Assembly: GCF_027359595.1 (NCBI RefSeq)
Contig: NZ_CP114783.1
Location: forward strand, 1,736,001-1,800,000
Direction: 5' to 3'
Origin: Prochlorococcus marinus str. MIT 0912
GTDB taxonomy: Bacteria > Cyanobacteriota > Cyanobacteriia > PCC-6307 > Cyanobiaceae
Length of the DNA stretch: 64,000 nt
The first letter of the stretch is position 1. Each line of letters starts with the position of its first letter. This document shows, one piece after another, positions 1 to 64,000 of the stretch. A model generated the notes under the pieces. That model was not told where the DNA came from. It saw only the letters and a program-made list of their open reading frames with translations, and made no database searches. A program made the position numbers and the translations under genes.

Positions 1-536
1 TGTACAGTTATTAGTTGTGCCCCAGCCTCCTGTAGCCCTAAAGCAAAAGATACTGGATCACTTGTGGTTTCACACCAACCCAACCTTATTTTTACTGTTA
101 AGGGAATTGATATAGCTTTTGAAACCTTTTTGACGATTAACTGAGCAAGCTCTGGCTCTTTTAATAGAGCACTTCCTCCTCCTTTCTTGGCAATTTTTTT
201 TACTGGGCAACCCATATTTATATCTATAAGAAATGCACCAGATGACTCGGCTTTAATTGCAGCATCTATCATTGAATCTGGTCTATGGTCAAAAAGTTGA
301 ACGCCAATTGGTCCACTTTCTTCTGAAAGTTCAATTACTTTCTCCTCCCCATGACCTAATTTCAGACTTTTAGCATTTACCATTTCGGTAAAAAGTAAAG
401 CTTTTGGGGACCATCTACGAACAAATTTCCTGAATATTTGATCGCTTACACCTGCAAGTGGGGACTGAATAACCGGACACTCCAAAGATCTGGAAGTCCC
501 ATTGCCTGATAAAAAAATTGGAGATAACTCTTTCAT
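1..536 (-). CDS. dus: tRNA-dihydrouridine synthase (Dus family), 3' part cut by window edge
   Basis: The reading frame runs leftward from an ATG at 534-536 off the window edge, so about 178 N-terminal residues are visible. Seen: an early SPLAGVSDQIFRK stretch, then TEMVNAKSL, PIGVQLFD and the family hallmark DINMGCPVKKI, followed by PLTVKIRLGW. In this family these build the FMN-binding TIM barrel, with the Cys of MGCP at the active site. The enzyme reduces specific uridines in the tRNA D-loop to dihydrouridine using NADPH. The C-terminal helical domain lies outside the window, so the DusA/B/C-type subfamily cannot be fixed; the motifs look closest to DusB-like proteins. Identity of the family is secure, specificity is not. 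Confidence 0.9.
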   Translation of the reverse strand, partial: MKELSPIFLSGNGTSRSLECPVIQSPLAGVSDQIFRKFVRRWSPKALLFTEMVNAKSLKLGHGEEKVIELSEESGPIGVQLFDHRPDSMIDAAIKAESSGAFLIDINMGCPVKKIAKKGGGSALLKEPELAQLIVKKVSKAISIPLTVKIRLGWCETTSDPVSFALGLQEAGAQLITV

Positions 537-560
537 CTTCAAAGTAACTTTGGATTTATC

Positions 561-767
561 TCAGTCATTACAAAAAAACAAAGTTTTATTTGTCTCACTG
601 GTTTCTGAAAATAAGCAAAAAATACTTATTGATGATTTTAAGGAAATTGGTACTTGAAGAAAAGCTAGCAAAAGCAGAAGTATTGCTATTAAAGATGGTT
701 TGTTAGTTAATGAATCCCTTTTGTTTTTGGTCAATCTTTTTAGGGATCTTTGATTTCTAAATTTCAT
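561..767 (-). CDS. small hypothetical membrane protein (doubtful)
   Basis: A 68-aa frame lies 24 bases upstream of dus on the same strand and divergent from der. It has a strongly basic N-terminus (KFRNQRSLKRLTKNKR), then one hydrophobic segment around residues 26-50, and a short polar tail. A basic start plus a single membrane helix is what a real small membrane protein could look like, and the gap between dus and der is otherwise empty. I recognise no family, and no clear Shine-Dalgarno is visible. It may equally be a chance frame. Confidence 0.35.
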   Translation of the reverse strand: MKFRNQRSLKRLTKNKRDSLTNKPSLIAILLLLLAFLQVPISLKSSISIFCLFSETSETNKTLFFCND

Positions 768-863
768 TTTGGAATTGAACTCTTAGCTCATACTTGTAGT
801 ATGAAGAACTAATCTTGATTCTGACCTATAAAGGGTGAATAATCTTATGAAAGGTAGAGAAAT

Positions 864-2234
864 TTGGCGCTACCAATAGTCGCAATAATTGGACGCCCAA
901 ATGTTGGGAAATCTACATTGGTGAATCGCTTATGTCAGAGCAGAGAAGCCATTGTTCATGATGAGCCAGGGGTAACTAGAGATCGAACTTATCAAGATGG
1001 ATTTTGGAGGGATAGAGACTTTAAAGTTGTGGATACTGGAGGCCTGGTTTTTGATGACGATAGTGAGTTTCTCCCTGAAATTAGAGAGCAAGCTAATCTT
1101 GCGCTTGAAGAAGCCGTAGTTGCATTGGTAATTGTTGATGGCCAAGAGGGAGTTACTACAGCTGATGAATCGATTGCGGAGTTTTTAAGGTCTCATTCTT
1201 GCCAAACAATAGTTGTGGTAAATAAATGTGAATCACCCGAACAAGGTTTAGCAATGGCTGCTGAGTTTTGGAAGCTTGGTCTTGGTGAGCCCTATCCAAT
1301 TTCTGCCATTCATGGTGTAGGGACAGGTGATCTGCTTGATCATGTGGTCAATTTGTTTCCCTCAAAAGATTTAGATGAAGTCAGTGATTCTCCTGTTCAA
1401 TTAGCTATTATTGGTAGGCCAAATGTTGGCAAGTCAAGTCTTCTTAATTCTATTTGTGGAGAGACAAGAGCAATTGTTAGTTCGATTAGGGGTACGACTC
1501 GAGATACGATTGATACTCGAATTACTCATCAGGGAAAACAATGGAAATTAGTTGATACGGCGGGAATACGTAGACGTAGAAGTGTTAATTATGGCCCTGA
1601 ATTTTTTGGTATTAATCGCAGTTTTAAGGCAATAGAAAGAAGTGATGTTTGTGTATTGGTTATAGATGCTTTGGATGGCGTCACAGAACAAGATCAGAGA
1701 CTTGCAGGTAGAATTGAGCAGGAAGGAAGAGCTTGTTTGATTGCCATTAATAAATGGGATGCTATCGAGAAAGATAGTCATACCATGTCTGCAATGGAAA
1801 AAGACATTCGTGCGAAACTGTATTTTCTTGACTGGGCCGAGATGATCTTTACATCTGCACTTACGGGGCAAAGAGTAGAAGGCATTTTTGCATTAGCTAC
1901 GTTGGCTGTTGATCAGAATAGAAGAAGGGTCAGCACCTCAGTAGTTAACGAGGTGCTGACAGAGGCATTGAAATGGAGAAGTCCTCCTACCACGAGAGGT
2001 GGAAAACAAGGTCGTCTTTATTACGGTACTCAAGTAGCTATTAATCCTCCAAGCTTTACTTTATTTGTGAATGATCCTAAATTGTTTGGCGAAACATATC
2101 GAAGATATATTGAGAGACAAATTAGAGAGGGACTAGGGTTTGAAGGGACTCCTGTAAAATTATTTTGGAGAGGGAAGCAGCAACGCGATGTCGAAAAAGA
2201 TATGGCACGCCAACAGAAAGGGGGTCAGAATTAG
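864..2234 (+). CDS. der: ribosome-assembly GTPase Der (EngA)
   Basis: Der is a double-GTPase needed for 50S ribosomal subunit maturation. The 456-aa product shows two tandem G domains: P-loop GRPNVGKS at residues 10-17 with DTGG at 57-60 and NKCE at 120-123, then a second P-loop at 184-191 with DTAG at 231-234 and NKWD at 296-299. A C-terminal KH-like domain follows (about 350-440). Length and domain order match the family. The start is TTG at 864, which begins the usual hydrophobic strand directly before the first P-loop; no ATG fits better. The ecfT-like gene starts 9 bases downstream, suggesting co-transcription. Confidence 0.97.
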
Positions 2235-2243
2235 TAATTATTT

Positions 2244-3158
2244 ATGGATTGGCTAAAAAAGATTCCAATTGGTCAATATGTCTCAGGCAAATCTAGCTGG
2301 CTTCGTGTTATCGATCCTAGAATCAAGCTCTCATGGATCCTTTTGTTTTTGTTAACGCCAATTTTAGCTAATTCCGTTTGGAGGATTTCAACAGTCTTTG
2401 TTCTTTTATTAATTACATTTCTAAGTTTTCTCCCTCAACGTATCTGGTGGCGGTCTCTGGTGTTTTTATTGGTTTTCTCTTTGATTATTGGATCCTTATC
2501 GATGGTTTTACCTACTAGTGAAGCATCATTTGATTTGACAATAAGAGCTCCTGATGAAATACCAGGAACAATTGTTTTGACTCGATCATGGGAGGTTTTC
2601 AGATTGGGACCATTTGACTTAGGGGGGGGGGCATTAGGACCGTTGATTGTCGATCGTCGCTCTGCAGAATTAGGTATTAAAACTTCGACCTTGATTTTTA
2701 CTGTTATTCATAGTGTTAATTTGATGTTAATTACAACACCACCTGAAGATCTTGTATGGGCAATTAGATGGTTTTTTTCGCCTTTAACTTTATTGGGATT
2801 TCCCTTAGAAAAATTATCATTTCAACTTCTTTTGGCTTTACGATTTTTACCTTTAGTTCAAGAGGAACTCCAAAACTTATTTCGTTCAATTGGTGTGAGG
2901 GCTATTGATTTTAGAAAATTGGGACTTAAAAGTTCATTGGGTTTGTTTGTATCTTTAGCTGAAAGACTATTGTCAAATATATTGCTTAGGGCTGAACAGG
3001 GGGCTGATTCTTTGATGTCCAGGGAGGGGCTTTGGCTATCGTCAAAACAACTACGATCTTGCATTGTTGTTAATTCTAAATATTTGTGGATTAATATAAG
3101 TTCGATTTTTTGGCTTTTGATAGCTATTAGCTTACGTTGTATGTATGGTACGTCTTAA
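2244..3158 (+). CDS. ECF transporter transmembrane (T) component, CbiQ-like
   Basis: A 304-aa polytopic membrane protein with hydrophobic segments around residues 28-50, 55-90, 165-205 and near the C-terminus. The cytoplasmic helical part contains RSIGVRAIDFRK and LLRAEQGADSLMSREG. These resemble the two small Ala-Arg coupling helices that T components use to contact the ATPases of energy-coupling factor transporters. Known: cyanobacteria carry a lone CbiQ/EcfT gene in this setting. Inferred: it energises vitamin or metal uptake with A and S subunits encoded elsewhere, since none are nearby. Substrate is unknown; calling it cobalt-specific would go beyond the data. Confidence 0.85.
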   Translation: MDWLKKIPIGQYVSGKSSWLRVIDPRIKLSWILLFLLTPILANSVWRISTVFVLLLITFLSFLPQRIWWRSLVFLLVFSLIIGSLSMVLPTSEASFDLTIRAPDEIPGTIVLTRSWEVFRLGPFDLGGGALGPLIVDRRSAELGIKTSTLIFTVIHSVNLMLITTPPEDLVWAIRWFFSPLTLLGFPLEKLSFQLLLALRFLPLVQEELQNLFRSIGVRAIDFRKLGLKSSLGLFVSLAERLLSNILLRAEQGADSLMSREGLWLSSKQLRSCIVVNSKYLWINISSIFWLLIAISLRCMYGTS

Positions 3159-3174
3159 TTAAAAAAAATTAGAT

Positions 3175-3441
3175 TTGAACGCTGAGCGCTATCTAAATCA
3201 TCCAACTTTTGGAATGCTATATCTAGTGTCACCAGCAAGTAATGGTAGAGACGTATATGCAACTTTATATGCACAGAAAATATTTTTTTTAGTTACTTTG
3301 CAACCACGGGGCGCAACTTTTGAAGTTATTCCATATATGGATGCTAGACATTATTCAGAAATGCATTTAGCTAAATGTAAAAGAGAAAAATCCTCTGATT
3401 TGGACGTTTGGCAAGAATTATTTAATCAAACTTTTATGTAA
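3175..3441 (+). CDS. pipX: PII-interacting protein X, NtcA co-activator
   Basis: PipX is a small cyanobacterial adaptor that binds either PII (GlnB) or the nitrogen regulator NtcA, linking 2-oxoglutarate/ADP status to transcription. The 88-aa product has the characteristic opening YLNHPTFGMLY, the LYAQKIFFLVT strand of the Tudor-like domain (residues 1-53) and two C-terminal helices. Length is normal for PipX. The start is TTG at 3175, placing the conserved ERYLNHPTFG immediately after it. pipY begins 11 bases after the stop; this pairing is the usual one in cyanobacteria and supports the call. Confidence 0.93.
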   Translation: MNAERYLNHPTFGMLYLVSPASNGRDVYATLYAQKIFFLVTLQPRGATFEVIPYMDARHYSEMHLAKCKREKSSDLDVWQELFNQTFM

Positions 3442-3452
3442 CTCTATTTGAC

Positions 3453-4100
3453 TTGATTTTGCTTTGTTCTAATGAATTTAAGGTCATTAAAGATTCTTTA
3501 CCCCTTGGGGCTAATTTACTTGCTGTGAGCAAGGGACATGATCATGAATTGATACGTAAACTTTATGGTTATGGCCAGTTGGATTTTGGAGAAAGTCGTT
3601 TGCAGGAGGCTATTCCAAAAAAAAGCGATCTGAATGATCTAAAGCAAATTAGATGGCATTTTGTTGGTAAATTGCAGAAAAATAAAGTTAGAGGGGTTAT
3701 TAAAGAATTTGACTTTATTCATTCTGTTGATTCTTTGCCGCTTCTTGAACGGATTTCGAGAATCTCAAAAGAAGAGCAAAAATCTCCGAATATATTTTTA
3801 CAAGTAAAATTCAAAGATGATCCCAACAAGGGTGGATTTTTAAAACAAGATCTTCTGAAAAGTTGGTCCAAGATTATTTCTTTGAACAATATTAATTTGA
3901 TTGGACTAATGACAATTCCACCAATAGCTCTTAATTCCTATCAAAGAAAAGATTTATTTTGTGAATGCAGGGATTTTGCTAATCATTTGGGATTAAAGGA
4001 TTGTTCGATGGGAATGAGTAACGATTGGCAAGAAGCTATTAAAGCTGGTACTACTTGGATTCGATTGGGATCTATTTTGTTTGGCAAACGTCAGATTTAG
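3453..4100 (+). CDS. pipY: PLP homeostasis protein PipY (YggS/PROSC family)
   Basis: PipY is a pyridoxal-phosphate-binding TIM-barrel protein involved in vitamin B6 and amino/keto-acid homeostasis. The 215-aa product has the PLP-lysine segment LLAVSKGHD with K27, then YGQLDFGESRLQE, IRWHFVGKLQKNK, GLMTIPP and the C-terminal phosphate-binding region SMGMSNDW...GTTWIRLGSILFG. These match the family in order and spacing. The start is TTG at 3453, giving a short N-terminus that reaches the barrel quickly. It sits directly behind pipX and is presumably co-transcribed with it. No catalytic activity is established for the family. Confidence 0.92.
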   Translation: MILLCSNEFKVIKDSLPLGANLLAVSKGHDHELIRKLYGYGQLDFGESRLQEAIPKKSDLNDLKQIRWHFVGKLQKNKVRGVIKEFDFIHSVDSLPLLERISRISKEEQKSPNIFLQVKFKDDPNKGGFLKQDLLKSWSKIISLNNINLIGLMTIPPIALNSYQRKDLFCECRDFANHLGLKDCSMGMSNDWQEAIKAGTTWIRLGSILFGKRQI

Positions 4101-4256
4101 ATAAATTGTTGAAGATATGAAAAAACTAATAAAAAAGCTTGCCCCTTAAGATAAGGAACGTTATTTAAGTATATGGTTCATCCTTCATATTGTTGAAGAT
4201 GTATCGATTGTTGGCTTATCCAACTTTTTAACAAATCATCCCGAGAGGATTAACTG

Positions 4257-4832
4257 GTGTCGCTTATTTCCCGTCTTCGTGCTGTCGTCGCTGGCGATGA
4301 CTTTTTAGATAGTGATTTTGATGAGCTCGATTACGAAACAAGTGATGATTTTGAGAATTTTAATAGAGGCAACAAAGAAGGAAGTGGAGAAATGGCAACC
4401 ATTTCTCAGACTAACCCTTTTGATGGAAGGAGTGGGTTTAGTTCTTCAAATGTCATTGGTATGCCTGGGATCTCAACAAATGATTCTGAAGTTAGTTTGA
4501 TGGAACCTAGAAGCTTTGATGAAATGCCAAGAGTGATCCAAGCTTTGAGGGAGCGTAAAACAGTTATTTTAAATCTCACAATGATGGAGCCTGATCAGGC
4601 TCAAAGAGCAGTTGATTTTGTCGCAGGTGGAACCTTTGCGATTGATGGACATCAAGAAAGAGTCGGAGAAAGTATTTTCCTTTTCGCACCTTCTTGCGTA
4701 ACAGTAACCAATTCATTTCAAGAGGAAGCCTCTCCTTCAAGTATGAGTAATAAAGGTACTGATTTGATTTCTAAGGAAACCTCTCCTGCTCCAGAGCCTG
4801 CTTGGGGGGAGACGGTAGCTACAGCTCTTTGA
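4257..4832 (+). CDS. sepF: cell division protein SepF
   Basis: SepF (Cdv2/YlmF) binds FtsZ and helps tether the Z ring to the membrane. Seen: an N-terminal amphipathic stretch (residues 1-15), an acidic linker rich in Asp/Glu, and from about residue 82 the SepF core [20 protein letters not shown] with [19 protein letters not shown] and [12 protein letters not shown]. The C-terminal 30 residues are low-complexity. The GTG start at 4257 is supported by a good Shine-Dalgarno (gagagg) 7 bases upstream. proC follows after 4 bases, the arrangement typical for cyanobacteria. Confidence 0.93.
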
Positions 4833-4836
4833 ATGA

Positions 4837-5688
4837 TTGAATAGTTTGGAAATTTCTATTGGGATAATTGGTCTTGGCAGTATGGCAAAGGCTATTATTT
4901 CACCTCTTTTAAAGAGAGGTGAATACCATCCTCAACATGTTTTAGGAATTGTTGGTAGGAGCTCAAGTATTTCATCTGCTTTGAATGATCTTCCAAAGGA
5001 AGTGAAAGTTGTATCTAGTGAAGATTCTTTCTCCAGAGAAGTATGGAAAGCTCCTTTGAAGATATTGGCTGTAAAACCTCAACAATTAAATCAAATTAAA
5101 GAACCGGTCTCATCATTCCAATCGAATGATCAGCCTCTTAAACCTTTATTAATTTCAGTGTTGGCTGGAATAACATTGAAAAGTCTTAATAAAGCTTTCC
5201 CTGGACACACATGTGTTAGAGCAGTGCCAAATACCCCTTCTCTTGTCGGCCAAGGACTTACTGGCCTGGCCTGGCCAGATGATATTACTATTGATCAAAA
5301 GGAAGTTGTTAGAAAGATTTTTGAACCCATAAGTGAAATTTACGAGTTAGAGGAGCAAAAACTTGATTCCTTTTTGGCTCTAACTTCTTCAGGACCTGCA
5401 TATATCGCTTTAGTTGTTGAAGCAATGGCTGATGGGGCTGTTGCCGCAGGATTACCACGATATTTATCGAATCAATTAGCGCACAAAACCCTTTCAGGCA
5501 CTGCCTCTCTGCTAAGAGAAAAAAAAATACACCCTGCTCAACTAAAAGATATGGTTGCTTCTCCTGCCGGTACTACAATTAGTGCTCTTCGACACCTTGA
5601 ACTTGCGGGCTTGAGATCCGCCTTAATTGAAGCAGTTGTTTTGGCAGCTCAGAAGAGTCGTCTATTGTCCGAAGAAGTTTCGACTTAG
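4837..5688 (+). CDS. proC: pyrroline-5-carboxylate reductase
   Basis: ProC makes L-proline from pyrroline-5-carboxylate with NAD(P)H. The 283-aa product has the Rossmann motif GIIGLGSMAKA near residue 9, VRAVPNTPSLVGQG in the middle, and the dimer/active-site region LTSSGPAYIALVVEAMADG, ending with SPAGTTISALRHLE and the last helix ALIEAVVLAAQKS. Start is TTG at 4837: an ATG four bases upstream hits a stop after two codons. It follows sepF by 4 bases. Its last 110 bases overlap the convergent glycosyltransferase gene on the other strand, yet the ProC C-terminal helix within the overlap is clearly conserved, so this end is real. Confidence 0.95.
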   Translation: MNSLEISIGIIGLGSMAKAIISPLLKRGEYHPQHVLGIVGRSSSISSALNDLPKEVKVVSSEDSFSREVWKAPLKILAVKPQQLNQIKEPVSSFQSNDQPLKPLLISVLAGITLKSLNKAFPGHTCVRAVPNTPSLVGQGLTGLAWPDDITIDQKEVVRKIFEPISEIYELEEQKLDSFLALTSSGPAYIALVVEAMADGAVAAGLPRYLSNQLAHKTLSGTASLLREKKIHPAQLKDMVASPAGTTISALRHLELAGLRSALIEAVVLAAQKSRLLSEEVST

Positions 5689-6853
5689 ATGATCTAAGAA
5701 TGTTTGCATAGAGAGTTTCAAGTGAGTCAATGTTTTGTTGAAGTGTATATTTTTCTTCTACTCTCAAACGCGCACGTCTTCCTAATTCGTGGGTAAGTAC
5801 TGGTTGATCACGCAAAACCGGTAAAAGGGTCCTTAATTGAGAAGTAACCCCCTCAGTGTTAAGTATGATCCCTGCTCCGTTTTTAAGCACTTCTCCATCT
5901 GCTCCAGCATCTGTCGCGATACATGCAGTTCCTGTTGCCATAGCCTCGAGCAAGGCTATCGATAATCCCTCTACAAGACTTGGAAGTAAAAAAACCTCGG
6001 CAATTTGCAGAAGGGCGACTCTTTTATTTTGATCGGCTTCGTATCCCCACCAAACCACATTATCTTCCTTATTAAAGATTGAATGATTTTCGAGTGTTGG
6101 CCTTAGTGGCCCATCTCCTACTATTACTAGTCGACATCCATTAGGTTGGACAAATCTCCATGCACGTAGTAAAGCTTCAACATTTTTTTCAGAAGCTATT
6201 CTGCCCATATAGATAAATATTCTCTCAGCACCAAGTTTTTTTCTTAGTTCAAGTTGAAGCTCACTTTGAGAATTGCTTGGTTTAAGAGGCTTCCATTTTT
6301 TTATGTCAATTCCATTAGGGATTACTTCTAGTCGGCTCTCTTTTACTCCTAGTTTTGCAAGAACCTCCGCTTGCAAATCTGAAAAAACAATTACTTTGTC
6401 ATACTTAGCTAATGATGGAGCATAAAGTTGATAGGTAAGTTGCTGTGTATTGGCTGTAAGATTTCTGAGTTTTGAATCGAAAGCAGGGTGAAAAGTTGCG
6501 ATCAAAGGTAAATTAAGTTGATGACAAAGCTCAGGTAGTCGAAAATCTAATGGAGAGAGAGTCAGGCTCGCATGAACTAAATCAGGTTTAAGTCTTGAGA
6601 GAGATTCTCTAAGTTCTCTTTGAGCATTTAAAGAAGGGATTGTATAAACTTGAGATTTAATTAAATAAGGAAGACTTACATCAGGATCATTTGCTAGTAA
6701 GGAAGTTTTATTATTCCCATCTCTCATTGGGTTATCAAAGTGAATAAAACTTGTTTGATATCCCCTTGCTCTAAGCTCTTCAGTGGTGCTAAGCCCGTAA
6801 CAGACGTTCCCGCAAAAAGGGGTTTTTTTGCCTAGCCAGGCGATATGGGTCAA
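5579..6853 (-). CDS. GT4-family glycosyltransferase
   Basis: A 424-aa group-1 (GT-B fold, GT4) glycosyltransferase. Seen: an N-terminal domain with CGNVCYGLSTTEELRARGY, LVHASLTLSP and FHPAFDS, then the hinge VIPNGIDIKKWKP, and in the C-terminal half IYMGRIASEKNVEALLRAW, LVIVGDGPLRP, LLPSLVEGLSIALLEAMA and GADGEVL. The E-x7-E-type motif of GT4 enzymes is present in VEGLSIALLEAM. Start is TTG at 6851-6853, just before THIAWLG. Donor and acceptor are unknown; it could act on a glycolipid or surface glycan. The last 35 or so residues beyond the fold are encoded opposite the 3' end of proC, which is unusual and may be a read-on tail. Confidence 0.88.
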   Translation of the reverse strand: MTHIAWLGKKTPFCGNVCYGLSTTEELRARGYQTSFIHFDNPMRDGNNKTSLLANDPDVSLPYLIKSQVYTIPSLNAQRELRESLSRLKPDLVHASLTLSPLDFRLPELCHQLNLPLIATFHPAFDSKLRNLTANTQQLTYQLYAPSLAKYDKVIVFSDLQAEVLAKLGVKESRLEVIPNGIDIKKWKPLKPSNSQSELQLELRKKLGAERIFIYMGRIASEKNVEALLRAWRFVQPNGCRLVIVGDGPLRPTLENHSIFNKEDNVVWWGYEADQNKRVALLQIAEVFLLPSLVEGLSIALLEAMATGTACIATDAGADGEVLKNGAGIILNTEGVTSQLRTLLPVLRDQPVLTHELGRRARLRVEEKYTLQQNIDSLETLYANILRSSKSKLLRTIDDSSELPKQLLQLRRISSPQVQGVEEH

Positions 6854-6977
6854 ACTCTAAAAAACCGGTATTTCAAATTAGCAGCTAGCTTATATTTCTT
6901 CTCAAACTATTGTTAATAATTAAATAATTTATAAATAAGATACTTAACTATTAATTATTTAAAAAATATGTATGCTC

Positions 6978-7778
6978 CTACTTAGTATTTAGATCATTAC
7001 TAATTATTACCTCTCTCATCATTTGAAGAGATGTGATTCTTCTTTGTAAATGAGTTTCAATCCAGGTTTCAACAATTTTAAGTAGTTTTAACCAGACTTT
7101 TTTAGGACCCAATAATTTTCCATTACTGTGAAAAGGTAATTTTTCTTGTAAAAGTCTTTGAAGTAAAGCCAGTTCAGATGGATTCAGCTCAGTGCTTGCA
7201 TTAGGGATTGTTCCAATCGCAAAACCTTCTTCAGGAATAAAACTGCACTTCCAGCTCCATTCTCCAATAGGGGGTATAAGCCTTGAGCCAGAATGACAAC
7301 AGTTTTGAAGTGGTAAGCAATATCCTCCTAAAGCCAATAAATGTATACACGATTGAACGCTTATTGCTAGAGCGGTTAATGAATCGACTTCTGTTTTATG
7401 TAAGTCATTTAATCTATCTAAATGGATTAAAACCAGTTTAAGTATATCTTTTTGTGGATCTTCATTTCCAACCATAAATAAAATCAGCTCTGAAATTGCT
7501 TGTGCTGCTGAAAGAGTTTCGATACTTTTGCCAAGATTCCCATAACTCTTAAGGATCTTTATTTGTGTAACTCGCCTAAGATTTTTTTTGCCAACGATGT
7601 TTAAATCTAAAAAATTAAAAGGAGAGGTTGCTCCAAGTCTGCTTTTGGGTTTTCTTGCTCCTGGTATGGCAAGACGAGATATTCCATTTTCTTCGCTAAG
7701 TATGGTTAAAAGCCTGTCATTTTCACCAAGAGGACCAACCTTTAAAGACAGTCCTTTCATTCTTTGATTTGAATTCAT
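6978..7778 (-). CDS. recO: DNA repair protein RecO
   Basis: RecO works with RecR in the RecF pathway to load RecA on SSB-coated DNA. The 266-aa product begins MNSNQRMKGLSLKVGPLGEN, followed by RLLTILSEENGISRLAIPGA and LGATSPFNFLDL, which form the typical N-terminal OB fold. A helical domain follows, with a Cys-containing stretch (GGYCLPLQNCCHSG, about residues 152-165) where many RecO proteins bind zinc. Length fits the family. Its ATG shares one base with the deoC stop (TAATG), so the two genes are translationally coupled. Confidence 0.9.
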   Translation of the reverse strand: MNSNQRMKGLSLKVGPLGENDRLLTILSEENGISRLAIPGARKPKSRLGATSPFNFLDLNIVGKKNLRRVTQIKILKSYGNLGKSIETLSAAQAISELILFMVGNEDPQKDILKLVLIHLDRLNDLHKTEVDSLTALAISVQSCIHLLALGGYCLPLQNCCHSGSRLIPPIGEWSWKCSFIPEEGFAIGTIPNASTELNPSELALLQRLLQEKLPFHSNGKLLGPKKVWLKLLKIVETWIETHLQRRITSLQMMREVIISNDLNTK

Positions 7779-8461
7779 TACTCCTTTCTTTTTTGTTCTT
7801 GAGCAATTTCAAACCCAAAACTTGTCCCAATATATGTTGATCCTGCTTCAATGATTTCTATTGCTTGACCCAAAGTTTTAATACCTCCAACAGTTTTAAT
7901 TGAGCAGCGATTCTTAACAATTTTTGCAACATGATTAGTTTGATTATTGGTAATAGATGGACCAAAACCATTACCTATTTGAATTCCGGTTGCTCCAGCA
8001 TCAATTAAAGCATCTATTGCTAAAGCAAGTTTTGAAGAATTTAATAGTGTATTTGCATCAATTATCACTCTTACTGGAATACCAAGTTCACTTATTTGAT
8101 TTATTTCATCACCAAAAAGTTCGACATTTCCTTCTTTTAAGGCTAAATAATTTGGAACAAGATCTAATTCTTCCGCTCCATTCTCGATCGCATACTCAGC
8201 TTCTTTTAGTTTATTAAAAGTTGGGATAAACCCAAAAGGAAAGGCAATTACTGAGATTAGTTTTGTAGCACTTTGGCTACCTAACCTCTCACGTGCAGAT
8301 CCTAGAAAGGAAAGACTTGTGCATAAACCTGCAAAACCATTTCGCTTGGAGGCATCACAAATTTGAACAAGCATTTCTTGATCGAAATGAGGATTTAAAA
8401 CTGCTTGATAAATCACATTAGAAATATTGGCATGTGCTTGTTCCAAGCTGTTTTTACTCAT
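7778..8461 (-). CDS. deoC: deoxyribose-phosphate aldolase
   Basis: DeoC is a class I aldolase that splits 2-deoxyribose-5-phosphate to acetaldehyde and glyceraldehyde-3-phosphate, salvaging deoxynucleosides. The 227-aa product has GFAGLCTS near the start, FPFGFIPTFNKLKEAEYAI, the ELDLVPNY segment, the VIIDANTLL strand and the Schiff-base lysine in CSIKTVGGIKT. Length is normal. The start ATG at 8461 lies 14 bases after the hpf stop. It is the upstream partner of recO, with a one-base overlap. This deoC-recO order is common in picocyanobacteria (from memory). Confidence 0.93.
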   Translation of the reverse strand: MSKNSLEQAHANISNVIYQAVLNPHFDQEMLVQICDASKRNGFAGLCTSLSFLGSARERLGSQSATKLISVIAFPFGFIPTFNKLKEAEYAIENGAEELDLVPNYLALKEGNVELFGDEINQISELGIPVRVIIDANTLLNSSKLALAIDALIDAGATGIQIGNGFGPSITNNQTNHVAKIVKNRCSIKTVGGIKTLGQAIEIIEAGSTYIGTSFGFEIAQEQKRKE

Positions 8462-8475
8462 TTGACTTTAAGTAT

Positions 8476-9060
8476 TTAAATTTTTTCTTGGATTACGCCA
8501 TAGCCTCCTTGATTTCTCTTATATATAACTCGCAAAGCTGATCCTTCTTCTTCCCTAAATAAATAAAAGTCATGATCAATCAGGTCTAATTGGACTCTTG
8601 CCTGTTCAATGCTCATGGGATCCATCTCGAAATATTTGCGTCTTATTCCTGGGCTAGGTAGAAGTGGCTCTTTGCCTTCAATGAGTGAATGATCTGAAGA
8701 AGAGAGATTTTGAGTTTCTTCGTTTTGGACTGATTTTGTTGACTGATTATTATGAACATTATGACTGTTATGTCGCTCTTTGTACTTACGTAATTGTCGT
8801 GCAAGTTTATTTGCTACTAAGTCGATGCTTGCATAAAGATTCTCACTTCTTTCTTGGGCTCTTATTACTGTTCCGTTTGCAAAGACAGTCACCTCAGCTG
8901 TCTGTTGTGGCACGCGAGGATTTCGAGCGACTGAGAGGTGGACATCAGCTTCTTGCACCATTTCTTGGAAATTGTGAGTTGCCTTATCAATTTTTGTTTT
9001 GGTGTAATCACGAAGTGATGGAGTTAATTCAAGATTGCGTCCATGGATAAGAAGCTTCAT
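8476..9060 (-). CDS. hpf: long-form ribosome hibernation promoting factor (LrtA)
   Basis: Long HPF binds the decoding region of the 30S subunit and dimerises 70S ribosomes to 100S in darkness or starvation; in cyanobacteria it is known as the light-repressed LrtA. The 194-aa product has the N-terminal fold MKLLIHGRNLELTPSLRDY with ADVHLSVARNPR and TAEVTVFANGTVIRA (residues 1-100), a polar linker rich in Asn/Ser, and the C-terminal dimerisation domain KYFEMDPMSIEQARVQLD...FYLFREEEG. The start is well conserved. The gene is divergent from lipB and their 5' ends overlap, which makes the lipB start the uncertain one. Confidence 0.95.
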   Translation of the reverse strand: MKLLIHGRNLELTPSLRDYTKTKIDKATHNFQEMVQEADVHLSVARNPRVPQQTAEVTVFANGTVIRAQERSENLYASIDLVANKLARQLRKYKERHNSHNVHNNQSTKSVQNEETQNLSSSDHSLIEGKEPLLPSPGIRRKYFEMDPMSIEQARVQLDLIDHDFYLFREEEGSALRVIYKRNQGGYGVIQEKI

Positions 9061-9777
9061 TCTGTTTCGCCTGAGTCAGGGCCTAATAGCAACTTAGATC
9101 TAACCCCTCAACTTGCACAATCTTCTTCCGCTTTTCTTTTTGAACCTAAAAATATTGTGCCATTTGAGACTGCCTTAGGTTGGCAGAAGGATTTTCAAAA
9201 AAACCTTATTGAGGAACCGTTCTCACCCCAAGCAGTATGGCTTCTTGAACATTTTTCTTGTTTCACAATGGGTAGAGGTAGCGACAAAAAAAATTTGTTG
9301 TTCGAAGAAAATAATTCTCCTTTGCCAGTTTTTAGTATTGAGAGAGGAGGTGAAGTTACGCATCACATGCCTGGGCAGATCGTTGGATACCTAGTTTTAA
9401 ATTTAAGTCTTCACAAAAAAGACTTATCTTGGTATTTGAGAGAATTGGAGCAAGTGCTGATTGATGTTCTTGACTTGTTGGGAATAGAGGGAAAGAGGGT
9501 AGATGGCTTAACAGGAGTTTGGTGCGAAGATAAAAAGGTTGGTTCAATAGGAATTGGTTGCAAGAGATGGGTGACTCAGCATGGATTTTCACTAAATGTA
9601 GATTGTGACCTAATTGGTTTTGAAAAGATAATTCCTTGTGGACTAGATAAAGTGAAAGTAGGGAAATTGAGTGATTGGATACCTGGCATCAAAGTCTGTG
9701 ACGTTACGCCTCTTTTAAGGGAATCTGTTAAAAGACGTTTTAAATTGAACTGGGAAAAAATAAATCAACCTCTTTAA
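9043..9777 (+). CDS. lipB: octanoyl-ACP:protein N-octanoyltransferase
   Basis: LipB transfers octanoate from ACP to lipoyl domains such as that of PdhC encoded 3 kb downstream. Seen: FLFEPKNIVPFETALGWQ, ERGGEVTHHMPGQIVGYLV (the RGGxxTxHxPGQ signature), the catalytic lysine region KKVGSIGIGCKRWVTQHGF and the catalytic cysteine C199 in IIPCGL. The ATG at 9043 overlaps the divergent hpf coding start by 18 bases. A later start, for example the GTG of the IVPFE segment, would remove the overlap but shortens the protein past residues usually present. Function is secure; the N-terminal 30 or so residues are not. Confidence 0.92.
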   Translation: MDKKLHSVSPESGPNSNLDLTPQLAQSSSAFLFEPKNIVPFETALGWQKDFQKNLIEEPFSPQAVWLLEHFSCFTMGRGSDKKNLLFEENNSPLPVFSIERGGEVTHHMPGQIVGYLVLNLSLHKKDLSWYLRELEQVLIDVLDLLGIEGKRVDGLTGVWCEDKKVGSIGIGCKRWVTQHGFSLNVDCDLIGFEKIIPCGLDKVKVGKLSDWIPGIKVCDVTPLLRESVKRRFKLNWEKINQPL

Positions 9778-9806
9778 ATATCACTAAAAAAATAACAAAT
9801 TATTTT

Positions 9807-11786
9807 TTGGCTATGACAAAAACTAACTCACAAAAAAATATATTTTCTTCTGAGGATGCTTTGGCTTTTTGGATCCCTAATAGGAAAGAGGAACAAGCAA
9901 TCAATAGAAGATCTCATCTTAATAAGATCACTCAAGTTGACGAGATTTGGGAACTATTAAAAGTTCAGTTAGGGGAGGTGTTGGCGGTTGATTCACCACA
10001 TACTTTCCACCCAGAAAGCTTTACATATGAAGAACTTGCAGAAAATATTTCTATGGCAGCCTCTGCTTTTTCTCAGGTCGGAGTAGAACCTGATGAGGTG
10101 GTCGCTCTTTTTGCCGAAAATAGTCCTAGATGGCTCATCGCCGATCAAGGTCTTATGCGAATAGGTGCAACAGACTCTGTTAGAGGTGCGACTGCTCCAC
10201 CAAGTGAACTTAGATATATTCTTGAAGACTCAAATGCGGTTGGATTGATTGTTCAAAACTCCGATGTATGGGAAAGACTTTCGCTTAATGATGATCAAAT
10301 CAATAGTTTGAAATTTGTTCTTCAACTTGAGGGTAAAGCTTGTGAAGGCGTTTTTGAATGGGAGAGTTTTTTGAAGAAAGGATTGAATATAGAAAATGTA
10401 AGTAAACAGGAGAAAATAATTGATAGGCAACCAAAAAGAATAGCAACCATTTTATATACTTCTGGAACGACTGGTAAACCTAAAGGAGTTCCACTAACAC
10501 ATTCTAATTTATTACATCAAATCAGGTCTCTTGCTTGCGTAGCGAACCCTTCTCCGGGTGCGCCTGTATTAAGTGTCTTACCAATTTGGCATTCATATGA
10601 ACGTAGTGCAGAATATTATTTTTTTTCTTGTGGTTGTACTCAAACATATACATCAATTAGGCATCTTAAGGAAGATTTGCCAATGGTTAAGCCAATAGTA
10701 ATGGCAACAGTTCCAAGACTTTGGGAGTCAATAAAGTTAGGGTTTGAGGATGCTGTTGATAAAATGCCGAGACTGAGAAAGACCTTGATAAAAAGTGCGA
10801 TTTCTAATAGTAAGGCATATAAATTGGCTCGAAGAAAACTTTATTTTTTAACTATTGAGAGTGTTTCTAGTTTTGAACAAATTGTCTCTTTCATAGAGAT
10901 TCTGATGCGGTACCCAATTCATAGAATTTCTTCTATTTATTTGTGGCCAAAAATTCTTACCAAGATTTGTGGAGGAAGATTGAGATTCCCAATTAGTGGT
11001 GGAGGTGCAATTGCTCCGCATATTGATTCTTTCTTTGAAGCTTTAGGTGTTGAATTATTAGTTGGTTATGGCTTAACAGAAACTAGTCCAGTCCTTACAT
11101 GTAGAAGGCCTTGGAGAAATATACGTGGAGGTGCAGGTCAACCTTTACCAGAGACTGAGATAAAAATAGTAGATCCTGAAACATTCCAAATAAAAAAACT
11201 GCGTCAAAAAGGTTTGGTTCTTGCGCGTGGTCCTCAAATAATGTCTGGTTATTTAGGGAAACGATCTGAATCGAAGAAGGTTTTAGATGCAACCGGCTGG
11301 TTTAATACTGGAGATTTAGGGATGTTGCTTTCTGATGGATCCTTAATCCTGACGGGAAGAGCAAAAGATACGATTGTGCTAAGTAGTGGAGAAAATATTG
11401 AGCCTGGACCTTTGGAGGAATGTTTGATTGCTAGTCCATTGATAGAGCAGGCTTTGCTGTTGGGGCAAGATCAAAAATATCTTGCTGCTTTGATTGTTCC
11501 AAGAATTGATAACGTAAAAGAATGGCTTGCCGAAAGGGGTGTGAATTCAAAAGTTGTTCTTGGAATATCTCCTGAAAATTATGAATTAAGACAATCTCTA
11601 AAATTGGAAATGAATCAAGCACTGGCAAATCGTCTGGGATCTAGAAGAGAAGAGAGATTATTTTCAATTGCCTTGGTAGAGCCATTTACAATAGAGAATG
11701 GCTTGTTAACGCAAACTCTTAAGCAAAAACGTGAAAAAATTATCCAACGTGATTTGAAACTTATAAATGAAATATATGGTTTGTAA
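9807..11786 (+). CDS. long-chain acyl-CoA/acyl-ACP synthetase (AMP-forming)
   Basis: An ANL-superfamily adenylating enzyme of 659 residues. Seen: the P-loop-like LYTSGTTGKPKGVPLTHSN, the FISGGGAIAPH-like segment RFPISGGGAIAPHID, the adenine-binding VGYGLTETSPVL, then GWFNTGDLG and LTGRAKDTIVLSSGENIEP. In cyanobacteria the homologous enzyme (Aas) recycles free fatty acids released from membrane lipids by charging them to ACP; CoA versus ACP use cannot be read from the sequence. The frame opens at TTG 9807 but an ATG two codons on (9813) is an equally good start. It follows lipB by 29 bases. Confidence 0.92.
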   Translation: MAMTKTNSQKNIFSSEDALAFWIPNRKEEQAINRRSHLNKITQVDEIWELLKVQLGEVLAVDSPHTFHPESFTYEELAENISMAASAFSQVGVEPDEVVALFAENSPRWLIADQGLMRIGATDSVRGATAPPSELRYILEDSNAVGLIVQNSDVWERLSLNDDQINSLKFVLQLEGKACEGVFEWESFLKKGLNIENVSKQEKIIDRQPKRIATILYTSGTTGKPKGVPLTHSNLLHQIRSLACVANPSPGAPVLSVLPIWHSYERSAEYYFFSCGCTQTYTSIRHLKEDLPMVKPIVMATVPRLWESIKLGFEDAVDKMPRLRKTLIKSAISNSKAYKLARRKLYFLTIESVSSFEQIVSFIEILMRYPIHRISSIYLWPKILTKICGGRLRFPISGGGAIAPHIDSFFEALGVELLVGYGLTETSPVLTCRRPWRNIRGGAGQPLPETEIKIVDPETFQIKKLRQKGLVLARGPQIMSGYLGKRSESKKVLDATGWFNTGDLGMLLSDGSLILTGRAKDTIVLSSGENIEPGPLEECLIASPLIEQALLLGQDQKYLAALIVPRIDNVKEWLAERGVNSKVVLGISPENYELRQSLKLEMNQALANRLGSRREERLFSIALVEPFTIENGLLTQTLKQKREKIIQRDLKLINEIYGL

Positions 11787-11854
11787 TTTGTTTGTTTGGC
11801 CAATTAAATTGACCAATACAGTCTTTTACTGAGACTCTATGAGTCGAACTATTA

Positions 11855-12301
11855 TTGATTGATCAGGTGGACTCAATTTCTATAAAACGTTCAATAACTG
11901 TAAGAGCAGTTGTAACACCTTCATGGAAAGAGGAGGCTGAGCGAGAATTAAGTAATGCAATATCAGCAATAGATCAGCAACTTGGTGAATTAGAAAAAGA
12001 AGGACAACAAATTGTTGATGGTATTAGACGTCAGAGCTCTAATCCCCTTGACCCAAGAGTTCAAGAGCAAGTCGCCCAAGTTCAGAACCAAGTTGCTTCA
12101 AAGAGATCGGAATTTGAAGAACAAAAAAGAAATCTTCTGTCACAGCAATCTCAAGTTCGTGAGTTGGAGATGGAACAAATCGTCGAGCAAGGACAAATTG
12201 ACAGCTTTTGTGATTTAAAAGTTGGTGATAACTTAGTCAGTAAAATGGGTGTGAGTATTTTGGTCAGAGATGGCGTAGTAGAGGCAATTGATCAAGATTG
12301 A
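11855..12301 (+). CDS. YlqD family protein
   Basis: A 148-aa protein with an N-terminal ISIKRSITVRAVVTPSWKEE strand region, a long charged coiled-coil (about residues 30-115, heptad-like with many Gln/Glu/Lys) and a C-terminal domain with DLKVGDNLVSKMGVSILVRDGVV. This arrangement matches the YlqD family, whose function is unknown. The C-terminal part looks like a small beta-barrel. Start is TTG at 11855. It lies 68 bases after the acyl synthetase; a short imperfect hairpin (about 11795-11817) sits between them, so separate expression is possible. Confidence 0.75.
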   Translation: MIDQVDSISIKRSITVRAVVTPSWKEEAERELSNAISAIDQQLGELEKEGQQIVDGIRRQSSNPLDPRVQEQVAQVQNQVASKRSEFEEQKRNLLSQQSQVRELEMEQIVEQGQIDSFCDLKVGDNLVSKMGVSILVRDGVVEAIDQD

Positions 12302-12491
12302 AATTTGGTTGAACTACAATTAGTCCAAAAATAATTTTTGATATTAAGAAGAAATCCACATAAAAAAAACTATCGTTGTAAGGACACTCATGTAGAACTA
12401 ACATTGGTATGTATTGATACTTGCAAAGCTTCTAGATAGAAATTTTTGAAGCCTTGCCAAAAACTCTCCATAAAGGAAATAGGAACAAATT

Positions 12492-13862
12492 ATGGCCACT
12501 CATGACATCTTTATGCCTGCTTTAAGTTCAACTATGACTGAGGGCAAAATAGTTGAGTGGCTAAAAAAACCTGGAGATAAAGTTGAAAGAGGTGAGTCAG
12601 TTTTAGTTGTTGAGTCAGACAAAGCTGATATGGATGTTGAGTCTTTCCAAGATGGCTTTCTTGCTTCGATTGTGATGCCTGCAGGCAGCTCTGCACCTGT
12701 TGGAGAGACAATCGGATTGATCGTTGAGACAGAAGATGAGATCGCTGCGGCTCAAGCAAATGCACCTTCTCCTTCCCCGCAATCAAGTAATCAAGAAAAA
12801 GAGAGTTCATCGCCTCAAGTTCAAGAAAAACAAGCCTCTGTTGACTCTCCTAAAGCAACAGTAGTTACAAAGGCATCTCCTGCACCTCTTGTTTCAGAAT
12901 CCTCTGTAAATCAGGATCAGTTTTTAAATGATGGTCGAATAGTCGCTTCCCCAAGAGCTAAAAAACTTGCTTCTCAAATGGGAGTGGATTTGGCAACTGT
13001 TAGGGGCTCAGGACCTCATGGACGAATACAAGCTGAAGATGTTCAAAGTGCAAAAGGGCAACCCATAAGCGTTCCTTGGATTGCAGAAAGTAATGCTCCA
13101 GCGAAAATCGTTTCTGACGTGCCTCGCATAGAAAAAAAATCTGTTGACTCTGGTAAGCCACCTGCTCCAGGGAAAAGTTTTGGATCTAGAGGGGAAACAA
13201 TTGCATTCAACACTCTTCAACAAGCTGTAAACCGGAACATGGAGGAAAGCTTAAATACACCTTGTTTCAGAGTCGGATATTCAATTCTTACTGATGAATT
13301 GGATGATTTTTATAAACAAGTTAAACCTAATGGAGTAACTATGACCGCTTTACTTGCTAAAGCGGTTGGTTTAAGCCTCGCTAGGCACCCCCAGGTGAAT
13401 GCAGCTTTTAGTTCTGAGGGGATAGCATATCCTTCACAAATAAATGTAGCCGTTGCAGTCGCAATGGAGGATGGAGGGTTGATAACTCCAGTGTTGCAAA
13501 ATGCTGACAAGACCAGCCTTGCTGATTTATCCCTTCAATGGGCGGATCTTGTTAAGCGTGCGAGGAATAAGCAATTAGAACCTCAAGAATATAGCAGTGG
13601 TACATTTACACTCTCTAATCTAGGTATGTTTGGTGTTGATCGTTTTGATGCAATTCTGCCCCCAGGGACTGGAGCAATTTTAGCGGTTGGAGCTTCCTTG
13701 CCTAAAGTGGTTGCTTCTAAAGATGGCTCGATTTCAATCAAAAAACAGATGCAGGTAAATCTTACCGCTGATCATAGAGTGATCTATGGGGCTGATGGAG
13801 CATTGTTCCTGAAGGATTTGGCTTACTTAATCGAAAAGAACTCTCATAGTCTCTCATCTTGA
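12492..13862 (+). CDS. pdhC: pyruvate dehydrogenase E2, dihydrolipoamide acetyltransferase
   Basis: This is the transacetylase core of pyruvate dehydrogenase, producing acetyl-CoA. Seen: an N-terminal lipoyl domain with lipoyl lysine in VESDKADMDVESF (about residues 40-50), a Ser/Pro/Gln-rich linker, a peripheral-subunit-binding domain (IVASPRAKKLASQMGVDL, residues 150-185), a second linker, and the catalytic domain ending with DHRVIYGADGA. The usual E2 motif is DHRxxDG; here Tyr432 replaces the Asp. Plastid and cyanobacterial E2 proteins are known to carry Tyr there, so the enzyme is probably active. A 190-base gap precedes it; I see no clear promoter, only a purine-rich RBS (aggaac). Confidence 0.95.
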   Translation: MATHDIFMPALSSTMTEGKIVEWLKKPGDKVERGESVLVVESDKADMDVESFQDGFLASIVMPAGSSAPVGETIGLIVETEDEIAAAQANAPSPSPQSSNQEKESSSPQVQEKQASVDSPKATVVTKASPAPLVSESSVNQDQFLNDGRIVASPRAKKLASQMGVDLATVRGSGPHGRIQAEDVQSAKGQPISVPWIAESNAPAKIVSDVPRIEKKSVDSGKPPAPGKSFGSRGETIAFNTLQQAVNRNMEESLNTPCFRVGYSILTDELDDFYKQVKPNGVTMTALLAKAVGLSLARHPQVNAAFSSEGIAYPSQINVAVAVAMEDGGLITPVLQNADKTSLADLSLQWADLVKRARNKQLEPQEYSSGTFTLSNLGMFGVDRFDAILPPGTGAILAVGASLPKVVASKDGSISIKKQMQVNLTADHRVIYGADGALFLKDLAYLIEKNSHSLSS

Positions 13863-13915
13863 GATTTAATTAGTGGAACCACAAGTGATTTTTTCTTATT
13901 TTAATCTGATTTGAT

Positions 13916-15031
13916 GTGTTAGACCAAAAAGATAATCTTTTAAGCTCCTATAACTATGATTTACCAAATGACTTAATTGCTCAATCACCTATCGAGAGTA
14001 GGCATGATGCGAAACTGATGATTGTAAAAGATGGGATCGATGAGCCTTTAAATCTTGTGCATGCAAAGGTATGGGACATTAAGGAAATTTTGAAGAAGGG
14101 TGACCTTTTGGTTGTCAATAATACGCGGGTGATTAAGGCAAGATTGAAAATTCGATTATCAGGAGGAGGTTTAGGTGAACTGTTGCTAATGGAACCAAAG
14201 GGGAATGGCCAATGGATTTGTTTAGGTCGCCCTGCTAGACGTATGAGAAGAGGTGATCAATTATGGTTGGATAGGTCTTCAAATGATTCTTTATGTTTAA
14301 AGGTTATTGATAAAGACGAGATTACAGGCGGAAGAATTATTCAATTTCCTAATGAGTTTACTAATTGGATCGAAATGGAAAATTTACTTGATTTATGTGG
14401 AGAAGTCCCATTGCCTCCCTATATAGATAAGGATAAATCTAGTGGGCATGAGGAAAGATATCAGACTAGATTTGCCTCGAAGCCAGGAGCAATAGCTGCT
14501 CCCACAGCGGGCTTACATTTAAGTGATGAACTTATAGAGATTTTAAAAATCACAGGCATTAGAATTGCACAAATTACTTTGCATGTCGGCTTAGGAACTT
14601 TTAGACCATTAGATAAAGAAGACTTATCTCAGTTACATTTACATAGTGAGTGGATAGAGGTCTCTGAAGAGACCACAAAAGTGATAACTAATTGTAAGGA
14701 CGAAGGGGGAAAAGTCTTTGCCGTTGGCACTACAAGTGTGAGAGCCCTTGAAGCTGCTTACCTTTCAGGAAGAGGTACTTTGAAGCCGTATGAGGGTAAA
14801 GTGAATTTAGTAATTAAACCAGGATTTAAATTTTCCGTTATTGATGGATTACTCACTAACTTCCACCTACCTAAAAGTTCCCTATTGCTTTTAGTTAGCG
14901 CTCTAATTGGTCGAAAACGTATGTTGAAACTTTATAAACATGCTATCTCTAACAAATATCGATTTTTCTCTTATGGAGACGCGATGTTGATAACACCGGA
15001 GTCAGTCATACAAACTCAAAATTCAAGCTAA
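13916..15031 (+). CDS. queA: S-adenosylmethionine:tRNA ribosyltransferase-isomerase
   Basis: QueA converts preQ1 in tRNA to epoxyqueuosine using the ribosyl part of SAM. The 371-aa product has [19 protein letters not shown] at the N-terminus, then [24 protein letters not shown], the [19 protein letters not shown] core, [24 protein letters not shown] and [17 protein letters not shown]. All are QueA hallmarks. The start is GTG at 13916; the ATG two bases upstream runs into a stop immediately. Its last 9 bases overlap the convergent cysK stop region. It is a single-gene unit between pdhC and the minus-strand sulfur block. Confidence 0.96.
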
Positions 15032-16009
15032 TGATGGTTCTTTAATAACGCCTGTAGGAACATTCTCAAACATTACGGATGAGATATATCTTTCGGCAAG
15101 ATCAGGTAGAACTACAACGATTGTCTTCCCTGAGAACTCTTCTTTTTCGGCCAGTCTTAAAGCCACAGCTGCAGCGGCACCACATGAGATCCCAACTAGT
15201 AGACCTTCTTCTTGTGCCAAACGTAATGCCATCGCAATAGACTCATCATTAGAGACTTGCTCAACTTTATCGACTACTGATAAGTCAAGATTTTTTGGGA
15301 TAAACCCAGCTCCAATCCCTTGGATTTTGTGAGGACCGGGTTTTACTTCTTCTCCATTTAGAGTTTGTGTTATTACTGGGCTATGAGTGGGCTCAACGGC
15401 AACAGATAATAATGAATGATTTTTTTCTTGCTTTATGAAACGAGAAACACCTGTGATTGTTCCACCTGTCCCGACGCCAGAGACTAAAACATCAATTTGA
15501 CCATCGGTATCATCCCAGATTTCAGGACCCGTTGTTTTGAAATGTATTTCTGGATTAGCTGGATTATCAAATTGTCCTGGCATGAAATATTTTTGAGGAT
15601 CGCTATCTGCTATTTCCTTCGCTTTTGCTATTGCACCAGGCATTCCTTTGGCTGCTTCCGTAAGTATTAATTCGGCACCAAGAACAGCCATCATCCTCCG
15701 ACGTTCAATTGACATGGACTCAGGCATCGTGAGGATTAATTTGTAACCTCGAGCAGCAGCAGTATAAGCAAGGGCTATTCCAGTATTTCCAGATGTTGGT
15801 TCAATAATGACTTTATCTTTGTTGAGTAAACCTTTCTTCTCAGCGTCCCAGATCATATTCGCTCCAATTCTGCATTTGACGCTGTAGGCAGGGTTACGGC
15901 CTTCTATCTTTGCAAGTACTGTTGCTTTTGCGTTTTTTGTAATCGAATTAAGCTTCACTAATGGTGTATGACCAATAGCAAAACTATTGTCTTCATAGAT
16001 TCTGGACAT
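15023..16009 (-). CDS. cysK: cysteine synthase (O-acetylserine sulfhydrylase)
   Basis: CysK makes L-cysteine from O-acetylserine and sulfide with PLP. The 328-aa product has [10 protein letters not shown], the PLP lysine in [15 protein letters not shown], the substrate loop [11 protein letters not shown], and the phosphate-binding loop [20 protein letters not shown] near the C-terminus is also typical. Length and motif order are normal. It is followed, after an 88-base gap, by metB and metC upstream on the same strand, giving a cysteine-to-homocysteine gene block. Expression as one unit is likely but a separate start site in the gap is possible. Confidence 0.95.
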
Positions 16010-16097
16010 TTTTTAAATGACTTAATTAACTAATATTCTAAATCTATATAAAAATCTCGGTGATTGGTTATTTAGATAATCTTTATTAGTGATTTTT

Positions 16098-17564
16098 TTA
16101 TATTACTGAATTAAATCTTGACCATAATTCATCTTCATTTTCTAACCCTACTGACACTCTTAATAAGTGTTCCGAGACTCCACAACTTTCCGCCCATTTC
16201 AATTCTTTAAAGTGAGCTAACTGAACATATGGGCAAACCAATGTAAAATTTGTACCTAAACTTGGTCCTTTGTTTACTCTTAATGAATCATAAACTCTTT
16301 TTGATTCTTCAATCCCACCTTTAAGTTCAAACGATAATAGACATCCATAACCTCCTCCTTTCTTCAGTAGCGAATTAAAATTTTTACAATATTGGGGATG
16401 TAAAACCTTTGAAATTTCTTTTTTTGTTTCTAATTTTTCTTTCAGCCTTAAGCAAGATAGATTTAACCTTTTCAAGCGATCCTCAACGTCTCGACTGGTT
16501 TTCTCCAACTCGATAGTATCTGAATCAGATAAGGTAGATAATGCAACTTTAGGAATTATCTCTGCTAATTCTTTTTTCCACTTGGAATAAGGACTTATGA
16601 CAGAGCTGCCAGCAAGAATATCCCCTCTTCCAGCAAAACTTTTTGTAAGTGAACTAAAAACAACATCTGCATAAGGAGTTAGATGAACATTTAGAGATGA
16701 ACCAATAGTATCGTCAACGATAATTGGGATATTTTTATCTTGAGCTAATTTTGAAATAGATATTAGGTCAACACATTGCAATAACGGGTTGCTTGGTATT
16801 TCTATGATTAATGCAGCTGGATTTTTTTTATCCAGCTCTTCTTTTATATGATTTAATTTTGTTTTTATAATGAGATCGCTTCCTTGGAAAATAATTTGAG
16901 GGAGTTTAAGCACATCAACATATGGAAAGCCTATTTGAAGTGTCGAATTATTTCCTTTAATATACTTTATCGCAGTAAGAATAGTCGTTAAGGCCGCCAT
17001 GCCTGAGCGATGTAGTTGTATTAAAGTGCAATCACAATTATATATATTTGCTAAGCGATTAAGCAGTTCACCTCTAGCTGAATGGCTATCTGAAATGGAG
17101 GGTGAGTTCTCTCTCCCAAGGGCAATGGCAGCTTCACGTGATGATAATCCAAGACCAGTATGTTGCCAGTAGGCTTTTGCTGAAGGAGTACTTTTTTGAT
17201 CAACAATTAGACATGAAATCCCAAGAAAATCTTTTATTTTTGAAGAACAATCAGAATATTTTCGATGACAATATGTTTGAGCACTCAAAGCAGAAGCTCT
17301 ATTGGGATAGGGCCAACTGCTTTGCTGTGATTCACCATGAAATTCAAGTGATTTACGAGCCACCTCAGCAACAAAAGGGTTAAACCCAAATCTAGGATAA
17401 ATTGCTTTTAATGAATCAATACAGGCTGGAACCTTCTCTTCGTAGGCGATTACATCTTCCCATCTAGGTAAAGCAACAGATACGGCATGTGGCCTATTCG
17501 GTAGAGGCTCTCCTAAATCTTTAGCACTCCAGCAAGGATCATTTAGTAAATTTCTTTCAGTCAA
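16098..17564 (-). CDS. metB: cystathionine gamma-synthase-like PLP enzyme with N-terminal extension
   Basis: A 488-aa Cys/Met-metabolism PLP enzyme, presumably joining cysteine to an activated homoserine to give cystathionine. Seen: VVFSSLTKSFAGRGD carries the PLP lysine, IIVDDTIGSS the PLP-binding Asp, and LLRVSVGLENEDELW the C-terminal end. The first 130 or so residues (HAVSVALPRWEDVIAYEE...IYPRFGFNPFV) are not part of bacterial MetB. They resemble the extended N-terminus of fungal cystathionine gamma-synthases. Start is TTG, overlapping the metC stop in TTGA, so translation is coupled. MetB is the likeliest role; a related sulfhydrylase or lyase activity cannot be excluded. Confidence 0.8.
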   Translation of the reverse strand: MTERNLLNDPCWSAKDLGEPLPNRPHAVSVALPRWEDVIAYEEKVPACIDSLKAIYPRFGFNPFVAEVARKSLEFHGESQQSSWPYPNRASALSAQTYCHRKYSDCSSKIKDFLGISCLIVDQKSTPSAKAYWQHTGLGLSSREAAIALGRENSPSISDSHSARGELLNRLANIYNCDCTLIQLHRSGMAALTTILTAIKYIKGNNSTLQIGFPYVDVLKLPQIIFQGSDLIIKTKLNHIKEELDKKNPAALIIEIPSNPLLQCVDLISISKLAQDKNIPIIVDDTIGSSLNVHLTPYADVVFSSLTKSFAGRGDILAGSSVISPYSKWKKELAEIIPKVALSTLSDSDTIELEKTSRDVEDRLKRLNLSCLRLKEKLETKKEISKVLHPQYCKNFNSLLKKGGGYGCLLSFELKGGIEESKRVYDSLRVNKGPSLGTNFTLVCPYVQLAHFKELKWAESCGVSEHLLRVSVGLENEDELWSRFNSVI

Positions 17565-18730
17565 GAGATGTTTCCCAAGGCTTGATTTAAGTCAGCACTC
17601 AAGTCCTCAATATCTTCACATCCTACGGAAAATCGGATAAGTGAATCAGTAATTCCGATCTTTAATTTGGTTTCTTTGGAAACTGATGCGTGTGTCATTG
17701 TTGCTGGGTGGCAAACAAGGCTTTCAATTCCTCCGAGACTTTCTGCCATCTTGAAGTAATGAAGACTTTTGCAAAATGAATAAGTTTGGGCTTGAGTTGC
17801 ATTAACAGTGGCAGTAACAATTGCTCCTCCAAGAGTCATTTGCCTTTGTGCTAATTTACATTGTGGATGATCGCTTCTGAAGGGATATCGAACTGATTTT
17901 ATTACTGGATTGTTGGCTAATTGATTGGCTATTTTAGATGCATTATTTATTTGTCTTTCTAATCGAAGTGGAAGAGTTTTTATCCCCCTAGTAATAAGCC
18001 AGCAATCAAAAGGAGAAGGATTTAAACCAAGAGCTTTTTGGGCGAAATCCAACTTGTCTTTCCATACGGTACTCTCGGTACATACCGCACCTCCAAGTGC
18101 GTCTGAGTGACCATTGATATACTTGGTCGTGCTAGTTAAAGATAAGGTCGCGCCAAGTTTTAGAGGTCTTTGTAATAGAGGTGTTGCAAAAGTATTGTCT
18201 ACAACAACAGGTATTTGCATTTTATTTGAGAAGTGACAAATCCCTTCAATATCAATAATTTTAAGGAGTGGGTTGGTCGGACTTTCGATCCAAATCATCG
18301 CGGGTTTGTGATTTGAAATGACTTCTTGAAAATTGGGCTTGGTAAAGTCTATCCATTTAGTTTTTAATCCAAAACGATTAAAAACTTGTTCAAATAATCT
18401 CACCGTACATCCATAAAGGTTCTCCTCACAAATGATTAAGTCTCCAGCCTTAAGTGAGGAGACTATTGCTGTAATTGCAGCTACTCCAGAACTAAACACA
18501 CTTGCGAACTGGCATTCTTCCAGATCTGACAAAACTGATTCAAGGATTCGGAAATTTGGATTTCCTGAACGAGTGTAGTCAAAGCCACCCTCATTGCCAT
18601 GAATGAACGTTGATGTTGGGAAGATTGGAGGCATTATTGATCCAGTCTCTTCAGAAAAATTTTCTTTGGGATGAATGACTCTTGTGTTTACTCCAGTGCT
18701 GAACTCCTTTTTCCTTTTTACTGATCCCAT
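17561..18730 (-). CDS. metC: cystathionine beta/gamma-lyase family PLP enzyme
   Basis: A 389-aa Cys/Met-metabolism PLP enzyme of standard length. Seen: TRVIHPKENF start region, PPIFPTSTF, YTRSGNPNFRILE (PLP phosphate binding by the neighbouring subunit), FSSGVAAITAIVSS, VVVDNTFATPLLQRPL, TSTTKYINGHSDALGG with the PLP lysine, and GGIESLVCHPATMTH...LIRFSVGCED. Placement behind metB suggests it cleaves cystathionine to homocysteine, but beta- and gamma-lyases cannot be told apart here. The only sensible start is the ATG at 18728-18730. A perfect 22-bp inverted repeat ends two bases upstream of it, leaving no free Shine-Dalgarno. Confidence 0.85.
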   Translation of the reverse strand: MGSVKRKKEFSTGVNTRVIHPKENFSEETGSIMPPIFPTSTFIHGNEGGFDYTRSGNPNFRILESVLSDLEECQFASVFSSGVAAITAIVSSLKAGDLIICEENLYGCTVRLFEQVFNRFGLKTKWIDFTKPNFQEVISNHKPAMIWIESPTNPLLKIIDIEGICHFSNKMQIPVVVDNTFATPLLQRPLKLGATLSLTSTTKYINGHSDALGGAVCTESTVWKDKLDFAQKALGLNPSPFDCWLITRGIKTLPLRLERQINNASKIANQLANNPVIKSVRYPFRSDHPQCKLAQRQMTLGGAIVTATVNATQAQTYSFCKSLHYFKMAESLGGIESLVCHPATMTHASVSKETKLKIGITDSLIRFSVGCEDIEDLSADLNQALGNIS

Positions 18731-18732
18731 AT

Positions 18733-18777
18733 CTTTTTAGTTGTTTTTCTATAGGCTATAGAAAAACAACTAAAAAG
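18733..18777. repeat. perfect 22-bp inverted repeat abutting the metC start
   Basis: Two exact 22-base arms (18733-18754 and 18756-18777) are separated by a single G. Read on the minus strand, the hairpin ends two bases before the metC ATG, so any ribosome-binding purines lie within the stem. The outer end overlaps by two bases the rpsD terminator stem. It could be a second terminator, a translational control hairpin or a processing site; the sequence alone does not decide. Confidence 0.85.
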
Positions 18778-18795
18778 CCCCTAAAAAAAGGGGCT
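18771..18795 (-). terminator. rho-independent terminator of rpsD
   Basis: On the minus strand a 6-bp stem (AGCCCC / GGGGCT, 18776-18781 with 18790-18795) encloses an 8-base T-rich loop and is followed by a run of T. It lies 40 bases after the rpsD stop and upstream of metC, so it should separate rpsD from the sulfur genes. Confidence 0.8.
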
Positions 18796-18834
18796 CCATA
18801 TATAAATTTAATAAGAAAGAAGCTATGTGTAGCT

Positions 18835-19443
18835 CTATACCTTCCTTGAGTAATACTCAACAACTAACAATTCATTAATTTCTATAGCAACCCATTCCCT
18901 ATCTGTCTTTGCAGATATCTTGGCCGAGAGTTTGGTTTTATCAAGCTCAAGGTGTGGAGGAACATTCGCAAGACCAGGGAACTCTAAGTTGGCTTGAGCC
19001 AATTGCTTGCTAGCCTTGTTATCTCTTATGGCAATAACATCTCCAGCCTTGCATTGGTAACTTGCAATGTCAGTTGTCCTGCCATTAACAGTTACATGCC
19101 CATGGTTTACTAGCTGCCTTGCACCTGGGATGGTAGGTCCAAATCCAAGTCTAAAACAAACATTATCAAGCCTATTTTCTAAAAGCTTTAAGAGATTTGT
19201 TCCTGTGGAACCTTCCTGAGCACGAGCTTTCTTTACATAGCGAACAAGCTGGCGTTCAGAAATACCATAGTTGAATCGAAGTTTTTGCTTTTCTTCGAGT
19301 CGGATCGCGTATTCAGAGCGCTTGCGACGGGCTTGGCCGTGCTGACCAGGGGGATGAGACCTTTTAGCGGCCTTCCGGGTGAGACCAGGTAGGTCTCCCA
19401 AGCGTCGCGTGATCCTCAATCGAGGTCCGCGGTATCTAGACAT
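18835..19443 (-). CDS. rpsD: 30S ribosomal protein S4
   Basis: S4 nucleates 30S assembly by binding the 5' domain of 16S rRNA. The 202-aa product starts [20 protein letters not shown] and has the bacterial/plastid core [21 protein letters not shown], then the S4 RNA-binding domain [11 protein letters not shown]...[15 protein letters not shown] (about residues 88-150), and a conserved C-terminus ending in VEYYSRKV. Length is normal. It stands alone on its strand, divergent from yidD and followed by its own terminator, so it is probably a single-gene transcript. Confidence 0.98.
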
Positions 19444-19533
19444 AAGGACTTAAATTGGAAATGTTTGCTGGCGAGGGTAATCTGGAACTAAATCCATTGG
19501 CCCTTATTCACCAGTTATTTATTCTATCTAAAG

Positions 19534-19773
19534 ATGCTTACAAAGATCAATAAAGCCATTGCATTTGTTTTTGTTGGTTTAATTTCTTTTTATCAAAAGT
19601 GGATTTCCCCATTGTTTGGTCCGAGTTGTCGCTTTATCCCTAGTTGCAGTGCTTATGGGATAGAAGCCGTTAATAAGCATGGCCCTTGGAAAGGTGGTTG
19701 GCTGACTTTGAAAAGGTTAAGCAAATGTCATCCTTTTACCCCATGTGGCTGTGACCCTGTTCCCGAAAAATGA
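19534..19773 (+). CDS. yidD: membrane protein insertion efficiency factor YidD
   Basis: YidD is a small membrane-associated protein that assists YidC-dependent insertion of inner-membrane proteins. The 79-aa product has the family pattern [29 protein letters not shown], then [20 protein letters not shown] and the terminal CGCDPVP. The paired Cys and the PSCSxY element are diagnostic. The start ATG precedes an amphipathic/hydrophobic segment. Its stop overlaps the next gene's ATG by four bases (ATGA), indicating coupled translation with the glutaredoxin-like protein. Confidence 0.96.
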
Positions 19774-20081
19774 ACTCAGAGGTATTGATTTTATATTCAC
19801 GTCAAGGGTGCTGTTTGTGTCAAACACTTGAAGAAAAATTGTCTAATATATGTCTAAGAAATTTAAAACCTTCTATTGTACTTTCAATTGTCGATATAGA
19901 TAGCAATAGAGTCTCTTTAGATATTCAAATGAAGTATACAAATGAAGTTCCAGTAATGGTTCTTGACTCAGCTAGATTATTAAAAAAGATTGAATTACCT
20001 CGTGTTTCTCCACGCTTAAAGGAAGACATGCTTTTATCTTGGATACAAAAGAATTTGAATATTTTGTACAAAACAGCTTAA
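19770..20081 (+). CDS. glutaredoxin-like (DUF836) thioredoxin-fold protein
   Basis: A 103-aa thioredoxin-fold protein. Seen: a beta strand [20 protein letters not shown] with a CCLC redox motif at the helix start, a central VDIDS strand, and the cis-proline segment NEVPVMVLD. This is the pattern of the glutaredoxin-like DUF836 family, in which the Cys-x-x-Cys is followed by Glu/Leu-rich helix residues. Substrate is unknown. It is translationally coupled to yidD, which hints at a shared expression rather than a shared pathway. A 185-base gap to murE follows; I see nothing recognisable in it. Confidence 0.8.
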
Positions 20082-20266
20082 GAAAATAATCAATTTCTCT
20101 TTTATGAAATTACTTTATGATTTAAATAGGAAAATATAATTTATTTTTTTAGTAACCAAGACTCTTTTATAAAGAAGATTAAATTTCTTTCTAATTATTG
20201 AATCGTAAGTAGATTTGTTTTGTAGTGAACATCATGCAGGTCTTTCATACTTGAAATGATCCTTTA

Positions 20267-21823
20267 TTGATTTTTCATCATCAGAGGTTTGCTTTGTCGC
20301 GTTATCTACACAATTTATTGAAAGCCATTGATCTTCAAGTCCCTTCAGGATTAGCGAATCCAGAAATAAAAAATCTTTCATGTGATTCTAGAGAAATTGA
20401 AAAAGGTGATTTGTTTTTAGGTTTAGATGGTGAAAAAGTTGATGGAGGGACTTACTGGGCAAAAGCAATGGAGAAAGGTGCTTGTGCGGCCATTATTAGT
20501 AAAAATGCCTCTCTTCTAAATCCACCAACTAATGAAGATCCTGTAATTATTATTCCGGATCCTGTCTCACTATTTATGGGCAAATTAGCTGCAGACTTTT
20601 GGGGTAAACCATCTAGTGAGATCTGTTTGATAGGTGTCACTGGTACTAATGGTAAAACGACTACATCATTTTTAATTGAATTTTTGTCTGCTTCGCTTGG
20701 CCATTCATCCGCCTTATTTGGAACATTAATTAATCGATGGCCTAACCATGAGGAAACGGCAAAATATACAACTACTTTTGCTGTCCCTTTGCAGGAACAA
20801 CTTAGAAAAGCTGTTCAGGCAGGAGTCGAATATGCAGCAATGGAAGTAAGTTCACATGCGTTATCTCAGAATAGAGTTGCTGGTTGCGACTTTAGTGGGG
20901 CAATATTTACAAATCTTTCAAGAGACCATTTAGACTATCACGATTCAATGGAATCTTATTTTGAGGCTAAAGCTAGTTTGTTCCGATCACATTTAATAGA
21001 AGATGATGAGCCTAGATCAGTTGTTAATATAGATGATAAATGGGGCGCCTTATTAGCAAAAGAGCTAAACCAAAAATGTTGGACATGCTCATTAAAAGAA
21101 AAGTCTCAAACCAGAGAAAAACCAGATATATATATTAGTAATCTTCAAGTTATGCAAGATGGATATAAGGGAAAATTGCATACACCCTTTGGGGCAGGAA
21201 ACTTTTTTTCACCACTGATAGGTGATTTTAATTTAATGAATATCTTGCAAGCAGTAGGCGTTCTAGTTCAAAGAGGATTGCCCTTAGATGATCTTTTGGC
21301 TGCTTTAAAAAAATTCCCTGGAGTGCCAGGGAGAATGCAACTTATAAATATAGATGGATTTAAAGTCAAAGACGGCTATCCACTAGTAATAGTAGATTAT
21401 GCACATACACCGGATGGATTGCAAAATGCTTTATTCGCATCAAGATCTTTGACGAAAAATAAATTAATTTGCGTTTTTGGTTGTGGTGGTAATAGAGATA
21501 AAGGTAAAAGACCTAAGATGGGAGAAATTGCTGCTAAGTTTGCAGACTATGTAGTTGTGACATCTGATAATCCTCGACAAGAAGACCCATGCGAAATTAT
21601 TAGAGATATTGAAAAAGGTATGATTTTCGATTCTGAAATCTCTGTTGAGCCAGAGAGATCCAGAGCAATTCAACTTGCCATAGCAAAAGCTAAGACAAAC
21701 GATGTTGTTTTAATTGCAGGAAAAGGTCATGAGGATTATCAAATTTTAAAAGATCAGACAATTTACTTTGATGATCGTGAACAAGCTAGAAAAGCACTAT
21801 CTATAAAAAAGATTTTTATATAG
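20267..21823 (+). CDS. murE: UDP-MurNAc-tripeptide synthetase
   Basis: MurE adds the third amino acid, meso-diaminopimelate in cyanobacteria, to UDP-MurNAc-L-Ala-D-Glu in peptidoglycan synthesis. Seen: SCDSREIEKGDLFLGLDG (N-terminal UDP-binding domain), ATP loop GVTGTNGKTTTSFL, AAMEVSSHALSQNRV with the carbamylated-lysine region further on, TNLSRDHLDYH, VVDYAHTPDGLQNAL and the DNPRQEDP motif that marks meso-DAP-type enzymes. The frame opens at TTG 20267, but a second TTG at 20294 begins directly before SRYLHNLL and may be the true start. Its last 8 bases overlap the convergent lyase gene. Confidence 0.95.
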   Translation: MIFHHQRFALSRYLHNLLKAIDLQVPSGLANPEIKNLSCDSREIEKGDLFLGLDGEKVDGGTYWAKAMEKGACAAIISKNASLLNPPTNEDPVIIIPDPVSLFMGKLAADFWGKPSSEICLIGVTGTNGKTTTSFLIEFLSASLGHSSALFGTLINRWPNHEETAKYTTTFAVPLQEQLRKAVQAGVEYAAMEVSSHALSQNRVAGCDFSGAIFTNLSRDHLDYHDSMESYFEAKASLFRSHLIEDDEPRSVVNIDDKWGALLAKELNQKCWTCSLKEKSQTREKPDIYISNLQVMQDGYKGKLHTPFGAGNFFSPLIGDFNLMNILQAVGVLVQRGLPLDDLLAALKKFPGVPGRMQLINIDGFKVKDGYPLVIVDYAHTPDGLQNALFASRSLTKNKLICVFGCGGNRDKGKRPKMGEIAAKFADYVVVTSDNPRQEDPCEIIRDIEKGMIFDSEISVEPERSRAIQLAIAKAKTNDVVLIAGKGHEDYQILKDQTIYFDDREQARKALSIKKIFI

Positions 21824-23027
21824 ACTCTTGATTCGATATGAAATTTTTCAGACCAATAACAAGATTATTTATTTCGTTTAAATCGGTAGTGATATTAACG
21901 CAAGCACGTAGCCATTTAGGATCTTCTAGAACTCTTATCCATAAATTCTCTTGCCCAAGATAGTTGACAACCTCTTCAGGAGAATTAATTCCTCTAATAT
22001 TAAAACTTACAATTCCTGAAGGTGGTGGACTATTTAAAACAAGTTCAATATTTTTGATTTGATTTAGTTTTCCCCACAGGATAGCGCTGAGATCTTTAAT
22101 CTTACAAAAGCGCTCAGTCTCATGACCTTCATCTTTTAACATTATTAGAGAGCTCCTGAGACCAGCTAAAAGAGGGACACAAGAGGTCGCTATCTCAAAG
22201 CGTCTGCCATCAGAATGAAAAGGAGTTTTATTATTGACATATATCCCTTCTTCAGCTTTTAAGCTTTTCCAACCAACTAATGTTGGACTTGATTCTTCTA
22301 GAACTCTTGTTGAAAGAGCAACAGCCCCCAGTCCCTCAGGCCCGTAAGCCCATTTATGTCCTGTAAACGCATAGATATCCGCATGGTTACAAGCATCTTT
22401 GATTGGGATATGAGAAAAACTTTGGGCAGCATCAACTAATAAATAAGGTTTGCTTAAATGCTCTTTAAGTTTTTTTGAAATAAGTTTAATTGGCATGATT
22501 TGTCCTGTATTCCATAGGAGATGTGAGAGAACAACTAGCTTCGTGTTTTTTTGTAGATATTCATCTATCAATTTGAGTACTTCATTATATGTCTCATCTT
22601 TCTTGTCGTTACCATTGCATAATTTTGATACTGGTAGGATGGCGATTGTTAGATTCTTTTTTCGAGCTAATTCTTTACATGCTGCGACTATCCCAGGATG
22701 TTCACAATCGCTAAGTAATAAATTATCACCATCAGAAAATGGCAGTCCTAGTAGAGGTAAGACACAACCAGAGGTGACATTTTCAGTCAAGGCAATTCTT
22801 TTAGGATGAATAGCGCAAATCTCTGCTAAAAGATTTTTCGTAGCTATGACTTCTTTAGTAATGTATGGCCAAACATTATTTGTGAATGGACCTAACTTTT
22901 GAATTGTTTCCCAACTCGATGTTATTGCATTTAATGATTGAGTTGGGAGTGGACCTTGACCTCCATAATTAAAATAGTCTTTATTTTGTAGAGCAGGCAT
23001 ATTGTCTTTGAACAATATTGGTGACAT
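21816..23027 (-). CDS. class V PLP enzyme, L-cysteine/cystine lyase-like
   Basis: A 403-aa aminotransferase class V (NifS-like) protein. Seen: YFNYGGQGPLPTQSL near the start, ALTENVTSGC, the PLP-binding LVDAAQSFSHIPI and the PLP lysine in YAFTGHKWAYGPEGLGAV. The GHK...GPEGLG context and the absence of the catalytic Cys loop seen in SufS/IscS point to the cyanobacterial cysteine/cystine C-S lyase (C-DES), which releases a persulfide usable for Fe-S clusters. Isopenicillin-epimerase-like relatives share this fold, so the reaction is inferred. Its last codons overlap the end of murE. Divergent from the micro-ORF region at 23 kb. Confidence 0.78.
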   Translation of the reverse strand: MSPILFKDNMPALQNKDYFNYGGQGPLPTQSLNAITSSWETIQKLGPFTNNVWPYITKEVIATKNLLAEICAIHPKRIALTENVTSGCVLPLLGLPFSDGDNLLLSDCEHPGIVAACKELARKKNLTIAILPVSKLCNGNDKKDETYNEVLKLIDEYLQKNTKLVVLSHLLWNTGQIMPIKLISKKLKEHLSKPYLLVDAAQSFSHIPIKDACNHADIYAFTGHKWAYGPEGLGAVALSTRVLEESSPTLVGWKSLKAEEGIYVNNKTPFHSDGRRFEIATSCVPLLAGLRSSLIMLKDEGHETERFCKIKDLSAILWGKLNQIKNIELVLNSPPPSGIVSFNIRGINSPEEVVNYLGQENLWIRVLEDPKWLRACVNITTDLNEINNLVIGLKNFISNQESI

Positions 23028-23205
23028 ATCCTTATCTTTTAGTTGTGGTAACTAAGAATATCTTTTTTTAGCTAACTTACCAATTTAATTATATCTTTTA
23101 GTTATATGAACCTTAACGTCTACCATTTTTAATTATTTTCTGGAGCGATTTTAAATCAAAAAGCACTTCATTAAAGTAGGATGGTTTTTAATTGTTAACT
23201 GGTTT

Positions 23206-23340
23206 ATGAATATCAAAAAAGAACAAAAAATCAAAGCTCAAGAATGGGTGGTCATGTTCGATGGGCAAATAAGAAAAAGTGAAAAAGAGATTAATTCTGA
23301 TGAACATCATTTGGAAGTTAACAATCAAAAGAGTGAATAG
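23206..23340 (+). CDS. 44-aa hypothetical charged protein
   Basis: A short frame with an ATG start encodes a highly charged peptide (MNIKKEQKIKAQEWVVMF, then Lys/Glu/His-rich to the end). No membrane segment, no recognised family. It lies alone in an otherwise gene-poor stretch (23028-23824) with no competing frame. A distant 8-bp inverted repeat and T-runs follow around 23370-23450, too weak to call a terminator. It may be one of the many small hypothetical proteins of Prochlorococcus, or noncoding. Confidence 0.4.
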   Translation: MNIKKEQKIKAQEWVVMFDGQIRKSEKEINSDEHHLEVNNQKSE

Positions 23341-23474
23341 TGATTAGATTTTGGTTCCATCAGGCAAAATAGTGAAATGATATTTCTGTTGAACTTTTGA
23401 ATTACTTTCTATTTAAGCTATTTCACTTTTTGTGGTTTTTTATATTAAGATGTAAGTCCTAATTGAGTTTTAAG

Positions 23475-23573
23475 ATGAAAATTGATTTTGGTCCTGTAAC
23501 TTTTAGCAGGATTGCTAGCATCCTCTTGATATTGGGTTTCTTTGGGCTTTTGGCTTATAACTCTACTCTCTAA
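23475..23573 (+). CDS. 32-aa single-helix membrane peptide
   Basis: The frame encodes MKIDFGPVTFSRIASI followed by a clean hydrophobic helix (residues 13-28) and a short polar end. The size and layout resemble the small one-helix subunits of thylakoid complexes, but the sequence does not match any I know (PetL, PetN, PsbM, PsbX, PsaM and similar were considered). A strong hairpin terminator starts 26 bases after the stop, which supports a real transcript ending here. Function unknown. Confidence 0.5.
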   Translation: MKIDFGPVTFSRIASILLILGFFGLLAYNSTL

Positions 23574-23598
23574 TTATATTTTAATTAATCTTTTAATG

Positions 23599-23650
23599 AT
23601 AAAATAATTTAATTCCTATTTATAGAATTAAATTATTTTATATAAATTTT
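23599..23650 (+). terminator. hairpin terminator after the 32-aa ORF
   Basis: Exact 17-base arms at 23599-23615 and 23625-23641 flank a 9-base loop and are followed by a T-rich run (about 23645-23650). The stem is almost entirely A/T, so termination strength is uncertain, but its position 26 bases after a small ORF fits. Confidence 0.65.
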
Positions 23651-23824
23651 TATCAATTTATTTCTAACTTATCTATCATTTAAAACTAGTTAACTATAAA
23701 TATTTTTTGACTTTTTGATTTACGAAACAAAGATTATAATTAGGCCAATTTATGTAGTTTCCATTTTTAGCTCTCGATGTCTTTATTCATACAGTAGAAT
23801 TACTTGAATTTAAATTAAATACGA

Positions 23825-24061
23825 ATGGAAACCTCAACTACTGATCCAACATTATTGATGCTCATAGGAGGGATAGTTGTTTTACTAGCTGGCTCAGTAG
23901 CATATGGAGTTTACTCAACATTCGGTTCAGGCTCAAAAGAGCTCAGGGATACCATTGATGAACATGCGAAAATGCATGAATTAGGTATTGCCCATGGACA
24001 TGGTGGAAGTTCAGAGGCCTACGAAATGTCTGGGAAACTTCAAAAAGATCAAATTTCGTAA
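23825..24061 (+). CDS. PsbN-like membrane protein with His-rich C-terminal extension
   Basis: A 78-aa protein. Seen: MET start, a single membrane helix (about residues 9-30), then VYSTFGSGSKELRDTIDEHA. The pattern YxxFGxxSKELxDxxDEH is that of PsbN, a photosystem II assembly factor normally about 43-46 residues long. Here the protein continues for about 30 residues with HELGIAHGHGGSSEAYEM, rich in His and Gly. It is not next to psbH, its usual neighbour. It may be a diverged psbN or a paralogue. A terminator follows at 24088, and a Ni/Co permease lies 160 bases downstream. Confidence 0.6.
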   Translation: METSTTDPTLLMLIGGIVVLLAGSVAYGVYSTFGSGSKELRDTIDEHAKMHELGIAHGHGGSSEAYEMSGKLQKDQIS

Positions 24062-24087
24062 TAATCAAGCAGTATCCAGAACAAACT

Positions 24088-24131
24088 AGATGAAAAATTT
24101 TATTCATAAAAATTTTCATCTATATTTTTTA
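24088..24131 (+). terminator. terminator after the PsbN-like gene
   Basis: A 9-bp outer stem (agatgaaaa paired with ttttcatct) with further A/T pairing inside is followed within two bases by a run of six T. It starts 27 bases after the PsbN-like stop. Confidence 0.7.
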
Positions 24132-24223
24132 GGTACCCCGATGTAATATTGAGTAATTAAGATTAAAAAATTGATTCACGTTAAAGAAAATATCCATTAC
24201 TTGAAAGAAGTATCAACCAATAA

Positions 24224-24898
24224 TTGCTCATGTTAATCAGCATCTTAACTGGATTTACTGCTGGGGCAGTGCATGTAGTTAGCGGAGCTGACCATATGGT
24301 CGCAATGGCTCCTTCATCTATAAAAAAACCAATAGTAGCTTTAAATGATGGTTTGGCATGGGGAATTGGACACTCAGCAGGTGTCCTAATTCTCTTAATA
24401 TTAGGAATTTTGGCTAAGGACTTAATAAATATTGAATTAATGTCTTCTTATGCAGAAGTTCTTGTTGGCGTAAGTCTTTTGATTGTGGGGTTTTTAGCTA
24501 TTAAGACTTCCTTGAATGTAAACATTCACATGCATCAGCATATGCATGGAGAAGAAAAACCTCATAAACATTTTCATTTCCATTCATCTGGAAATAACCT
24601 TCATAGAAGGCATACTCATGCTGCAACGGGATTAGGCGTTTTGCATGGTTTTGCTGGTGCTAGTCATTTGGTTGCAGTCATTCCCGCATTGGCATTGCCA
24701 TTGTTTGGAGCTGTGGCTTATTTATTTGCATATTTACTTGGATCAGTCTTTGCAATGGGATGCGTTGTTTTAGGTATATCTTTTGCAACGAGTAAAGCTA
24801 ATAAAATGTTTTATCCTTTCTTGATGCGATCAATAGGAGCACTATCAATAGCGACAGGAATATTTTGGCTTCAAAAGACTTCGGTTCTAACTTTTTAA
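24224..24898 (+). CDS. nickel/cobalt permease-like membrane protein (UreH/NiCoT type)
   Basis: A 224-aa membrane protein with about six hydrophobic segments. Seen: GAVHVVSGADHMVAMAP in the first helix, a metal-binding style motif (His, Gly-Ala-Asp-His), echoed in the second half by GVLHGFAGASHLVAVIP. Between the halves is a histidine-rich loop (HMHQHMHGEEKPHKHFHFH and RRHTH). This layout matches UreH/HupE-like and NiCoT nickel or cobalt permeases. Prochlorococcus needs nickel for Ni-superoxide dismutase and often urease, so nickel is the likely substrate, but cobalt is possible. The start ATG at 24230 (two codons into the frame) is an alternative to 24224, which is an in-frame ATG-like TTG-poor region. 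Confidence 0.75.
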   Translation: MLMLISILTGFTAGAVHVVSGADHMVAMAPSSIKKPIVALNDGLAWGIGHSAGVLILLILGILAKDLINIELMSSYAEVLVGVSLLIVGFLAIKTSLNVNIHMHQHMHGEEKPHKHFHFHSSGNNLHRRHTHAATGLGVLHGFAGASHLVAVIPALALPLFGAVAYLFAYLLGSVFAMGCVVLGISFATSKANKMFYPFLMRSIGALSIATGIFWLQKTSVLTF

Positions 24899-24910
24899 AA
24901 GTCTTTCTTC

Positions 24911-25045
24911 ATGAATTACACAGCTAGCCTTCTTGCTTTGGGTTTCTTTTTTTTATGGGTTGTTATTGCGACACTGATATGGTCAAGAAGAATGAGGAAA
25001 CTTAAGCAAGAATATTCTTTAAATAAATCAAAATTCAAAAATTAA
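24911..25045 (+). CDS. 44-aa single-helix membrane protein
   Basis: An ATG 12 bases after the permease stop opens MNYTASLLALGFFFLWVV, a membrane helix to about residue 24, then a basic tail (WSRRMRKLKQEY) consistent with an inside-positive cytoplasmic end. Close spacing suggests co-transcription with the permease. No family recognised; it might be an accessory subunit, but that is a guess. Confidence 0.5.
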   Translation: MNYTASLLALGFFFLWVVIATLIWSRRMRKLKQEYSLNKSKFKN

Positions 25046-25134
25046 TTGATACATCATTTATCATCTTAAGATACATATTTATCAGTGAAAATGATTAAAG
25101 ATTATGTATGATCATTCAACTATAAAGAAGATTG

Positions 25135-25395
25135 ATGAAAGGTGTTTTGTTTTTCTTAGGTTCTATCTTTAGATGGCCTGTTCAAAATACTAAGGAATTT
25201 TTGATTATGCACATATATCTTTTAGGGATATATGGAATAACTTATTTGCTTAGAAGCATTGGTTTAGGGGCCTCTAACCTTATTTTTACAGTTGGCTTAA
25301 TGGCTCCAATCGCTTATCTCATTTATAATGGTCTCCCCTTAGATTGTCTTAATTATAAGTCTGCAATTAAAAGGGAATTAAGTTCTATAAATTAA
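25135..25395 (+). CDS. hypothetical membrane protein, about 86 aa
   Basis: The product has hydrophobic segments at about residues 24-40 and 46-64 separated by a short RSIGLGASN turn, and ends in a polar tail. The frame opens at TTG 25132, but the adjacent ATG at 25135 (MKGVLFFLGSIFRWP) is the more natural start. No recognised domain. It is the last of a run of small membrane genes in 23.4-25.4 kb and is convergent with nfu. Confidence 0.6.
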   Translation: MKGVLFFLGSIFRWPVQNTKEFLIMHIYLLGIYGITYLLRSIGLGASNLIFTVGLMAPIAYLIYNGLPLDCLNYKSAIKRELSSIN

Positions 25396-25421
25396 TAATA
25401 AAGGCTAAGTATAAAATTAAT

Positions 25422-25667
25422 TTATAAGACTTGTATTACTTCGCTAACCTCTGGAATCATTTCTCTTAGTTTTCTTTCAATACCCATTTTTAGAGTCATC
25501 GTGCTACTCGGGCAACTTCCGCAAGCTCCCTGCAGTCTGACTTTGACAATTGGTCCATCTATTTCAGCTATCTCTACATTTCCTCCATCAGCCATTAGAA
25601 ATGGTCTTAATTCATCAAGAACCTTTTCAACGTTTTCTGTCGTAAGCGCAAGAGTTTCGTCGCTCAT
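25422..25667 (-). CDS. nfu: NifU-like Fe-S scaffold protein (Nfu)
   Basis: An 81-aa stand-alone NifU C-terminal domain. Seen: [37 protein letters not shown] with the two cluster-binding cysteines (CGSC), and [13 protein letters not shown]. In cyanobacteria NfuA of this size is the main Fe-S scaffold and is essential for photosystem I maturation. Length is normal. It is divergent from mqo, with only 38 bases between the two starts, which must contain both promoters. Confidence 0.95.
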
Positions 25668-25705
25668 TTTGGTCTATTTAATTTAATTTTGCTTAGCTTA
25701 GTTAA

Positions 25706-27235
25706 TTGCAGGATAGTCTGTATGTAATCTTGATAAAGATTTTGTTTAATACTAGTGCCTCAGATTCAGAAAATACTTATGACGCAATATTAGTAGGTGC
25801 AGGAATTATGAGCTCAACTCTTGCAGTACTTCTGCATGAGCTTGAGCCAGATTTACGATTACTGGTCGTTGAAAGATTATCTTCTGCTGGTTTGGAAAGT
25901 AGCTGCGCTAAGAATAATGCTGGAACAGGACATGCTGCTAACTGTGAGCTGAATTACACTCCAATTCAAGAGGATGGATCTCTTAGTACTACCAAAGCTT
26001 TTGAAATAAATAAATCCTTTGAGCAAAGCTTAGAGTTTTGGGCATCTTTGGCAGAAAAAGGAAAATTGATTCCAAAAACTTTTTTAAATAAGTTGCCACA
26101 CATCAGTCTTGTCTTTGGAGATAAAGATATCTTTTTGCTTAAAAAAAGATTCTCTGAACTTAGTTCTCATGGCGCTTTTGCAGAAATGGAATTCACCAAG
26201 GATCATGGTGAGTTAAAAGATTGGATTCCGTTGATTATGGATGGTAGGAAACAGAGCGAAGAGATCGCTGCGACAAGAATTCAGAGAGGAACTGATATTG
26301 ATTTTGGCAATTTAACTCGCTCATATATCAATCATATTCAAGAGGCAAAATCTATTGAGATTAACTTCTCTACTAATGTTGAAAATCTTCAACAAGATAG
26401 TGAAGGAGATTGGTATGTATCTTTAGAAGGAGGAGCAAAAAAACATAGAATTGTTAGATCAAAGTTTGTTTTTCTTGGAGCGGGAGGAGGAGCTTTAACT
26501 CTTTTGCAAAAATCTGGAATCCCAGAAGGATTGTCATATGCAGGTTTTCCTGTAAGTGGCAAATGGTTGATTTGTGAAGAGGAAAAATCAACAAAAATAC
26601 ATAATGCAAAGGTTTATGGAAATGCAGCAGTTGGAGCACCACCAATGTCTGTCCCACATTTAGACACACGATGGATAGATGGAAAAAGGTCTCTTTTGTT
26701 TGGGCCTTTTGCAGGATTTAGTTCAAATTTTTTAAAGTATGGATCAAAATTGGATTTATTCAGATCCATCAAAACAACTAATCTTTTCTCTATGATTCAA
26801 GCAGGAATAGACAATATAGATTTAGGAAAATACTTATTTAATCAATTACTACAAACAAATGAGGATAGAATAAAAACTTTAAAAAGATTTCTACCTCAGG
26901 TTTCACCTAACGATTGGAAGCTTTCAATAGCAGGACAGCGTGTTCAAATAATTAAAAAAACCTCTAAAGGTGGTGTTTTAAAAATGGGGACAGAGGTTGT
27001 TACTTCATCAGATGGATCCTTAGCTGCTTTGCTTGGGGCTTCCCCTGGCGCAAGCACAGCAGTAACAATTATGATTGAAGTTTTAAACCGTTGCTGGCAG
27101 GAAAAAATGAAATCAAGTAAATGGCAAAGTAAATTGTTAGAGCTTTTTCCAAGTATTGGGACAGATATTAATTCAAATCAAGAAGCACTTTTGTCAATTC
27201 GCAAAAGAAACGATTTCTTACTTAAATTAATTTAA
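25706..27235 (+). CDS. mqo: malate:quinone oxidoreductase
   Basis: Mqo oxidises malate to oxaloacetate and passes electrons to the quinone pool at the membrane. The 509-aa product has the FAD-binding AILVGAGIMSSTLAVLLHEL, then LVVERLSSAGLESSCAKNNAGTGH split over a motif typical of the family (NNAGTGHAA...CELNYTP), DIDFGNLTRS, FVFLGAGGGAL and FPVSGKWLI, with TASPGASTAV-like ASPGASTAVTI near the C-terminus. The TTG at 25706 adds about 20 residues before the usual start of homologues; TTG at 25730 or 25742 are alternatives. Confidence 0.93.
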   Translation: MQDSLYVILIKILFNTSASDSENTYDAILVGAGIMSSTLAVLLHELEPDLRLLVVERLSSAGLESSCAKNNAGTGHAANCELNYTPIQEDGSLSTTKAFEINKSFEQSLEFWASLAEKGKLIPKTFLNKLPHISLVFGDKDIFLLKKRFSELSSHGAFAEMEFTKDHGELKDWIPLIMDGRKQSEEIAATRIQRGTDIDFGNLTRSYINHIQEAKSIEINFSTNVENLQQDSEGDWYVSLEGGAKKHRIVRSKFVFLGAGGGALTLLQKSGIPEGLSYAGFPVSGKWLICEEEKSTKIHNAKVYGNAAVGAPPMSVPHLDTRWIDGKRSLLFGPFAGFSSNFLKYGSKLDLFRSIKTTNLFSMIQAGIDNIDLGKYLFNQLLQTNEDRIKTLKRFLPQVSPNDWKLSIAGQRVQIIKKTSKGGVLKMGTEVVTSSDGSLAALLGASPGASTAVTIMIEVLNRCWQEKMKSSKWQSKLLELFPSIGTDINSNQEALLSIRKRNDFLLKLI

Positions 27236-27318
27236 AACATAGTAATGGTGAGTTATGTTTAATCTTTATTCTGAGTTGAATTGATAAATGAAAATCTTGT
27301 TCCTTTAATATCTTTCGC

Positions 27319-29130
27319 ATGACTAATGTTCCCATTTCTCGTCTGAGGAACTTCTGCATAATTGCACATATTGACCATGGTAAATCAACCTTGGCAGATA
27401 GGCTTCTTCAGGACACTGGGACTGTCTCTTCTAGGGACATGCAAGAACAATTTTTGGATAATATGGACCTTGAGAGAGAGAGAGGGATAACTATAAAATT
27501 ACAAGCAGCCCGGATGAATTATAAAGCTGATGATGGAGAGGAATATGTCTTGAATTTGATTGATACTCCTGGTCATGTTGATTTTTCTTATGAGGTGAGT
27601 AGATCATTGCAGGCTTGTGAAGGTGCCTTGCTGGTTGTTGATGCTAGTCAAGGAGTTGAAGCCCAAACTTTGGCGAATGTTTATCTTGCTTTGGAAAATG
27701 ATTTAGAAATTATTCCTGTTCTCAATAAAGTTGATTTACCTGGTGCTGATCCTGAAAAAATAAAAAATGAGATTGAATCAATTATTGGTTTAGATACATC
27801 TAAGGCGATTTGCTGTTCTGCTAAAACAGGGGTTGGCATTCCACAAATACTGCAAGCAGTTGTAGATAGAATACCTTCACCTAAAGATAATACTGGTCAA
27901 GCTACAAAGGCACTTATCTTTGATTCTTATTACGACCCTTATAGAGGGGTAATTGTATATTTCAGAATCATGAGTGGTGGCATAAGTAAGAAAGACAAAG
28001 TCTTACTTATGGCTAGTAAAAAAAGTTATGAGTTAGATGAAATAGGTGTTATGGCTCCTGATCAAGTAAAGGTAAACTCTCTTCATGCAGGTGAGGTTGG
28101 ATATTTAGCTGCATCAATTAAAGCAGTTGCTGATGCAAGAGTCGGGGATACGATCACGTTGCAGGATAGACCTGCTGATGAAGCTTTACCAGGTTATACC
28201 GAAGCTAAGCCAATGGTTTTTTGTGGGTTGTTCCCCACGGATGCAGACCAATACCCAGATCTAAGGGAGGCTTTAGATAAATTACAGCTATCCGATGCTG
28301 CATTGAAATATGAACCTGAAACAAGTAGTGCAATGGGATTTGGCTTTCGTTGTGGATTCTTGGGTTTATTGCATATGGAAATTGTTCAAGAGCGTTTAGA
28401 GCGTGAATATGATTTGGATTTAATTGTTACTGCACCCTCAGTTATTTATAAAGTAAAAATGACTGATGGAGAAGTTTTGATGATCGATAATCCAGCTACA
28501 CTTCCAGACCCTCAAAAACGTGAAACCATAGAAGAACCTTACGTCAGAATGGAAATTTATGCTCCTAATGATTACAACGGAACTTTGATGGGACTTTGTC
28601 AGGACAGAAGAGGAGATTTTATTGATATGAAGTACATAACAACTGACCGAGTTACTCTTATTTATGAAATACCCCTAGCAGAAGTAGTCACCGACTTCTT
28701 TGATCAGATGAAAAGCAGAACTAAGGGATATGCTTCGATGGAATATCACTTAATTGGTTATCGAGAAAATGATTTAGTTAGATTAGACGTTTTAATTAAT
28801 TCAGAGCGAGCAGACCCTTTAACGACAATTGTTCATAAAGATAATGCTTATGGTGTAGGGAAAGGACTTGTTGAGAAATTAAAAGAACTTATTCCAAAAC
28901 AGCAATTTAAGATTCCTTTACAGGCTTCAATTGGGAGTCGAATTATTGCAAGTGAAGGTATTAGTGCTTTACGAAAAGATGTTTTGTCCAAATGCTATGG
29001 GGGTGATATCTCTAGAAAAAAGAAATTGTTGAAAAAACAGGCAAAAGGGAAAAAAAGAATGAAGTCTATGGGGAAAGTAGATGTTCCCCAAGAGGCTTTT
29101 ATGGCAGTCTTGAAATTAAATAATGAATAA
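27319..29130 (+). CDS. lepA: elongation factor 4 (LepA)
   Basis: LepA is a ribosome-associated GTPase related to EF-G that acts on stalled or assembling ribosomes. The 603-aa product has [15 protein letters not shown] (G1), RERGITIK (G2), DTPGHVDFS (G3), NKVDLPGA (G4) and CSAKTG (G5), then EF-G-like domains II, III and V, and the LepA-specific C-terminal domain ending with [18 protein letters not shown], which is the diagnostic end. Full length. It precedes a convergent micro-ORF with 15 bases between their stops. Confidence 0.98.
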
Positions 29131-29145
29131 TAGATATTTTATGAT

Positions 29146-29313
29146 CTATGTTTGTTTTGTGTAGTTTATCTCACTTGAATTATTTATAAACATTGAGACT
29201 TCTTGATTACCTTTGTCTTTTGTTAGGTTTGTCCATATAAAACCTATAATTATTAATGCTGCAATGGTGATTGAGAGCTCCCCTACGGTGAGACCATCAT
29301 TTTTAAAATGCAT
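29146..29313 (-). CDS. 55-aa pilin-like peptide
   Basis: A short minus-strand frame from ATG at 29311-29313 encodes MHFKNDGLTVGELSITIAAL, with the hydrophobic stretch running to about residue 28, then a polar tail. The N-terminus mimics a type IV prepilin: short basic leader, Gly, then a hydrophobic helix with Glu at position +5 after the Gly (G7; L8 to E12). It lacks any globular pilin domain. I recall similar short proteins in picocyanobacteria but cannot verify this. It is divergent from the DppC-type permease and convergent with lepA. Could be a pseudopilin-like subunit or a membrane peptide of unrelated function. Confidence 0.6.
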   Translation of the reverse strand: MHFKNDGLTVGELSITIAALIIIGFIWTNLTKDKGNQEVSMFINNSSEINYTKQT

Positions 29314-29404
29314 CTTAAACTGTATGTATTGCTTTATTTAAGCAATTTTTTTTTTAATTTCTACCTTTTACAGCTAAATTTAATTAGGTTTTCTTATTTG
29401 ATCA

Positions 29405-30262
29405 TTGAATCTGAGAGATTTTTTAAGACGAAAGAACTTGTCGACACGGTTATTGTTTGTTGGGCTGATGATTTTGTTTGTATATATAGGTATCTCTATT
29501 TTTATGCCACTATTAATATCTTTAAAGATTGTACCTAATGGTGAACTTGGGTTAGGGAACCCGATTTTTTCAGCTCCATCCATAGATCACTGGTGTGGAA
29601 CAGATCGACTAGGAAGAGATGTTTGTATTAGAACTTTGGCTGCGAGTGGGGTTGCATTACAGGTCGTTTTCGTTGCGGTATCTCTTGCTGTTCTGATAGG
29701 TATACTTTTAGGACTTTTAAGTGGCTACATTGGCGGGCTTTTGGATAGGATTTTAGTCCTTTTCATGGATACTCTTTATACCATCCCTGTGCTCCTCCTT
29801 TCTGTGGTGATGGCATTTTTATTGGGTAGAGGTATTTTAAATGCCTCAATAGCATTATGTGTTGTTTATATTCCTCAATACTTCCGACTCGTTAGAAACC
29901 AAACTTCACAGGTTAAATCAGAACTTTATATTGAGGCAGCCATATCATTGGGAGCATCCCCACTTTGGGTGATAAGAAAGTATCTTCTTAAAAATGTTCT
30001 TACTTCTATTCCTGTGGTCTTAACACTTAATGCTGCCGATGCTGTATTGGTTCTTGGAGGATTGGGATTCCTTGGATTAGGTCTCCCAGAGAATATTCCA
30101 GAATGGGGAAGCGATTTAAATATGGCATTAGTTGCATTGCCAACTGGTATCTGGTGGACAGCGATTTATCCTGGTATGGCTATGTTCGTTTTAGTGTTAG
30201 GTTTATCTTTTATTGGAGAAGGTTTAGAGAAATTTATAAGTGAAAATAGTTTGCATAATTAA
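29405..30262 (+). CDS. ABC transporter permease, DppC/OppC type
   Basis: A 285-aa inner-membrane permease. Seen: an N-terminal helix (about 15-40), a periplasmic segment with HWCGTDRLGRDVCIRTL (the GTDxxGRD motif of DppC/OppC permeases), five further helices, and the cytoplasmic EAA loop YIEAAISLGASPLWVIRKY that contacts the ATPase. GLGFLGLGLPENIPEWG is also characteristic. The substrate (peptide, nickel or other) is not predictable. No DppB, ATPase or binding protein is encoded nearby. Start is TTG at 29405. Confidence 0.88.
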   Translation: MNLRDFLRRKNLSTRLLFVGLMILFVYIGISIFMPLLISLKIVPNGELGLGNPIFSAPSIDHWCGTDRLGRDVCIRTLAASGVALQVVFVAVSLAVLIGILLGLLSGYIGGLLDRILVLFMDTLYTIPVLLLSVVMAFLLGRGILNASIALCVVYIPQYFRLVRNQTSQVKSELYIEAAISLGASPLWVIRKYLLKNVLTSIPVVLTLNAADAVLVLGGLGFLGLGLPENIPEWGSDLNMALVALPTGIWWTAIYPGMAMFVLVLGLSFIGEGLEKFISENSLHN

Positions 30263-30283
30263 ATCATACTTGAGGTTTGGAAT

Positions 30284-30973
30284 TTAATATCTCATTTTTT
30301 CTGTTCTTGGGAGATCATCTATAATTTCACCTTTTTCATTAAGTTCTGGATATTTTCTTCCTTCATTCTTGCACCATTGAGAAACCTCGGGGTAAGCCCA
30401 CTCGAAGATCTTTTCTTTATATGTTTCTTGGCTCATACCTTCTCCAGATTCAGGAATTATATTGGCTACTTGTCGTTGTCTTATTGCTTCAAATAATAGT
30501 GCGGATGCTGCGACTGATACATTCAATGACTCGACCATGCCTCTCATTGGAATATGAATGTGCTCATCCACTAGGCTGGCTGCTTCTTCGCTAATACCCC
30601 ATTTTTCGGCACCTAGTACAAATGCTGTTGGCCCCTTGAAATCACATTTTCTGTAGTCAATTGATTTGGGATTCAAGTTCGTTCCGAATAATTTAAACCC
30701 TTTATCTTTAAGAACTTTGACTGCCTCGGTGGTTTCCTTATATTGGTTTATTTTGACCCATTTTTGGCTTCCTTGAGCGGTGCTATTAAACGTTAGAAAT
30801 TTCTCTTTGTTGAATATTGCATTAGCTTCAAGAACACCAACAGCATCACAACTTCTTATTATGGCTGAGAGATTATGAGGCTTTTCAACATTCTCAATTA
30901 AGACAGTGAGATTTGAAATTCTTTTGTTTAGGACTGATTTTAGTCGCTCAAAACGTCTAGGTAAGACAGGCAT
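30284..30973 (-). CDS. trmH: tRNA (guanosine-18-2'-O)-methyltransferase
   Basis: TrmH is a SPOUT-class enzyme that methylates the ribose of G18 in the tRNA D-loop. The 229-aa product has LTVLIENVEKPHNLSAIIRS (motif 1), DAVGV, FVLGAEKWGISEEAA (motif 2) and IPMRGMVESLNVSVAASALL (motif 3, forming the trefoil knot and SAM site). The C-terminal extension after residue 170 is typical of TrmH rather than RlmB. Convergent with the DppC-type permease, 21 bases apart. Upstream it faces the porin terminator region with a gap of about 125 bases in which I see nothing else. Confidence 0.92.
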   Translation of the reverse strand: MPVLPRRFERLKSVLNKRISNLTVLIENVEKPHNLSAIIRSCDAVGVLEANAIFNKEKFLTFNSTAQGSQKWVKINQYKETTEAVKVLKDKGFKLFGTNLNPKSIDYRKCDFKGPTAFVLGAEKWGISEEAASLVDEHIHIPMRGMVESLNVSVAASALLFEAIRQRQVANIIPESGEGMSQETYKEKIFEWAYPEVSQWCKNEGRKYPELNEKGEIIDDLPRTEKMRY

Positions 30974-31099
30974 TTCTAATTATTCATAGAACAGTTAGTT
31001 CTTTTTGATGAGGATAGTAGGAAATTGAGTTTAATTGATTATGAAAAGCTAAATTAAATAACTTATTTTAATCAAAAACAATTAATCAAAATATCACAT

Positions 31100-31140
31100 A
31101 AATAAAAGGCTCCTGTCCATTGGACAGAAGCCTTTTATTT
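31100..31140. terminator. strong hairpin terminator of the porin gene
   Basis: Nineteen-base arms at 31100-31118 and 31122-31140, with one mismatch and a 3-base loop, are flanked by A-runs on one side and T-runs on the other, so it could act in both directions. It lies 30 bases after the porin stop. Confidence 0.85.
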
Positions 31141-31170
31141 AATTTGAGAGTGTTTTGATTTCTAGTAAAT

Positions 31171-32184
31171 TTAGAAGCTAAACACTGTTTCAACAACAAC
31201 ACCAGAGTCGTCATCACCAGCACCTGTATCTTCTACTGTGAAGAAACCAGGAGTGATTGTAACGCTGTCGTTCACTGCATAGGTGTAAGAAACTTCAAAT
31301 CCTGTTCTATCAAAAGTATCGCTTCCATCAACATCAGTTGAATTGTAAGCAGCACTTAATGTTCCAGGACCTACTTCATAGTCGACACCAACGAAAAAGT
31401 CAGTTTCGTCTTTAGCTGTTCCTTCTGGATCCTTTGTGTCGTAAGCAACGCTGATAGTTGCTGGGATGGACTCAGGGCTGTAATAGATACCGCCACCAAA
31501 TGTGTCGTAACCAGTTGTTCCAGCTTCACCGTCGTTGGAAGCGATTACAAGACCACCACCAAATCCGTCACCGTTGTAGCCAAGGGTTACAGTTGTTACG
31601 TCATCACCATTGTCACCACCGATTCCTACTGTTGAATCAGCACCACCAACAGAAACGAAGCTAGCAGAAGCAACTACGCCGTTGTCATTAGAGTAAGCAA
31701 CACCAATTCCAGGACCAGTTTCGCTACCAGCCAAAGAGTAAGGCATGCTGCCTAGTCTGAAAGCATCTGAGTAAGCAGAAGTTGTTGCTGCAACAACATC
31801 ATCTTGGTCAACCAAAGGACCAGCTGTTACTGAAAGATCGCCTACAGGGAATGCGTAGTAAAGAGATGAAACTGTTAGAGCACCTGTTCCTGTTTCAGCA
31901 CTATCCATGCTTGCTAAAGGACCACTTGCATTACCAGTAATGATTCCAGCTGTAAATAGGTCTTCGCCAGTGAAGCTAGTATTGATGTCAAGGCCATATG
32001 CATATTGCATATAAAGCTCTTCTGACTTGTCATCTGTTCCGCCGTCGGCAACAGAACCAACAGTGAAAACAGCAGTACCAGAAAGAGTAGTAGTTGATGT
32101 AAATGCAGAATCAGCATTAGCTGCAACTGGAGCCATAAGGCCTAGAGCTGCAGGAGCTACTAATAAACGTTGAAAAAGCTTCAT
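31171..32184 (-). CDS. outer-membrane porin-like beta-barrel without SLH domain
   Basis: A 337-aa secreted protein. The signal peptide MKLFQRLLVAPAALGLMAPV ends in VAANADS, the cleavage style of picocyanobacterial porins. The mature part is acidic, Gly/Thr/Asp/Ser-rich, with repeated short amphipathic strands (for example LSAAYNSTDV, FFVGVDYEVG) and ends in VVVETVFSF, a C-terminal Phe typical of outer-membrane barrels. Known SomA/SomB porins carry an SLH domain after the signal; none is seen here. The ATG at 32184 is preceded by gagga at proper spacing, so the upstream in-frame ATG is not the start. Likely abundant, with its own terminator. Permeant is unknown. Confidence 0.75.
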   Translation of the reverse strand: MKLFQRLLVAPAALGLMAPVAANADSAFTSTTTLSGTAVFTVGSVADGGTDDKSEELYMQYAYGLDINTSFTGEDLFTAGIITGNASGPLASMDSAETGTGALTVSSLYYAFPVGDLSVTAGPLVDQDDVVAATTSAYSDAFRLGSMPYSLAGSETGPGIGVAYSNDNGVVASASFVSVGGADSTVGIGGDNGDDVTTVTLGYNGDGFGGGLVIASNDGEAGTTGYDTFGGGIYYSPESIPATISVAYDTKDPEGTAKDETDFFVGVDYEVGPGTLSAAYNSTDVDGSDTFDRTGFEVSYTYAVNDSVTITPGFFTVEDTGAGDDDSGVVVETVFSF

Positions 32185-32375
32185 CGTGTCCTCACACATT
32201 AAAGAAGTTGCTCCAAGAATAACTCTGTTAACAAGAGGTTAAAAGTATCTTATGTTACACCTCTTAGGCTGGACTAGGGGAGGCCTTTCCTTTGAAAGTG
32301 ATTGCAGTAAAAGACTTCCTGGTATTTTCGCGCTAATATTATTTCATTGATATTTTACGTTTCAGTATAAAATGT

Positions 32376-33722
32376 TTGCTTTTGAATAAACATCTGTCTG
32401 CAATGAAAGGCTTAGAGGCAAGAAAAGCTGCTTTGGAGGTTATTCAAGCTGCTGGTGGAGGAGCCTTTGCTGATGTGGCTTTGGAGAGGGTCTTTAATCT
32501 TTATTCATTTAAGCCGATAGATAAAGCCTTGATAACAGAGCTTTCTTATGGCGCAATTCGTCAAAGATATTTTTTGGATCACTGGATAGATTTTTTAGGA
32601 AAAGTACCAGCCAAAAAACAACCTCCGCTATTGAGATGGTTATTGCATCTTGGGCTTTATCAAATTTTAAAAATGGAGCGAATACCTCCAGCTGCTGCGA
32701 TTAACACAACTGTTGAACTTACAAAAAATCTTAGTTTGTCAAAGCTAGCTCCTGTGGTAAATGGTATTTTGCGATCGGCTCTTCGTAGTAAGGAGAAAAA
32801 TCTCCAACCACCTAAATCAAAGAAGCCGAGTTTAGAATTAGCTAAAAATGAGTCAATACCTGTTTGGTTCGCAGAGGAATTGATTGCTTGGAGGGGATTT
32901 AAAGATGCTAATAAGATTGCGCAAGCATTCAACAGTGTTAGCCCCATTGATATAAGAGTGAATAAATTACGTGCAGAGAGAAAAGATGTAAAAGAAATTT
33001 TTGATTCTTTCGGTATTAAAACCCAATTGATCCCAGGGTGCCCTTATGGATTGGAAGTCCCTGCTGGTGGGGGTGAGCCTAAAAAATGGCCGGGTTATGA
33101 AGAAGGAAAATGGAGTGTTCAAGATAGATCATCACAGCTAATCGCTCCATCATTAGGGGCTTTGCCTGGAGAAAAAATTCTTGATGCTTGTGCCGCACCA
33201 GGTGGTAAATCAACACACATCGCTGAATTAATTAATAATGAGGGAAAGATTTGGTCTGTTGATAGATCATCACGAAGATCTCAAAAAATATTAGCTAACT
33301 CAGAGAGACTAGGGACTAAATGTTTGCAACTATTGGTTGCTGATTCTAATGAATTATTACTAAAACATCCTGAATGGGAAGGTTTTTTTGATCGTATACT
33401 TATTGATGCTCCCTGCTCTGGACTGGGTACTCTCGCTCGCCACCCTGATGCAAGATGGAGAATGAATCAAGATAATATACAGGAGCTTGTTTCTGTTCAA
33501 AGTCAGTTACTTAACGCCTTGGCGCCTTTATTGAAAAGAGGAGGCACATTGGTCTATTCCACTTGTACTATTCACCCTGATGAAAATTTTAATCAGATAA
33601 AAAAGTTTCTTCAATTAAAGGCTGAATTTATATTGGTTTATGAAAAACAAATATGGCCTGGAGAAAAAGCTAATGGGGATGGTTTTTATATTGCAGTTTT
33701 AAATAAATTTAAAAATAAATAA
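32376..33722 (+). CDS. rsmB: 16S rRNA m5C967 methyltransferase RsmB
   Basis: RsmB (Sun/Fmu) methylates C967 of 16S rRNA with SAM. The 448-aa product has an N-terminal NusB-like domain (LEARKAALEVIQAAGGGAFA to about residue 150), then SVQDRSSQLIAP, the SAM site LDACAAPGGKSTHIAEL, the DRILIDAPCSGLGTLARHPD motif with the PC catalytic cysteine, and LVYSTCTIHPDEN with the second cysteine. The ATG at 32403 (KGLEARKAAL) is a better start than the TTG at 32376. Divergent from the porin gene. Confidence 0.94.
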   Translation: MLLNKHLSAMKGLEARKAALEVIQAAGGGAFADVALERVFNLYSFKPIDKALITELSYGAIRQRYFLDHWIDFLGKVPAKKQPPLLRWLLHLGLYQILKMERIPPAAAINTTVELTKNLSLSKLAPVVNGILRSALRSKEKNLQPPKSKKPSLELAKNESIPVWFAEELIAWRGFKDANKIAQAFNSVSPIDIRVNKLRAERKDVKEIFDSFGIKTQLIPGCPYGLEVPAGGGEPKKWPGYEEGKWSVQDRSSQLIAPSLGALPGEKILDACAAPGGKSTHIAELINNEGKIWSVDRSSRRSQKILANSERLGTKCLQLLVADSNELLLKHPEWEGFFDRILIDAPCSGLGTLARHPDARWRMNQDNIQELVSVQSQLLNALAPLLKRGGTLVYSTCTIHPDENFNQIKKFLQLKAEFILVYEKQIWPGEKANGDGFYIAVLNKFKNK

Positions 33723-33783
33723 AAGATATAAATGAATGAAGCTTAAATATTTATCATTCTATTCTTAAATTTAATAATTAATT

Positions 33784-34734
33784 TTACAAACTAATCAGTG
33801 GACTATGACCTATGGCGATAGCCGTTACAAGCATTCCTAAAATTAGAAATGGTTGTGCGCTGGCTTGGTATTTAACATCAAAACTCAACGGATCACGTAA
33901 TAGCCATATGTCTTGGAAGGTTATTTGAGGGATTATGAGTAAAACCAGGATGACAGATGCAAGATGTTGTCCTATCGCTATCAAAACTATTACCATTGCT
34001 AGTTGAAAGATATCTATCATTCCTGCGCTAATGCGACTTGCATTCTTTATACCAAATACGACAGGGAGTGATTCAAGTCCAAGGCTTCTATCCCCTTCCA
34101 CACTTTTAAAATCGTTAATCACTGCAATGCCCAAGCCTGACAAACTGTAGGCAAGAGTAAGCAGTGAGGTTGTCCAAGTTAAATGTCCAAACAGAGCTTG
34201 TCCAGCCCACCATGGAAGAGCTATGTAGCTTGCACCAAGTGCATAATTTCCGAGCCAACCATTTTGTTTAAGTTTTAAAGGTGGCGCTGAGTAAATAAAG
34301 CTTACAAATGAACCTCCCAATGCAAGCAGAAGGACTGAAGGGATGGTGTGATGTGCCCATATATCTAATAAATAGGCAACTCCCAGACCAGCTATTAATA
34401 GAACCCAGATTTGACATTTAACTTGAAAAAGGGAAATAGCCCCAGAGGGTATTGGCCTATTGGGTTCATTTATTGCGTCTATTTCCCTATCAAAGTAATC
34501 ATTTATTGTTTGGGTGTATCCAGTTAAGAGCGGCCCGCTCATAAACATGCAACTTATTGAAGCAAAAACGTTGCTTAATTCCCAGTGGTAATTCCCACTA
34601 GCAGCTGCTCCACAAATTACTCCCCACAATAAAGGAATCCATGTAATGGGCTTCATTAATTGCAAACGAAGCTTCCAAATGTTTTTTGTTTCAGAACCTC
34701 CTTTTATTCCAAGGAGTTGCCTAGCATCACTCAC
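33784..34734 (-). CDS. chlG: chlorophyll synthase
   Basis: ChlG attaches the phytyl or geranylgeranyl chain to chlorophyllide, the last step of (divinyl-)chlorophyll synthesis. The 316-aa UbiA-family protein has about eight membrane helices and two Asp-rich prenyl-diphosphate motifs: TINDYFDREIDAINEPNRP near residue 90 and IAVINDFKSVEGDRSLG near residue 210. WVPLLWG-like WIPLLWGVICGAAASG is also typical of the (bacterio)chlorophyll synthase branch. Start ATG is 15 bases downstream of the petP stop, suggesting co-transcription with petP. Confidence 0.95.
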   Translation of the reverse strand: MSDARQLLGIKGGSETKNIWKLRLQLMKPITWIPLLWGVICGAAASGNYHWELSNVFASISCMFMSGPLLTGYTQTINDYFDREIDAINEPNRPIPSGAISLFQVKCQIWVLLIAGLGVAYLLDIWAHHTIPSVLLLALGGSFVSFIYSAPPLKLKQNGWLGNYALGASYIALPWWAGQALFGHLTWTTSLLTLAYSLSGLGIAVINDFKSVEGDRSLGLESLPVVFGIKNASRISAGMIDIFQLAMVIVLIAIGQHLASVILVLLIIPQITFQDIWLLRDPLSFDVKYQASAQPFLILGMLVTAIAIGHSPLISL

Positions 34735-34748
34735 TTTGTAATCTCGGG

Positions 34749-34967
34749 TTAAGAAACTTCATCTTCGAAGAACCAATTTTGGCTGCCATCTTTAAGTTTA
34801 AGCACCAAACCAATTCCTCTACCATCAGTCATTTTGTAATCCATTACTGTTCCTCTTGGATCTTCTGAAAGTTGCTTAATCAAATCAGAAGGTATGCGAT
34901 CACGAACTTGTTCAATATTAATTTTGATTTTTGATCCTATCCTAGTTAGGGAGGCTGGCTTGGCCAT
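34749..34967 (-). CDS. petP: cytochrome b6f-associated subunit PetP (DUF2862)
   Basis: PetP is a small peripheral subunit of the cyanobacterial cytochrome b6f complex. The product (72 aa from the ATG at 34967) has VRDRIPSDLIKQL, GTVMDYKMTDGRGIGLVLKL and the terminal WFFEDEV, the pattern of DUF2862, an SH3-like fold. An upstream in-frame ATG would add nine residues, but MAKPASLTRIG matches the usual start better. It lies directly before chlG and is divergent from hisF with about 54 bases between starts. Confidence 0.85.
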   Translation of the reverse strand: MAKPASLTRIGSKIKINIEQVRDRIPSDLIKQLSEDPRGTVMDYKMTDGRGIGLVLKLKDGSQNWFFEDEVS

Positions 34968-35021
34968 GGCATCAAAATGCTTAAGTCTGGGCAACCTTAA
35001 CAGTTCCTCTGTTTAAAAATC

Positions 35022-35792
35022 ATGGTTGCTTTAAGATTAATTCCTTGTCTTGATGTTTCAAACGGACGAGTAGTAAAGGGGGTTAATTTCGTTGGATTGC
35101 GTGATGCAGGCGACCCAGTTGAGTTGGGATGTAGATATAGCAAGGCTGGAGCGGATGAATTGGTCTTTCTTGACATAACAGCTACACACGAGAAAAGATC
35201 AACTTTGGTTGATATGGTTAGACGCACATCCGAAGCTGTAACGATTCCATTTACTGTTGGAGGAGGAATAAGTTCATTAAATGGAATAAATGAATTATTA
35301 AGAGCAGGCGCTGACAAAGTAAGTTTAAATTCAAGTGCTGTTAAGGACCCTTCCTTAATTTCTGAAGGGTCAAATTGTTTTGGTTCTCAATGTATTGTGG
35401 TTGCAATAGATGCAAAAAAGAACAAAATCATTCCTAATAAGTGGGACGTTTATGTAAGTGGTGGAAGAAAAAATACAGGTTTAGATGTGGTTGAATGGGC
35501 AGAAAAAGTATATGAATTTGGAGCAGGCGAAATTCTATTAACGTCTATGGACGGTGATGGGACTCAAAATGGTTATGACATAGAACTTACGAAATCTATT
35601 TCTGAGAAAGTTCCAATACCAGTAATAGCTTCTGGAGGGGCTGGTTGCTTGAGACACATTAAAGAGGCTTTTACTCTTGGGAAATCCTCAGCCGCTCTCT
35701 TGGCTTCCTTGTTACACGATGGACAATTAACTATTAGAGAAATAAAAGAATATTTAATTAAAGAGAATTTGCCCATAAGACCAATCGAATAA
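35022..35792 (+). CDS. hisF: imidazole glycerol phosphate synthase cyclase subunit
   Basis: HisF uses ammonia from HisH to close the imidazole ring in histidine synthesis. The 256-aa TIM barrel has the catalytic aspartates in [16 protein letters not shown] (near residue 10) and VVAIDAKKN (near 130), plus [32 protein letters not shown] and [10 protein letters not shown], which bind the two phosphates. Length is normal. Start is ATG. menG follows after 80 bases. Confidence 0.97.
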
Positions 35793-35872
35793 TAAATATT
35801 TTCATCAAAAGATGTATAAATTGAATCCAGCGTTAAAATTTCAGTGATAGTTTAGTATTTTTCTATATTTGT

Positions 35873-36571
35873 ATGAGGCCTGGTAATAATAAATCTATAG
35901 AGGAAATGTTTAACTCAATTTCTTCAAGATATGATTTTTTAAATGATATATTTAGTTTCGGATTACATAGGTTTTGGAAAAGAAAATTGTTGGATATTCT
36001 TAATCCGACTTTTGGAGAGAAATGGATAGATATTTGTTGTGGTACGGGAGATATGTCAATAATGTTGGCTAGATATATAAAAAGCTCTGAAAACATTATT
36101 GGAATAGATTCAGCTGCTCAAGCATTATTAGTAGCGAGAGAAAGATCTAAACAAAACTATTCTTCAATTGAATGGATAAATGGTGATGCTCTGGAGACAA
36201 ATCTTAAATCAGATCAATTTGATGGCGTTTTAATGGCCTATGGCTTAAGGAATCTTTCCAGTTCATTCGCTGGACTAAAAGAAGCTTTAAGGATTTTGAA
36301 ACCAGGTGGAAGAGCTGGAATTTTAGATTTTAGATCTTTTGAAGGACGTTGCATTCAAGGACTATTCCAAAAATTTTATTTAAGTTTTTATGTAGTTCCT
36401 ATTGCATCACTTTTTGGTTTAGGAAAAGAATATTCATACATAAAAAAAAGCTTAATTAACTTCCCTTCAGGCGAAAAACAAATTCATTTGGCACTTTCTG
36501 CGGGCTTTAAAAAAGCAAAATACCAAACTTTAGCAAATGGGCAAATGGGGATTTTATTACTTGAAGCGTAA
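35873..36571 (+). CDS. menG: demethylphylloquinone C-methyltransferase (UbiE/MenG)
   Basis: A 232-aa SAM methyltransferase. Seen: the UbiE/MenG signature YDFLNDIFSFGLHRFWKR, SAM site DICCGTGDMSIMLA, GDALE, the post-motif YGLRNLSS and LKPGGRAGILDFR. Cyanobacteria lack ubiquinone; the family member here methylates demethylphylloquinone for photosystem I. Length is normal. The stop is 10 bases from the convergent dciA stop. The 80-base gap before it is AT-rich with no evident signal beyond a possible promoter. Confidence 0.92.
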   Translation: MRPGNNKSIEEMFNSISSRYDFLNDIFSFGLHRFWKRKLLDILNPTFGEKWIDICCGTGDMSIMLARYIKSSENIIGIDSAAQALLVARERSKQNYSSIEWINGDALETNLKSDQFDGVLMAYGLRNLSSSFAGLKEALRILKPGGRAGILDFRSFEGRCIQGLFQKFYLSFYVVPIASLFGLGKEYSYIKKSLINFPSGEKQIHLALSAGFKKAKYQTLANGQMGILLLEA

Positions 36572-36581
36572 GGTGAATTGT

Positions 36582-37064
36582 TCAATCTATTCTCAATTCT
36601 TTCCTTCTACAAAAACTACATTTGCCCCATAATTTTACCTCTCCCTTAGGAGAAGGCACTTTGCAAAAAGGACAATTCGTAGTTCCATTTTTATCAATTC
36701 TACTTGGGTGTTTTTCCCAGATTTCTTTTTCACTTTCTCTAGTGACTAAATCAATAGGATAATGCTGTCTAATTCGTAGATCTCTTATTTGATATCCATA
36801 TGATTTTAAAGATTCAATTAACTCTAAACGGTTGTATTGGAGAGCTTGTCTCCACTGTGGATGGCTTGCTCCGATAGTTAAAATTTTATTTTTTATGTAA
36901 AGTGGTGTGCAATTCAATGCGAGTTGCTCTCCAGCTATTTCTACCCAATCTTGAATAAGGCCTCCTACCTCTCCTTTCCACGAAGCCTTGATTTCTTCTA
37001 AGCATGAATATATTGACCGCTCTCTTTTTTCTTTTGTTTTATGCTTTAAGTCTTTTAAAATCAA
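36582..37064 (-). CDS. dciA: DciA-like (DUF721) protein with C-terminal zinc ribbon
   Basis: DciA is the widespread bacterial loader/partner of the replicative helicase DnaB; its DUF721 domain is KH-like. The 160-aa product has the core LIQDWVEIAGEQLALNCTPL and LTIGASHPQWRQALQYNRLE (about residues 35-90). After a linker come two Cys pairs, CPFC and CSFC (about 132-152), spaced like a zinc ribbon. Such a ribbon is not part of the minimal DUF721 fold. Start is TTG. The gene is divergent from vipp1. Role in helicase loading is inferred from the domain. Confidence 0.75.
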   Translation of the reverse strand: MILKDLKHKTKEKRERSIYSCLEEIKASWKGEVGGLIQDWVEIAGEQLALNCTPLYIKNKILTIGASHPQWRQALQYNRLELIESLKSYGYQIRDLRIRQHYPIDLVTRESEKEIWEKHPSRIDKNGTTNCPFCKVPSPKGEVKLWGKCSFCRRKELRID

Positions 37065-37136
37065 TGTAATTCGACACTATGGATGAGTTGATGCTTAAAT
37101 CTAGCTAATATTTTTTTGATTGCATAAAACATACTA

Positions 37137-37913
37137 ATGGGATTATTAGATAGGTTAAGCCGCTTAATAAGGGCAAATTTAAATGCTTTTGTTAATGAGG
37201 TAGAAGATCCAATAAAAATACTTGATCAGTCTGTTGCTGATATGCAAGAAGATCTAGTAAAACTTCGTCAAGCGGTAGCTATGGCTATCGCAAGTCAAAA
37301 AAGGTTAGAGAATCAGGCAAATCAAGCAAAAGAACAAATTAAAAATTGGTTTTCTAGAGCTGAGCTAGCCTTGAAAAAAGGAGAGGATGATTTAGCCAGA
37401 GAAGCATTGAGTAGAAAAAAAACTTTTCAAGAAACTTTTGAATCTTTATCGGCTCAATTTCAAACTCAAAATGGTCAAGTTGAAAAACTAAAGAAAAGCC
37501 TTTTGTTACTAGAAAGAAAGATTGCCGAAGCTCGAACTAAAAAAGAGATGCTAAAAGCAAGAGCGCAGGCCGCTAAAGCTCAGCAACAAATTCAAAGCGC
37601 AGTGGGTGATTTAGGTAGTAAGTCTGCCATGGCTGCTTTTGAAAGAATGGAAGATAAAGTTGAGGCATTGGAAGCTTCTAGTCAAGCAGCATTGGAGTTG
37701 GCTGGAGAAGATCTAGAAAGTAAATTCGCAGAATTAGAAGGAGGTGATGATATAGAGAAAGAATTAGAGTCATTGAGGACTCAATTGAAATCAGGAGTTG
37801 AGGTAATAGCTCTACCTCCGTCTGATTTAGATTTCAATGAAGTAAATAAAGTAGAAATTAAAGAAGTTGAAGTTGAATTAGAGGAGATGAAAAAGTCAAT
37901 GGATAATTCTTAA
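37137..37913 (+). CDS. vipp1: PspA/IM30-family protein, VIPP1
   Basis: VIPP1 forms ESCRT-III-like rings that protect and build thylakoid membranes. The 258-aa product starts with the amphipathic helix MGLLDRLSRLIRANLNAFV, then DPIKILDQSVADMQEDLVKLRQ, long coiled-coil helices (residues 30-215), and a C-terminal extension after about residue 220 that ends in EELMKKS-like EVELEEMKKSMDNS. The extension beyond the PspA core is the feature that separates VIPP1 from PspA, though it is short here. Only one family member is in the window, so VIPP1 is favoured but PspA is possible. Confidence 0.85.
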   Translation: MGLLDRLSRLIRANLNAFVNEVEDPIKILDQSVADMQEDLVKLRQAVAMAIASQKRLENQANQAKEQIKNWFSRAELALKKGEDDLAREALSRKKTFQETFESLSAQFQTQNGQVEKLKKSLLLLERKIAEARTKKEMLKARAQAAKAQQQIQSAVGDLGSKSAMAAFERMEDKVEALEASSQAALELAGEDLESKFAELEGGDDIEKELESLRTQLKSGVEVIALPPSDLDFNEVNKVEIKEVEVELEEMKKSMDNS

Positions 37914-37942
37914 TTTTTTAAGAACATGTTTACTTTTGAAAT

Positions 37943-38716
37943 ATGAATAATCAAAAATTGGATATAGGGGTTGGATTGATATATAGATATCACAAATTAA
38001 ATTATCCCTCTCCAACATCTTGGAAATTAAGGTTGAAACATATTTGCGCTAGTACGGAAATAGAGCTATCGAATTGGATCGCAGAGAATCCAGTAAAAAA
38101 AAATCAGCCAAAAGCAATTTTTTCTTCCTCCCAAAATTTTGCTAAAGGGCAAGTTGGTCGTATTTGGCACGCGCCGAAAGGAGGGATTTGGGTAAGTGCA
38201 GCTATTAAGAAAGAATGTTGCTGTGAAAATAACTCTCAGCTTTTCGGTTTAGCGGTGGCATTAGCTTTGGTTGAAAGACTTGAACGTATAGGAATTATTG
38301 TCAATATAAAATGGCCAAATGATCTATTGGTTGATGGTAAAAAATTAGCTGGAATTTTACCTAGATTATTTTTCAGAGGAGGAAAACTTCGATTATTAAG
38401 AGTAGGGGTAGGTTTAAACGTTTTTAATAATGTTCCAACAGAAGGGATTTCATTAAAACAAATTATTGGAAATAAAAAGATGAATATCAATTTTTGGTCA
38501 TCAGAAGTTTTACTCGCAATAGAGAGATCATTAGATTTTTTAGATAATACAAAATTTTTACGTAGTCAAGTTCAACAAAGATTGTGGTCAAAAAAATATA
38601 TTGACAATGAAACCGGCTATCATTGGGATATCAAAGGTATTGACCTGAGTGGCAGATTGATAATTTCTAAAGAAAATAGAGAAAAAGTATTGTCTACTTC
38701 ATCACGCTTGATTTAG
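37943..38716 (+). CDS. birA: biotin--protein ligase (catalytic form)
   Basis: Attaches biotin to the biotin carboxyl carrier protein of acetyl-CoA carboxylase. The 257-aa product lacks the N-terminal DNA-binding domain of E. coli BirA, so it does not act as a repressor. Seen: FSSSQNFAKGQVGRIWHAPKGG (shown here in part; the family loop is GRGRxGRxW, here AKGQVGRIW), WPNDLLVDGKKLAGIL with the catalytic lysine, and RVGVGLNV. N-terminal residues 1-60 are poorly conserved. It ends directly against the convergent LolD-like gene. Confidence 0.88.
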   Translation: MNNQKLDIGVGLIYRYHKLNYPSPTSWKLRLKHICASTEIELSNWIAENPVKKNQPKAIFSSSQNFAKGQVGRIWHAPKGGIWVSAAIKKECCCENNSQLFGLAVALALVERLERIGIIVNIKWPNDLLVDGKKLAGILPRLFFRGGKLRLLRVGVGLNVFNNVPTEGISLKQIIGNKKMNINFWSSEVLLAIERSLDFLDNTKFLRSQVQQRLWSKKYIDNETGYHWDIKGIDLSGRLIISKENREKVLSTSSRLI

Positions 38717-39424
38717 TTAATTTTGAGAAATATCGGTTACCTTGCCATCTCTAAATCTTGCAATTTTTTTTGCTCTTTGACCAACATTATCTTCATGAGT
38801 CACTAATACAATTGTGATTCCTTGACTATGAAGTTGGTCGAAAAGATTTAAAACATCTTCAGTAGTTTTGGAATCAAGAGCACCAGTTGGTTCATCTGCC
38901 AATAAAAGTGACGGTTGATTGATTATTGCTCTTGCTATGGCAACTCTCTGTTGTTGCCCTCCAGACAATTGGTTAGGAAGATTGCTCATTCTGTTCCCAA
39001 GCCCTACTCGATTTAGAGCCTCTTCAGCTCGCTTTTTTCTCTCTAAAGAGGGGACGCATGCATAAATCATTGGGAGCATTACATTCTCAAGTGCTGAAAC
39101 TTCTTGAAGTAGATGAAATTGCTGAAAAACAAAACCAAGTTCTTTATTTCTAATATCTGCTAGCAAGTCATCATCAAGCTTCTCAACCGCAGTCCCATTT
39201 AATTCATATGTCCCATTAGTAGGGCGATCAAGGCATCCCAGTATATTCATTGCAGTACTTTTACCAGATCCACTCGCACCCATCACAGCAAGATAATCCC
39301 CCTGAAAAACCTCAAGGTTTAGTTGGTCAAGAGCTTTAACTTTGCCAGAGCCTTCTCCGTAAAATTTATTTACATTCGTTAGTCGAGCTACAGATTTTTT
39401 CAATGATTTGATTTGGTTATCCAA
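38717..39424 (-). CDS. ABC transporter ATP-binding protein, LolD/MacB type
   Basis: A cytoplasmic ATPase subunit of about 235 aa. Seen: Walker [11 protein letters not shown]-loop [18 protein letters not shown], signature [15 protein letters not shown], Walker [13 protein letters not shown] and switch His in VLVTHED. This is the LolD/MacB/FtsE-like group. The open frame extends to 39475 inside ndhB, but the TTG at 39424, overlapping the ndhB stop by 8 bases, gives a natural start. No partner permease (MacB/DevC-like) is nearby, so the exported substrate is unknown. Confidence 0.88.
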
Positions 39425-40979
39425 TTGAACTCTTACTTGCAAGAGTAATAGCTTCTTGAAGTAATGGAGTCCCATTTACCGCACTATCAGCAAAGTCAAA
39501 GAGAGGGTTCGAAATTATTCCACCAATAGCAGTTATGAGAACACAAAAAATCAAAGCTACTTTGAGAGATGACATTCCTGGAATTGACCATTCTATAGAT
39601 GGATATGCTTTAACAACTGCGGAAGCTTCTTTAGGTTCTGTGACGACCATCATTTTTATAACTGAGATGTAATAGTAAATTGAAATTACTGAGGTAACCA
39701 ATCCAACACTCACTAGTAAGTATTGTCCATCTGCCCATCCAGCAAAAAATAAGTAAATTTTTCCAAAAAAGCCCAACATGGGAGGAATTCCTCCCAATGA
39801 AAGTAGGCATAGACTTAATCCTAGGGTGATCAATGGATCTTTTTGGTAGAGCCCTGCATAATCTGAGATTTGATCACTACCGGTTCTAATTGAGAAAAGG
39901 ATTATGCATGCAAAAGCACCAAGATTCATAAATAAATAAGCTGCCATATATAAAACCATTGCAGCGAAACCATCTTCAGTTCCGCAAACTAATCCAATCA
40001 TTACAAATCCGGCTTGTCCAATTGAGCTATAAGCAAGCATCCTTTTCATTGATTTTTGAGCTAGCGCTACAACATTCCCCAGGGACATACTAAGAACTGC
40101 TAAAACAGTAAAAAGCAATTTCCATTGCGTGTCAAAAGCGCTAAAACATCCGACTAGTATCCTTATGGCAAGTGCAAAGCCTGCTGCTTTGGACCCTACC
40201 GATAAAAATGCAACTACTGGAGTAGGAGAACCCTCATAAACATCTGGTGTCCATTGGTGAAAGGGGACTGCAGCTATTTTGAAGGCTACTGTCGATAAAA
40301 CGAAAACAAGCGCTAAGGCAGATAAAGGAGTTGGAGCATTTACAAGGGTTATTCCAATATCTCTTAGGTTTGTAGACCCGCTTATTCCATAAAGTAGAGA
40401 TGCTCCATAGAGAAATACGGCTGCAGCAGCCGAGCCCACTAATAGATATTTTAAAGCTGCTTCTGAACTTCTTGAATCTCTTTTGAGATATCCGGAAAGA
40501 AGGTAGCTAGCAACAGAAAGTGTTTCTAATGAAATAAAAACACTCACCAAATCAGTTGAACCACATAGAAGCATTGCTCCCAGAGTGGCAGCTAATAATA
40601 TTGCTGCAAATTCACCAATGGGACTGCCATTTTGTTCAGCGTACCTCCAACTGATTAGCAGAGAAATAAGAGTTGATAGTGCTATTACACCTCTAAAAGC
40701 AATAGCAAGATTGTCTGCTATGAATGCACCTAAGAAAGATTCTTGAATTTCTCCGTTCCATTGAATTGCAAGCAAAATTAAAGAAGTTAAAAGACCTGCA
40801 TAACAAATTGGAGGCGACCAACGGGCTGAAATCTTTTCACCAGCCAAATCAACTAAAAGTGTCCCTAGCATTGCTATTAGAACTGCTGCCTCTGGTAATA
40901 CAGCTTTTGCATTTAAAGAGAGATTTAAAAGCTCTACGGGCTCGTTTATGAATATTTGAAAAGACAAAAGTTCTAACAT
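39417..40979 (-). CDS. ndhB: NAD(P)H-quinone oxidoreductase subunit 2 (NdhB)
   Basis: NdhB is a proton-pumping antiporter-like subunit of NDH-1, which supports respiration, cyclic electron flow and CO2 uptake. The 520-aa product is a polytopic membrane protein (about 14 helices). Seen: [40 protein letters not shown] with conserved charged residues, [39 protein letters not shown] and [16 protein letters not shown]. Length agrees with cyanobacterial NdhB. The LolD-like gene overlaps its stop. Confidence 0.97.
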
Positions 40980-41109
40980 TTATGTATTGTTTTTAGGCTG
41001 TATCTGATTTTATAACTCTAGCGAAATTATGAAATATGCCTTTTTTATCATTTTGGGCTATGCATTTTACTATTCAGTACGTTAGATAAGAAGGAGGAAA
41101 ATTGAGCTG

Positions 41110-44004
41110 ATGCCCACTGACCATACCCTGGTAATTGTTGAAAGTCCCACAAAGGCAAAAACTATCAGAGGGTTTTTACCTAAGGATTTTCAAGTTCTTG
41201 CGTCAATGGGGCATGTAAGAGACTTGCCCAATAATGCCTCTGAGATTCCTGCAAAACACAAAGGGGAAAAGTGGGCAACTATTGGTGTTAATACAACTGC
41301 TGATTTTGATCCTTTGTATGTAGTACCCAAAGACAAGAAAAAAATTGTCAAGGAATTAAAACAATCTTTGAAAGGTGCTAGTGAGTTGTTGCTTGCGACT
41401 GATGAAGATAGAGAAGGGGAAAGTATTAGTTGGCATTTGATGAATGTGCTTGATCCCAAAATCCCTGTGAAGAGGATGGTTTTTCATGAGATAACTAAAG
41501 AAGCTATTTCCAAAGCACTATCGAAAACAAGAGAAATTGATATGGAATTGGTTCATGCCCAAGAAACAAGGAGGATTTTAGACAGATTAGTTGGATATAC
41601 TTTGTCGCCTCTTTTATGGAAAAAAGTTTCTTGGGGTTTATCTGCTGGAAGAGTCCAATCAGTTGCTGTAAGATTGCTCGTTCTGAGAGAGAGAGCAAGA
41701 AGATCTTTTAAAAGCGGAAGTTATTGGGACTTAAAAGCAAAATTAGAAAAAGAAGGTGGTGAATTTGAGGTGAAAATGACCTCAATTGGGGGGCAAAGAA
41801 TTGCTAGTGGTAGTGATTTTGATGAGTCCACTGGATTGTTGAAATCTGGCAGGAATGTCAAATTACTTAAGGAAGAAGAATCTAAGGAACTTGCTAAAAA
41901 GTTAAATACTGATATTTGGAAAGTTATAAATGTCGAAGAAAAACCGTCAATCCGTAAACCAGTCCCTCCTTTTACAACAAGCACATTACAACAAGAAGCT
42001 AATAGAAAACTTCGATTATCAGCTAGGGAGACCATGAGATGTGCCCAGGGTTTGTATGAAAGAGGTTTTATCACATATATGAGAACAGATTCTGTTCATC
42101 TGTCCGAACAGGCAATTAATGCCTCACGAAATTGTGTTGAATCAAAATATGGAGTTGAATATTTAAGTAAAAAGCCCCGCCAATTCTCTAACAAGACGAG
42201 AAATGCTCAAGAAGCTCATGAAGCAATTCGTCCCTCTGGTGAGATTTTTAAAACCCCCAAAGAGTCCGAATTACAAGGGCGGGACCTTTCTTTATATGAA
42301 CTTATTTGGAAACGAACAGTTGCCAGTCAAATGGCCGACGCAAGGTTGACAATGCTTGGAGTGGAATTACAAGCATCGGATGTAACTTTTCGGGCTAGTG
42401 GTAAACGAATAGATTTCCCTGGCTTCTTCAGAGCTTATGTTGAAGGTAGTGATGATCCAGATAGTGCGCTTGAAGGACAAGAAGTGCTTTTGCCTAAATT
42501 AGCTGTTGGAGATTCTCCAACAGCAAAGAATGTAGAGGCGTTGGGGCATCAGACTCAGCCTCCTGCTAGATATAGCGAAGCTTCATTAGTTAAAACACTT
42601 GAGAAAGAAGGTATAGGTCGTCCGTCAACATATGCAAGCATTATAGGAACAATCGTAGATCGAGGTTATTCAATCCTCAATAATAATTCTTTGACTCCAA
42701 GCTTTACAGCATTTGCTGTTACGGCACTTCTAGAAGAACATTTCCCTGATCTTGTAGATACCAGTTTTACAGCTCGAATGGAATCTACACTTGATGAGAT
42801 CTCAACAGGGAAAGTGAGTTGGCTACCATACCTTAAGGGCTTTTATAAAGGTGATACTGGTCTAGAGAGTCAAGTTCAACAAAGAGAAGGAGATATAGAC
42901 GGGGGAGAATTTCGAGCAGTTTCCTTGGAGGGACTTTCATCTCTTGTTAGGTTGGGCAAATTCGGAACATATCTCGAATCAAAGCAACTTGGTGAAAATG
43001 GTAAGCCCATAACAGCAACTCTTCCGCAGGAAATTACTCCCGCAGACCTGGACGAGGATATCGCAGAGATGATCTTGAAACAAAAAGCTGAGGGCCCTGA
43101 ATCACTTGGAGTTGATCCTGATACTGGACAGAATTTATATCTATTAAATGGTAGATATGGTCATTTTGTTCAAAGGGGTTTAGTAGTCGAATTGAAAGAT
43201 CTTGGGATTCCAAAAGGTAAGAAAAAGCTAGGTAATCTTCGCTTGTTTAAAAGTAGTCAATATGGACTCTATCTAAAGCAGGATTCATCAAAGGTTCAAG
43301 TTTTGTTGCCGGAAAATATAAAAGAAGAAGAGATTGATGTTGAAAAAGCACTTGAATTTTTAGATGACAAATCATTAAAAAAAGCTCCAAATCCGAAAAG
43401 GACTTCATTGCCAAAGAATTTAAAACCAGAGAACTTGACTTTTGAGGAGGCCCTTGGATTAATTCAATTACCACGTCTACTCGGAGAGCATCCAGAGGGA
43501 GGTAAAGTGCAATCAAGTTTGGGTAGATTTGGTCCCTATGTGGTTTGGAGCAAAGATGGTGGTGAGAAAGATTATCGCTCAATAAAGGGAGAAGATGATG
43601 TTCTTCAAGTAAGCCTAGAAAGAGCGCTTGAGCTTTTATCTATCCCTAAAAGAGGTAGAGGTGGTAGAACTGCCTTGAAGGAACTTGGTGCCCCAGAGGG
43701 AGAGAAAGAAACCATCCAACTATTTAATGGCCCTTATGGCTTATATGTTAAACAAGGCAAAGTAAATGCTTCTCTACCAGAGGGCAAAAGCGCTGAAGAT
43801 ATCACTATTGAGGAGGCTATTGAATTATTGGCAGCTAAGAAATCAAGTAAAAAGACAACAACTAAGAAAAAAAAATCTACGAAAAAAACAGCTAAGAAAG
43901 ATATGGATATATCATCAATAACAAGTAGTACCCGAAAAGCACCTTCTACAACTAAAACAGGACGTTTAAGAGCGAGTAAAGTAAGAGTAATTAAAACAAA
44001 ATAA
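41110..44004 (+). CDS. topA: DNA topoisomerase I
   Basis: TopA relaxes negative supercoils. The 964-aa product begins with the TOPRIM domain (LVIVESPTKAKTIRGFL, then LLATDEDREGESISWHL), and the active-site tyrosine is Y323 in FITYMRTDSVHLSE. The gate region GIGRPSTYASIIGTI follows. The C-terminal third has no Cys4 zinc fingers but several topoisomerase C-terminal repeats of the form GRYGHFVQRG, SQYGLYLKQ, GRFGPYVVW and GPYGLYVKQG, typical for cyanobacteria and plastids. It ends in a very Lys/Ser/Thr-rich tail (KKSSKKTTTKKKKSTKKTAK and beyond) that should bind DNA nonspecifically. Confidence 0.96.
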   Translation: MPTDHTLVIVESPTKAKTIRGFLPKDFQVLASMGHVRDLPNNASEIPAKHKGEKWATIGVNTTADFDPLYVVPKDKKKIVKELKQSLKGASELLLATDEDREGESISWHLMNVLDPKIPVKRMVFHEITKEAISKALSKTREIDMELVHAQETRRILDRLVGYTLSPLLWKKVSWGLSAGRVQSVAVRLLVLRERARRSFKSGSYWDLKAKLEKEGGEFEVKMTSIGGQRIASGSDFDESTGLLKSGRNVKLLKEEESKELAKKLNTDIWKVINVEEKPSIRKPVPPFTTSTLQQEANRKLRLSARETMRCAQGLYERGFITYMRTDSVHLSEQAINASRNCVESKYGVEYLSKKPRQFSNKTRNAQEAHEAIRPSGEIFKTPKESELQGRDLSLYELIWKRTVASQMADARLTMLGVELQASDVTFRASGKRIDFPGFFRAYVEGSDDPDSALEGQEVLLPKLAVGDSPTAKNVEALGHQTQPPARYSEASLVKTLEKEGIGRPSTYASIIGTIVDRGYSILNNNSLTPSFTAFAVTALLEEHFPDLVDTSFTARMESTLDEISTGKVSWLPYLKGFYKGDTGLESQVQQREGDIDGGEFRAVSLEGLSSLVRLGKFGTYLESKQLGENGKPITATLPQEITPADLDEDIAEMILKQKAEGPESLGVDPDTGQNLYLLNGRYGHFVQRGLVVELKDLGIPKGKKKLGNLRLFKSSQYGLYLKQDSSKVQVLLPENIKEEEIDVEKALEFLDDKSLKKAPNPKRTSLPKNLKPENLTFEEALGLIQLPRLLGEHPEGGKVQSSLGRFGPYVVWSKDGGEKDYRSIKGEDDVLQVSLERALELLSIPKRGRGGRTALKELGAPEGEKETIQLFNGPYGLYVKQGKVNASLPEGKSAEDITIEEAIELLAAKKSSKKTTTKKKKSTKKTAKKDMDISSITSSTRKAPSTTKTGRLRASKVRVIKTK

Positions 44005-44008
44005 AATT

Positions 44009-44497
44009 TTGAATATTTCAAGACTTGTTGAGAAAATATTTATTAGCTCATTTCTAATAGTTACCTTTTTCTCACTTCAATCATGTTCAAATACTCAAGT
44101 TGGCGAAAAGTTAGAAAATAGCTTTGATATCATTGAGAATTCAAAAACTTCAGAAAAAACTAATAATAAGCCACAAAAACTTAATGAATTAAAAAAAATC
44201 AAATCAAGAATAAAAGATGATAAGAAAGAAAATGAAAATGATTTTGGTAATATTATCAAAGGAAATTCGATATCTAATAAAGATAGACTTAGTCAAAAAT
44301 CAACCAAATCAATAAAGAAGACAATTTTTAATCCACAGCCATACAGAATAATTCTAAGATTATCTGGTGCAAACCCCTCTGCACCAGCTGAGACAGTTAC
44401 TGAGGCCCTAAGAAAAGCAGGTGTCCAATTTGAGGTGGAAAAGATCGAACGTTTTGATGAGGAGAATTTCTCAAAGAATACATCTTTGGAAAGATAA
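44009..44497 (+). CDS. hypothetical lipoprotein
   Basis: A 162-aa protein with an N-terminal membrane segment (residues 10-25) ending in SLQSC, a plausible lipobox. A long, charged, low-complexity middle (Lys/Asn/Asp-rich, about 30-108) leads to a compact C-terminal part: YRIILRLSGANPSAPAETVT followed by EALRKAGVQFEVEKIERFDE. That end looks like a small folded domain and is probably the conserved part. It starts at TTG 4 bases after topA and is followed 5 bases on by the DUF2232 gene, so it belongs to a topA operon. Function unknown. Confidence 0.6.
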   Translation: MNISRLVEKIFISSFLIVTFFSLQSCSNTQVGEKLENSFDIIENSKTSEKTNNKPQKLNELKKIKSRIKDDKKENENDFGNIIKGNSISNKDRLSQKSTKSIKKTIFNPQPYRIILRLSGANPSAPAETVTEALRKAGVQFEVEKIERFDEENFSKNTSLER

Positions 44498-44502
44498 TAA
44501 TT

Positions 44503-45189
44503 TTGACCTTAAATAACAAAAATCTTTTAAAAAGTCGATCTTTTTATAAATCTCCTCTAAGTAAGAGGAAAGCCTTGAAAATCGTTGAGTCCTCTTATCT
44601 TGCTGCTGCAACAGCTTTGATTTGGATAGCTCTTTATTATTTGCCTATAGGTGGGGCTGTTTTTCGTCTTGCTTTACCATTGCCATTGGCTCTTCTTCAG
44701 GTTAGGAGAGGTGTGAAAACAGGCATTGAGGGAGTGACAATATGCGTAATGTTATTAACTGCTCTGATGGGTCCGCTTAGAGGACCTTTAGTTCTTTTCC
44801 CATATGGATTACTTTCTTTATGGTTAGGATATAGTTGGCAGAAGGGTTGGAATTGGTGGTTAAGTTGGAGTGTTGGAGTCTCAATCGGAACGATGGGTTT
44901 TCTTATTAGGGTCTTCGCATTATCTGTGTTGGTTGGTGAGAATTTGTGGGTTATTCTTACTCGTGCTGGAGCTGGATTGCTTGAAAAAGGAATAGACATT
45001 TTCAATCTTTCTTTTACTCCTGATATGAGACAAGTCCAAATAGTTGCATTATGTCTAATTATTACTCAAGAAATCGTTTACGTTCTTTGCATACATGCTT
45101 TGGCTTATTGGATTTTTCCTAGGCTCAAGTCATCAATACCTGAACCACCCGCATTGCTAGAAAATCTAATTTCTTTAGAATCTAATTGA
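44503..45189 (+). CDS. DUF2232 membrane protein
   Basis: A 228-aa integral membrane protein with about five to six hydrophobic segments from residue 30 to 215, including YLPIGGAVFRLALPLPLALL and LTALMGPLRGPLVLFPYGLL. These match DUF2232 proteins, a family distantly related to small-molecule transporters (ECF S-component-like folds). No substrate is known. TTG start, sandwiched tightly between the lipoprotein gene and the CobT-like gene, suggesting one operon. A link to cobalamin uptake or remodelling is only a positional guess. Confidence 0.7.
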   Translation: MTLNNKNLLKSRSFYKSPLSKRKALKIVESSYLAAATALIWIALYYLPIGGAVFRLALPLPLALLQVRRGVKTGIEGVTICVMLLTALMGPLRGPLVLFPYGLLSLWLGYSWQKGWNWWLSWSVGVSIGTMGFLIRVFALSVLVGENLWVILTRAGAGLLEKGIDIFNLSFTPDMRQVQIVALCLIITQEIVYVLCIHALAYWIFPRLKSSIPEPPALLENLISLESN

Positions 45190-45195
45190 TTAATA

Positions 45196-46392
45196 ATGAT
45201 AGGAGATAGTTATATTTTGTTGCCGTCAGGCGTATTAGCTTTTGGGGAAGGCCTCCAAGAGCAAAATGTTGACGAAAGAGTTCAAAGATGGCAAGAAAAT
45301 ATTACGAATATGGCTTTCTTTTTAATTCTTGCTGGATCTCAAACTGCGGAGATTGAGGGGATTTCTGCTGCTGGTTCCACTGCTGTTTCTAGACGTTATA
45401 CAGCAGTTGCAGATGCTGAACTTTTATTGAGAGGACCTAATCTCCCCAAAAGATGGCCTTTGCCTCCTTTACCTGCAGGTGTCTCTCCAGCATTGATTAG
45501 TTACGTTGCCTCAAGGTTCTTAAAAATTAAACCAACAATCATATCTGCAGGACTACTACAAACGCCACCCTTTACGCATGTTTCCTTAGAGTCGCCGGAG
45601 ATAGGACCCGCTAGATGCTTGAGTTCAGGTAATGCAATGGAAAAAACTAGGGTTCAACTTTTACTCGATGGTGGTTTTAAGATAGGTAAGAAATTAAAAA
45701 AATCTCTTTTGATCACTGAGTGTGTGCCAGGAGGAACATCTACAGCTTTTGCCGTTCTTTCTGGGTTGGGAATTAATGTTAATGGTCTAATAAGCGGAAG
45801 TCATAGAAATCCACCTTCAGAATTAAAAACAAATTTAGTTAAACAAGGACTTCAGGCAGCGCAATTAAAGAAGAACCCATCTTCTGTTGAAATAATGGCT
45901 GCTGTGGGAGACCCATTTCAGCCAATTGCAGTTGGTCTCTTAATGGGAGCTAGAGAATCTGGCCAGGAGATTTTATTAGGAGGAGGTTGCCAAATGCTGG
46001 CTGTATTGGCTTTGGCATTGAATGAAATTAAACCTGAATCAAGATCTGAATTTGTTGGTAAAATGTTAATAGGAACTACATCATGGTTAATTGATGAATC
46101 CCTTTCATCTAAAAAAAATAGAAATTCTTTTATTCATTTAATGAATCATGTCGCTAGTCATTTTAAAGTAAATATCCTAGGTCTCGCTAGTGGTTATAGA
46201 TTTACTGATAGTAATCAAAAGGTTCTTCGAGACTATGAAATTGGTTACGTCAAAGAGGGTGTTGGGGCTGGTGCCTTATCTTTACTCGCTCAAATTAAGG
46301 GATTGACTCAGAAAGAAATGATTGAAAGATGTGATATTGAGGTTTGTAATCTATTTAAGTCAAATAATGAGAGTACTTGTCAAGGGATCTAA
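45196..46392 (+). CDS. UPF0284 / CobT-like phosphoribosyltransferase-fold protein
   Basis: A 398-aa protein. Seen: GSQTAEIEGISAAGSTAVSR, a long central region with ECVPGGTSTAFAVLSGLGI and SGSHRNPPSELK, VGDPFQPIAVGLLMGA, ILLGGGCQMLAVLALAL, and GYVKEGVGAGALSLLAQIKG at the end. This is the UPF0284 family, distant from the CobT nicotinate-nucleotide:dimethylbenzimidazole phosphoribosyltransferases. Picocyanobacteria make pseudocobalamin with adenine as lower ligand, so a role in nucleotide-loop assembly is attractive but unproven. Start ATG 6 bases after the DUF2232 gene. It precedes the Tat lipoprotein by 5 bases. Confidence 0.82.
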   Translation: MIGDSYILLPSGVLAFGEGLQEQNVDERVQRWQENITNMAFFLILAGSQTAEIEGISAAGSTAVSRRYTAVADAELLLRGPNLPKRWPLPPLPAGVSPALISYVASRFLKIKPTIISAGLLQTPPFTHVSLESPEIGPARCLSSGNAMEKTRVQLLLDGGFKIGKKLKKSLLITECVPGGTSTAFAVLSGLGINVNGLISGSHRNPPSELKTNLVKQGLQAAQLKKNPSSVEIMAAVGDPFQPIAVGLLMGARESGQEILLGGGCQMLAVLALALNEIKPESRSEFVGKMLIGTTSWLIDESLSSKKNRNSFIHLMNHVASHFKVNILGLASGYRFTDSNQKVLRDYEIGYVKEGVGAGALSLLAQIKGLTQKEMIERCDIEVCNLFKSNNESTCQGI

Positions 46393-46397
46393 GTCAT

Positions 46398-47408
46398 ATG
46401 AATACTGATACATTTGGAAGGAGAGAGTTTATTAAATATGGATTACTCTCTTCTTTGTTTTTTTTATCTGGTTGCTCAACGTCCCAAAAAAAATTAGTTC
46501 TGAGAGGAGTTTCTAATAGCTTCCCAAGTGAATTTTTTAATAGTTTATCTACAGGTTGGGAATTTTTTCCTATAAAAGATATCGAGTTACAAAAATTCTC
46601 CTATAGTTCTACTCTGCAAGAAAAAACAGATTTATTAGTCTTAAATGATGGTTGGATTTCTGATTTACCTATTAATTCACTTAAAGAAATCAAAGCGGAT
46701 AATATTAGAAGTAATTTCAGCAAGCAGACTAGGTCTTTTCTCGATGGGTTAGGCGATAATTATAAAAAAAAACTTTTACCTTTAGCTGTTAGTCCTTGGG
46801 TGATACTTTTTAGAAATGAAAATTCTCTGTCTCTAAAAAATAAGAATTCTTGGGAAGTAATTTTTTCGAGTTCACTTACAAATCAAATAGTTTTTCCTAA
46901 TAGTCCTTATCTTCTTATTTCGATAGCACAAAAAATAGGTTTAGTTAATGATTTCTCAATGATCAAGAGTCAAGCTAAGTCCTTTGATGATAGGAATGCT
47001 CTAAATTGGGTTGTTTCAGGTAGAGCTAATGCAGCAGTTTTACCTTTATCTAGCTGTGTTGATAGCCTGATTAAAGACCCTCGTTTGTCAGTTCTTTTGC
47101 CCCAGGAGGGAGCTCCACTAAATTGGACATTACTTGCCTTCCCTTCGCAGTCTCAAGCGAATTTCCCTACTGATTGGTTTAATTCATTATGGGGCGCTAC
47201 TTTTTTGAGTCGTGTAATTAGGAAAGGTTTTTTGCCACCAACAGATTTATCAGACTTAAGGAGAAAAAATATAAATTTCCCCCATCATTATCAAGCAATC
47301 TTTCTTCCAGAAGAAAGTGTTTGGAATAAATGTTGGTCTTTGCCAATGCTGAGTATTCAGAGGAAAAAAGACTTAGCTTTAAATTGGAATAATTCAAAAC
47401 GAAACTAA
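46398..47408 (+). CDS. Tat-exported lipoprotein, solute-binding-protein-like
   Basis: The 336-aa product starts (ATG 46398) MNTDTFGRREFIKYGLLSSL with a twin-arginine motif (RREFIK) and a hydrophobic run ending in FLSGCSTS, a lipobox. The mature part shows LAVSPWVILFRNENS, SWEVIFSSSL, IVFPNSPYLLIS and VSGRANAAVLPLSS, reminiscent of periplasmic binding proteins for polyamines or similar ligands. A longer frame from 46377 would overlap the previous gene and misplace the signal. No cognate permease or ATPase is adjacent. Family assignment is tentative. Confidence 0.65.
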   Translation: MNTDTFGRREFIKYGLLSSLFFLSGCSTSQKKLVLRGVSNSFPSEFFNSLSTGWEFFPIKDIELQKFSYSSTLQEKTDLLVLNDGWISDLPINSLKEIKADNIRSNFSKQTRSFLDGLGDNYKKKLLPLAVSPWVILFRNENSLSLKNKNSWEVIFSSSLTNQIVFPNSPYLLISIAQKIGLVNDFSMIKSQAKSFDDRNALNWVVSGRANAAVLPLSSCVDSLIKDPRLSVLLPQEGAPLNWTLLAFPSQSQANFPTDWFNSLWGATFLSRVIRKGFLPPTDLSDLRRKNINFPHHYQAIFLPEESVWNKCWSLPMLSIQRKKDLALNWNNSKRN

Positions 47409-47483
47409 ACTTGAAATTCAAAAAACTTTTCAAAGACATTTTTAAATACCATAACTAGCATTCTAAAAGTTGTAAGCCCAATA

Positions 47484-48140
47484 ATGTTTACTGGTTTAAT
47501 TCAATCAATTGGCACTATAAAGAAAAATAATTATGGGGTAGTTGTAAATGGATGTAGCTCTTTTTCCCCTCTAAAACTTGGAGATAGTATTTCTGTGGAT
47601 GGGGTTTGTCTAACAGTTTCTGAATTAATGAATGATTCTTTTACCGCCAATATAAGTGAAGAGACTCTTAAGAGAACAAATCTTGCAGAAAAAGCTCAGA
47701 AAAATGGTTTTGTAAATCTTGAGCCAGCATTACGTCTTTCTGACCGATTGGGTGGACATATTGTGAGTGGACATATTGATGGTTTAGGTGAAGTAATTTC
47801 AATCGAAAATTTAAAAAATTCTTGGAATTTGAGAGTATCTTGGAATGATTTAAATTTCTGCAAATACATGTGCGATAAGGCTAGTATTAGCCTTAATGGA
47901 ATAAGTCTAACTATCTCAGAGACATATATTGATGGATGTGAATTTTCATTAGCCGTAATACCCCACACTTGGTCAAATACATGCTTACAGTTTTTGACAA
48001 TTGGCGAAAAGGTTAATTTGGAAGTTGATTTGATGGCTAAGTACGCAGAAAAACTTTTAAAAGTAAATAATAATGACTCCGTTTTAAAACAAAGCACAAT
48101 AATTAGTTCTCAGTGGCTTAAAGAGCAAGGTTGGAATTAG
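47484..48140 (+). CDS. ribE: riboflavin synthase (alpha chain)
   Basis: Catalyses dismutation of two 6,7-dimethyl-8-ribityllumazine to riboflavin. The 218-aa product has the MFTGLIQSIGTI start and two homologous beta-barrel repeats: LKLGDSISVDGVCLTVSEL with ERTNL-like LKRTNLAEK and RLGGHIVSGHIDGLG in the first, then KASISLNGISLTISETY and GEKVNLEVDLMAKY in the second. Length is standard. It starts 76 bases after the Tat lipoprotein and is convergent with cyAbrB, with 29 bases between the stops. Confidence 0.96.
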   Translation: MFTGLIQSIGTIKKNNYGVVVNGCSSFSPLKLGDSISVDGVCLTVSELMNDSFTANISEETLKRTNLAEKAQKNGFVNLEPALRLSDRLGGHIVSGHIDGLGEVISIENLKNSWNLRVSWNDLNFCKYMCDKASISLNGISLTISETYIDGCEFSLAVIPHTWSNTCLQFLTIGEKVNLEVDLMAKYAEKLLKVNNNDSVLKQSTIISSQWLKEQGWN

Positions 48141-48169
48141 TAAATTTATATGATGATTTGAGAGACTTA

Positions 48170-48526
48170 TTATTTTTTGAGTGGTAACAAACTTATCGCT
48201 CCAGACTCTTTCCTTACATCAATACGAAATTCCTGCCCTGGTTCAAGACCTAATTTTTTTGTATAGGCATGTCCGATAAGAAGATTGCCATTGCCATGAA
48301 CTTTAGTTCGAAATTCCGCTTGCCTTCCTCTTGAAGATCTATTTCCTGCTCTCCCAGGTCCGTTTGAGCGAAGTTTATAACCTTTAGCTTCGACTAGAGC
48401 TCGGTAAAAACTTTTACGTAAAACTCTCCCGCTTGGCCCCACGTAACCACATCCTTTGGCTATTTCGTCTTCTGGACGGTTGCTCAAAGATCTTGCTTTG
48501 TCTAGGAGTTCTTTTCCAACAAGCAT
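48170..48526 (-). CDS. cyanobacterial AbrB-like transcriptional regulator (cyAbrB)
   Basis: A 118-aa DNA-binding regulator. Seen: N-terminal helical part GKELLDKARSLSNRPEDEIA with CGYVGPSGRVLRKSFYRALV, a basic linker (GPGRAGNRSSRGR), and the C-terminal swapped-hairpin AbrB domain EFRTKVHGNGNLLIGHAYTK with LGLEPGQEFRIDV. cyAbrBs control carbon/nitrogen genes and cell physiology in cyanobacteria, often by occupying many sites. It is 96 bases downstream of the cta operon on the same strand, but the promoter is probably its own. Confidence 0.9.
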   Translation of the reverse strand: MLVGKELLDKARSLSNRPEDEIAKGCGYVGPSGRVLRKSFYRALVEAKGYKLRSNGPGRAGNRSSRGRQAEFRTKVHGNGNLLIGHAYTKKLGLEPGQEFRIDVRKESGAISLLPLKK

Positions 48527-48621
48527 TTCAGACTGTTTTAATTAACTGAATTCTGACCAATAAGTGGAATTGTGGCAACAAATTAATTGAAATTTTCTTG
48601 CTTAGTATTAATATTTATCTC

Positions 48622-49227
48622 TTAAAGCAGGTAAAGGATGATGAATAAAACGACCCAAATCCCGTCTACAAAGTGCCAATAGAGCTCTACTGCTTCAAAT
48701 GGGAACTTGTTTTCATTATTTACTCGACCAGAGGGGACACGTGTTTGCCACCAAATGATCATTATCATTATTGAACCAAGTGTTACATGAAGCCCATGAA
48801 AGCCAGTTAATGCATAAAAAGTACTTGCAAAAAGGTTATCAGTTAATCCAAAAGGCAAGGTAAAGTACTCAAACATTTGACTGATTAAAAATGCCAATCC
48901 CAATGAGCCTGTTATAAGAAGCCATTTTTGACATTGTTTTGATTCATTCTTTTCAAGAAATTTCCCAGCTCGATGAAAAGTAAAGCTACTAACTAGGAGC
49001 AAGACTGTATTTAAAGTTGGTAATGGTAGCTCTAATTCGTAAATAGCATCAGGACCAATTGGATTTACTGCTTTGAAAGTTAGATATGCAGCAAAAAAAC
49101 CTGCAAATGTCATCCCGTCTGCTATTAAAAAAGCTACTAAGCCAAACATACGAAAATCTTCATGTTCTTCAGTTGAGAGACTTTTCTTGCTTTCTGAGGA
49201 TTGCTCTTTTGGAACTATCGATGTCAT
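48622..49227 (-). CDS. ctaE: cytochrome c oxidase subunit III
   Basis: Subunit III of the aa3-type terminal oxidase. The 201-aa product has five or so membrane helices and motifs RMFGLVAFLIADGMTFAGFF, FYALTGFHGLHVTLGSIM and AVELYWHFVDGIWVVLFIIL, all characteristic. The length (about 200) is the short five-helix form usual for cyanobacteria. Its ATG overlaps the ctaD stop (ATGA), so the subunits are translationally coupled. It is the last gene of ctaCDE. Confidence 0.96.
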   Translation of the reverse strand: MTSIVPKEQSSESKKSLSTEEHEDFRMFGLVAFLIADGMTFAGFFAAYLTFKAVNPIGPDAIYELELPLPTLNTVLLLVSSFTFHRAGKFLEKNESKQCQKWLLITGSLGLAFLISQMFEYFTLPFGLTDNLFASTFYALTGFHGLHVTLGSIMIMIIWWQTRVPSGRVNNENKFPFEAVELYWHFVDGIWVVLFIILYLL

Positions 49228-50864
49228 TTCATTTCCTCCTGAGTATTATTTGAATCTTTTTCTCCATAACCATATGGTTCAAGAACGAGTGGGGCTTCTC
49301 CCTCCCAATTCTCAACAGGAGGAGGGGAACTTGTTAGCCACTCAGGAGTAAGGGCATCCCATGGATTATTACCAGCATCATCCCCGTAGAGGATGCTTTG
49401 AAAAATATTCCATAGAAAAGGTAAAGTGCTTATAGCCATTAATAAGGCACCTACGCTACTTATTTGATTGATTAATTGAAATTGTGGGTCGTATTCAGCA
49501 ACTCGTCTAGGCATTCCATTTAAACCTAGCCAGTGTTGTGGAGCAAAACAAAGATTAAAGCCTATGAATGTAATTATGAAGTGGAATCTTCCAAGATTTT
49601 CATTGAGCATTTTTCCAGTAAATTTTGGGAACCAGTGGTAAATCGAGGAGAAGATAACAAATACTGAACCTCCATAGACTATGTAATGAAAATGGGCCAC
49701 AACAAAATATGTGTCGTGTACATGAACATCAAAAGGTACTTGAGCTAGAGCAACTCCTGTTATCCCACCTAAAACGAAGTTAATAATAAATCCGCAGGAA
49801 AATAGCATTGCAGCATTAAGTGAGATTTTTCCTCCCCATAAGGTGGCAACCCAATTGAAAAACTTAATACCTGTAGGAACAGCTATGAATGCAGTAGCGA
49901 TTGTAAAAAATAAGCGCATCCACGGAGGAGTACCACTTGTAAACATATGATGGGCCCATACAACTAGACCTAATACAACTATTCCCATTATTGAGAAAAC
50001 CATTGTTGTATAGCCAAAAAGTGGTTTTCTACTATGGATGGGAAGTATTTCACTGACCAAACCAAAGGCAGGCAAGACCATGATATAAACAGCAGGATGT
50101 GAGTAAAACCAAAAAAGATGTTGATAAACGATTACATTCCCACCAAGACTGGGATTGAAGAAACCTGTATGAGCAACTATGTCAAAGCTCAAAAGTATTA
50201 GAGTACCAGCGAGAACTGGAGTTGAAAGAACGACAAGAATACTTGTACCAAGCATTGCCCAGCAATACATAGGTAATTGCATTAATTTAAGGCCAGGTCT
50301 CCTTAACTTGAGGATGGTGGCGATGAAATTAATACCACCAAATATTGAGCTTCCACCCAAAAGTAATACACTTAATATCCAAATGATTTGACCAGCGGCA
50401 GGAGTAGTAATGCTTAAAGGTGGATAAGCTGTCCACCCAGATTGCGCAGCTCCGTTTATGAAATAGCTAGTTATCAACATCAAACCCGAGGGAGGTATTA
50501 GCCAAAAAGCAACTGCATTCAGTCTTGGGAAGGCCATGTCCCTGGCACCAACATAAAAAGGTATTAAATAGTTGCCAAAGGCACCATTTACTACGGGCAC
50601 AATCCATAAGAAAATCATGATTGTTCCGTGGAGAGTTAAAACTTGGTTGTAAACCTCTCTAGGCATGAAATCTGAGAGGGGACTGATGAGCTCTACCCTT
50701 ATTGCTCCAGCTAGAGATCCTCCAACTAAATAAAACAAGAAACCACAAATTAAATATTGAAGGCCTATTACTTTGTGATCGAGACTAAAACTCAGATATT
50801 TAAGCCATCCAGTTGGTTGAAGCTTCTCTGAAGGGGAATTATTTGGTTTGAGTGAAATAGTCAT
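49224..50864 (-). CDS. ctaD: cytochrome c oxidase subunit I
   Basis: The catalytic subunit carrying heme a, heme a3 and CuB. The 546-aa product has heme ligand H79 (TLHGTIMIF), the CuB/tyrosine site FYSHPAVYI with H256 and Y260, the HH pair 305-306, and H391/H393 in VAHFHYIVYG. Canonical A1 oxidases have Glu in HPEVYI; here the residue is Ala258, so the D-channel glutamate is absent. I recall HPAVYI in other cyanobacteria, so this may be a lineage trait. Twelve or so membrane helices. ctaC lies 4 bases upstream. Confidence 0.96.
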   Translation of the reverse strand: MTISLKPNNSPSEKLQPTGWLKYLSFSLDHKVIGLQYLICGFLFYLVGGSLAGAIRVELISPLSDFMPREVYNQVLTLHGTIMIFLWIVPVVNGAFGNYLIPFYVGARDMAFPRLNAVAFWLIPPSGLMLITSYFINGAAQSGWTAYPPLSITTPAAGQIIWILSVLLLGGSSIFGGINFIATILKLRRPGLKLMQLPMYCWAMLGTSILVVLSTPVLAGTLILLSFDIVAHTGFFNPSLGGNVIVYQHLFWFYSHPAVYIMVLPAFGLVSEILPIHSRKPLFGYTTMVFSIMGIVVLGLVVWAHHMFTSGTPPWMRLFFTIATAFIAVPTGIKFFNWVATLWGGKISLNAAMLFSCGFIINFVLGGITGVALAQVPFDVHVHDTYFVVAHFHYIVYGGSVFVIFSSIYHWFPKFTGKMLNENLGRFHFIITFIGFNLCFAPQHWLGLNGMPRRVAEYDPQFQLINQISSVGALLMAISTLPFLWNIFQSILYGDDAGNNPWDALTPEWLTSSPPPVENWEGEAPLVLEPYGYGEKDSNNTQEEMK

Positions 50865-50868
50865 ATAT

Positions 50869-51681
50869 TTATATTGATTCTTTAGAGTTTTCTGTTAGCC
50901 AAGTTTCAAAGTCTTCTTGTTCATCAACTATTACGTTTGATCTCATTCCGCCATGATAAGGCCCACACAATTCCGCGCAAACAATTGGGAAATTACCTGT
51001 TTTTGTAGGAGTGAAATTTAAAATAGTTGGTTGGCCTGGAATGACATCTTGTTTAAGTCTGAATTGAGGCACCCAAAAAGCATGTATTACATCTTTAGAT
51101 TCCATTTTTAAGCTAATTTCTTTTCCAACTGGAACATGAAGTTCACCAGAAATAATATCTCCTTTTGGATAATGAAAAATAAAAGCAAATTGCATTGCAG
51201 TTAACTCAATTGGTAATGAGGATGAATTTTTTTTAGATGAAGACTCAATTGGACCAGAACCAATCCCTCCCCAAACTCTCTCAGCCTGATTATCCATTTG
51301 CCCACTGTGATCATGCATTAAAGGTTGCATACCACCCATTCGATCATAAATATCGTAGCTATATAAACCTACAAATAAAACAACAATTGCAGGAACTGCT
51401 GTCCAGAAAATTTCTAGAGAAATATTACCTTCTAAGTCAATCCCATCACCAGTTTCTCCAGGCCTACGACGGAATTGAATAAGACTATAAATTACTAAAG
51501 CAGTCATACCTATGAAAAGTATGACGCCAATAATGAACAGGACTCGATAGAGTTCATCGTAAACAGGAGCATTCATGCTCGCGCTCACGGGAAGCATATC
51601 TACGTTGTACGCAATCCAAACTCCAGCTATTCCAAGAATTAAACTTGTTGTAAGAGTTAAGATGGCCGACAGTTTCGGCAA
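50869..51681 (-). CDS. ctaC: cytochrome c oxidase subunit II
   Basis: The CuA-bearing subunit that accepts electrons from cytochrome c or plastocyanin. The 270-aa product has an N-terminal hydrophobic/signal-like segment and a second membrane helix (residues 5-25 and 42-65), the RRRPGETGDGIDL linker, and the periplasmic cupredoxin domain ending with IVCAELCGPYHGGM, which supplies the CuA ligands (two Cys, His, Met). First gene of ctaCDE; the 184-base divergent gap to ctaA (51682-51865) holds both promoters, no binding sites recognised. Confidence 0.95.
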   Translation of the reverse strand: MPKLSAILTLTTSLILGIAGVWIAYNVDMLPVSASMNAPVYDELYRVLFIIGVILFIGMTALVIYSLIQFRRRPGETGDGIDLEGNISLEIFWTAVPAIVVLFVGLYSYDIYDRMGGMQPLMHDHSGQMDNQAERVWGGIGSGPIESSSKKNSSSLPIELTAMQFAFIFHYPKGDIISGELHVPVGKEISLKMESKDVIHAFWVPQFRLKQDVIPGQPTILNFTPTKTGNFPIVCAELCGPYHGGMRSNVIVDEQEDFETWLTENSKESI

Positions 51682-51865
51682 GAAGATCTCCTTTTCTATT
51701 TATAGGTTATGGGCAAATGTATTTAATGTATCGGCTAATTGTTAATTCAAGATGAATAATTTTTTTTTAAAGAGAATCTTTATGTTCCAGTCAGTTTATT
51801 CAGGTGACGTATACGAAGTAATCGCTACGTTGAGTAAACAATGACCTTGATGGATTTTTGCATAC

Positions 51866-52792
51866 GTGCAGGTTATTTATCCAACCAAGCCACTCTTTAG
51901 ATTGGGCCAGCTTGCCGCTCACGTGGTAGTCGCACTTATCGCTCTTGTAGTGATTGGAGGAGCAACCAGAGTAATGGAGGCTGGTCTCGCTTGCCCAGAC
52001 TGGCCTTTATGTTATGGATCGTTTTTGCCTGGTAGGCAAATGAATTTACAAGTCTTTTTGGAATGGTTTCATCGCTTAGATGCCTTCTTCGTAGGGATTG
52101 TGTTAATTACACAATTTGTTTTCTCTTTGTGCTGGGCAAAAAGTTTACCTAAATGGCTTCCTAGGACCTATGGATTCTTGACTCTTTTGGTTTCTCTTCA
52201 GGGTTTTTTAGGTGCTTTGACAGTACTGCAATTATTACCATCTTTAGTCATCATGGCTCATCTTGTAGTTGCATTTACTCTTGTGGCCATTATGAGTGGT
52301 GTGACTCAACAATTACTCAATCCAGGCAAATCAATTTTCCCAACTTGGCTTCGATGTTTTGGATTTTTATCCCTTTTTACAGTAATAGCTCAGTCTTTAC
52401 TAGGTAGTCGGGTAGCAACCTCGTGGGCTGCTCAAAGATGCTTGGATTTGGGAGAGTCTTGCAATCTTTTAGGACTACATCGAGTAAGTGCTATCCCAGT
52501 GAGCTTTTTGGTGATTTTATTTGTAATTGTTTCATCTTTACAGAGAGATGTTTTTATTAAGCAATGGCCCTATCTTTTAACGATTGTTTTTTTGATCATT
52601 GCACAAATCCTTTTAGGAGCTTTGTCTATTCATCTAAGGATGAGTGAGCCTAGCCTTATCATTGGTCATCAACTAATTGCCTGCTTGTTAGTTGCCGTAA
52701 TAGCAGCATTGAATTTTAAAGGTAGAGGAAATGTTGACTATTCCCAATCACTTTACATAACTCAATCAACATTGGAGACATGTCATGGTTAG
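51866..52792 (+). CDS. ctaA: heme A synthase (CtaA/COX15)
   Basis: Oxidises the C8 methyl group of heme O to give heme A for the oxidase. The 308-aa protein has about eight membrane helices and the family residues [33 protein letters not shown] (heme-ligand His), and [29 protein letters not shown] and [12 protein letters not shown] supply the second-half histidines. Start is GTG at 51866. Its stop overlaps ctaB by 8 bases. Divergent from ctaCDE, so structural and cofactor genes share the intergenic control region. Confidence 0.95.
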
Positions 52793-53780
52793 CTCTACAT
52801 CAGATTTAATTACACAGCCCGTTAATCGAGAGGAAATTGTTCCTTCTAGAAAGCGTATTAAACTGCCAGCTTGGCTAGAAGTCGCTAAACCAAGATTAAT
52901 TCCTCTTTTACTTGCTACAACTGTTGGAGGAATGGCTCTCTCGGATGAATGGCCATTACCTTATCCAAGAGTGGCATGCACTTTGGTCGGAGGAGCTCTT
53001 GCCGCTGCGGCTGCAGGAGCTCTTAATTGCTTATGGGAACAAGATCTTGATAAGCGAATGAAACGAACCAGTAATAGAGCATTACCCTCTGGTCGCCTTT
53101 CTCAGTCTTCTGTTTTTATTGGAGCAGTTGCTTGCACACTTGTTTCTTCAGTCATTTTAGTAAGTGGAGTTAACTTTTTAGCAGCGGGACTTACTCTTTT
53201 AGGACTCTGTAGTTACGTACTCCTCTATACAGCTTTCTTAAAACCTAGAACATCTCAAAATATAGTTTTTGGAGGAGTCGCTGGAGCAATCCCCCCTCTT
53301 GTAGGAGCTTCAGCCGCCGCTGGTCATATTGGATTAGGTGGTTGGTGGCTATTCACTTTGGTTATGGTGTGGACCCCAGCACATTTTTGGGCTTTGGCCA
53401 TCTTGTTAAAAGAGGACTATCGATCTGTTGGCATTCCTATGCTTCCAACAGTAAGTGGACCTTTCGTTACAGCTAAGGCTATATCTGTGTATGCATATCT
53501 AACTGTATGTTTAAGCTTTTTAGGGTGCTTTGTTTTACCTGAAGGAGGTTTGTTATATGGAATTCTATTACTACCTTACAATTCAAGACTTCTTCAATTG
53601 GTTTCCAGATTAAGAGATAATCCTGAAGATTTAGATCGGGCGAAGGGTTTGTTTCGATGGTCTATTCTTTATATGTTTGGGGTTTGTTTTTTGCTTGTTA
53701 TTAGTAGATTGCAAGTGTCAATTGTTTTTAATGATCAGTTGATAGCTTTAATTAAAGACTTCTCTATGGGATTTTCGTAA
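52785..53780 (+). CDS. ctaB: protoheme IX farnesyltransferase
   Basis: CtaB (COX10) converts heme B to heme O, the step before CtaA. The 331-aa UbiA-family membrane protein has the diphosphate-binding motif [20 protein letters not shown] (about residues 83-102), the second conserved loop [16 protein letters not shown], and [20 protein letters not shown]-terminal 25 residues are polar. Its ATG lies inside the end of ctaA. ABC exporter genes follow after about 100 bases in which I see no clear signal. Confidence 0.95.
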
Positions 53781-53881
53781 ATCTATAAAATAAAAATAAA
53801 AACTTTATGAACTTGCTGTGCAAAATTAATTAGAATTTGTTAGAAGATATCAGCTTATCTTTTTAGGCAATTTATTCCTAG

Positions 53882-54895
53882 ATGTTTTTCATCAAACTAA
53901 GAGATTTATTTAAGTCTTATGGTCCTATTATGGCTCTAAATGGACTTAACCTTGAAGTGCCAAAAGGTTCTTTGTATGGGTTATTGGGGCCAAACGGGGC
54001 AGGTAAAAGCACCGCACTTAGAATTATCTGTACTCTTCTTGCGCCTGATTCGGGTCATATCGAGGTCGGGGGACGAAATGTCTTGCTTGAGGAAAAAGAA
54101 ACTAGACGAAGATTGGGTTATGTAGCTCAAGATGTCGCAATCGATAAAATACTTACAGGTAGAGAGTTGTTACAGCTTCAAGGAGATCTTTATCATCTAG
54201 ATAAAAAATATAAGAAAAAAAGAATTGATGAATTGATTGAAAGACTGGATATGCATGAATGGATTGATAGACGATGTGGTTCTTTTTCGGGAGGTATGAA
54301 AAGAAGACTTGACCTTGCCTCAGGATTGTTGCATGAACCAGAATTATTGATTCTTGATGAACCCACTGTTGGGTTGGACATAGAAAGTCGATCAGTTATT
54401 TGGGGATTATTGAAGGAACTAAGAAATAACGAAACTACAATTCTTTTAAGTAGTCATTATCTCGAGGAAGTAGATGAATTGGCAGATGAGATGGCTATTA
54501 TTGATAAAGGGAAAGTCATTGCTAGTGGAAAACCAGATGATTTAAAAAAAGAACTTGGTGGAGATAGAGTGACACTTAGGGTGCGAGAGTTCAGTGATGA
54601 AGTTGAAGCTGAATCTGTAAAGAAAATAATTAAAAATTTAAATGGGGTTTCAAATGTAGTAGTGAATCAAAAGCAAGGATATTCTCTAAATTTTTTAGTG
54701 CAAAGTAATGATGTTATATCTAATTTATCGGGTCATCTTTCAAAAGAAAATTTCGAAGTCTTTGCACTTTCTCACAGTAGGCCAAGTTTAGATGATGTTT
54801 ATTTGCAGGCGACAGGAAAAACGCTTATGGACGCTGAATTAGAACTTGCTGGTAAAAGAGATTTTAAGCTTGAAAATAAGAAATCGATGCGTTAA
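53882..54895 (+). CDS. ABC-2 exporter ATP-binding protein (DrrA type)
   Basis: A 337-aa ATPase subunit of an ABC-2 transporter. Seen: Walker A LLGPNGAGKST, RLGYVAQDVAIDKILTGRE (Q-loop), signature FSGGMKRRLDLASGLL, Walker B LLILDEPTVGLD and switch LSSHYLEEVDELAD. The C-terminal extension (residues 220-337) is the DUF4162-like domain of daunorubicin-resistance-type ATPases. The permease gene starts 31 bases downstream. Substrate unknown; polysaccharide, lipid or drug export are all possible. Confidence 0.9.
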   Translation: MFFIKLRDLFKSYGPIMALNGLNLEVPKGSLYGLLGPNGAGKSTALRIICTLLAPDSGHIEVGGRNVLLEEKETRRRLGYVAQDVAIDKILTGRELLQLQGDLYHLDKKYKKKRIDELIERLDMHEWIDRRCGSFSGGMKRRLDLASGLLHEPELLILDEPTVGLDIESRSVIWGLLKELRNNETTILLSSHYLEEVDELADEMAIIDKGKVIASGKPDDLKKELGGDRVTLRVREFSDEVEAESVKKIIKNLNGVSNVVVNQKQGYSLNFLVQSNDVISNLSGHLSKENFEVFALSHSRPSLDDVYLQATGKTLMDAELELAGKRDFKLENKKSMR

Positions 54896-54926
54896 TTAAC
54901 TGTATTACTCTTGAATTATTAAACAC

Positions 54927-55781
54927 ATGATTACTACTAATCCATCACTTCAGAGGGAAAAGCAATCTAGAAATAATTTGAATGAAATGTCTCAGGAGAT
55001 TTCTGCTTTAACTTGGAGGCTTTTTATTCAATTAATTCGACGACCCTCAACGTTATTTGCAGGGATTCTTCAGCCTTTGATATGGCTTTTACTTTTTGCA
55101 GCGTTATTTTCTAAAGCTCCCATTGATTTTTTGCCTGGGAGCAGTAGCTATGGAGAATTCCTTGGAGCAGGATTAATAGTCTTTACTGCTTTTAGTGGTG
55201 CTCTTAATGCTGGCCTCCCTTTGATGTTTGATAGAGAATTTGGTTTTCTTAATCGACTATTAGTTGCACCATTGACGAGTAGAAGTTCAATCGTAATTTC
55301 GTCAGTAATCTACATAACTTCTATTAGCCTTTTGCAGAGTTTTGCAATAATGGCAACTTCTGCTCTCTTGGGTTATGGATGGCCAAGTCTGGGAGGTTTT
55401 CTTCTCATTGCTGTAACCCTATTGTTATTGGTATTTGCAATAACTGGCCTAAGTCTTGGTTTGGCCTTTGTTTTACCAGGACATATAGAACTAATTGCAA
55501 TTATCTTCATAGCTAATCTGCCTGTCCTTTTTGCTAGCACGGCTCTGGCTCCCATATCTTTTATGCCTGAATGGCTTGGATGGATAGCATCAATTAATCC
55601 ATTAACATTTGCGATTGAACCTATTCGAATGGCTTACCACAGTTCTGTAGATCTGAAAGCAGTTTTAATCAATGCTCCTTATGGAGAAGTAAATGGATAT
55701 TCTTGTCTAGCAATTCTATTAATTCTTACAGTTGGATTATTTTTTCTTATAAGACCTCTTTTAAATCGCAAACTTGCTTGA
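54927..55781 (+). CDS. ABC-2 exporter permease
   Basis: A 284-aa inner-membrane protein with about six helices. Seen: RRPSTLFAGILQPLIWLLLF near the N-terminus, FDREFGFLNRLLVAPLTSRS (the conserved cytoplasmic coupling element of ABC-2 permeases), LILVFA-type helices, and MPEWLGWIASINPLTFAIEP. These are the DrrB/ABC-2 family marks. It pairs with the ATPase just upstream, making a complete exporter of two half-size subunits. ATG start. Confidence 0.9.
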   Translation: MITTNPSLQREKQSRNNLNEMSQEISALTWRLFIQLIRRPSTLFAGILQPLIWLLLFAALFSKAPIDFLPGSSSYGEFLGAGLIVFTAFSGALNAGLPLMFDREFGFLNRLLVAPLTSRSSIVISSVIYITSISLLQSFAIMATSALLGYGWPSLGGFLLIAVTLLLLVFAITGLSLGLAFVLPGHIELIAIIFIANLPVLFASTALAPISFMPEWLGWIASINPLTFAIEPIRMAYHSSVDLKAVLINAPYGEVNGYSCLAILLILTVGLFFLIRPLLNRKLA

Positions 55782-55810
55782 TAATCTTTATTTAGCGGTT
55801 TAAAAGAACT

Positions 55811-56287
55811 TTGGATTCTAGAAAGTATCAGCTACAAAAACAAATTATAGAAGCTGTTAAGGCTAATGATAATGATTTATATTCTCTCCTGAAATCTCAA
55901 TGGGCTCATCGTTTTGGAGTAGATAGTTTGGAAGAACTGGAAAACCTAGATTTAAAACAGTTAAATCAAAACCCCAATAATGTGGATAATCAAAAAATTG
56001 ATCAATCACAAGAAAATTCTCTCGAGGGTGAAAAAGAAACTTCTATAAAAGACGATAATAATCAGTTAAAAGAAATAATAAACAAAGAGCTTGATGAGTC
56101 AGTTAAGGATGAAAATGATAAATCTTTTACAATTGCATCTTATTCAATAGTTGATAGAGAAAATAATGAAAACAAAGCTATAAATTCAGTAAATGACAGT
56201 AAAAGTCAACCTGAAATTAAAGCTTTGATTCCTTTGCCTCCTAAACCTAAATATAGTTATTTGAAGAAGTGGTTGTTAAGAAAGTAA
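55811..56287 (+). CDS. hypothetical protein with low-complexity centre
   Basis: A 158-aa protein starting at TTG 55811, 29 bases after the exporter permease. Residues 1-50 form a plausible helical domain (YQLQKQIIEAVKANDNDLY, then LKSQWAHRFGVDSLEELENL). Residues 50-135 are highly charged and Asn/Lys/Asp/Glu-rich, probably disordered. The end (IPLPPKPKYSYLKKWLLRK) is basic and may touch membrane. No family recognised; convergent with groL, 65 bases apart. Confidence 0.6.
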   Translation: MDSRKYQLQKQIIEAVKANDNDLYSLLKSQWAHRFGVDSLEELENLDLKQLNQNPNNVDNQKIDQSQENSLEGEKETSIKDDNNQLKEIINKELDESVKDENDKSFTIASYSIVDRENNENKAINSVNDSKSQPEIKALIPLPPKPKYSYLKKWLLRK

Positions 56288-56352
56288 GTTATAAATTGCT
56301 TTTGTTGAATTCTATTTCTATTGAGTTTGAAATTTTAGATCTTTTTACTTTC

Positions 56353-58053
56353 TTACATCATTCCTGGCATACCCATTCCGCCCATTCCGCCCATTCCGCC
56401 CATTCCGCCCATTCCGCCCATTCCGCCCATTCCGCCCATTCCGCCCATCGGGTCTCCGCCATCAGCTCCTGGTGCTGATGGGGGCTCAGGTTTGTCAGCA
56501 ATAACAACTTCAGTGGTTATAAGAAGGGAGGCAATTGAAACAGCATCTTGAAGAGCAAGTCTTATCACTTTTGAAGCGTCTAAGATTCCTGCTTCAAGTA
56601 AATCTACATACTCTCCAGTTTGTGCATTGAAGCCTTTACCTAATCTCTTAATATCAGATACAACAACATCTCCATTAAATCCCGCATTTATAGCAATTTG
56701 TTTTGTTGGAGCAGTCAATGCTCTTTTTATAATTTCAACTCCGGTTCTTTGATCACCTTCAAGCTTTTTAGATAAATCTTCAAGTCCATCGCTTAGTTCT
56801 AGAAGAGTCGTTCCTCCACCTGCAACAATACCTTCTTCAATAGCTGCACGAGTTGCATTGAGAGCATCCTCAATTCTGAGTTTTCTGTTTTTCAACTCAG
56901 TTTCAGTTGGAGCACCAACTTTAATTACAGCTACACCTCCTGCAAGTTTTGCGATTCTTTCATTTAACTTCTCTTGGTCGTACTCAGAATCTGTTTCATC
57001 CAGTTCTCTCTTTATTGAGGCAATGCGATTAGATAGTTCAGTGTTTTGATTGTCATTGGCGACAATTGTTGTACTGTCTTTTGTAATTGTTACTCTTCTA
57101 GCTTGACCCAAATCAGAAATTTGAACTTTCTCAAGACTCATTGCTTTGTCTTCGCTTATTAATGTGCCGCCAGTTAGAACAGCAATATCTCCAAGAGCAG
57201 CTTTTCTCCTCTCGCCAAATGAGGGAGCTCTAACTGCAGCTACTTGTAAAACTCCGCGGTTTTTGTTTACGACTAGTGTCGCTAAAGCTTCACCCTCTAC
57301 TTCTTCAGCAAGAATTATTAATGGTGTTCCATTCTTTTGAACTGTTTCTAGAACAGGAATGAGATCGGCAATAGATGAAATTTTTTTGTCAGTAATGAGT
57401 ATTGAAGGATTTTCAAATTCACAAATTAATCGATCTTCATCAGTAACAAAATATGGAGAGCTATACCCTCTGTCAAATGCCATTCCCTCAGTGATATCTA
57501 GTTCAGTGGCTAGAGATTTGGATTCCTCAACAGTTATTACTCCATCAAAACTTACCTTATCTATTGCATCAGCAATCATTGAGCCTATTTCCTCGTCTCC
57601 ACCAGCACTTACTGTCGCGACCTGTTTAATAGCATCACCACTAACTGACTTGCTTTTTCTCTTGAGATCATCGACTATTTGAGCTACAGCTTTTTCCATT
57701 CCTCTTCTCAATTCGATTGGGCTTGCTCCCGCAGCTGTATTTCTCAAACCTTCTTGAACCATAAATTGAGCTAAAACTGTTGCAGTTGTTGTTCCATCCC
57801 CTGCTTTTTCCTTCGTTTTTGATGCAACTTGTTCAATTAGCTTTGCTCCTATATTTTCAAATGGATCTTCAAGATCTATTTCCTTAGCAATAGTTACTCC
57901 ATCATTAACGATATCAGGGGCACCAAATTTTTTTTCAATAACTACATTTCTACCCTTAGGTCCGATAGTGACTTTTAGAGCATTGGCTAAATTGTTTACT
58001 CCTTTTTCGAGAGCACCACGAGATTCGTCCGAAAAACTTAGAAGTTTGGCCAT
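56353..58053 (-). CDS. groL: 60-kDa chaperonin GroEL, paralogue without adjacent groES
   Basis: A 566-aa chaperonin subunit. Seen: [40 protein letters not shown] site [13 protein letters not shown], and [17 protein letters not shown]; apical and equatorial domains are complete. The C-terminal tail is GGM-repeat (eight GGM units) ending in MPGMM, encoded by an exact 9-bp tandem repeat. No groES is next to it and no CIRCE element (TTAGCACTC...GAGTGCTAA) is seen upstream. Cyanobacteria have a groESL operon and a second lone groEL; this is most likely the latter. Confidence 0.95.
56372..56443. repeat. eight exact copies of a 9-bp tandem repeat in groL
   Basis: The unit cccattccg is repeated eight times without a mismatch. 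On the minus strand each copy encodes part of Gly-Gly-Met. Exact DNA identity, where synonymous changes would be tolerated, implies recent expansion or slippage. Confidence 0.95.
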
Positions 58054-58181
58054 ATTTGAATTGAATTAAACTTAATCTCCCACAGGAAACACACATTAGG
58101 GGAGGCTAAATAAGTGGGGAAAGCCGAATTGTAATTCACAAATAATTCCCAATTTTTGCAGAATGTAGTTAGTGTCAACGT

Positions 58182-58358
58182 ATGAACGATCCTGGGGCTT
58201 TATTTTTTATTCTCATGGCTGGGTTGGCCGGGACTATGACTTTGATTTATTTCCCTTTGAGGATATTTCTTACAGCCACGGCAAGAAGCAGAAGATTAAA
58301 ATTATTGCAGCGAATAAGAAGATTGAGAGATGAATTAGGACAGCCTATTCAAAATTGA
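58182..58358 (+). CDS. 58-aa membrane protein with basic C-terminus
   Basis: A short frame from ATG 58182 encodes MNDPGALFFILMAGLAGTMT, a single membrane helix to about residue 30, then a strongly basic amphipathic tail (TARSRRLKLLQRIRRLRDEL). The clean helix-plus-positive-tail layout and its place divergent from groL support a real gene. No family name known to me. Function unknown; a membrane anchor with a cytoplasmic helix is all that can be said. Confidence 0.65.
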   Translation: MNDPGALFFILMAGLAGTMTLIYFPLRIFLTATARSRRLKLLQRIRRLRDELGQPIQN

Positions 58359-58378
58359 TCTGCTCAACTCATGAGTTA

Positions 58379-58570
58379 TTACAAGCGCGGTAGACAACAG
58401 CCTATAAACCAATCTACATAAAGGATCCCTGTAGGGTTGGCTCTTGATTCTTTAACGATTGGAGTTGGAAACTTAGATGCATAGATTTCAATAGCCACGA
58501 GCCGACCTGATAGCAGAGCCAATGGAACTGAAGGAATAGCTAAAGCAGTAGTTTTTAATGCAAGATTCAT
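58379..58570 (-). CDS. 63-aa hypothetical protein
   Basis: A minus-strand frame from ATG at 58570 has a hydrophobic N-terminal half (LALKTTALAIPSVPLALLSG), then EIYASKFPTPIVKESRANP and GILYVDWFIGCCLPRL. It is convergent with the 58-aa gene, with 20 bases between stops. The amino-acid pattern (Pro-Val-Pro, Asp-Trp-Phe) looks like coding sequence rather than chance, but no family is recognised and no Shine-Dalgarno is obvious. Confidence 0.5.
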   Translation of the reverse strand: MNLALKTTALAIPSVPLALLSGRLVAIEIYASKFPTPIVKESRANPTGILYVDWFIGCCLPRL

Positions 58571-58667
58571 TTATAAATAAACTGAACAGTTACTCTAAAA
58601 AGTCACAAGAGCTTTAACTAGTATTTTAGTAAGATAAAAGCTACGAGAAAGAATAGTATGATTAGGA

Positions 58668-59642
58668 TTGATTAAAATAAATGGATATAAAGTAAGAATG
58701 ACTGCAAAAAAAGATAAAAAAATATCTTGGATTATTCCTTGCTTTAATGAGGAGAAAGTAATTCTAGAAACCTTAGAAAGGATAAAAATAGTTTCAGAGA
58801 AATTAAATAAATTTGAATGGGAATTAATTCTTATTGACGATGGTAGTTCAGATAATACAAAGAGAATTATTCAGGAAATTAATGAATACCCATTTACAAT
58901 AATTTTGTTGAGTTTCTCTAGGAATTTTGGACATCAACCTGCTGTTCAAGCTGGCATAGATAACTGTTCTGGATCAGCAGCAATAATTATTGATGCCGAT
59001 TTACAAGATCCACCTGAAATAGCTGAAAGAATGATCGACAAGTGGGAAAAAGGTTATGAAGTAGTTTATGGACAAAGAACAGTAAGATACAAAGAAAATC
59101 AATTCAAAAAATTCACAGCATTTCTCTTTTATAGATTATTTAATTTCTTTTCTGGAACAAAAATCCCACTGGACACCGGCGATTTCAGATTAATTGATAA
59201 GACTGTTATTCAAGCATTACATAAACTTCCAGAGAGAGGTCGATTCATGAGGGGTTTAATATCATGGGTAGGTTTTAAACAAGTAAGTGTTAGCTATTCC
59301 AGAGATGCAAGATTTGCAGGTGTAACAAAATACCCTTTTAAAAAGATGCTTTCCTTTGCAATTGATGGCTTAACAAGTTTCTCTAGGAAACCACTCAGAG
59401 TAGCTACGTTCATAGGATTCTTTTTCTCATCGCTATCATTCTTAGGCATAGTCTATGTCTTATATGTAAGGCTGTTTACTCAAACATGGGTTGCAGGATG
59501 GGCTGCAATTTGTATGACCATCTTACTTTCAGCAGGCGTACAATTGATTTTTATAGGCATTTTGGGAGAATATGTGGGAAATATATTTTTTGAAACAAAG
59601 AATAGACCTATTTACATTATTAAAGAAAAGAATATAATCTAA
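58668..59642 (+). CDS. GT2 polyprenyl-phosphate glycosyltransferase (GtrB/DPM1-like)
   Basis: A 324-aa (315 aa from ATG 58698) membrane-anchored glycosyltransferase. Seen: WIIPCFNEEKVILETLERI, LILIDDGSSDNT (nucleotide-sugar binding), SRNFGHQPAVQAGIDNCSG, IDADLQDPPEI (DxD-type metal site), RYPFKKM-like TKYPFKKMLSFAIDGLTSFS and two C-terminal membrane helices (about 238-258 and 272-294). This is the GtrB/ArnC/dolichol-phosphate-mannose-synthase group, which loads a sugar on undecaprenyl phosphate. It is followed after 18 bases by the DUF2079 gene. The ATG at 58698 is the better start. Confidence 0.9.
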   Translation: MIKINGYKVRMTAKKDKKISWIIPCFNEEKVILETLERIKIVSEKLNKFEWELILIDDGSSDNTKRIIQEINEYPFTIILLSFSRNFGHQPAVQAGIDNCSGSAAIIIDADLQDPPEIAERMIDKWEKGYEVVYGQRTVRYKENQFKKFTAFLFYRLFNFFSGTKIPLDTGDFRLIDKTVIQALHKLPERGRFMRGLISWVGFKQVSVSYSRDARFAGVTKYPFKKMLSFAIDGLTSFSRKPLRVATFIGFFFSSLSFLGIVYVLYVRLFTQTWVAGWAAICMTILLSAGVQLIFIGILGEYVGNIFFETKNRPIYIIKEKNII

Positions 59643-59660
59643 AAAATATTTAAATAATTT

Positions 59661-61064
59661 ATGTATATTTTAAATAAAATTAGAAAAGATATTCTCTTAA
59701 AAAAAGTTCTTATAGTGGCAATTAGCTCAACATTAATTTTCTATTTACTAGCTATTTTAAAACACATATTACTTCAAAGTACAGCTTATGATTTGGGTTT
59801 GTTCGACCAATGGATTTGGCTGACTAGTAAAGGTCTTCCATCATATTCATCTATGACGGGATTACATATGCTTGCAGATCATGGTGCCTGGACACTTTAT
59901 ATTGCATCATTAATTTATAAAATAAAACCTGATTTAAATATATTATTTATTTCTCAATCTGCTTCTCTTTGCTTTACAATTGTTCCATTATACTTGCTTT
60001 GTAAAAGTAAAGGTTTAAATCAAAAAATTAGTTTTTTAATAGTATTATTTTGGCTTCTACAACCTGTTGTCTTTAATGTAAATCTATTTGATTTTCATCC
60101 AGAGGTATGGTCGATGCCTTTTATTGTTTTATATTATTATTTTGAAGAAAATGAAAATTTTATTAAATCAATTGCTTGCACATTTATAATTCTAGGAACA
60201 AGAGATGGATTAGTTCTTCTGATTTTCGGTTTTGGATTAGAACAACTTTTAAAGAAAAGATTTGGAAGGTTTTTGATGCTTTTTTCTATTTCAACATTAT
60301 GGTTCGTATTTTTAAACAATTGGCTATATCCATTGCTTAATGATGATAAAGGTTCAGTAATGGCATTAGAAAGATATTCAAAATATGGGGATACATTTAA
60401 AGAAATATTATATACTTTGTTTTTAAAACCTAATCTTGTAATCAGTAGTATTAATTGGAGTGAATCTATATTTTATATATTGATTTTATTTCTTCCTGCA
60501 TTTGTGTTTTGCAAAAGGATTTCTCTTTTTACTTTAATAAGTGGAGTTCCATTAATAATTACTAATATTCTTTCTGATAATTCGCTCCAAAGGGATTTAT
60601 TGCATCAATATAGTCTACCGATTGCACTTGTTATAGTAATTTCTGTCGTAAATGGAATTAGTCAAAATAAAGGTAAGTTAGGATTCGAAAAGAAAAGATT
60701 TCTATGGATACTTTTATGTTGGTTTGCGTTAGCGAAACCTCTTTTGTTTATTGGACCTTATTTAGGTAGATTAAACTCTATAAAACCGGCTAATGAAGCA
60801 TTTTCGGAAATCCCGATAGATTCAAATGTTATTACAACAAGTTATTTAGTTCCACACTTATCTCAAAGACAATTTATCAAATTGCCAACTAGCAATAATG
60901 ATATAAAGTCAGATTTAGAAGTATATAATGTTTTATTGCTTAATCCATTAGATCCAGGAGTGATGTCAAATAGTTATTTGCAAAATGACTATCTTAAAAT
61001 TGCTAAGGCAAATAAATGGAAATGCAAAAAATGGGAAAATAATTTAGAGCTTTGCAAAAAATAA
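59661..61064 (+). CDS. DUF2079 polytopic membrane protein, GT-C-like glycosyltransferase
   Basis: A 467-aa membrane protein with about ten to eleven helices and a short soluble C-terminus. Seen: TAYDLGLFDQWIWLTSKGLP in the first loop, with acidic residues where GT-C enzymes keep their catalytic Asp, then LADHGAWTLYIASLIY, NLFDFHPEVWSMPFIVLYYY and GTRDGLVLLIFGFG. This is the DUF2079 pattern. Inferred: it transfers the lipid-linked sugar made by the GtrB-like enzyme upstream to a surface acceptor. The GtrA gene abuts it convergently with no bases between the two stops. AT-richer than neighbours. Confidence 0.8.
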   Translation: MYILNKIRKDILLKKVLIVAISSTLIFYLLAILKHILLQSTAYDLGLFDQWIWLTSKGLPSYSSMTGLHMLADHGAWTLYIASLIYKIKPDLNILFISQSASLCFTIVPLYLLCKSKGLNQKISFLIVLFWLLQPVVFNVNLFDFHPEVWSMPFIVLYYYFEENENFIKSIACTFIILGTRDGLVLLIFGFGLEQLLKKRFGRFLMLFSISTLWFVFLNNWLYPLLNDDKGSVMALERYSKYGDTFKEILYTLFLKPNLVISSINWSESIFYILILFLPAFVFCKRISLFTLISGVPLIITNILSDNSLQRDLLHQYSLPIALVIVISVVNGISQNKGKLGFEKKRFLWILLCWFALAKPLLFIGPYLGRLNSIKPANEAFSEIPIDSNVITTSYLVPHLSQRQFIKLPTSNNDIKSDLEVYNVLLLNPLDPGVMSNSYLQNDYLKIAKANKWKCKKWENNLELCKK

Positions 61065-61451
61065 TTATTTAGCAAAGATGTATCTATTTGATAAATAATA
61101 AAAAGATAAACTATAAGTTGCCATTGATAAAATTTGTGAAATATAATAACTTACTGAAAAAATATATGTAAATACAATTAGGAAAATTAAATTTATCAAA
61201 TACGAAATCAAAAAAGCACAAATAAACTTTAATATCTGTTTTCTAATTTTCTTATCTTTACTCTTAAATACAAAATTTCTATTTAAACAAAAAGAAACAG
61301 AAATCCCAAATAGAAAGCCTATTAGATTGCTTGTAATTAAGTAGAAATTAAAAATTTCTAAAAGTATAATCGAGGTCAAATATGTGGTAAGTGTATTTAT
61401 AATGCCAGTCAAAATATACTTAAGGAATTTTTTCATCCAATAAAAATTCAA
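61065..61451 (-). CDS. GtrA-family membrane protein (putative flippase)
   Basis: A 128-aa protein with four membrane helices, the size and topology of GtrA. Seen: FLKYILTGIINTLTTYLTSI, NLIGFLFGISVSFCLNRNFV and LSFYYLSNRYIFAK, including the NRNFVF element and the helix-4 end typical of the family. GtrA proteins are thought to flip undecaprenyl-phosphate-linked sugars across the inner membrane. Placed tail-to-tail with the DUF2079 gene, forming a GtrA-GtrB-GTase set split over two strands. Confidence 0.88.
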   Translation of the reverse strand: MNFYWMKKFLKYILTGIINTLTTYLTSIILLEIFNFYLITSNLIGFLFGISVSFCLNRNFVFKSKDKKIRKQILKFICAFLISYLINLIFLIVFTYIFSVSYYISQILSMATYSLSFYYLSNRYIFAK

Positions 61452-61505
61452 CCGTTTCTTTTTATAATCGAATTAAGGTTTTAAATTCTCATCTTTGAAT
61501 CGTAA

Positions 61506-61709
61506 AAGGGATCAGCTAAATCCGTCTCATCTAGAGGAGGTTGGAGTTATATAGATAATCAATCTGTGAGAACACTTCTGCAATATCTAAGAGAGGGAGT
61601 TTGTCAGAGCCAAAGATGCAACTTGGAACTTCTTTCTCATGATGGGACTGAGAAAGGTGCGCATGCTGGAGCGAAGTCTTGGGCAGAAGAGCCTTCAATG
61701 CTCACATAG
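61506..61709 (+). other. GC-richer open frame of 67 codons without ATG start
   Basis: Between GtrA and the next gene lies about 300 bases (61452-61757) with no normal gene. From 61506 a frame stays open to TAG at 61707; it has no ATG at its head, only a GTG at 61566 (VRTLLQYLREGVCQSQRCNL and on). A strong Shine-Dalgarno-like gaggagg sits at 61534-61540. The right half is clearly less AT-rich than its surroundings. It may be a gene remnant, a GTG-start peptide of 47 residues, or a structured RNA. Confidence 0.4.
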
Positions 61710-61757
61710 GCATCTAAATAAACTCGGCATGCCACAAGCTATTTGATTTTTTAGCGA

Positions 61758-62003
61758 TTAATTTAGTATGCATGCGACTGCCATTTCCTTCTCTCTGATT
61801 GTTTTTGCTTTTTCAAACTGTTCTTTATCAGTAATCAAACTAGCTAGATCTTCAAGAGTCATATCAAGCTCTTCTAATACATTTTTCTCAAATTTTCCTA
61901 TACCTATTTCAAAAGCTCCCGTTCTTAAGTCCAATAAGATGGTGAGTCCTTTGTCTCTCCAGTCTGTTTTGCAGTCGAAAACCTCAGATAACTGACGACC
62001 CAC
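61758..62003 (-). CDS. 81-aa hypothetical protein
   Basis: The product begins MGRQLSEVFDCKTDWRDKGL, then TILLDLRTGAFEIGIGKFEK and a helical, Glu/Lys-rich half LEELDMTLEDLASLITDKEQ and on. It looks soluble, with a beta-rich N-terminal half and a helical C-terminal half, and has good coding character. I do not recognise the family. It is separated from fabG by about 100 bases on the same strand. Confidence 0.6.
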   Translation of the reverse strand: MGRQLSEVFDCKTDWRDKGLTILLDLRTGAFEIGIGKFEKNVLEELDMTLEDLASLITDKEQFEKAKTIREKEMAVACILN

Positions 62004-62105
62004 CTAATTGGAATTTGAGTTTTAGGCATTGTGGGCAAGATTATGTAGTTTTTTCTTCAATGACCTTGTTATAACTGGCTTCTATAAAGTTAGCGAGTAC
62101 GACGG

Positions 62106-62858
62106 TTAACTCATAACCATGCCACCATCAACTTGAAGTGTCTGACCGGTTATGTAAGCAGCCGAAGGATCTGCGGCTAAAAACCTCACTGCTCCTGCAA
62201 CATCTTCAGGATTCCCGAATCTTCCAAGCGGGATAGCAGAAAGGATTGATTCAGTGTTCAGATCTTTTGTCATATCAGTTGAAATAAAACCTGGAGCAAC
62301 TGCATTTACAGTTATCCCTCTGCTTGCAAATTCTTTTGCAGCACTTTGTGTAAGACCTACTACTCCTGCCTTGGCGGCAGAATAGTTTGCTTGTCCTGGA
62401 TTGCCCATCAACCCAACGACCGAAGTGATGTTAATAATTCTTCCTTTTTTTTGCTTTAACATCTGCCTGGAAACGGCTCTTGTGCAATAAAAAACACCGC
62501 TCAAGTTTAGGTCTAAAACTTTCTGCCAATCGTCCGTTTTCATTCTCATTAAAAGGCCATCTTTAGTTATACCTGCGTTATTGACCAGGACATCAATTTT
62601 ATTATTTTTCTCCAATACTTTTTTTATTAATTCATTTACCGAGTTTTCATCTGAAATATCAGCTTGAAGTGGATATGCCTTACCCCCTAAGGAGTTTATT
62701 TCTGAAACGACTTTATTTGCATTCTCCAAAGATGAAGAATAATTGATGATTACTTCTGCTCCTTCTTTTGCTAAAAAAATCGCAATAGCCTTACCAATCC
62801 CCCTACTGGCTCCAGTTACAATTGCAATTTGACCTTCAAGTGATTTTGATAATGTCAT
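62106..62858 (-). CDS. fabG: 3-oxoacyl-ACP reductase
   Basis: FabG reduces beta-ketoacyl-ACP with NADPH in fatty-acid elongation. The product (250 aa from the ATG at 62858) has the NADPH loop VTGASRGIGKAIAIFL, LVNNAGITKDGLLMRMK, the catalytic Ser in NITSVVGLMGNPGQ, and Tyr/Lys in ANYSAAKAGV. NAVAPGFISTDMT and the C-terminal YITGQTLQVDGGMVM are standard. The open frame starts 11 codons earlier, but the ATG before TLSKSLEGQIAIV is the expected start. Confidence 0.96.
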   Translation of the reverse strand: MTLSKSLEGQIAIVTGASRGIGKAIAIFLAKEGAEVIINYSSSLENANKVVSEINSLGGKAYPLQADISDENSVNELIKKVLEKNNKIDVLVNNAGITKDGLLMRMKTDDWQKVLDLNLSGVFYCTRAVSRQMLKQKKGRIINITSVVGLMGNPGQANYSAAKAGVVGLTQSAAKEFASRGITVNAVAPGFISTDMTKDLNTESILSAIPLGRFGNPEDVAGAVRFLAADPSAAYITGQTLQVDGGMVMS

Positions 62859-63019
62859 AATCTTATGATTTTTAAAATCGTTAAAATCCAATAACTGGTT
62901 TATTTAACTTACTATTGAGCCACTTGCTTTTTGAAAAGACTTTAAGCTAAGACACCAAAAATAGTTATTTTTACTGATCGAAATATATTGAATGAATAAT
63001 CAATGGAGAGGGACCAGTT

Positions 63020-63697
63020 GTGCATTTGTTAATTGCGGCGGCGGGAAGTGGAAGTCGAATGGGTGCTGATAAAAATAAGCTTCTTTTGAAAGTTGCAGGT
63101 AAAACGATTTTAGAGTGGACTTTGAAAGCAGCTTTCGACGCTAAAACAATTTCTTGGATTGGAATTATTGGACAACCCAAAGACAAAAATTCTATTTGTT
63201 CAATTCTTGATAACTCAGTTAAGTCAGTTCAATGGATCAATGGAGGATCTACAAGACAGCAGTCAGTTCAACTGGGCTTGGCTGCCCTTCCATCTGAGGC
63301 TAAGTCTGTGCTGATTCATGATGGAGCAAGATGCTTGGTGAGATCATTCGTTTTTGATGAAATCTCAAAGATTGTTTCCACGGGACAATCTGTTATTGCT
63401 GCTTCACAAGTAACTGACACGATAAAAAAGGTTGATAAAGATGGTGAGATTATTGAGAGCCCTCCTCGCTCAGATTTATGGGCAGCCCAGACACCTCAGG
63501 GCTTTCCAGTAAACAAACTGAAGCATGCTCACAGTGAAGCAATCGCTAAAGGATGGAGTGTCACCGATGATGCATCCTTATTTGAACGTTTGGGATTACC
63601 AGTAAAAATTTATGATGCAGGGCCTTCAAATATTAAAGTTACAACCCCATTTGATCTCGTAATTGCAGAGTCTTTATTGTCTACTTTAAAAGACTAA
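63020..63697 (+). CDS. ispD: 2-C-methyl-D-erythritol 4-phosphate cytidylyltransferase
   Basis: IspD is the third enzyme of the MEP isoprenoid pathway, feeding chlorophyll phytol, carotenoids and the prenyl donors of ChlG. The 225-aa product has the CTP-binding loop [55 protein letters not shown] and [11 protein letters not shown]. All IspD signatures are in place. Start is GTG at 63020. Its last 17 bases overlap the convergent ldcA gene. Divergent from fabG. Confidence 0.97.
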
Positions 63698-64000
63698 GAC
63701 TCCCTTTGTCGCCATTTAAGATTGCTTGACTACCTAGTGGAAGTGAGGCATTCCCACAACAATGTCCAATGGGCAAATTTGAAACAATTGGGATTTTGAG
63801 ATCTTGTGTTCGATTTTTGAAAATATCAAGAAGCCTAAACGTCTTTGTTTCGTCGACGTCCTTCTCATCTTCACAATATTTAAATGATCCAAAACCTATG
63901 CCAGATAGCTGTTGTAGAACTCCAGCTAATCTTAAGTGAGTTAGCATCCTGTCAATTCTGTAGGGGGCTTCTCCAATATCTTCTATGATTAAAATTGATT
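63681..64000 (-). CDS. ldcA: LD-carboxypeptidase (LdcA, peptidase S66), 5' part cut by window edge
   Basis: Only the C-terminal part (about 106 residues) is inside. The frame is open past 64000, so the ATG at 63947 is internal. Seen: [18 protein letters not shown] holds the catalytic Glu of the Ser-Glu-His triad, followed by [10 protein letters not shown] and [20 protein letters not shown] with the catalytic His. Family S66 enzymes remove the terminal D-Ala from murein tetrapeptides during peptidoglycan recycling. The nucleophile Ser is outside the window. It ends 17 bases inside ispD. Confidence 0.85.

What the first reader, a model, noticed from the sequence alone, without database searches (positions are those of the whole stretch)
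58668..61451. A gtrABC-like surface-glycosylation cassette inserted between groL-side genes and fabG
A GtrB-like GT2, a DUF2079 GT-C-like membrane protein and a GtrA flippase-like protein lie together. This is the functional set of phage-type O-antigen glucosylation (gtrA-gtrB-gtrC): load sugar on undecaprenyl phosphate, flip it, transfer it outside. Here the transferase slot is filled by DUF2079 and GtrA is on the opposite strand, tail-to-tail with no spacer. The block is flanked by a 63-aa ORF and an orphan frame, and appears more AT-rich than neighbouring genes. It could alter LPS and change phage or grazer recognition.
Basis: partly seen in the sequence, partly recalled or inferred. Interest (0 to 1): 0.6.

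Follow-up and report, generated by a model that had tools for sequence, protein, structure and literature searches.

The report
Imported sugar-tagging cassette in Prochlorococcus island
A marine cyanobacterium carries three genes, apparently imported from a distant relative by a DNA-integrating element, that together look like a machine for adding a sugar to something outside the cell membrane.

Summary
In detail: intact GT2 (GtrB-like, +), DUF2079 (+) and GtrA (-) genes lie between a conserved 58-aa ORF beside groL and fabG, in the most AT-rich stretch of the window. In 17 of 31 related intervals the site is empty (11-14 bp). The same trio, GtrA inverted at 0-5 bp, occurs in four other Prochlorococcus genomes in other surroundings. 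In the three closest the proteins are 66-77% identical, while fabG and ispD (found in two of them) are 52-57%: horizontal transfer. DUF2079 models as GT-C (ArnT, Pmt4); the main GtrB catalytic residues are kept, one functional arginine is not. Best reading: a three-component extracytoplasmic glycosylation set with DUF2079 as transferase. A phage origin is not supported, though GT2 and, weakly, the others match phage moron families. The 'orphan frame' is the scar of a large serine recombinase; the site looks like an attachment hotspot (core AACTCAT) with other cargo elsewhere, probably two elements in tandem in one genome. Sugar, acceptor and effect on phages or grazers are inferred. Against a fixed partnership: 7 of 41 searched genomes with DUF2079 show no GtrA.

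The parts
58182..58358 (+). conserved 58-aa ORF, left chromosomal flank of the insertion site
   Evidence: found in 25 of 31 fetched intervals (one of them rearranged), 90-100% identical; 11-14 bp from fabG in 17 of 31
58366..58377 (.). left junction AACTCATGAGTT; core AACTCAT 58366-58372
   Evidence: same CTCAACTCATGAGT left junction in G020 and G012; many empty sites read CTCAACTCATAACC
58379..58570 (-). 63-aa ORF of unknown function inside the insert
   Evidence: no Pfam, NCBIfam or PHROGs hit; no full-length DNA relative in the other 40 genus genomes
58668..59642 (+). GtrB-like GT2, predicted undecaprenyl-phosphate sugar (probably glucose) synthase; likely start ATG 58698
   Evidence: PF00535, phrog_841, sll0501 structure 5EKP E 2e-77; D94, D96, R122, D157, R200 of GtrB-Syn conserved, R290 is N, L212 is M (alignment, residue numbers mapped by hand, relatives)
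59661..61064 (+). DUF2079 membrane protein, predicted GT-C glycosyltransferase using the lipid-linked sugar
   Evidence: PF09852 2e-102; AF2 model pLDDT 89.9; ArnT 5f15 Z 18.4, 4.9 A over 406 residues; Pmt4 9i5l Z 19.1, 4.3 A over 314
61065..61451 (-). GtrA-family membrane protein, predicted flippase; likely start ATG 61436
   Evidence: PF04138 9.3e-23; only PF04138 match in the genome
61815..62044 (-). scar of a large serine recombinase: N-terminal and C-terminal pieces meet at about 61949 in different frames (the 81-aa 'orphan frame' lies on it)
   Evidence: tblastn with the 627-aa recombinase of G012: residues 1-32 at 62044-61949 (E 0.001) and 533-577 at 61949-61815 (E 1.8e-7); G017 and G026 fragments hit the same N-terminal place, E 1.5e-5 and 1.8e-8; whole-genome hit E 5e-8
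62104..62114 (.). right junction GGTTAACTCAT; core AACTCAT 62108-62114
   Evidence: present in 7 of 14 non-empty relatives plus the window, 0 of 17 empty ones; 1 match in the window, 0.03 expected by shuffles
62106..62891 (-). fabG, right chromosomal flank; its 3' end carries the attachment core
   Evidence: PF00106/PF13561; next to ispD in all 31 fetched intervals

Best explanation
A three-component extracytoplasmic glycosylation set carried as cargo of a now immobile genomic island. GT2 puts a sugar (probably glucose) on undecaprenyl phosphate at the cytoplasmic face; GtrA moves the lipid-linked sugar across the inner membrane; DUF2079, a GT-C enzyme, transfers the sugar to an acceptor on the periplasmic side. 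Shown here: gene content, families, GT-C fold of the model, conserved GtrB catalytic residues, purifying selection, the same gene set in other genomes, the insertion, and the recombinase scar. Inferred: sugar, flipping, acceptor (surface glycan or protein). Also inferred: that the island was placed at the fabG 3' end by a large serine recombinase acting on a core AACTCAT, and that its recombinase was then lost by internal deletion.
For: Families and active site; GT-C fold. The same three genes with GtrA inverted at 1-5 bp in AH-287-J03, AG-686-J21, AG-402-C22 and, split over two contigs, MIT 9201. Elsewhere in picocyanobacteria a fused GT2-GtrA protein ends 3.2-3.5 kb upstream of DUF2079 in 10 of the 35 loci, and lies about 0.1 and 2.6 kb from it in G026 and G013. 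dN well below dS for all three genes (window against MIT 9201: 0.135/1.67, 0.225/1.35, 0.18/1.08; dS near saturation; 0.03-0.07 against 0.25-0.44 among the three closest relatives). Transfer: proteins 66-77% identical to the three closest relatives against 52-57% for fabG and ispD in the two of them where these were found; the tree groups the window with those three at SH-aLRT 99, apart from G005/G007/G036 of its own genus. Island: 17 of 31 intervals empty; recombinase with PF00239 and PF07508 in G012; shared junctions; recombinase relatives in 7 of 41 genus genomes, in 6 of them at this interval (places compared); probable tandem in G012.
Against: Of 41 genomes with a DUF2079 hit searched for PF04138, 7 have none: G001, G005, G007, G018, G036, G068, G087 (the five with known completeness are 56-96% complete). 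G068 (AG-436-M02) matters most: its GT2 and DUF2079 are adjacent and nearest outside the split set, yet no GtrA was found. 9 distant cyanobacterial DUF2079 genes have neither GtrA nor GT2 within about 6.4-7.5 kb by my own models. 20 of 35 loci show no GtrA in the DNA held, some because the contig ends. R290 of GtrB, needed for activity there, is N here and in 4 of 5 relatives. Half of the non-empty sites (7 of 14) lack the right junction. No substrate or acceptor evidence. The first 32-residue recombinase match alone is weak (E 0.001).
Confidence: 0.75

Rival explanations
1. The set glycosylates a protein or lipid A/core, as ArnT, Pmt or PglB do, and does not decorate an O-antigen-like polymer. 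(This is a variant of the best explanation as to acceptor, so the odds overlap.)
For: Best structural neighbours are Pmt4 and ArnT, with OST/PglB close behind; in L061 the fused GT2-GtrA relative lies next to a PMT_2 protein.
Against: GT-C folds are shared by enzymes with all kinds of acceptors, so the neighbours do not choose; the genome has one Wzy_C protein (PF04932), so a polymer acceptor is possible.
Confidence: 0.35
2. A phage-borne serotype-conversion cassette left by a decayed prophage.
For: GT2 matches 141 phage records, among them Shigella and Salmonella GtrB at 41-43% and a Listeria and a faecal phage record at 46-47%; PHROGs moron families match all three proteins: 3e-102, 2.4e-9 (partial), 2.8e-6.
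Against: No DUF2079 relative confirmed in viral contigs and only weak archaeal virus hits; no GtrA tblastn match in phage records; the GT2 matches chromosomal Synechocystis GtrB as well; order and strand differ; no phage structural or replication gene recognised in the insert's ORFs scanned by Pfam.
Confidence: 0.08
3. DUF2079 is not the partner: GT2 and GtrA feed other transferases of the cell, and DUF2079 is a passenger.
For: DUF2079 occurs without detected GtrA in 7 of 41 genomes searched and alone in 9 distant neighbourhoods.
Against: The three genes keep the same unusual arrangement in five genomes in different surroundings; there is one GtrA and one DUF2079 in the genome; all three are under purifying selection.
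Confidence: 0.12
4. The interval was ancestrally filled and lost in most relatives, rather than being invaded.
For: Most of the more divergent genus members have non-empty intervals.
Against: Cargo differs from genome to genome; recombinase pieces and shared junctions mark repeated integration; the nearest kin of the cassette are outside the genus.
Confidence: 0.07

Closest known systems
GtrA-GtrB-Gtr(type) O-antigen glucosylation of Shigella and Salmonella (described in passages of PMC11127046; phage-borne forms seen)
   Same: GtrB-type undecaprenyl-phosphate glucose synthase, GtrA, one GT-C transferase, encoded together on a horizontally acquired segment
   Different: the transferase is DUF2079; order is GT2-GT-C-GtrA with GtrA on the other strand; beside a serine recombinase scar; acceptor unknown
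GtrB of Synechocystis, sll0501 (PMC4728340; PDB 5EKP/5EKE)
   Same: homologous over 302 residues, E 2e-77; D94, D96, R122, D157, R200 kept
   Different: R290 is N; L212 is M
Three-component pentofuranose systems (PMC11127046)
   Same: lipid-linked donor, flippase, GT-C logic
   Different: those use a polyprenyl phosphoribose synthase, a MATE flippase and GT136
Fused GT2-GtrA (DPMS-like) plus DUF2079 clusters of other Prochlorococcus and Synechococcus (this work)
   Same: same domain set near DUF2079
   Different: synthase and GtrA fused in one protein; GT2 domain far from the window's (24-34% identity over part); PMT_2 and DUF2079-like neighbours in L061
Tycheposons of Prochlorococcus (recalled; not read)
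   Same: integrative cargo island
   Different: no tRNA in the window; recombinase is of the serine type

Membership tests
GtrABC-type three-component glycosylation | GtrB-like polyprenyl-phosphate sugar synthase | tested here: met
   by sequence: phrog_841 3e-102; catalytic residues of GtrB-Syn kept, R290 not; activity not tested
GtrABC-type three-component glycosylation | GtrA-family membrane protein in the cluster | tested here: met
   PF04138 9.3e-23
GtrABC-type three-component glycosylation | GT-C fold transferase in the same cluster | tested here: met
   AF2 model; ArnT Z 18.4 over 406 residues, Pmt4 Z 19.1 over 314
GtrABC-type three-component glycosylation (phage type) | gtrA-gtrB-gtr co-directional operon | tested here: not met
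   GtrA on the opposite strand, last
GtrABC-type three-component glycosylation (phage type) | carried by a phage or prophage | tested here: not met
   no phage structural or replication gene recognised in the insert; DUF2079 not confirmed in viral contigs; but moron-family profile matches
GtrABC-type three-component glycosylation | modifies the O-antigen | not testable with these tools
   needs glycan chemistry
Large-serine-recombinase genomic island | recombinase with Resolvase and Recombinase domains at the site | tested here: met
   at the site in G012, 627 aa, PF00239 and PF07508; the window itself holds only a scar
Large-serine-recombinase genomic island | occupied and empty sites with a shared short core at both ends | tested here: met
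   17 empty sites; AACTCAT at both ends of the window insert; right junction in 7 of 14 non-empty and 0 of 17 empty relatives
Large-serine-recombinase genomic island | excision or integration activity | not testable with these tools
   needs an assay
Tycheposon | tRNA attachment site and tyrosine recombinase (recalled) | tested here: not met
   no tRNA in the 64-kb window; serine-type recombinase pieces

The most novel reading that the evidence does not exclude
Phage-free serotype switching: exchangeable GtrB-DUF2079-GtrA sets move between distant Prochlorococcus clades on recombinase islands that dock at a fixed site behind fabG, can stack in tandem and then become fixed by loss of the recombinase, changing surface glycans and so the range of phages or grazers that recognise the cell.
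Probability: 0.3. Interest if true: 0.72.

Novelty: new variant of a known kind. Interest (0 to 1): 0.5.

Why it matters
It gives a testable role (lipid-linked-sugar transferase) to DUF2079, a name found in no paper of the held library, and shows one way in which Prochlorococcus clades could trade surface-sugar genes. It also marks a docking site for large-serine-recombinase islands in this genus, with iron-uptake-like, secretion-like and TPR cargo in other genomes.

Tried and rejected
Phage origin: sought in viral contigs with the DUF2079 alignment (28 pattern matches, none confirmed) and in phage records with all three proteins; GT2 matches 141 phage records, all under 60% identity. Solved-structure sequence searches gave nothing useful for DUF2079 and GtrA. 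DUF2079-GtrA linkage outside picocyanobacteria: tested in 9 cyanobacterial genomes with models built from picocyanobacterial sequences, which may miss distant kin; not found. The fold match is by model only: Foldseek TM-scores are modest (0.42-0.59 by query for the 20 matches at E 0.001 or less), but the tool's note puts a typical best Z for unmatched helical models at 14, against 19.1 here.

Literature (search listings unless said): DUF2079, 0 papers; tycheposon, 8; GtrA/GtrB three-component, 7, which led to PMC11127046; Prochlorococcus with GtrA, 4, none on this by title; Prochlorococcus with serine recombinase, 8; phage resistance and glycosyltransferase, 6; siderophore, 15, 8 listed; O-antigen, 4. 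PMC6102989: passages by term, no occurrence of integrase, recombinase, groL or fabG. PMC11127046 and PMC4728340: outline with abstract, and passages.

Rows dropped: the alignment A1 used 32 of the 35 loci plus the window (L085, L089, L090 partial). The tree (quick method, SH-aLRT only, with warnings on unlike letter make-up for 25 rows) kept open frames with own-model score of 180 or more and 300 aa or more, and left out L003-L006, L015, L017, L025 (duplicates) and L014, L089, L090 (partial); 50 rows. DUF2079 was sought in 36 of the other 40 genus genomes, GT2 in all 40. Of 41 genus genomes 33, the window's own included, gave an ispD hit; intervals were fetched for 31 of the other 32 (G063 left out, its ispD cut by a contig end). 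'Non-empty' (14) includes the rearranged G021 and six with no 58-aa ORF in the DNA first fetched (G007, G009, G012, G014, G020, G026); G020 was later shown filled and the other side of G012 seen on a second contig.
Full report
WHAT IS THERE. Three open, intact genes stand at the reported place: a GT2 (PF00535, phrog_841 'GtrB-like'), a DUF2079 protein (PF09852, E 2e-102) and, on the other strand, a GtrA protein (PF04138). The stop codons of the last two abut. The block has 27.8% GC, lower than every sampled 2.8-kb stretch of the window and 4.9 s.d. below those away from it. The genome (G000, one contig, 1,898,947 bp) has one DUF2079 and one GtrA match and two further, weak GT2 relatives (28% and 26%).

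INSERTION. In 17 of 31 related intervals a conserved 58-aa ORF and fabG are 11-14 bp apart. In the window about 3.7 kb separates them. Seven further relatives have 327-4,549 bp there, one (G021) is rearranged, and six have no 58-aa ORF in the DNA first fetched. Contents differ: TPR proteins and a carbamoyltransferase-like protein in G020, large secretion-type genes in G007, TonB/ABC iron-uptake-like genes and a 627-aa recombinase in G012, a membrane GT-like protein in G013, an FkbM-like protein in G014 (names by eye from the translations, except the recombinase). None of the other 40 genus genomes has a GT2 closer than 40%, and of the 36 searched for DUF2079 none has one closer than 43%; many of these genomes are incomplete.

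RECOMBINASE AND JUNCTIONS. The G012 protein has the Resolvase and Recombinase domains of large serine recombinases. Against it the window shows residues 1-32 at 62044-61949 and residues 533-577 at 61949-61815, in different frames: an internally deleted copy. The first piece alone is weak (E 0.001), but fragments from G017 and G026 match the same place (E 1.5e-5 and 1.8e-8). Relatives of this recombinase occur in 7 of 41 genus genomes; in six (the window's, G009, G012, G013, G017, G020) a copy lies at this interval by comparison; in G007 it is on contigs whose place is unknown. The insert is bounded by AACTCAT on both sides (58366, 62108). GGTTAACTCAT stands at the right junction in 7 of 14 non-empty relatives plus the window and in 0 of 17 empty ones; the other 7 of 14 lack it, so not every insert need have come this way. 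The left junction CTCAACTCATGAGT is shared with G020 and G012. On a second G012 contig, which carries the 58-aa ORF side, there is also an internal right-end/core/left-end junction beside another recombinase relative, as expected of two elements integrated in tandem; that this contig joins the fabG-side contig is inferred, not shown.

TRANSFER OF THE SET. DUF2079 relatives inside the genus are at most 43% identical. The nearest are in Prochlorococcus MIT 9201, AG-686-J21 and AH-287-J03 (66-69%); GT2 is 76-77% and GtrA 68-70% identical there. Between the window and MIT 9201, AG-686-J21 and AG-402-C22, fabG is 57% and ispD 52-56% identical; in AH-287-J03 no ortholog of either was found. Six genus members compared have 83-95% for ispD. 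The quick tree joins the window to the three nearest genomes at SH-aLRT 99 and puts G005, G007 and G036 in another group. In the four genomes with the set, GtrA is inverted and 1-5 bp from DUF2079 (MIT 9201 is split over two contigs), and no groL or fabG hit lies in the flanks held. In AG-686-J21 a phage-integrase-family recombinase (PF00589) lies about 2.5 kb upstream of the GT2. dN is far below dS for each gene. That MIT 9201 is a high-light strain is recalled.

FUNCTION. The GT2 is homologous to Synechocystis GtrB, shown in PMC4728340 (abstract and passages) to put glucose on undecaprenyl phosphate. D94, D96, R122, D157 and R200 are kept in the window and in five relatives; R290, whose mutation abolished activity there, is N in the window and four of the five relatives (positions mapped by hand from the alignment), so lipid handling may differ. 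The DUF2079 model (pLDDT 89.9, 33 sequences) matches GT-C enzymes: ArnT Z 18.4 (4.9 A over 406 residues) and Pmt4 Z 19.1 (4.3 A over 314); 57 of 999 chains have Z 8 or more; the first 22 Foldseek matches are, by title, GT-C enzymes or entries holding oligosaccharyltransferase (one, 9n9j, assumed so), with modest TM-scores. Invariant acidic residues D44 and D49 follow the first long helix, where GT-C enzymes carry their catalytic acid (recalled). Together with GtrA this is the set of parts of three-component glycosylation as described in PMC11127046 (abstract and passages), where GtrA is called a proposed flippase.

LINKAGE OF DUF2079 WITH GT2 AND GTRA. Of the 35 loci, 10 carry a fused GT2-GtrA protein ending 3.2-3.5 kb upstream of DUF2079, and five loci (four genomes) the split set, one of them (L089) ending before GtrA; 20 show no GtrA in the DNA held, some because the contig ends. 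Of those 20, L060 has a close GT2 (56%) directly upstream and L068, L083 and L088 a GtrB-like GT2 (37-39%) upstream. G026 and G013 have the fused protein nearby. Against a fixed partnership: 7 of the 41 genomes searched for PF04138 (all brought in by a DUF2079 hit, in G001 and G033 a weak one) have none: G001, G005, G007, G018, G036, G068 (which holds L060) and G087; and 9 distant cyanobacteria have neither partner within about 6.4-7.5 kb.

VERDICT. It is most likely a new variant of three-component glycosylation with DUF2079 as transferase, delivered to a recombinase docking site. A phage origin is not supported, though the families are also known from phages, and the effect on LPS, phages or grazers remains a hypothesis.

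Noticed in passing
L097:1655-3535 and L147:2532-7966 (G012): An uninterrupted 627-aa large serine recombinase with TonB/ABC iron-uptake-like cargo at the same site, and on a second contig an internal junction that suggests two elements in tandem.
   Followed up: partly
L131:13262 onward and L104 up to 10281 (G020): An insert of about 16 kb at the same site with TPR proteins, a carbamoyltransferase-like protein and decayed recombinase pieces near the left end.
   Followed up: partly
L061:1920-3062, L062, L072 and others: Fused GT2-GtrA proteins in a row with a PMT_2 protein (tested in L061) and DUF2079-like proteins, apparently a conserved glycosylation cluster of other picocyanobacteria.
   Followed up: partly
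window:58182-58358: A 58-aa ORF 90-100% identical in the 25 genus intervals where it was found, without any Pfam family.
   Followed up: no
L125:2285-13210 (G018): A DUF2079 gene near a small resolvase-like protein and a 440-aa integrase-like protein (by eye), possibly another mobile island.
   Followed up: no
L059:9398-9841: GtrA of AG-402-C22 is only 35-39% identical to the other cassette GtrAs although its GT2 is 64-66% and its DUF2079 56-59% identical: possible exchange of the flippase.
   Followed up: no
G013 contig C15:6567-8742: A GT2 40% identical to the window's lies about 1 kb from a 435-aa frame with a PF04138 match, away from that genome's DUF2079: perhaps another lipid-linked-sugar pair.
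   Followed up: no
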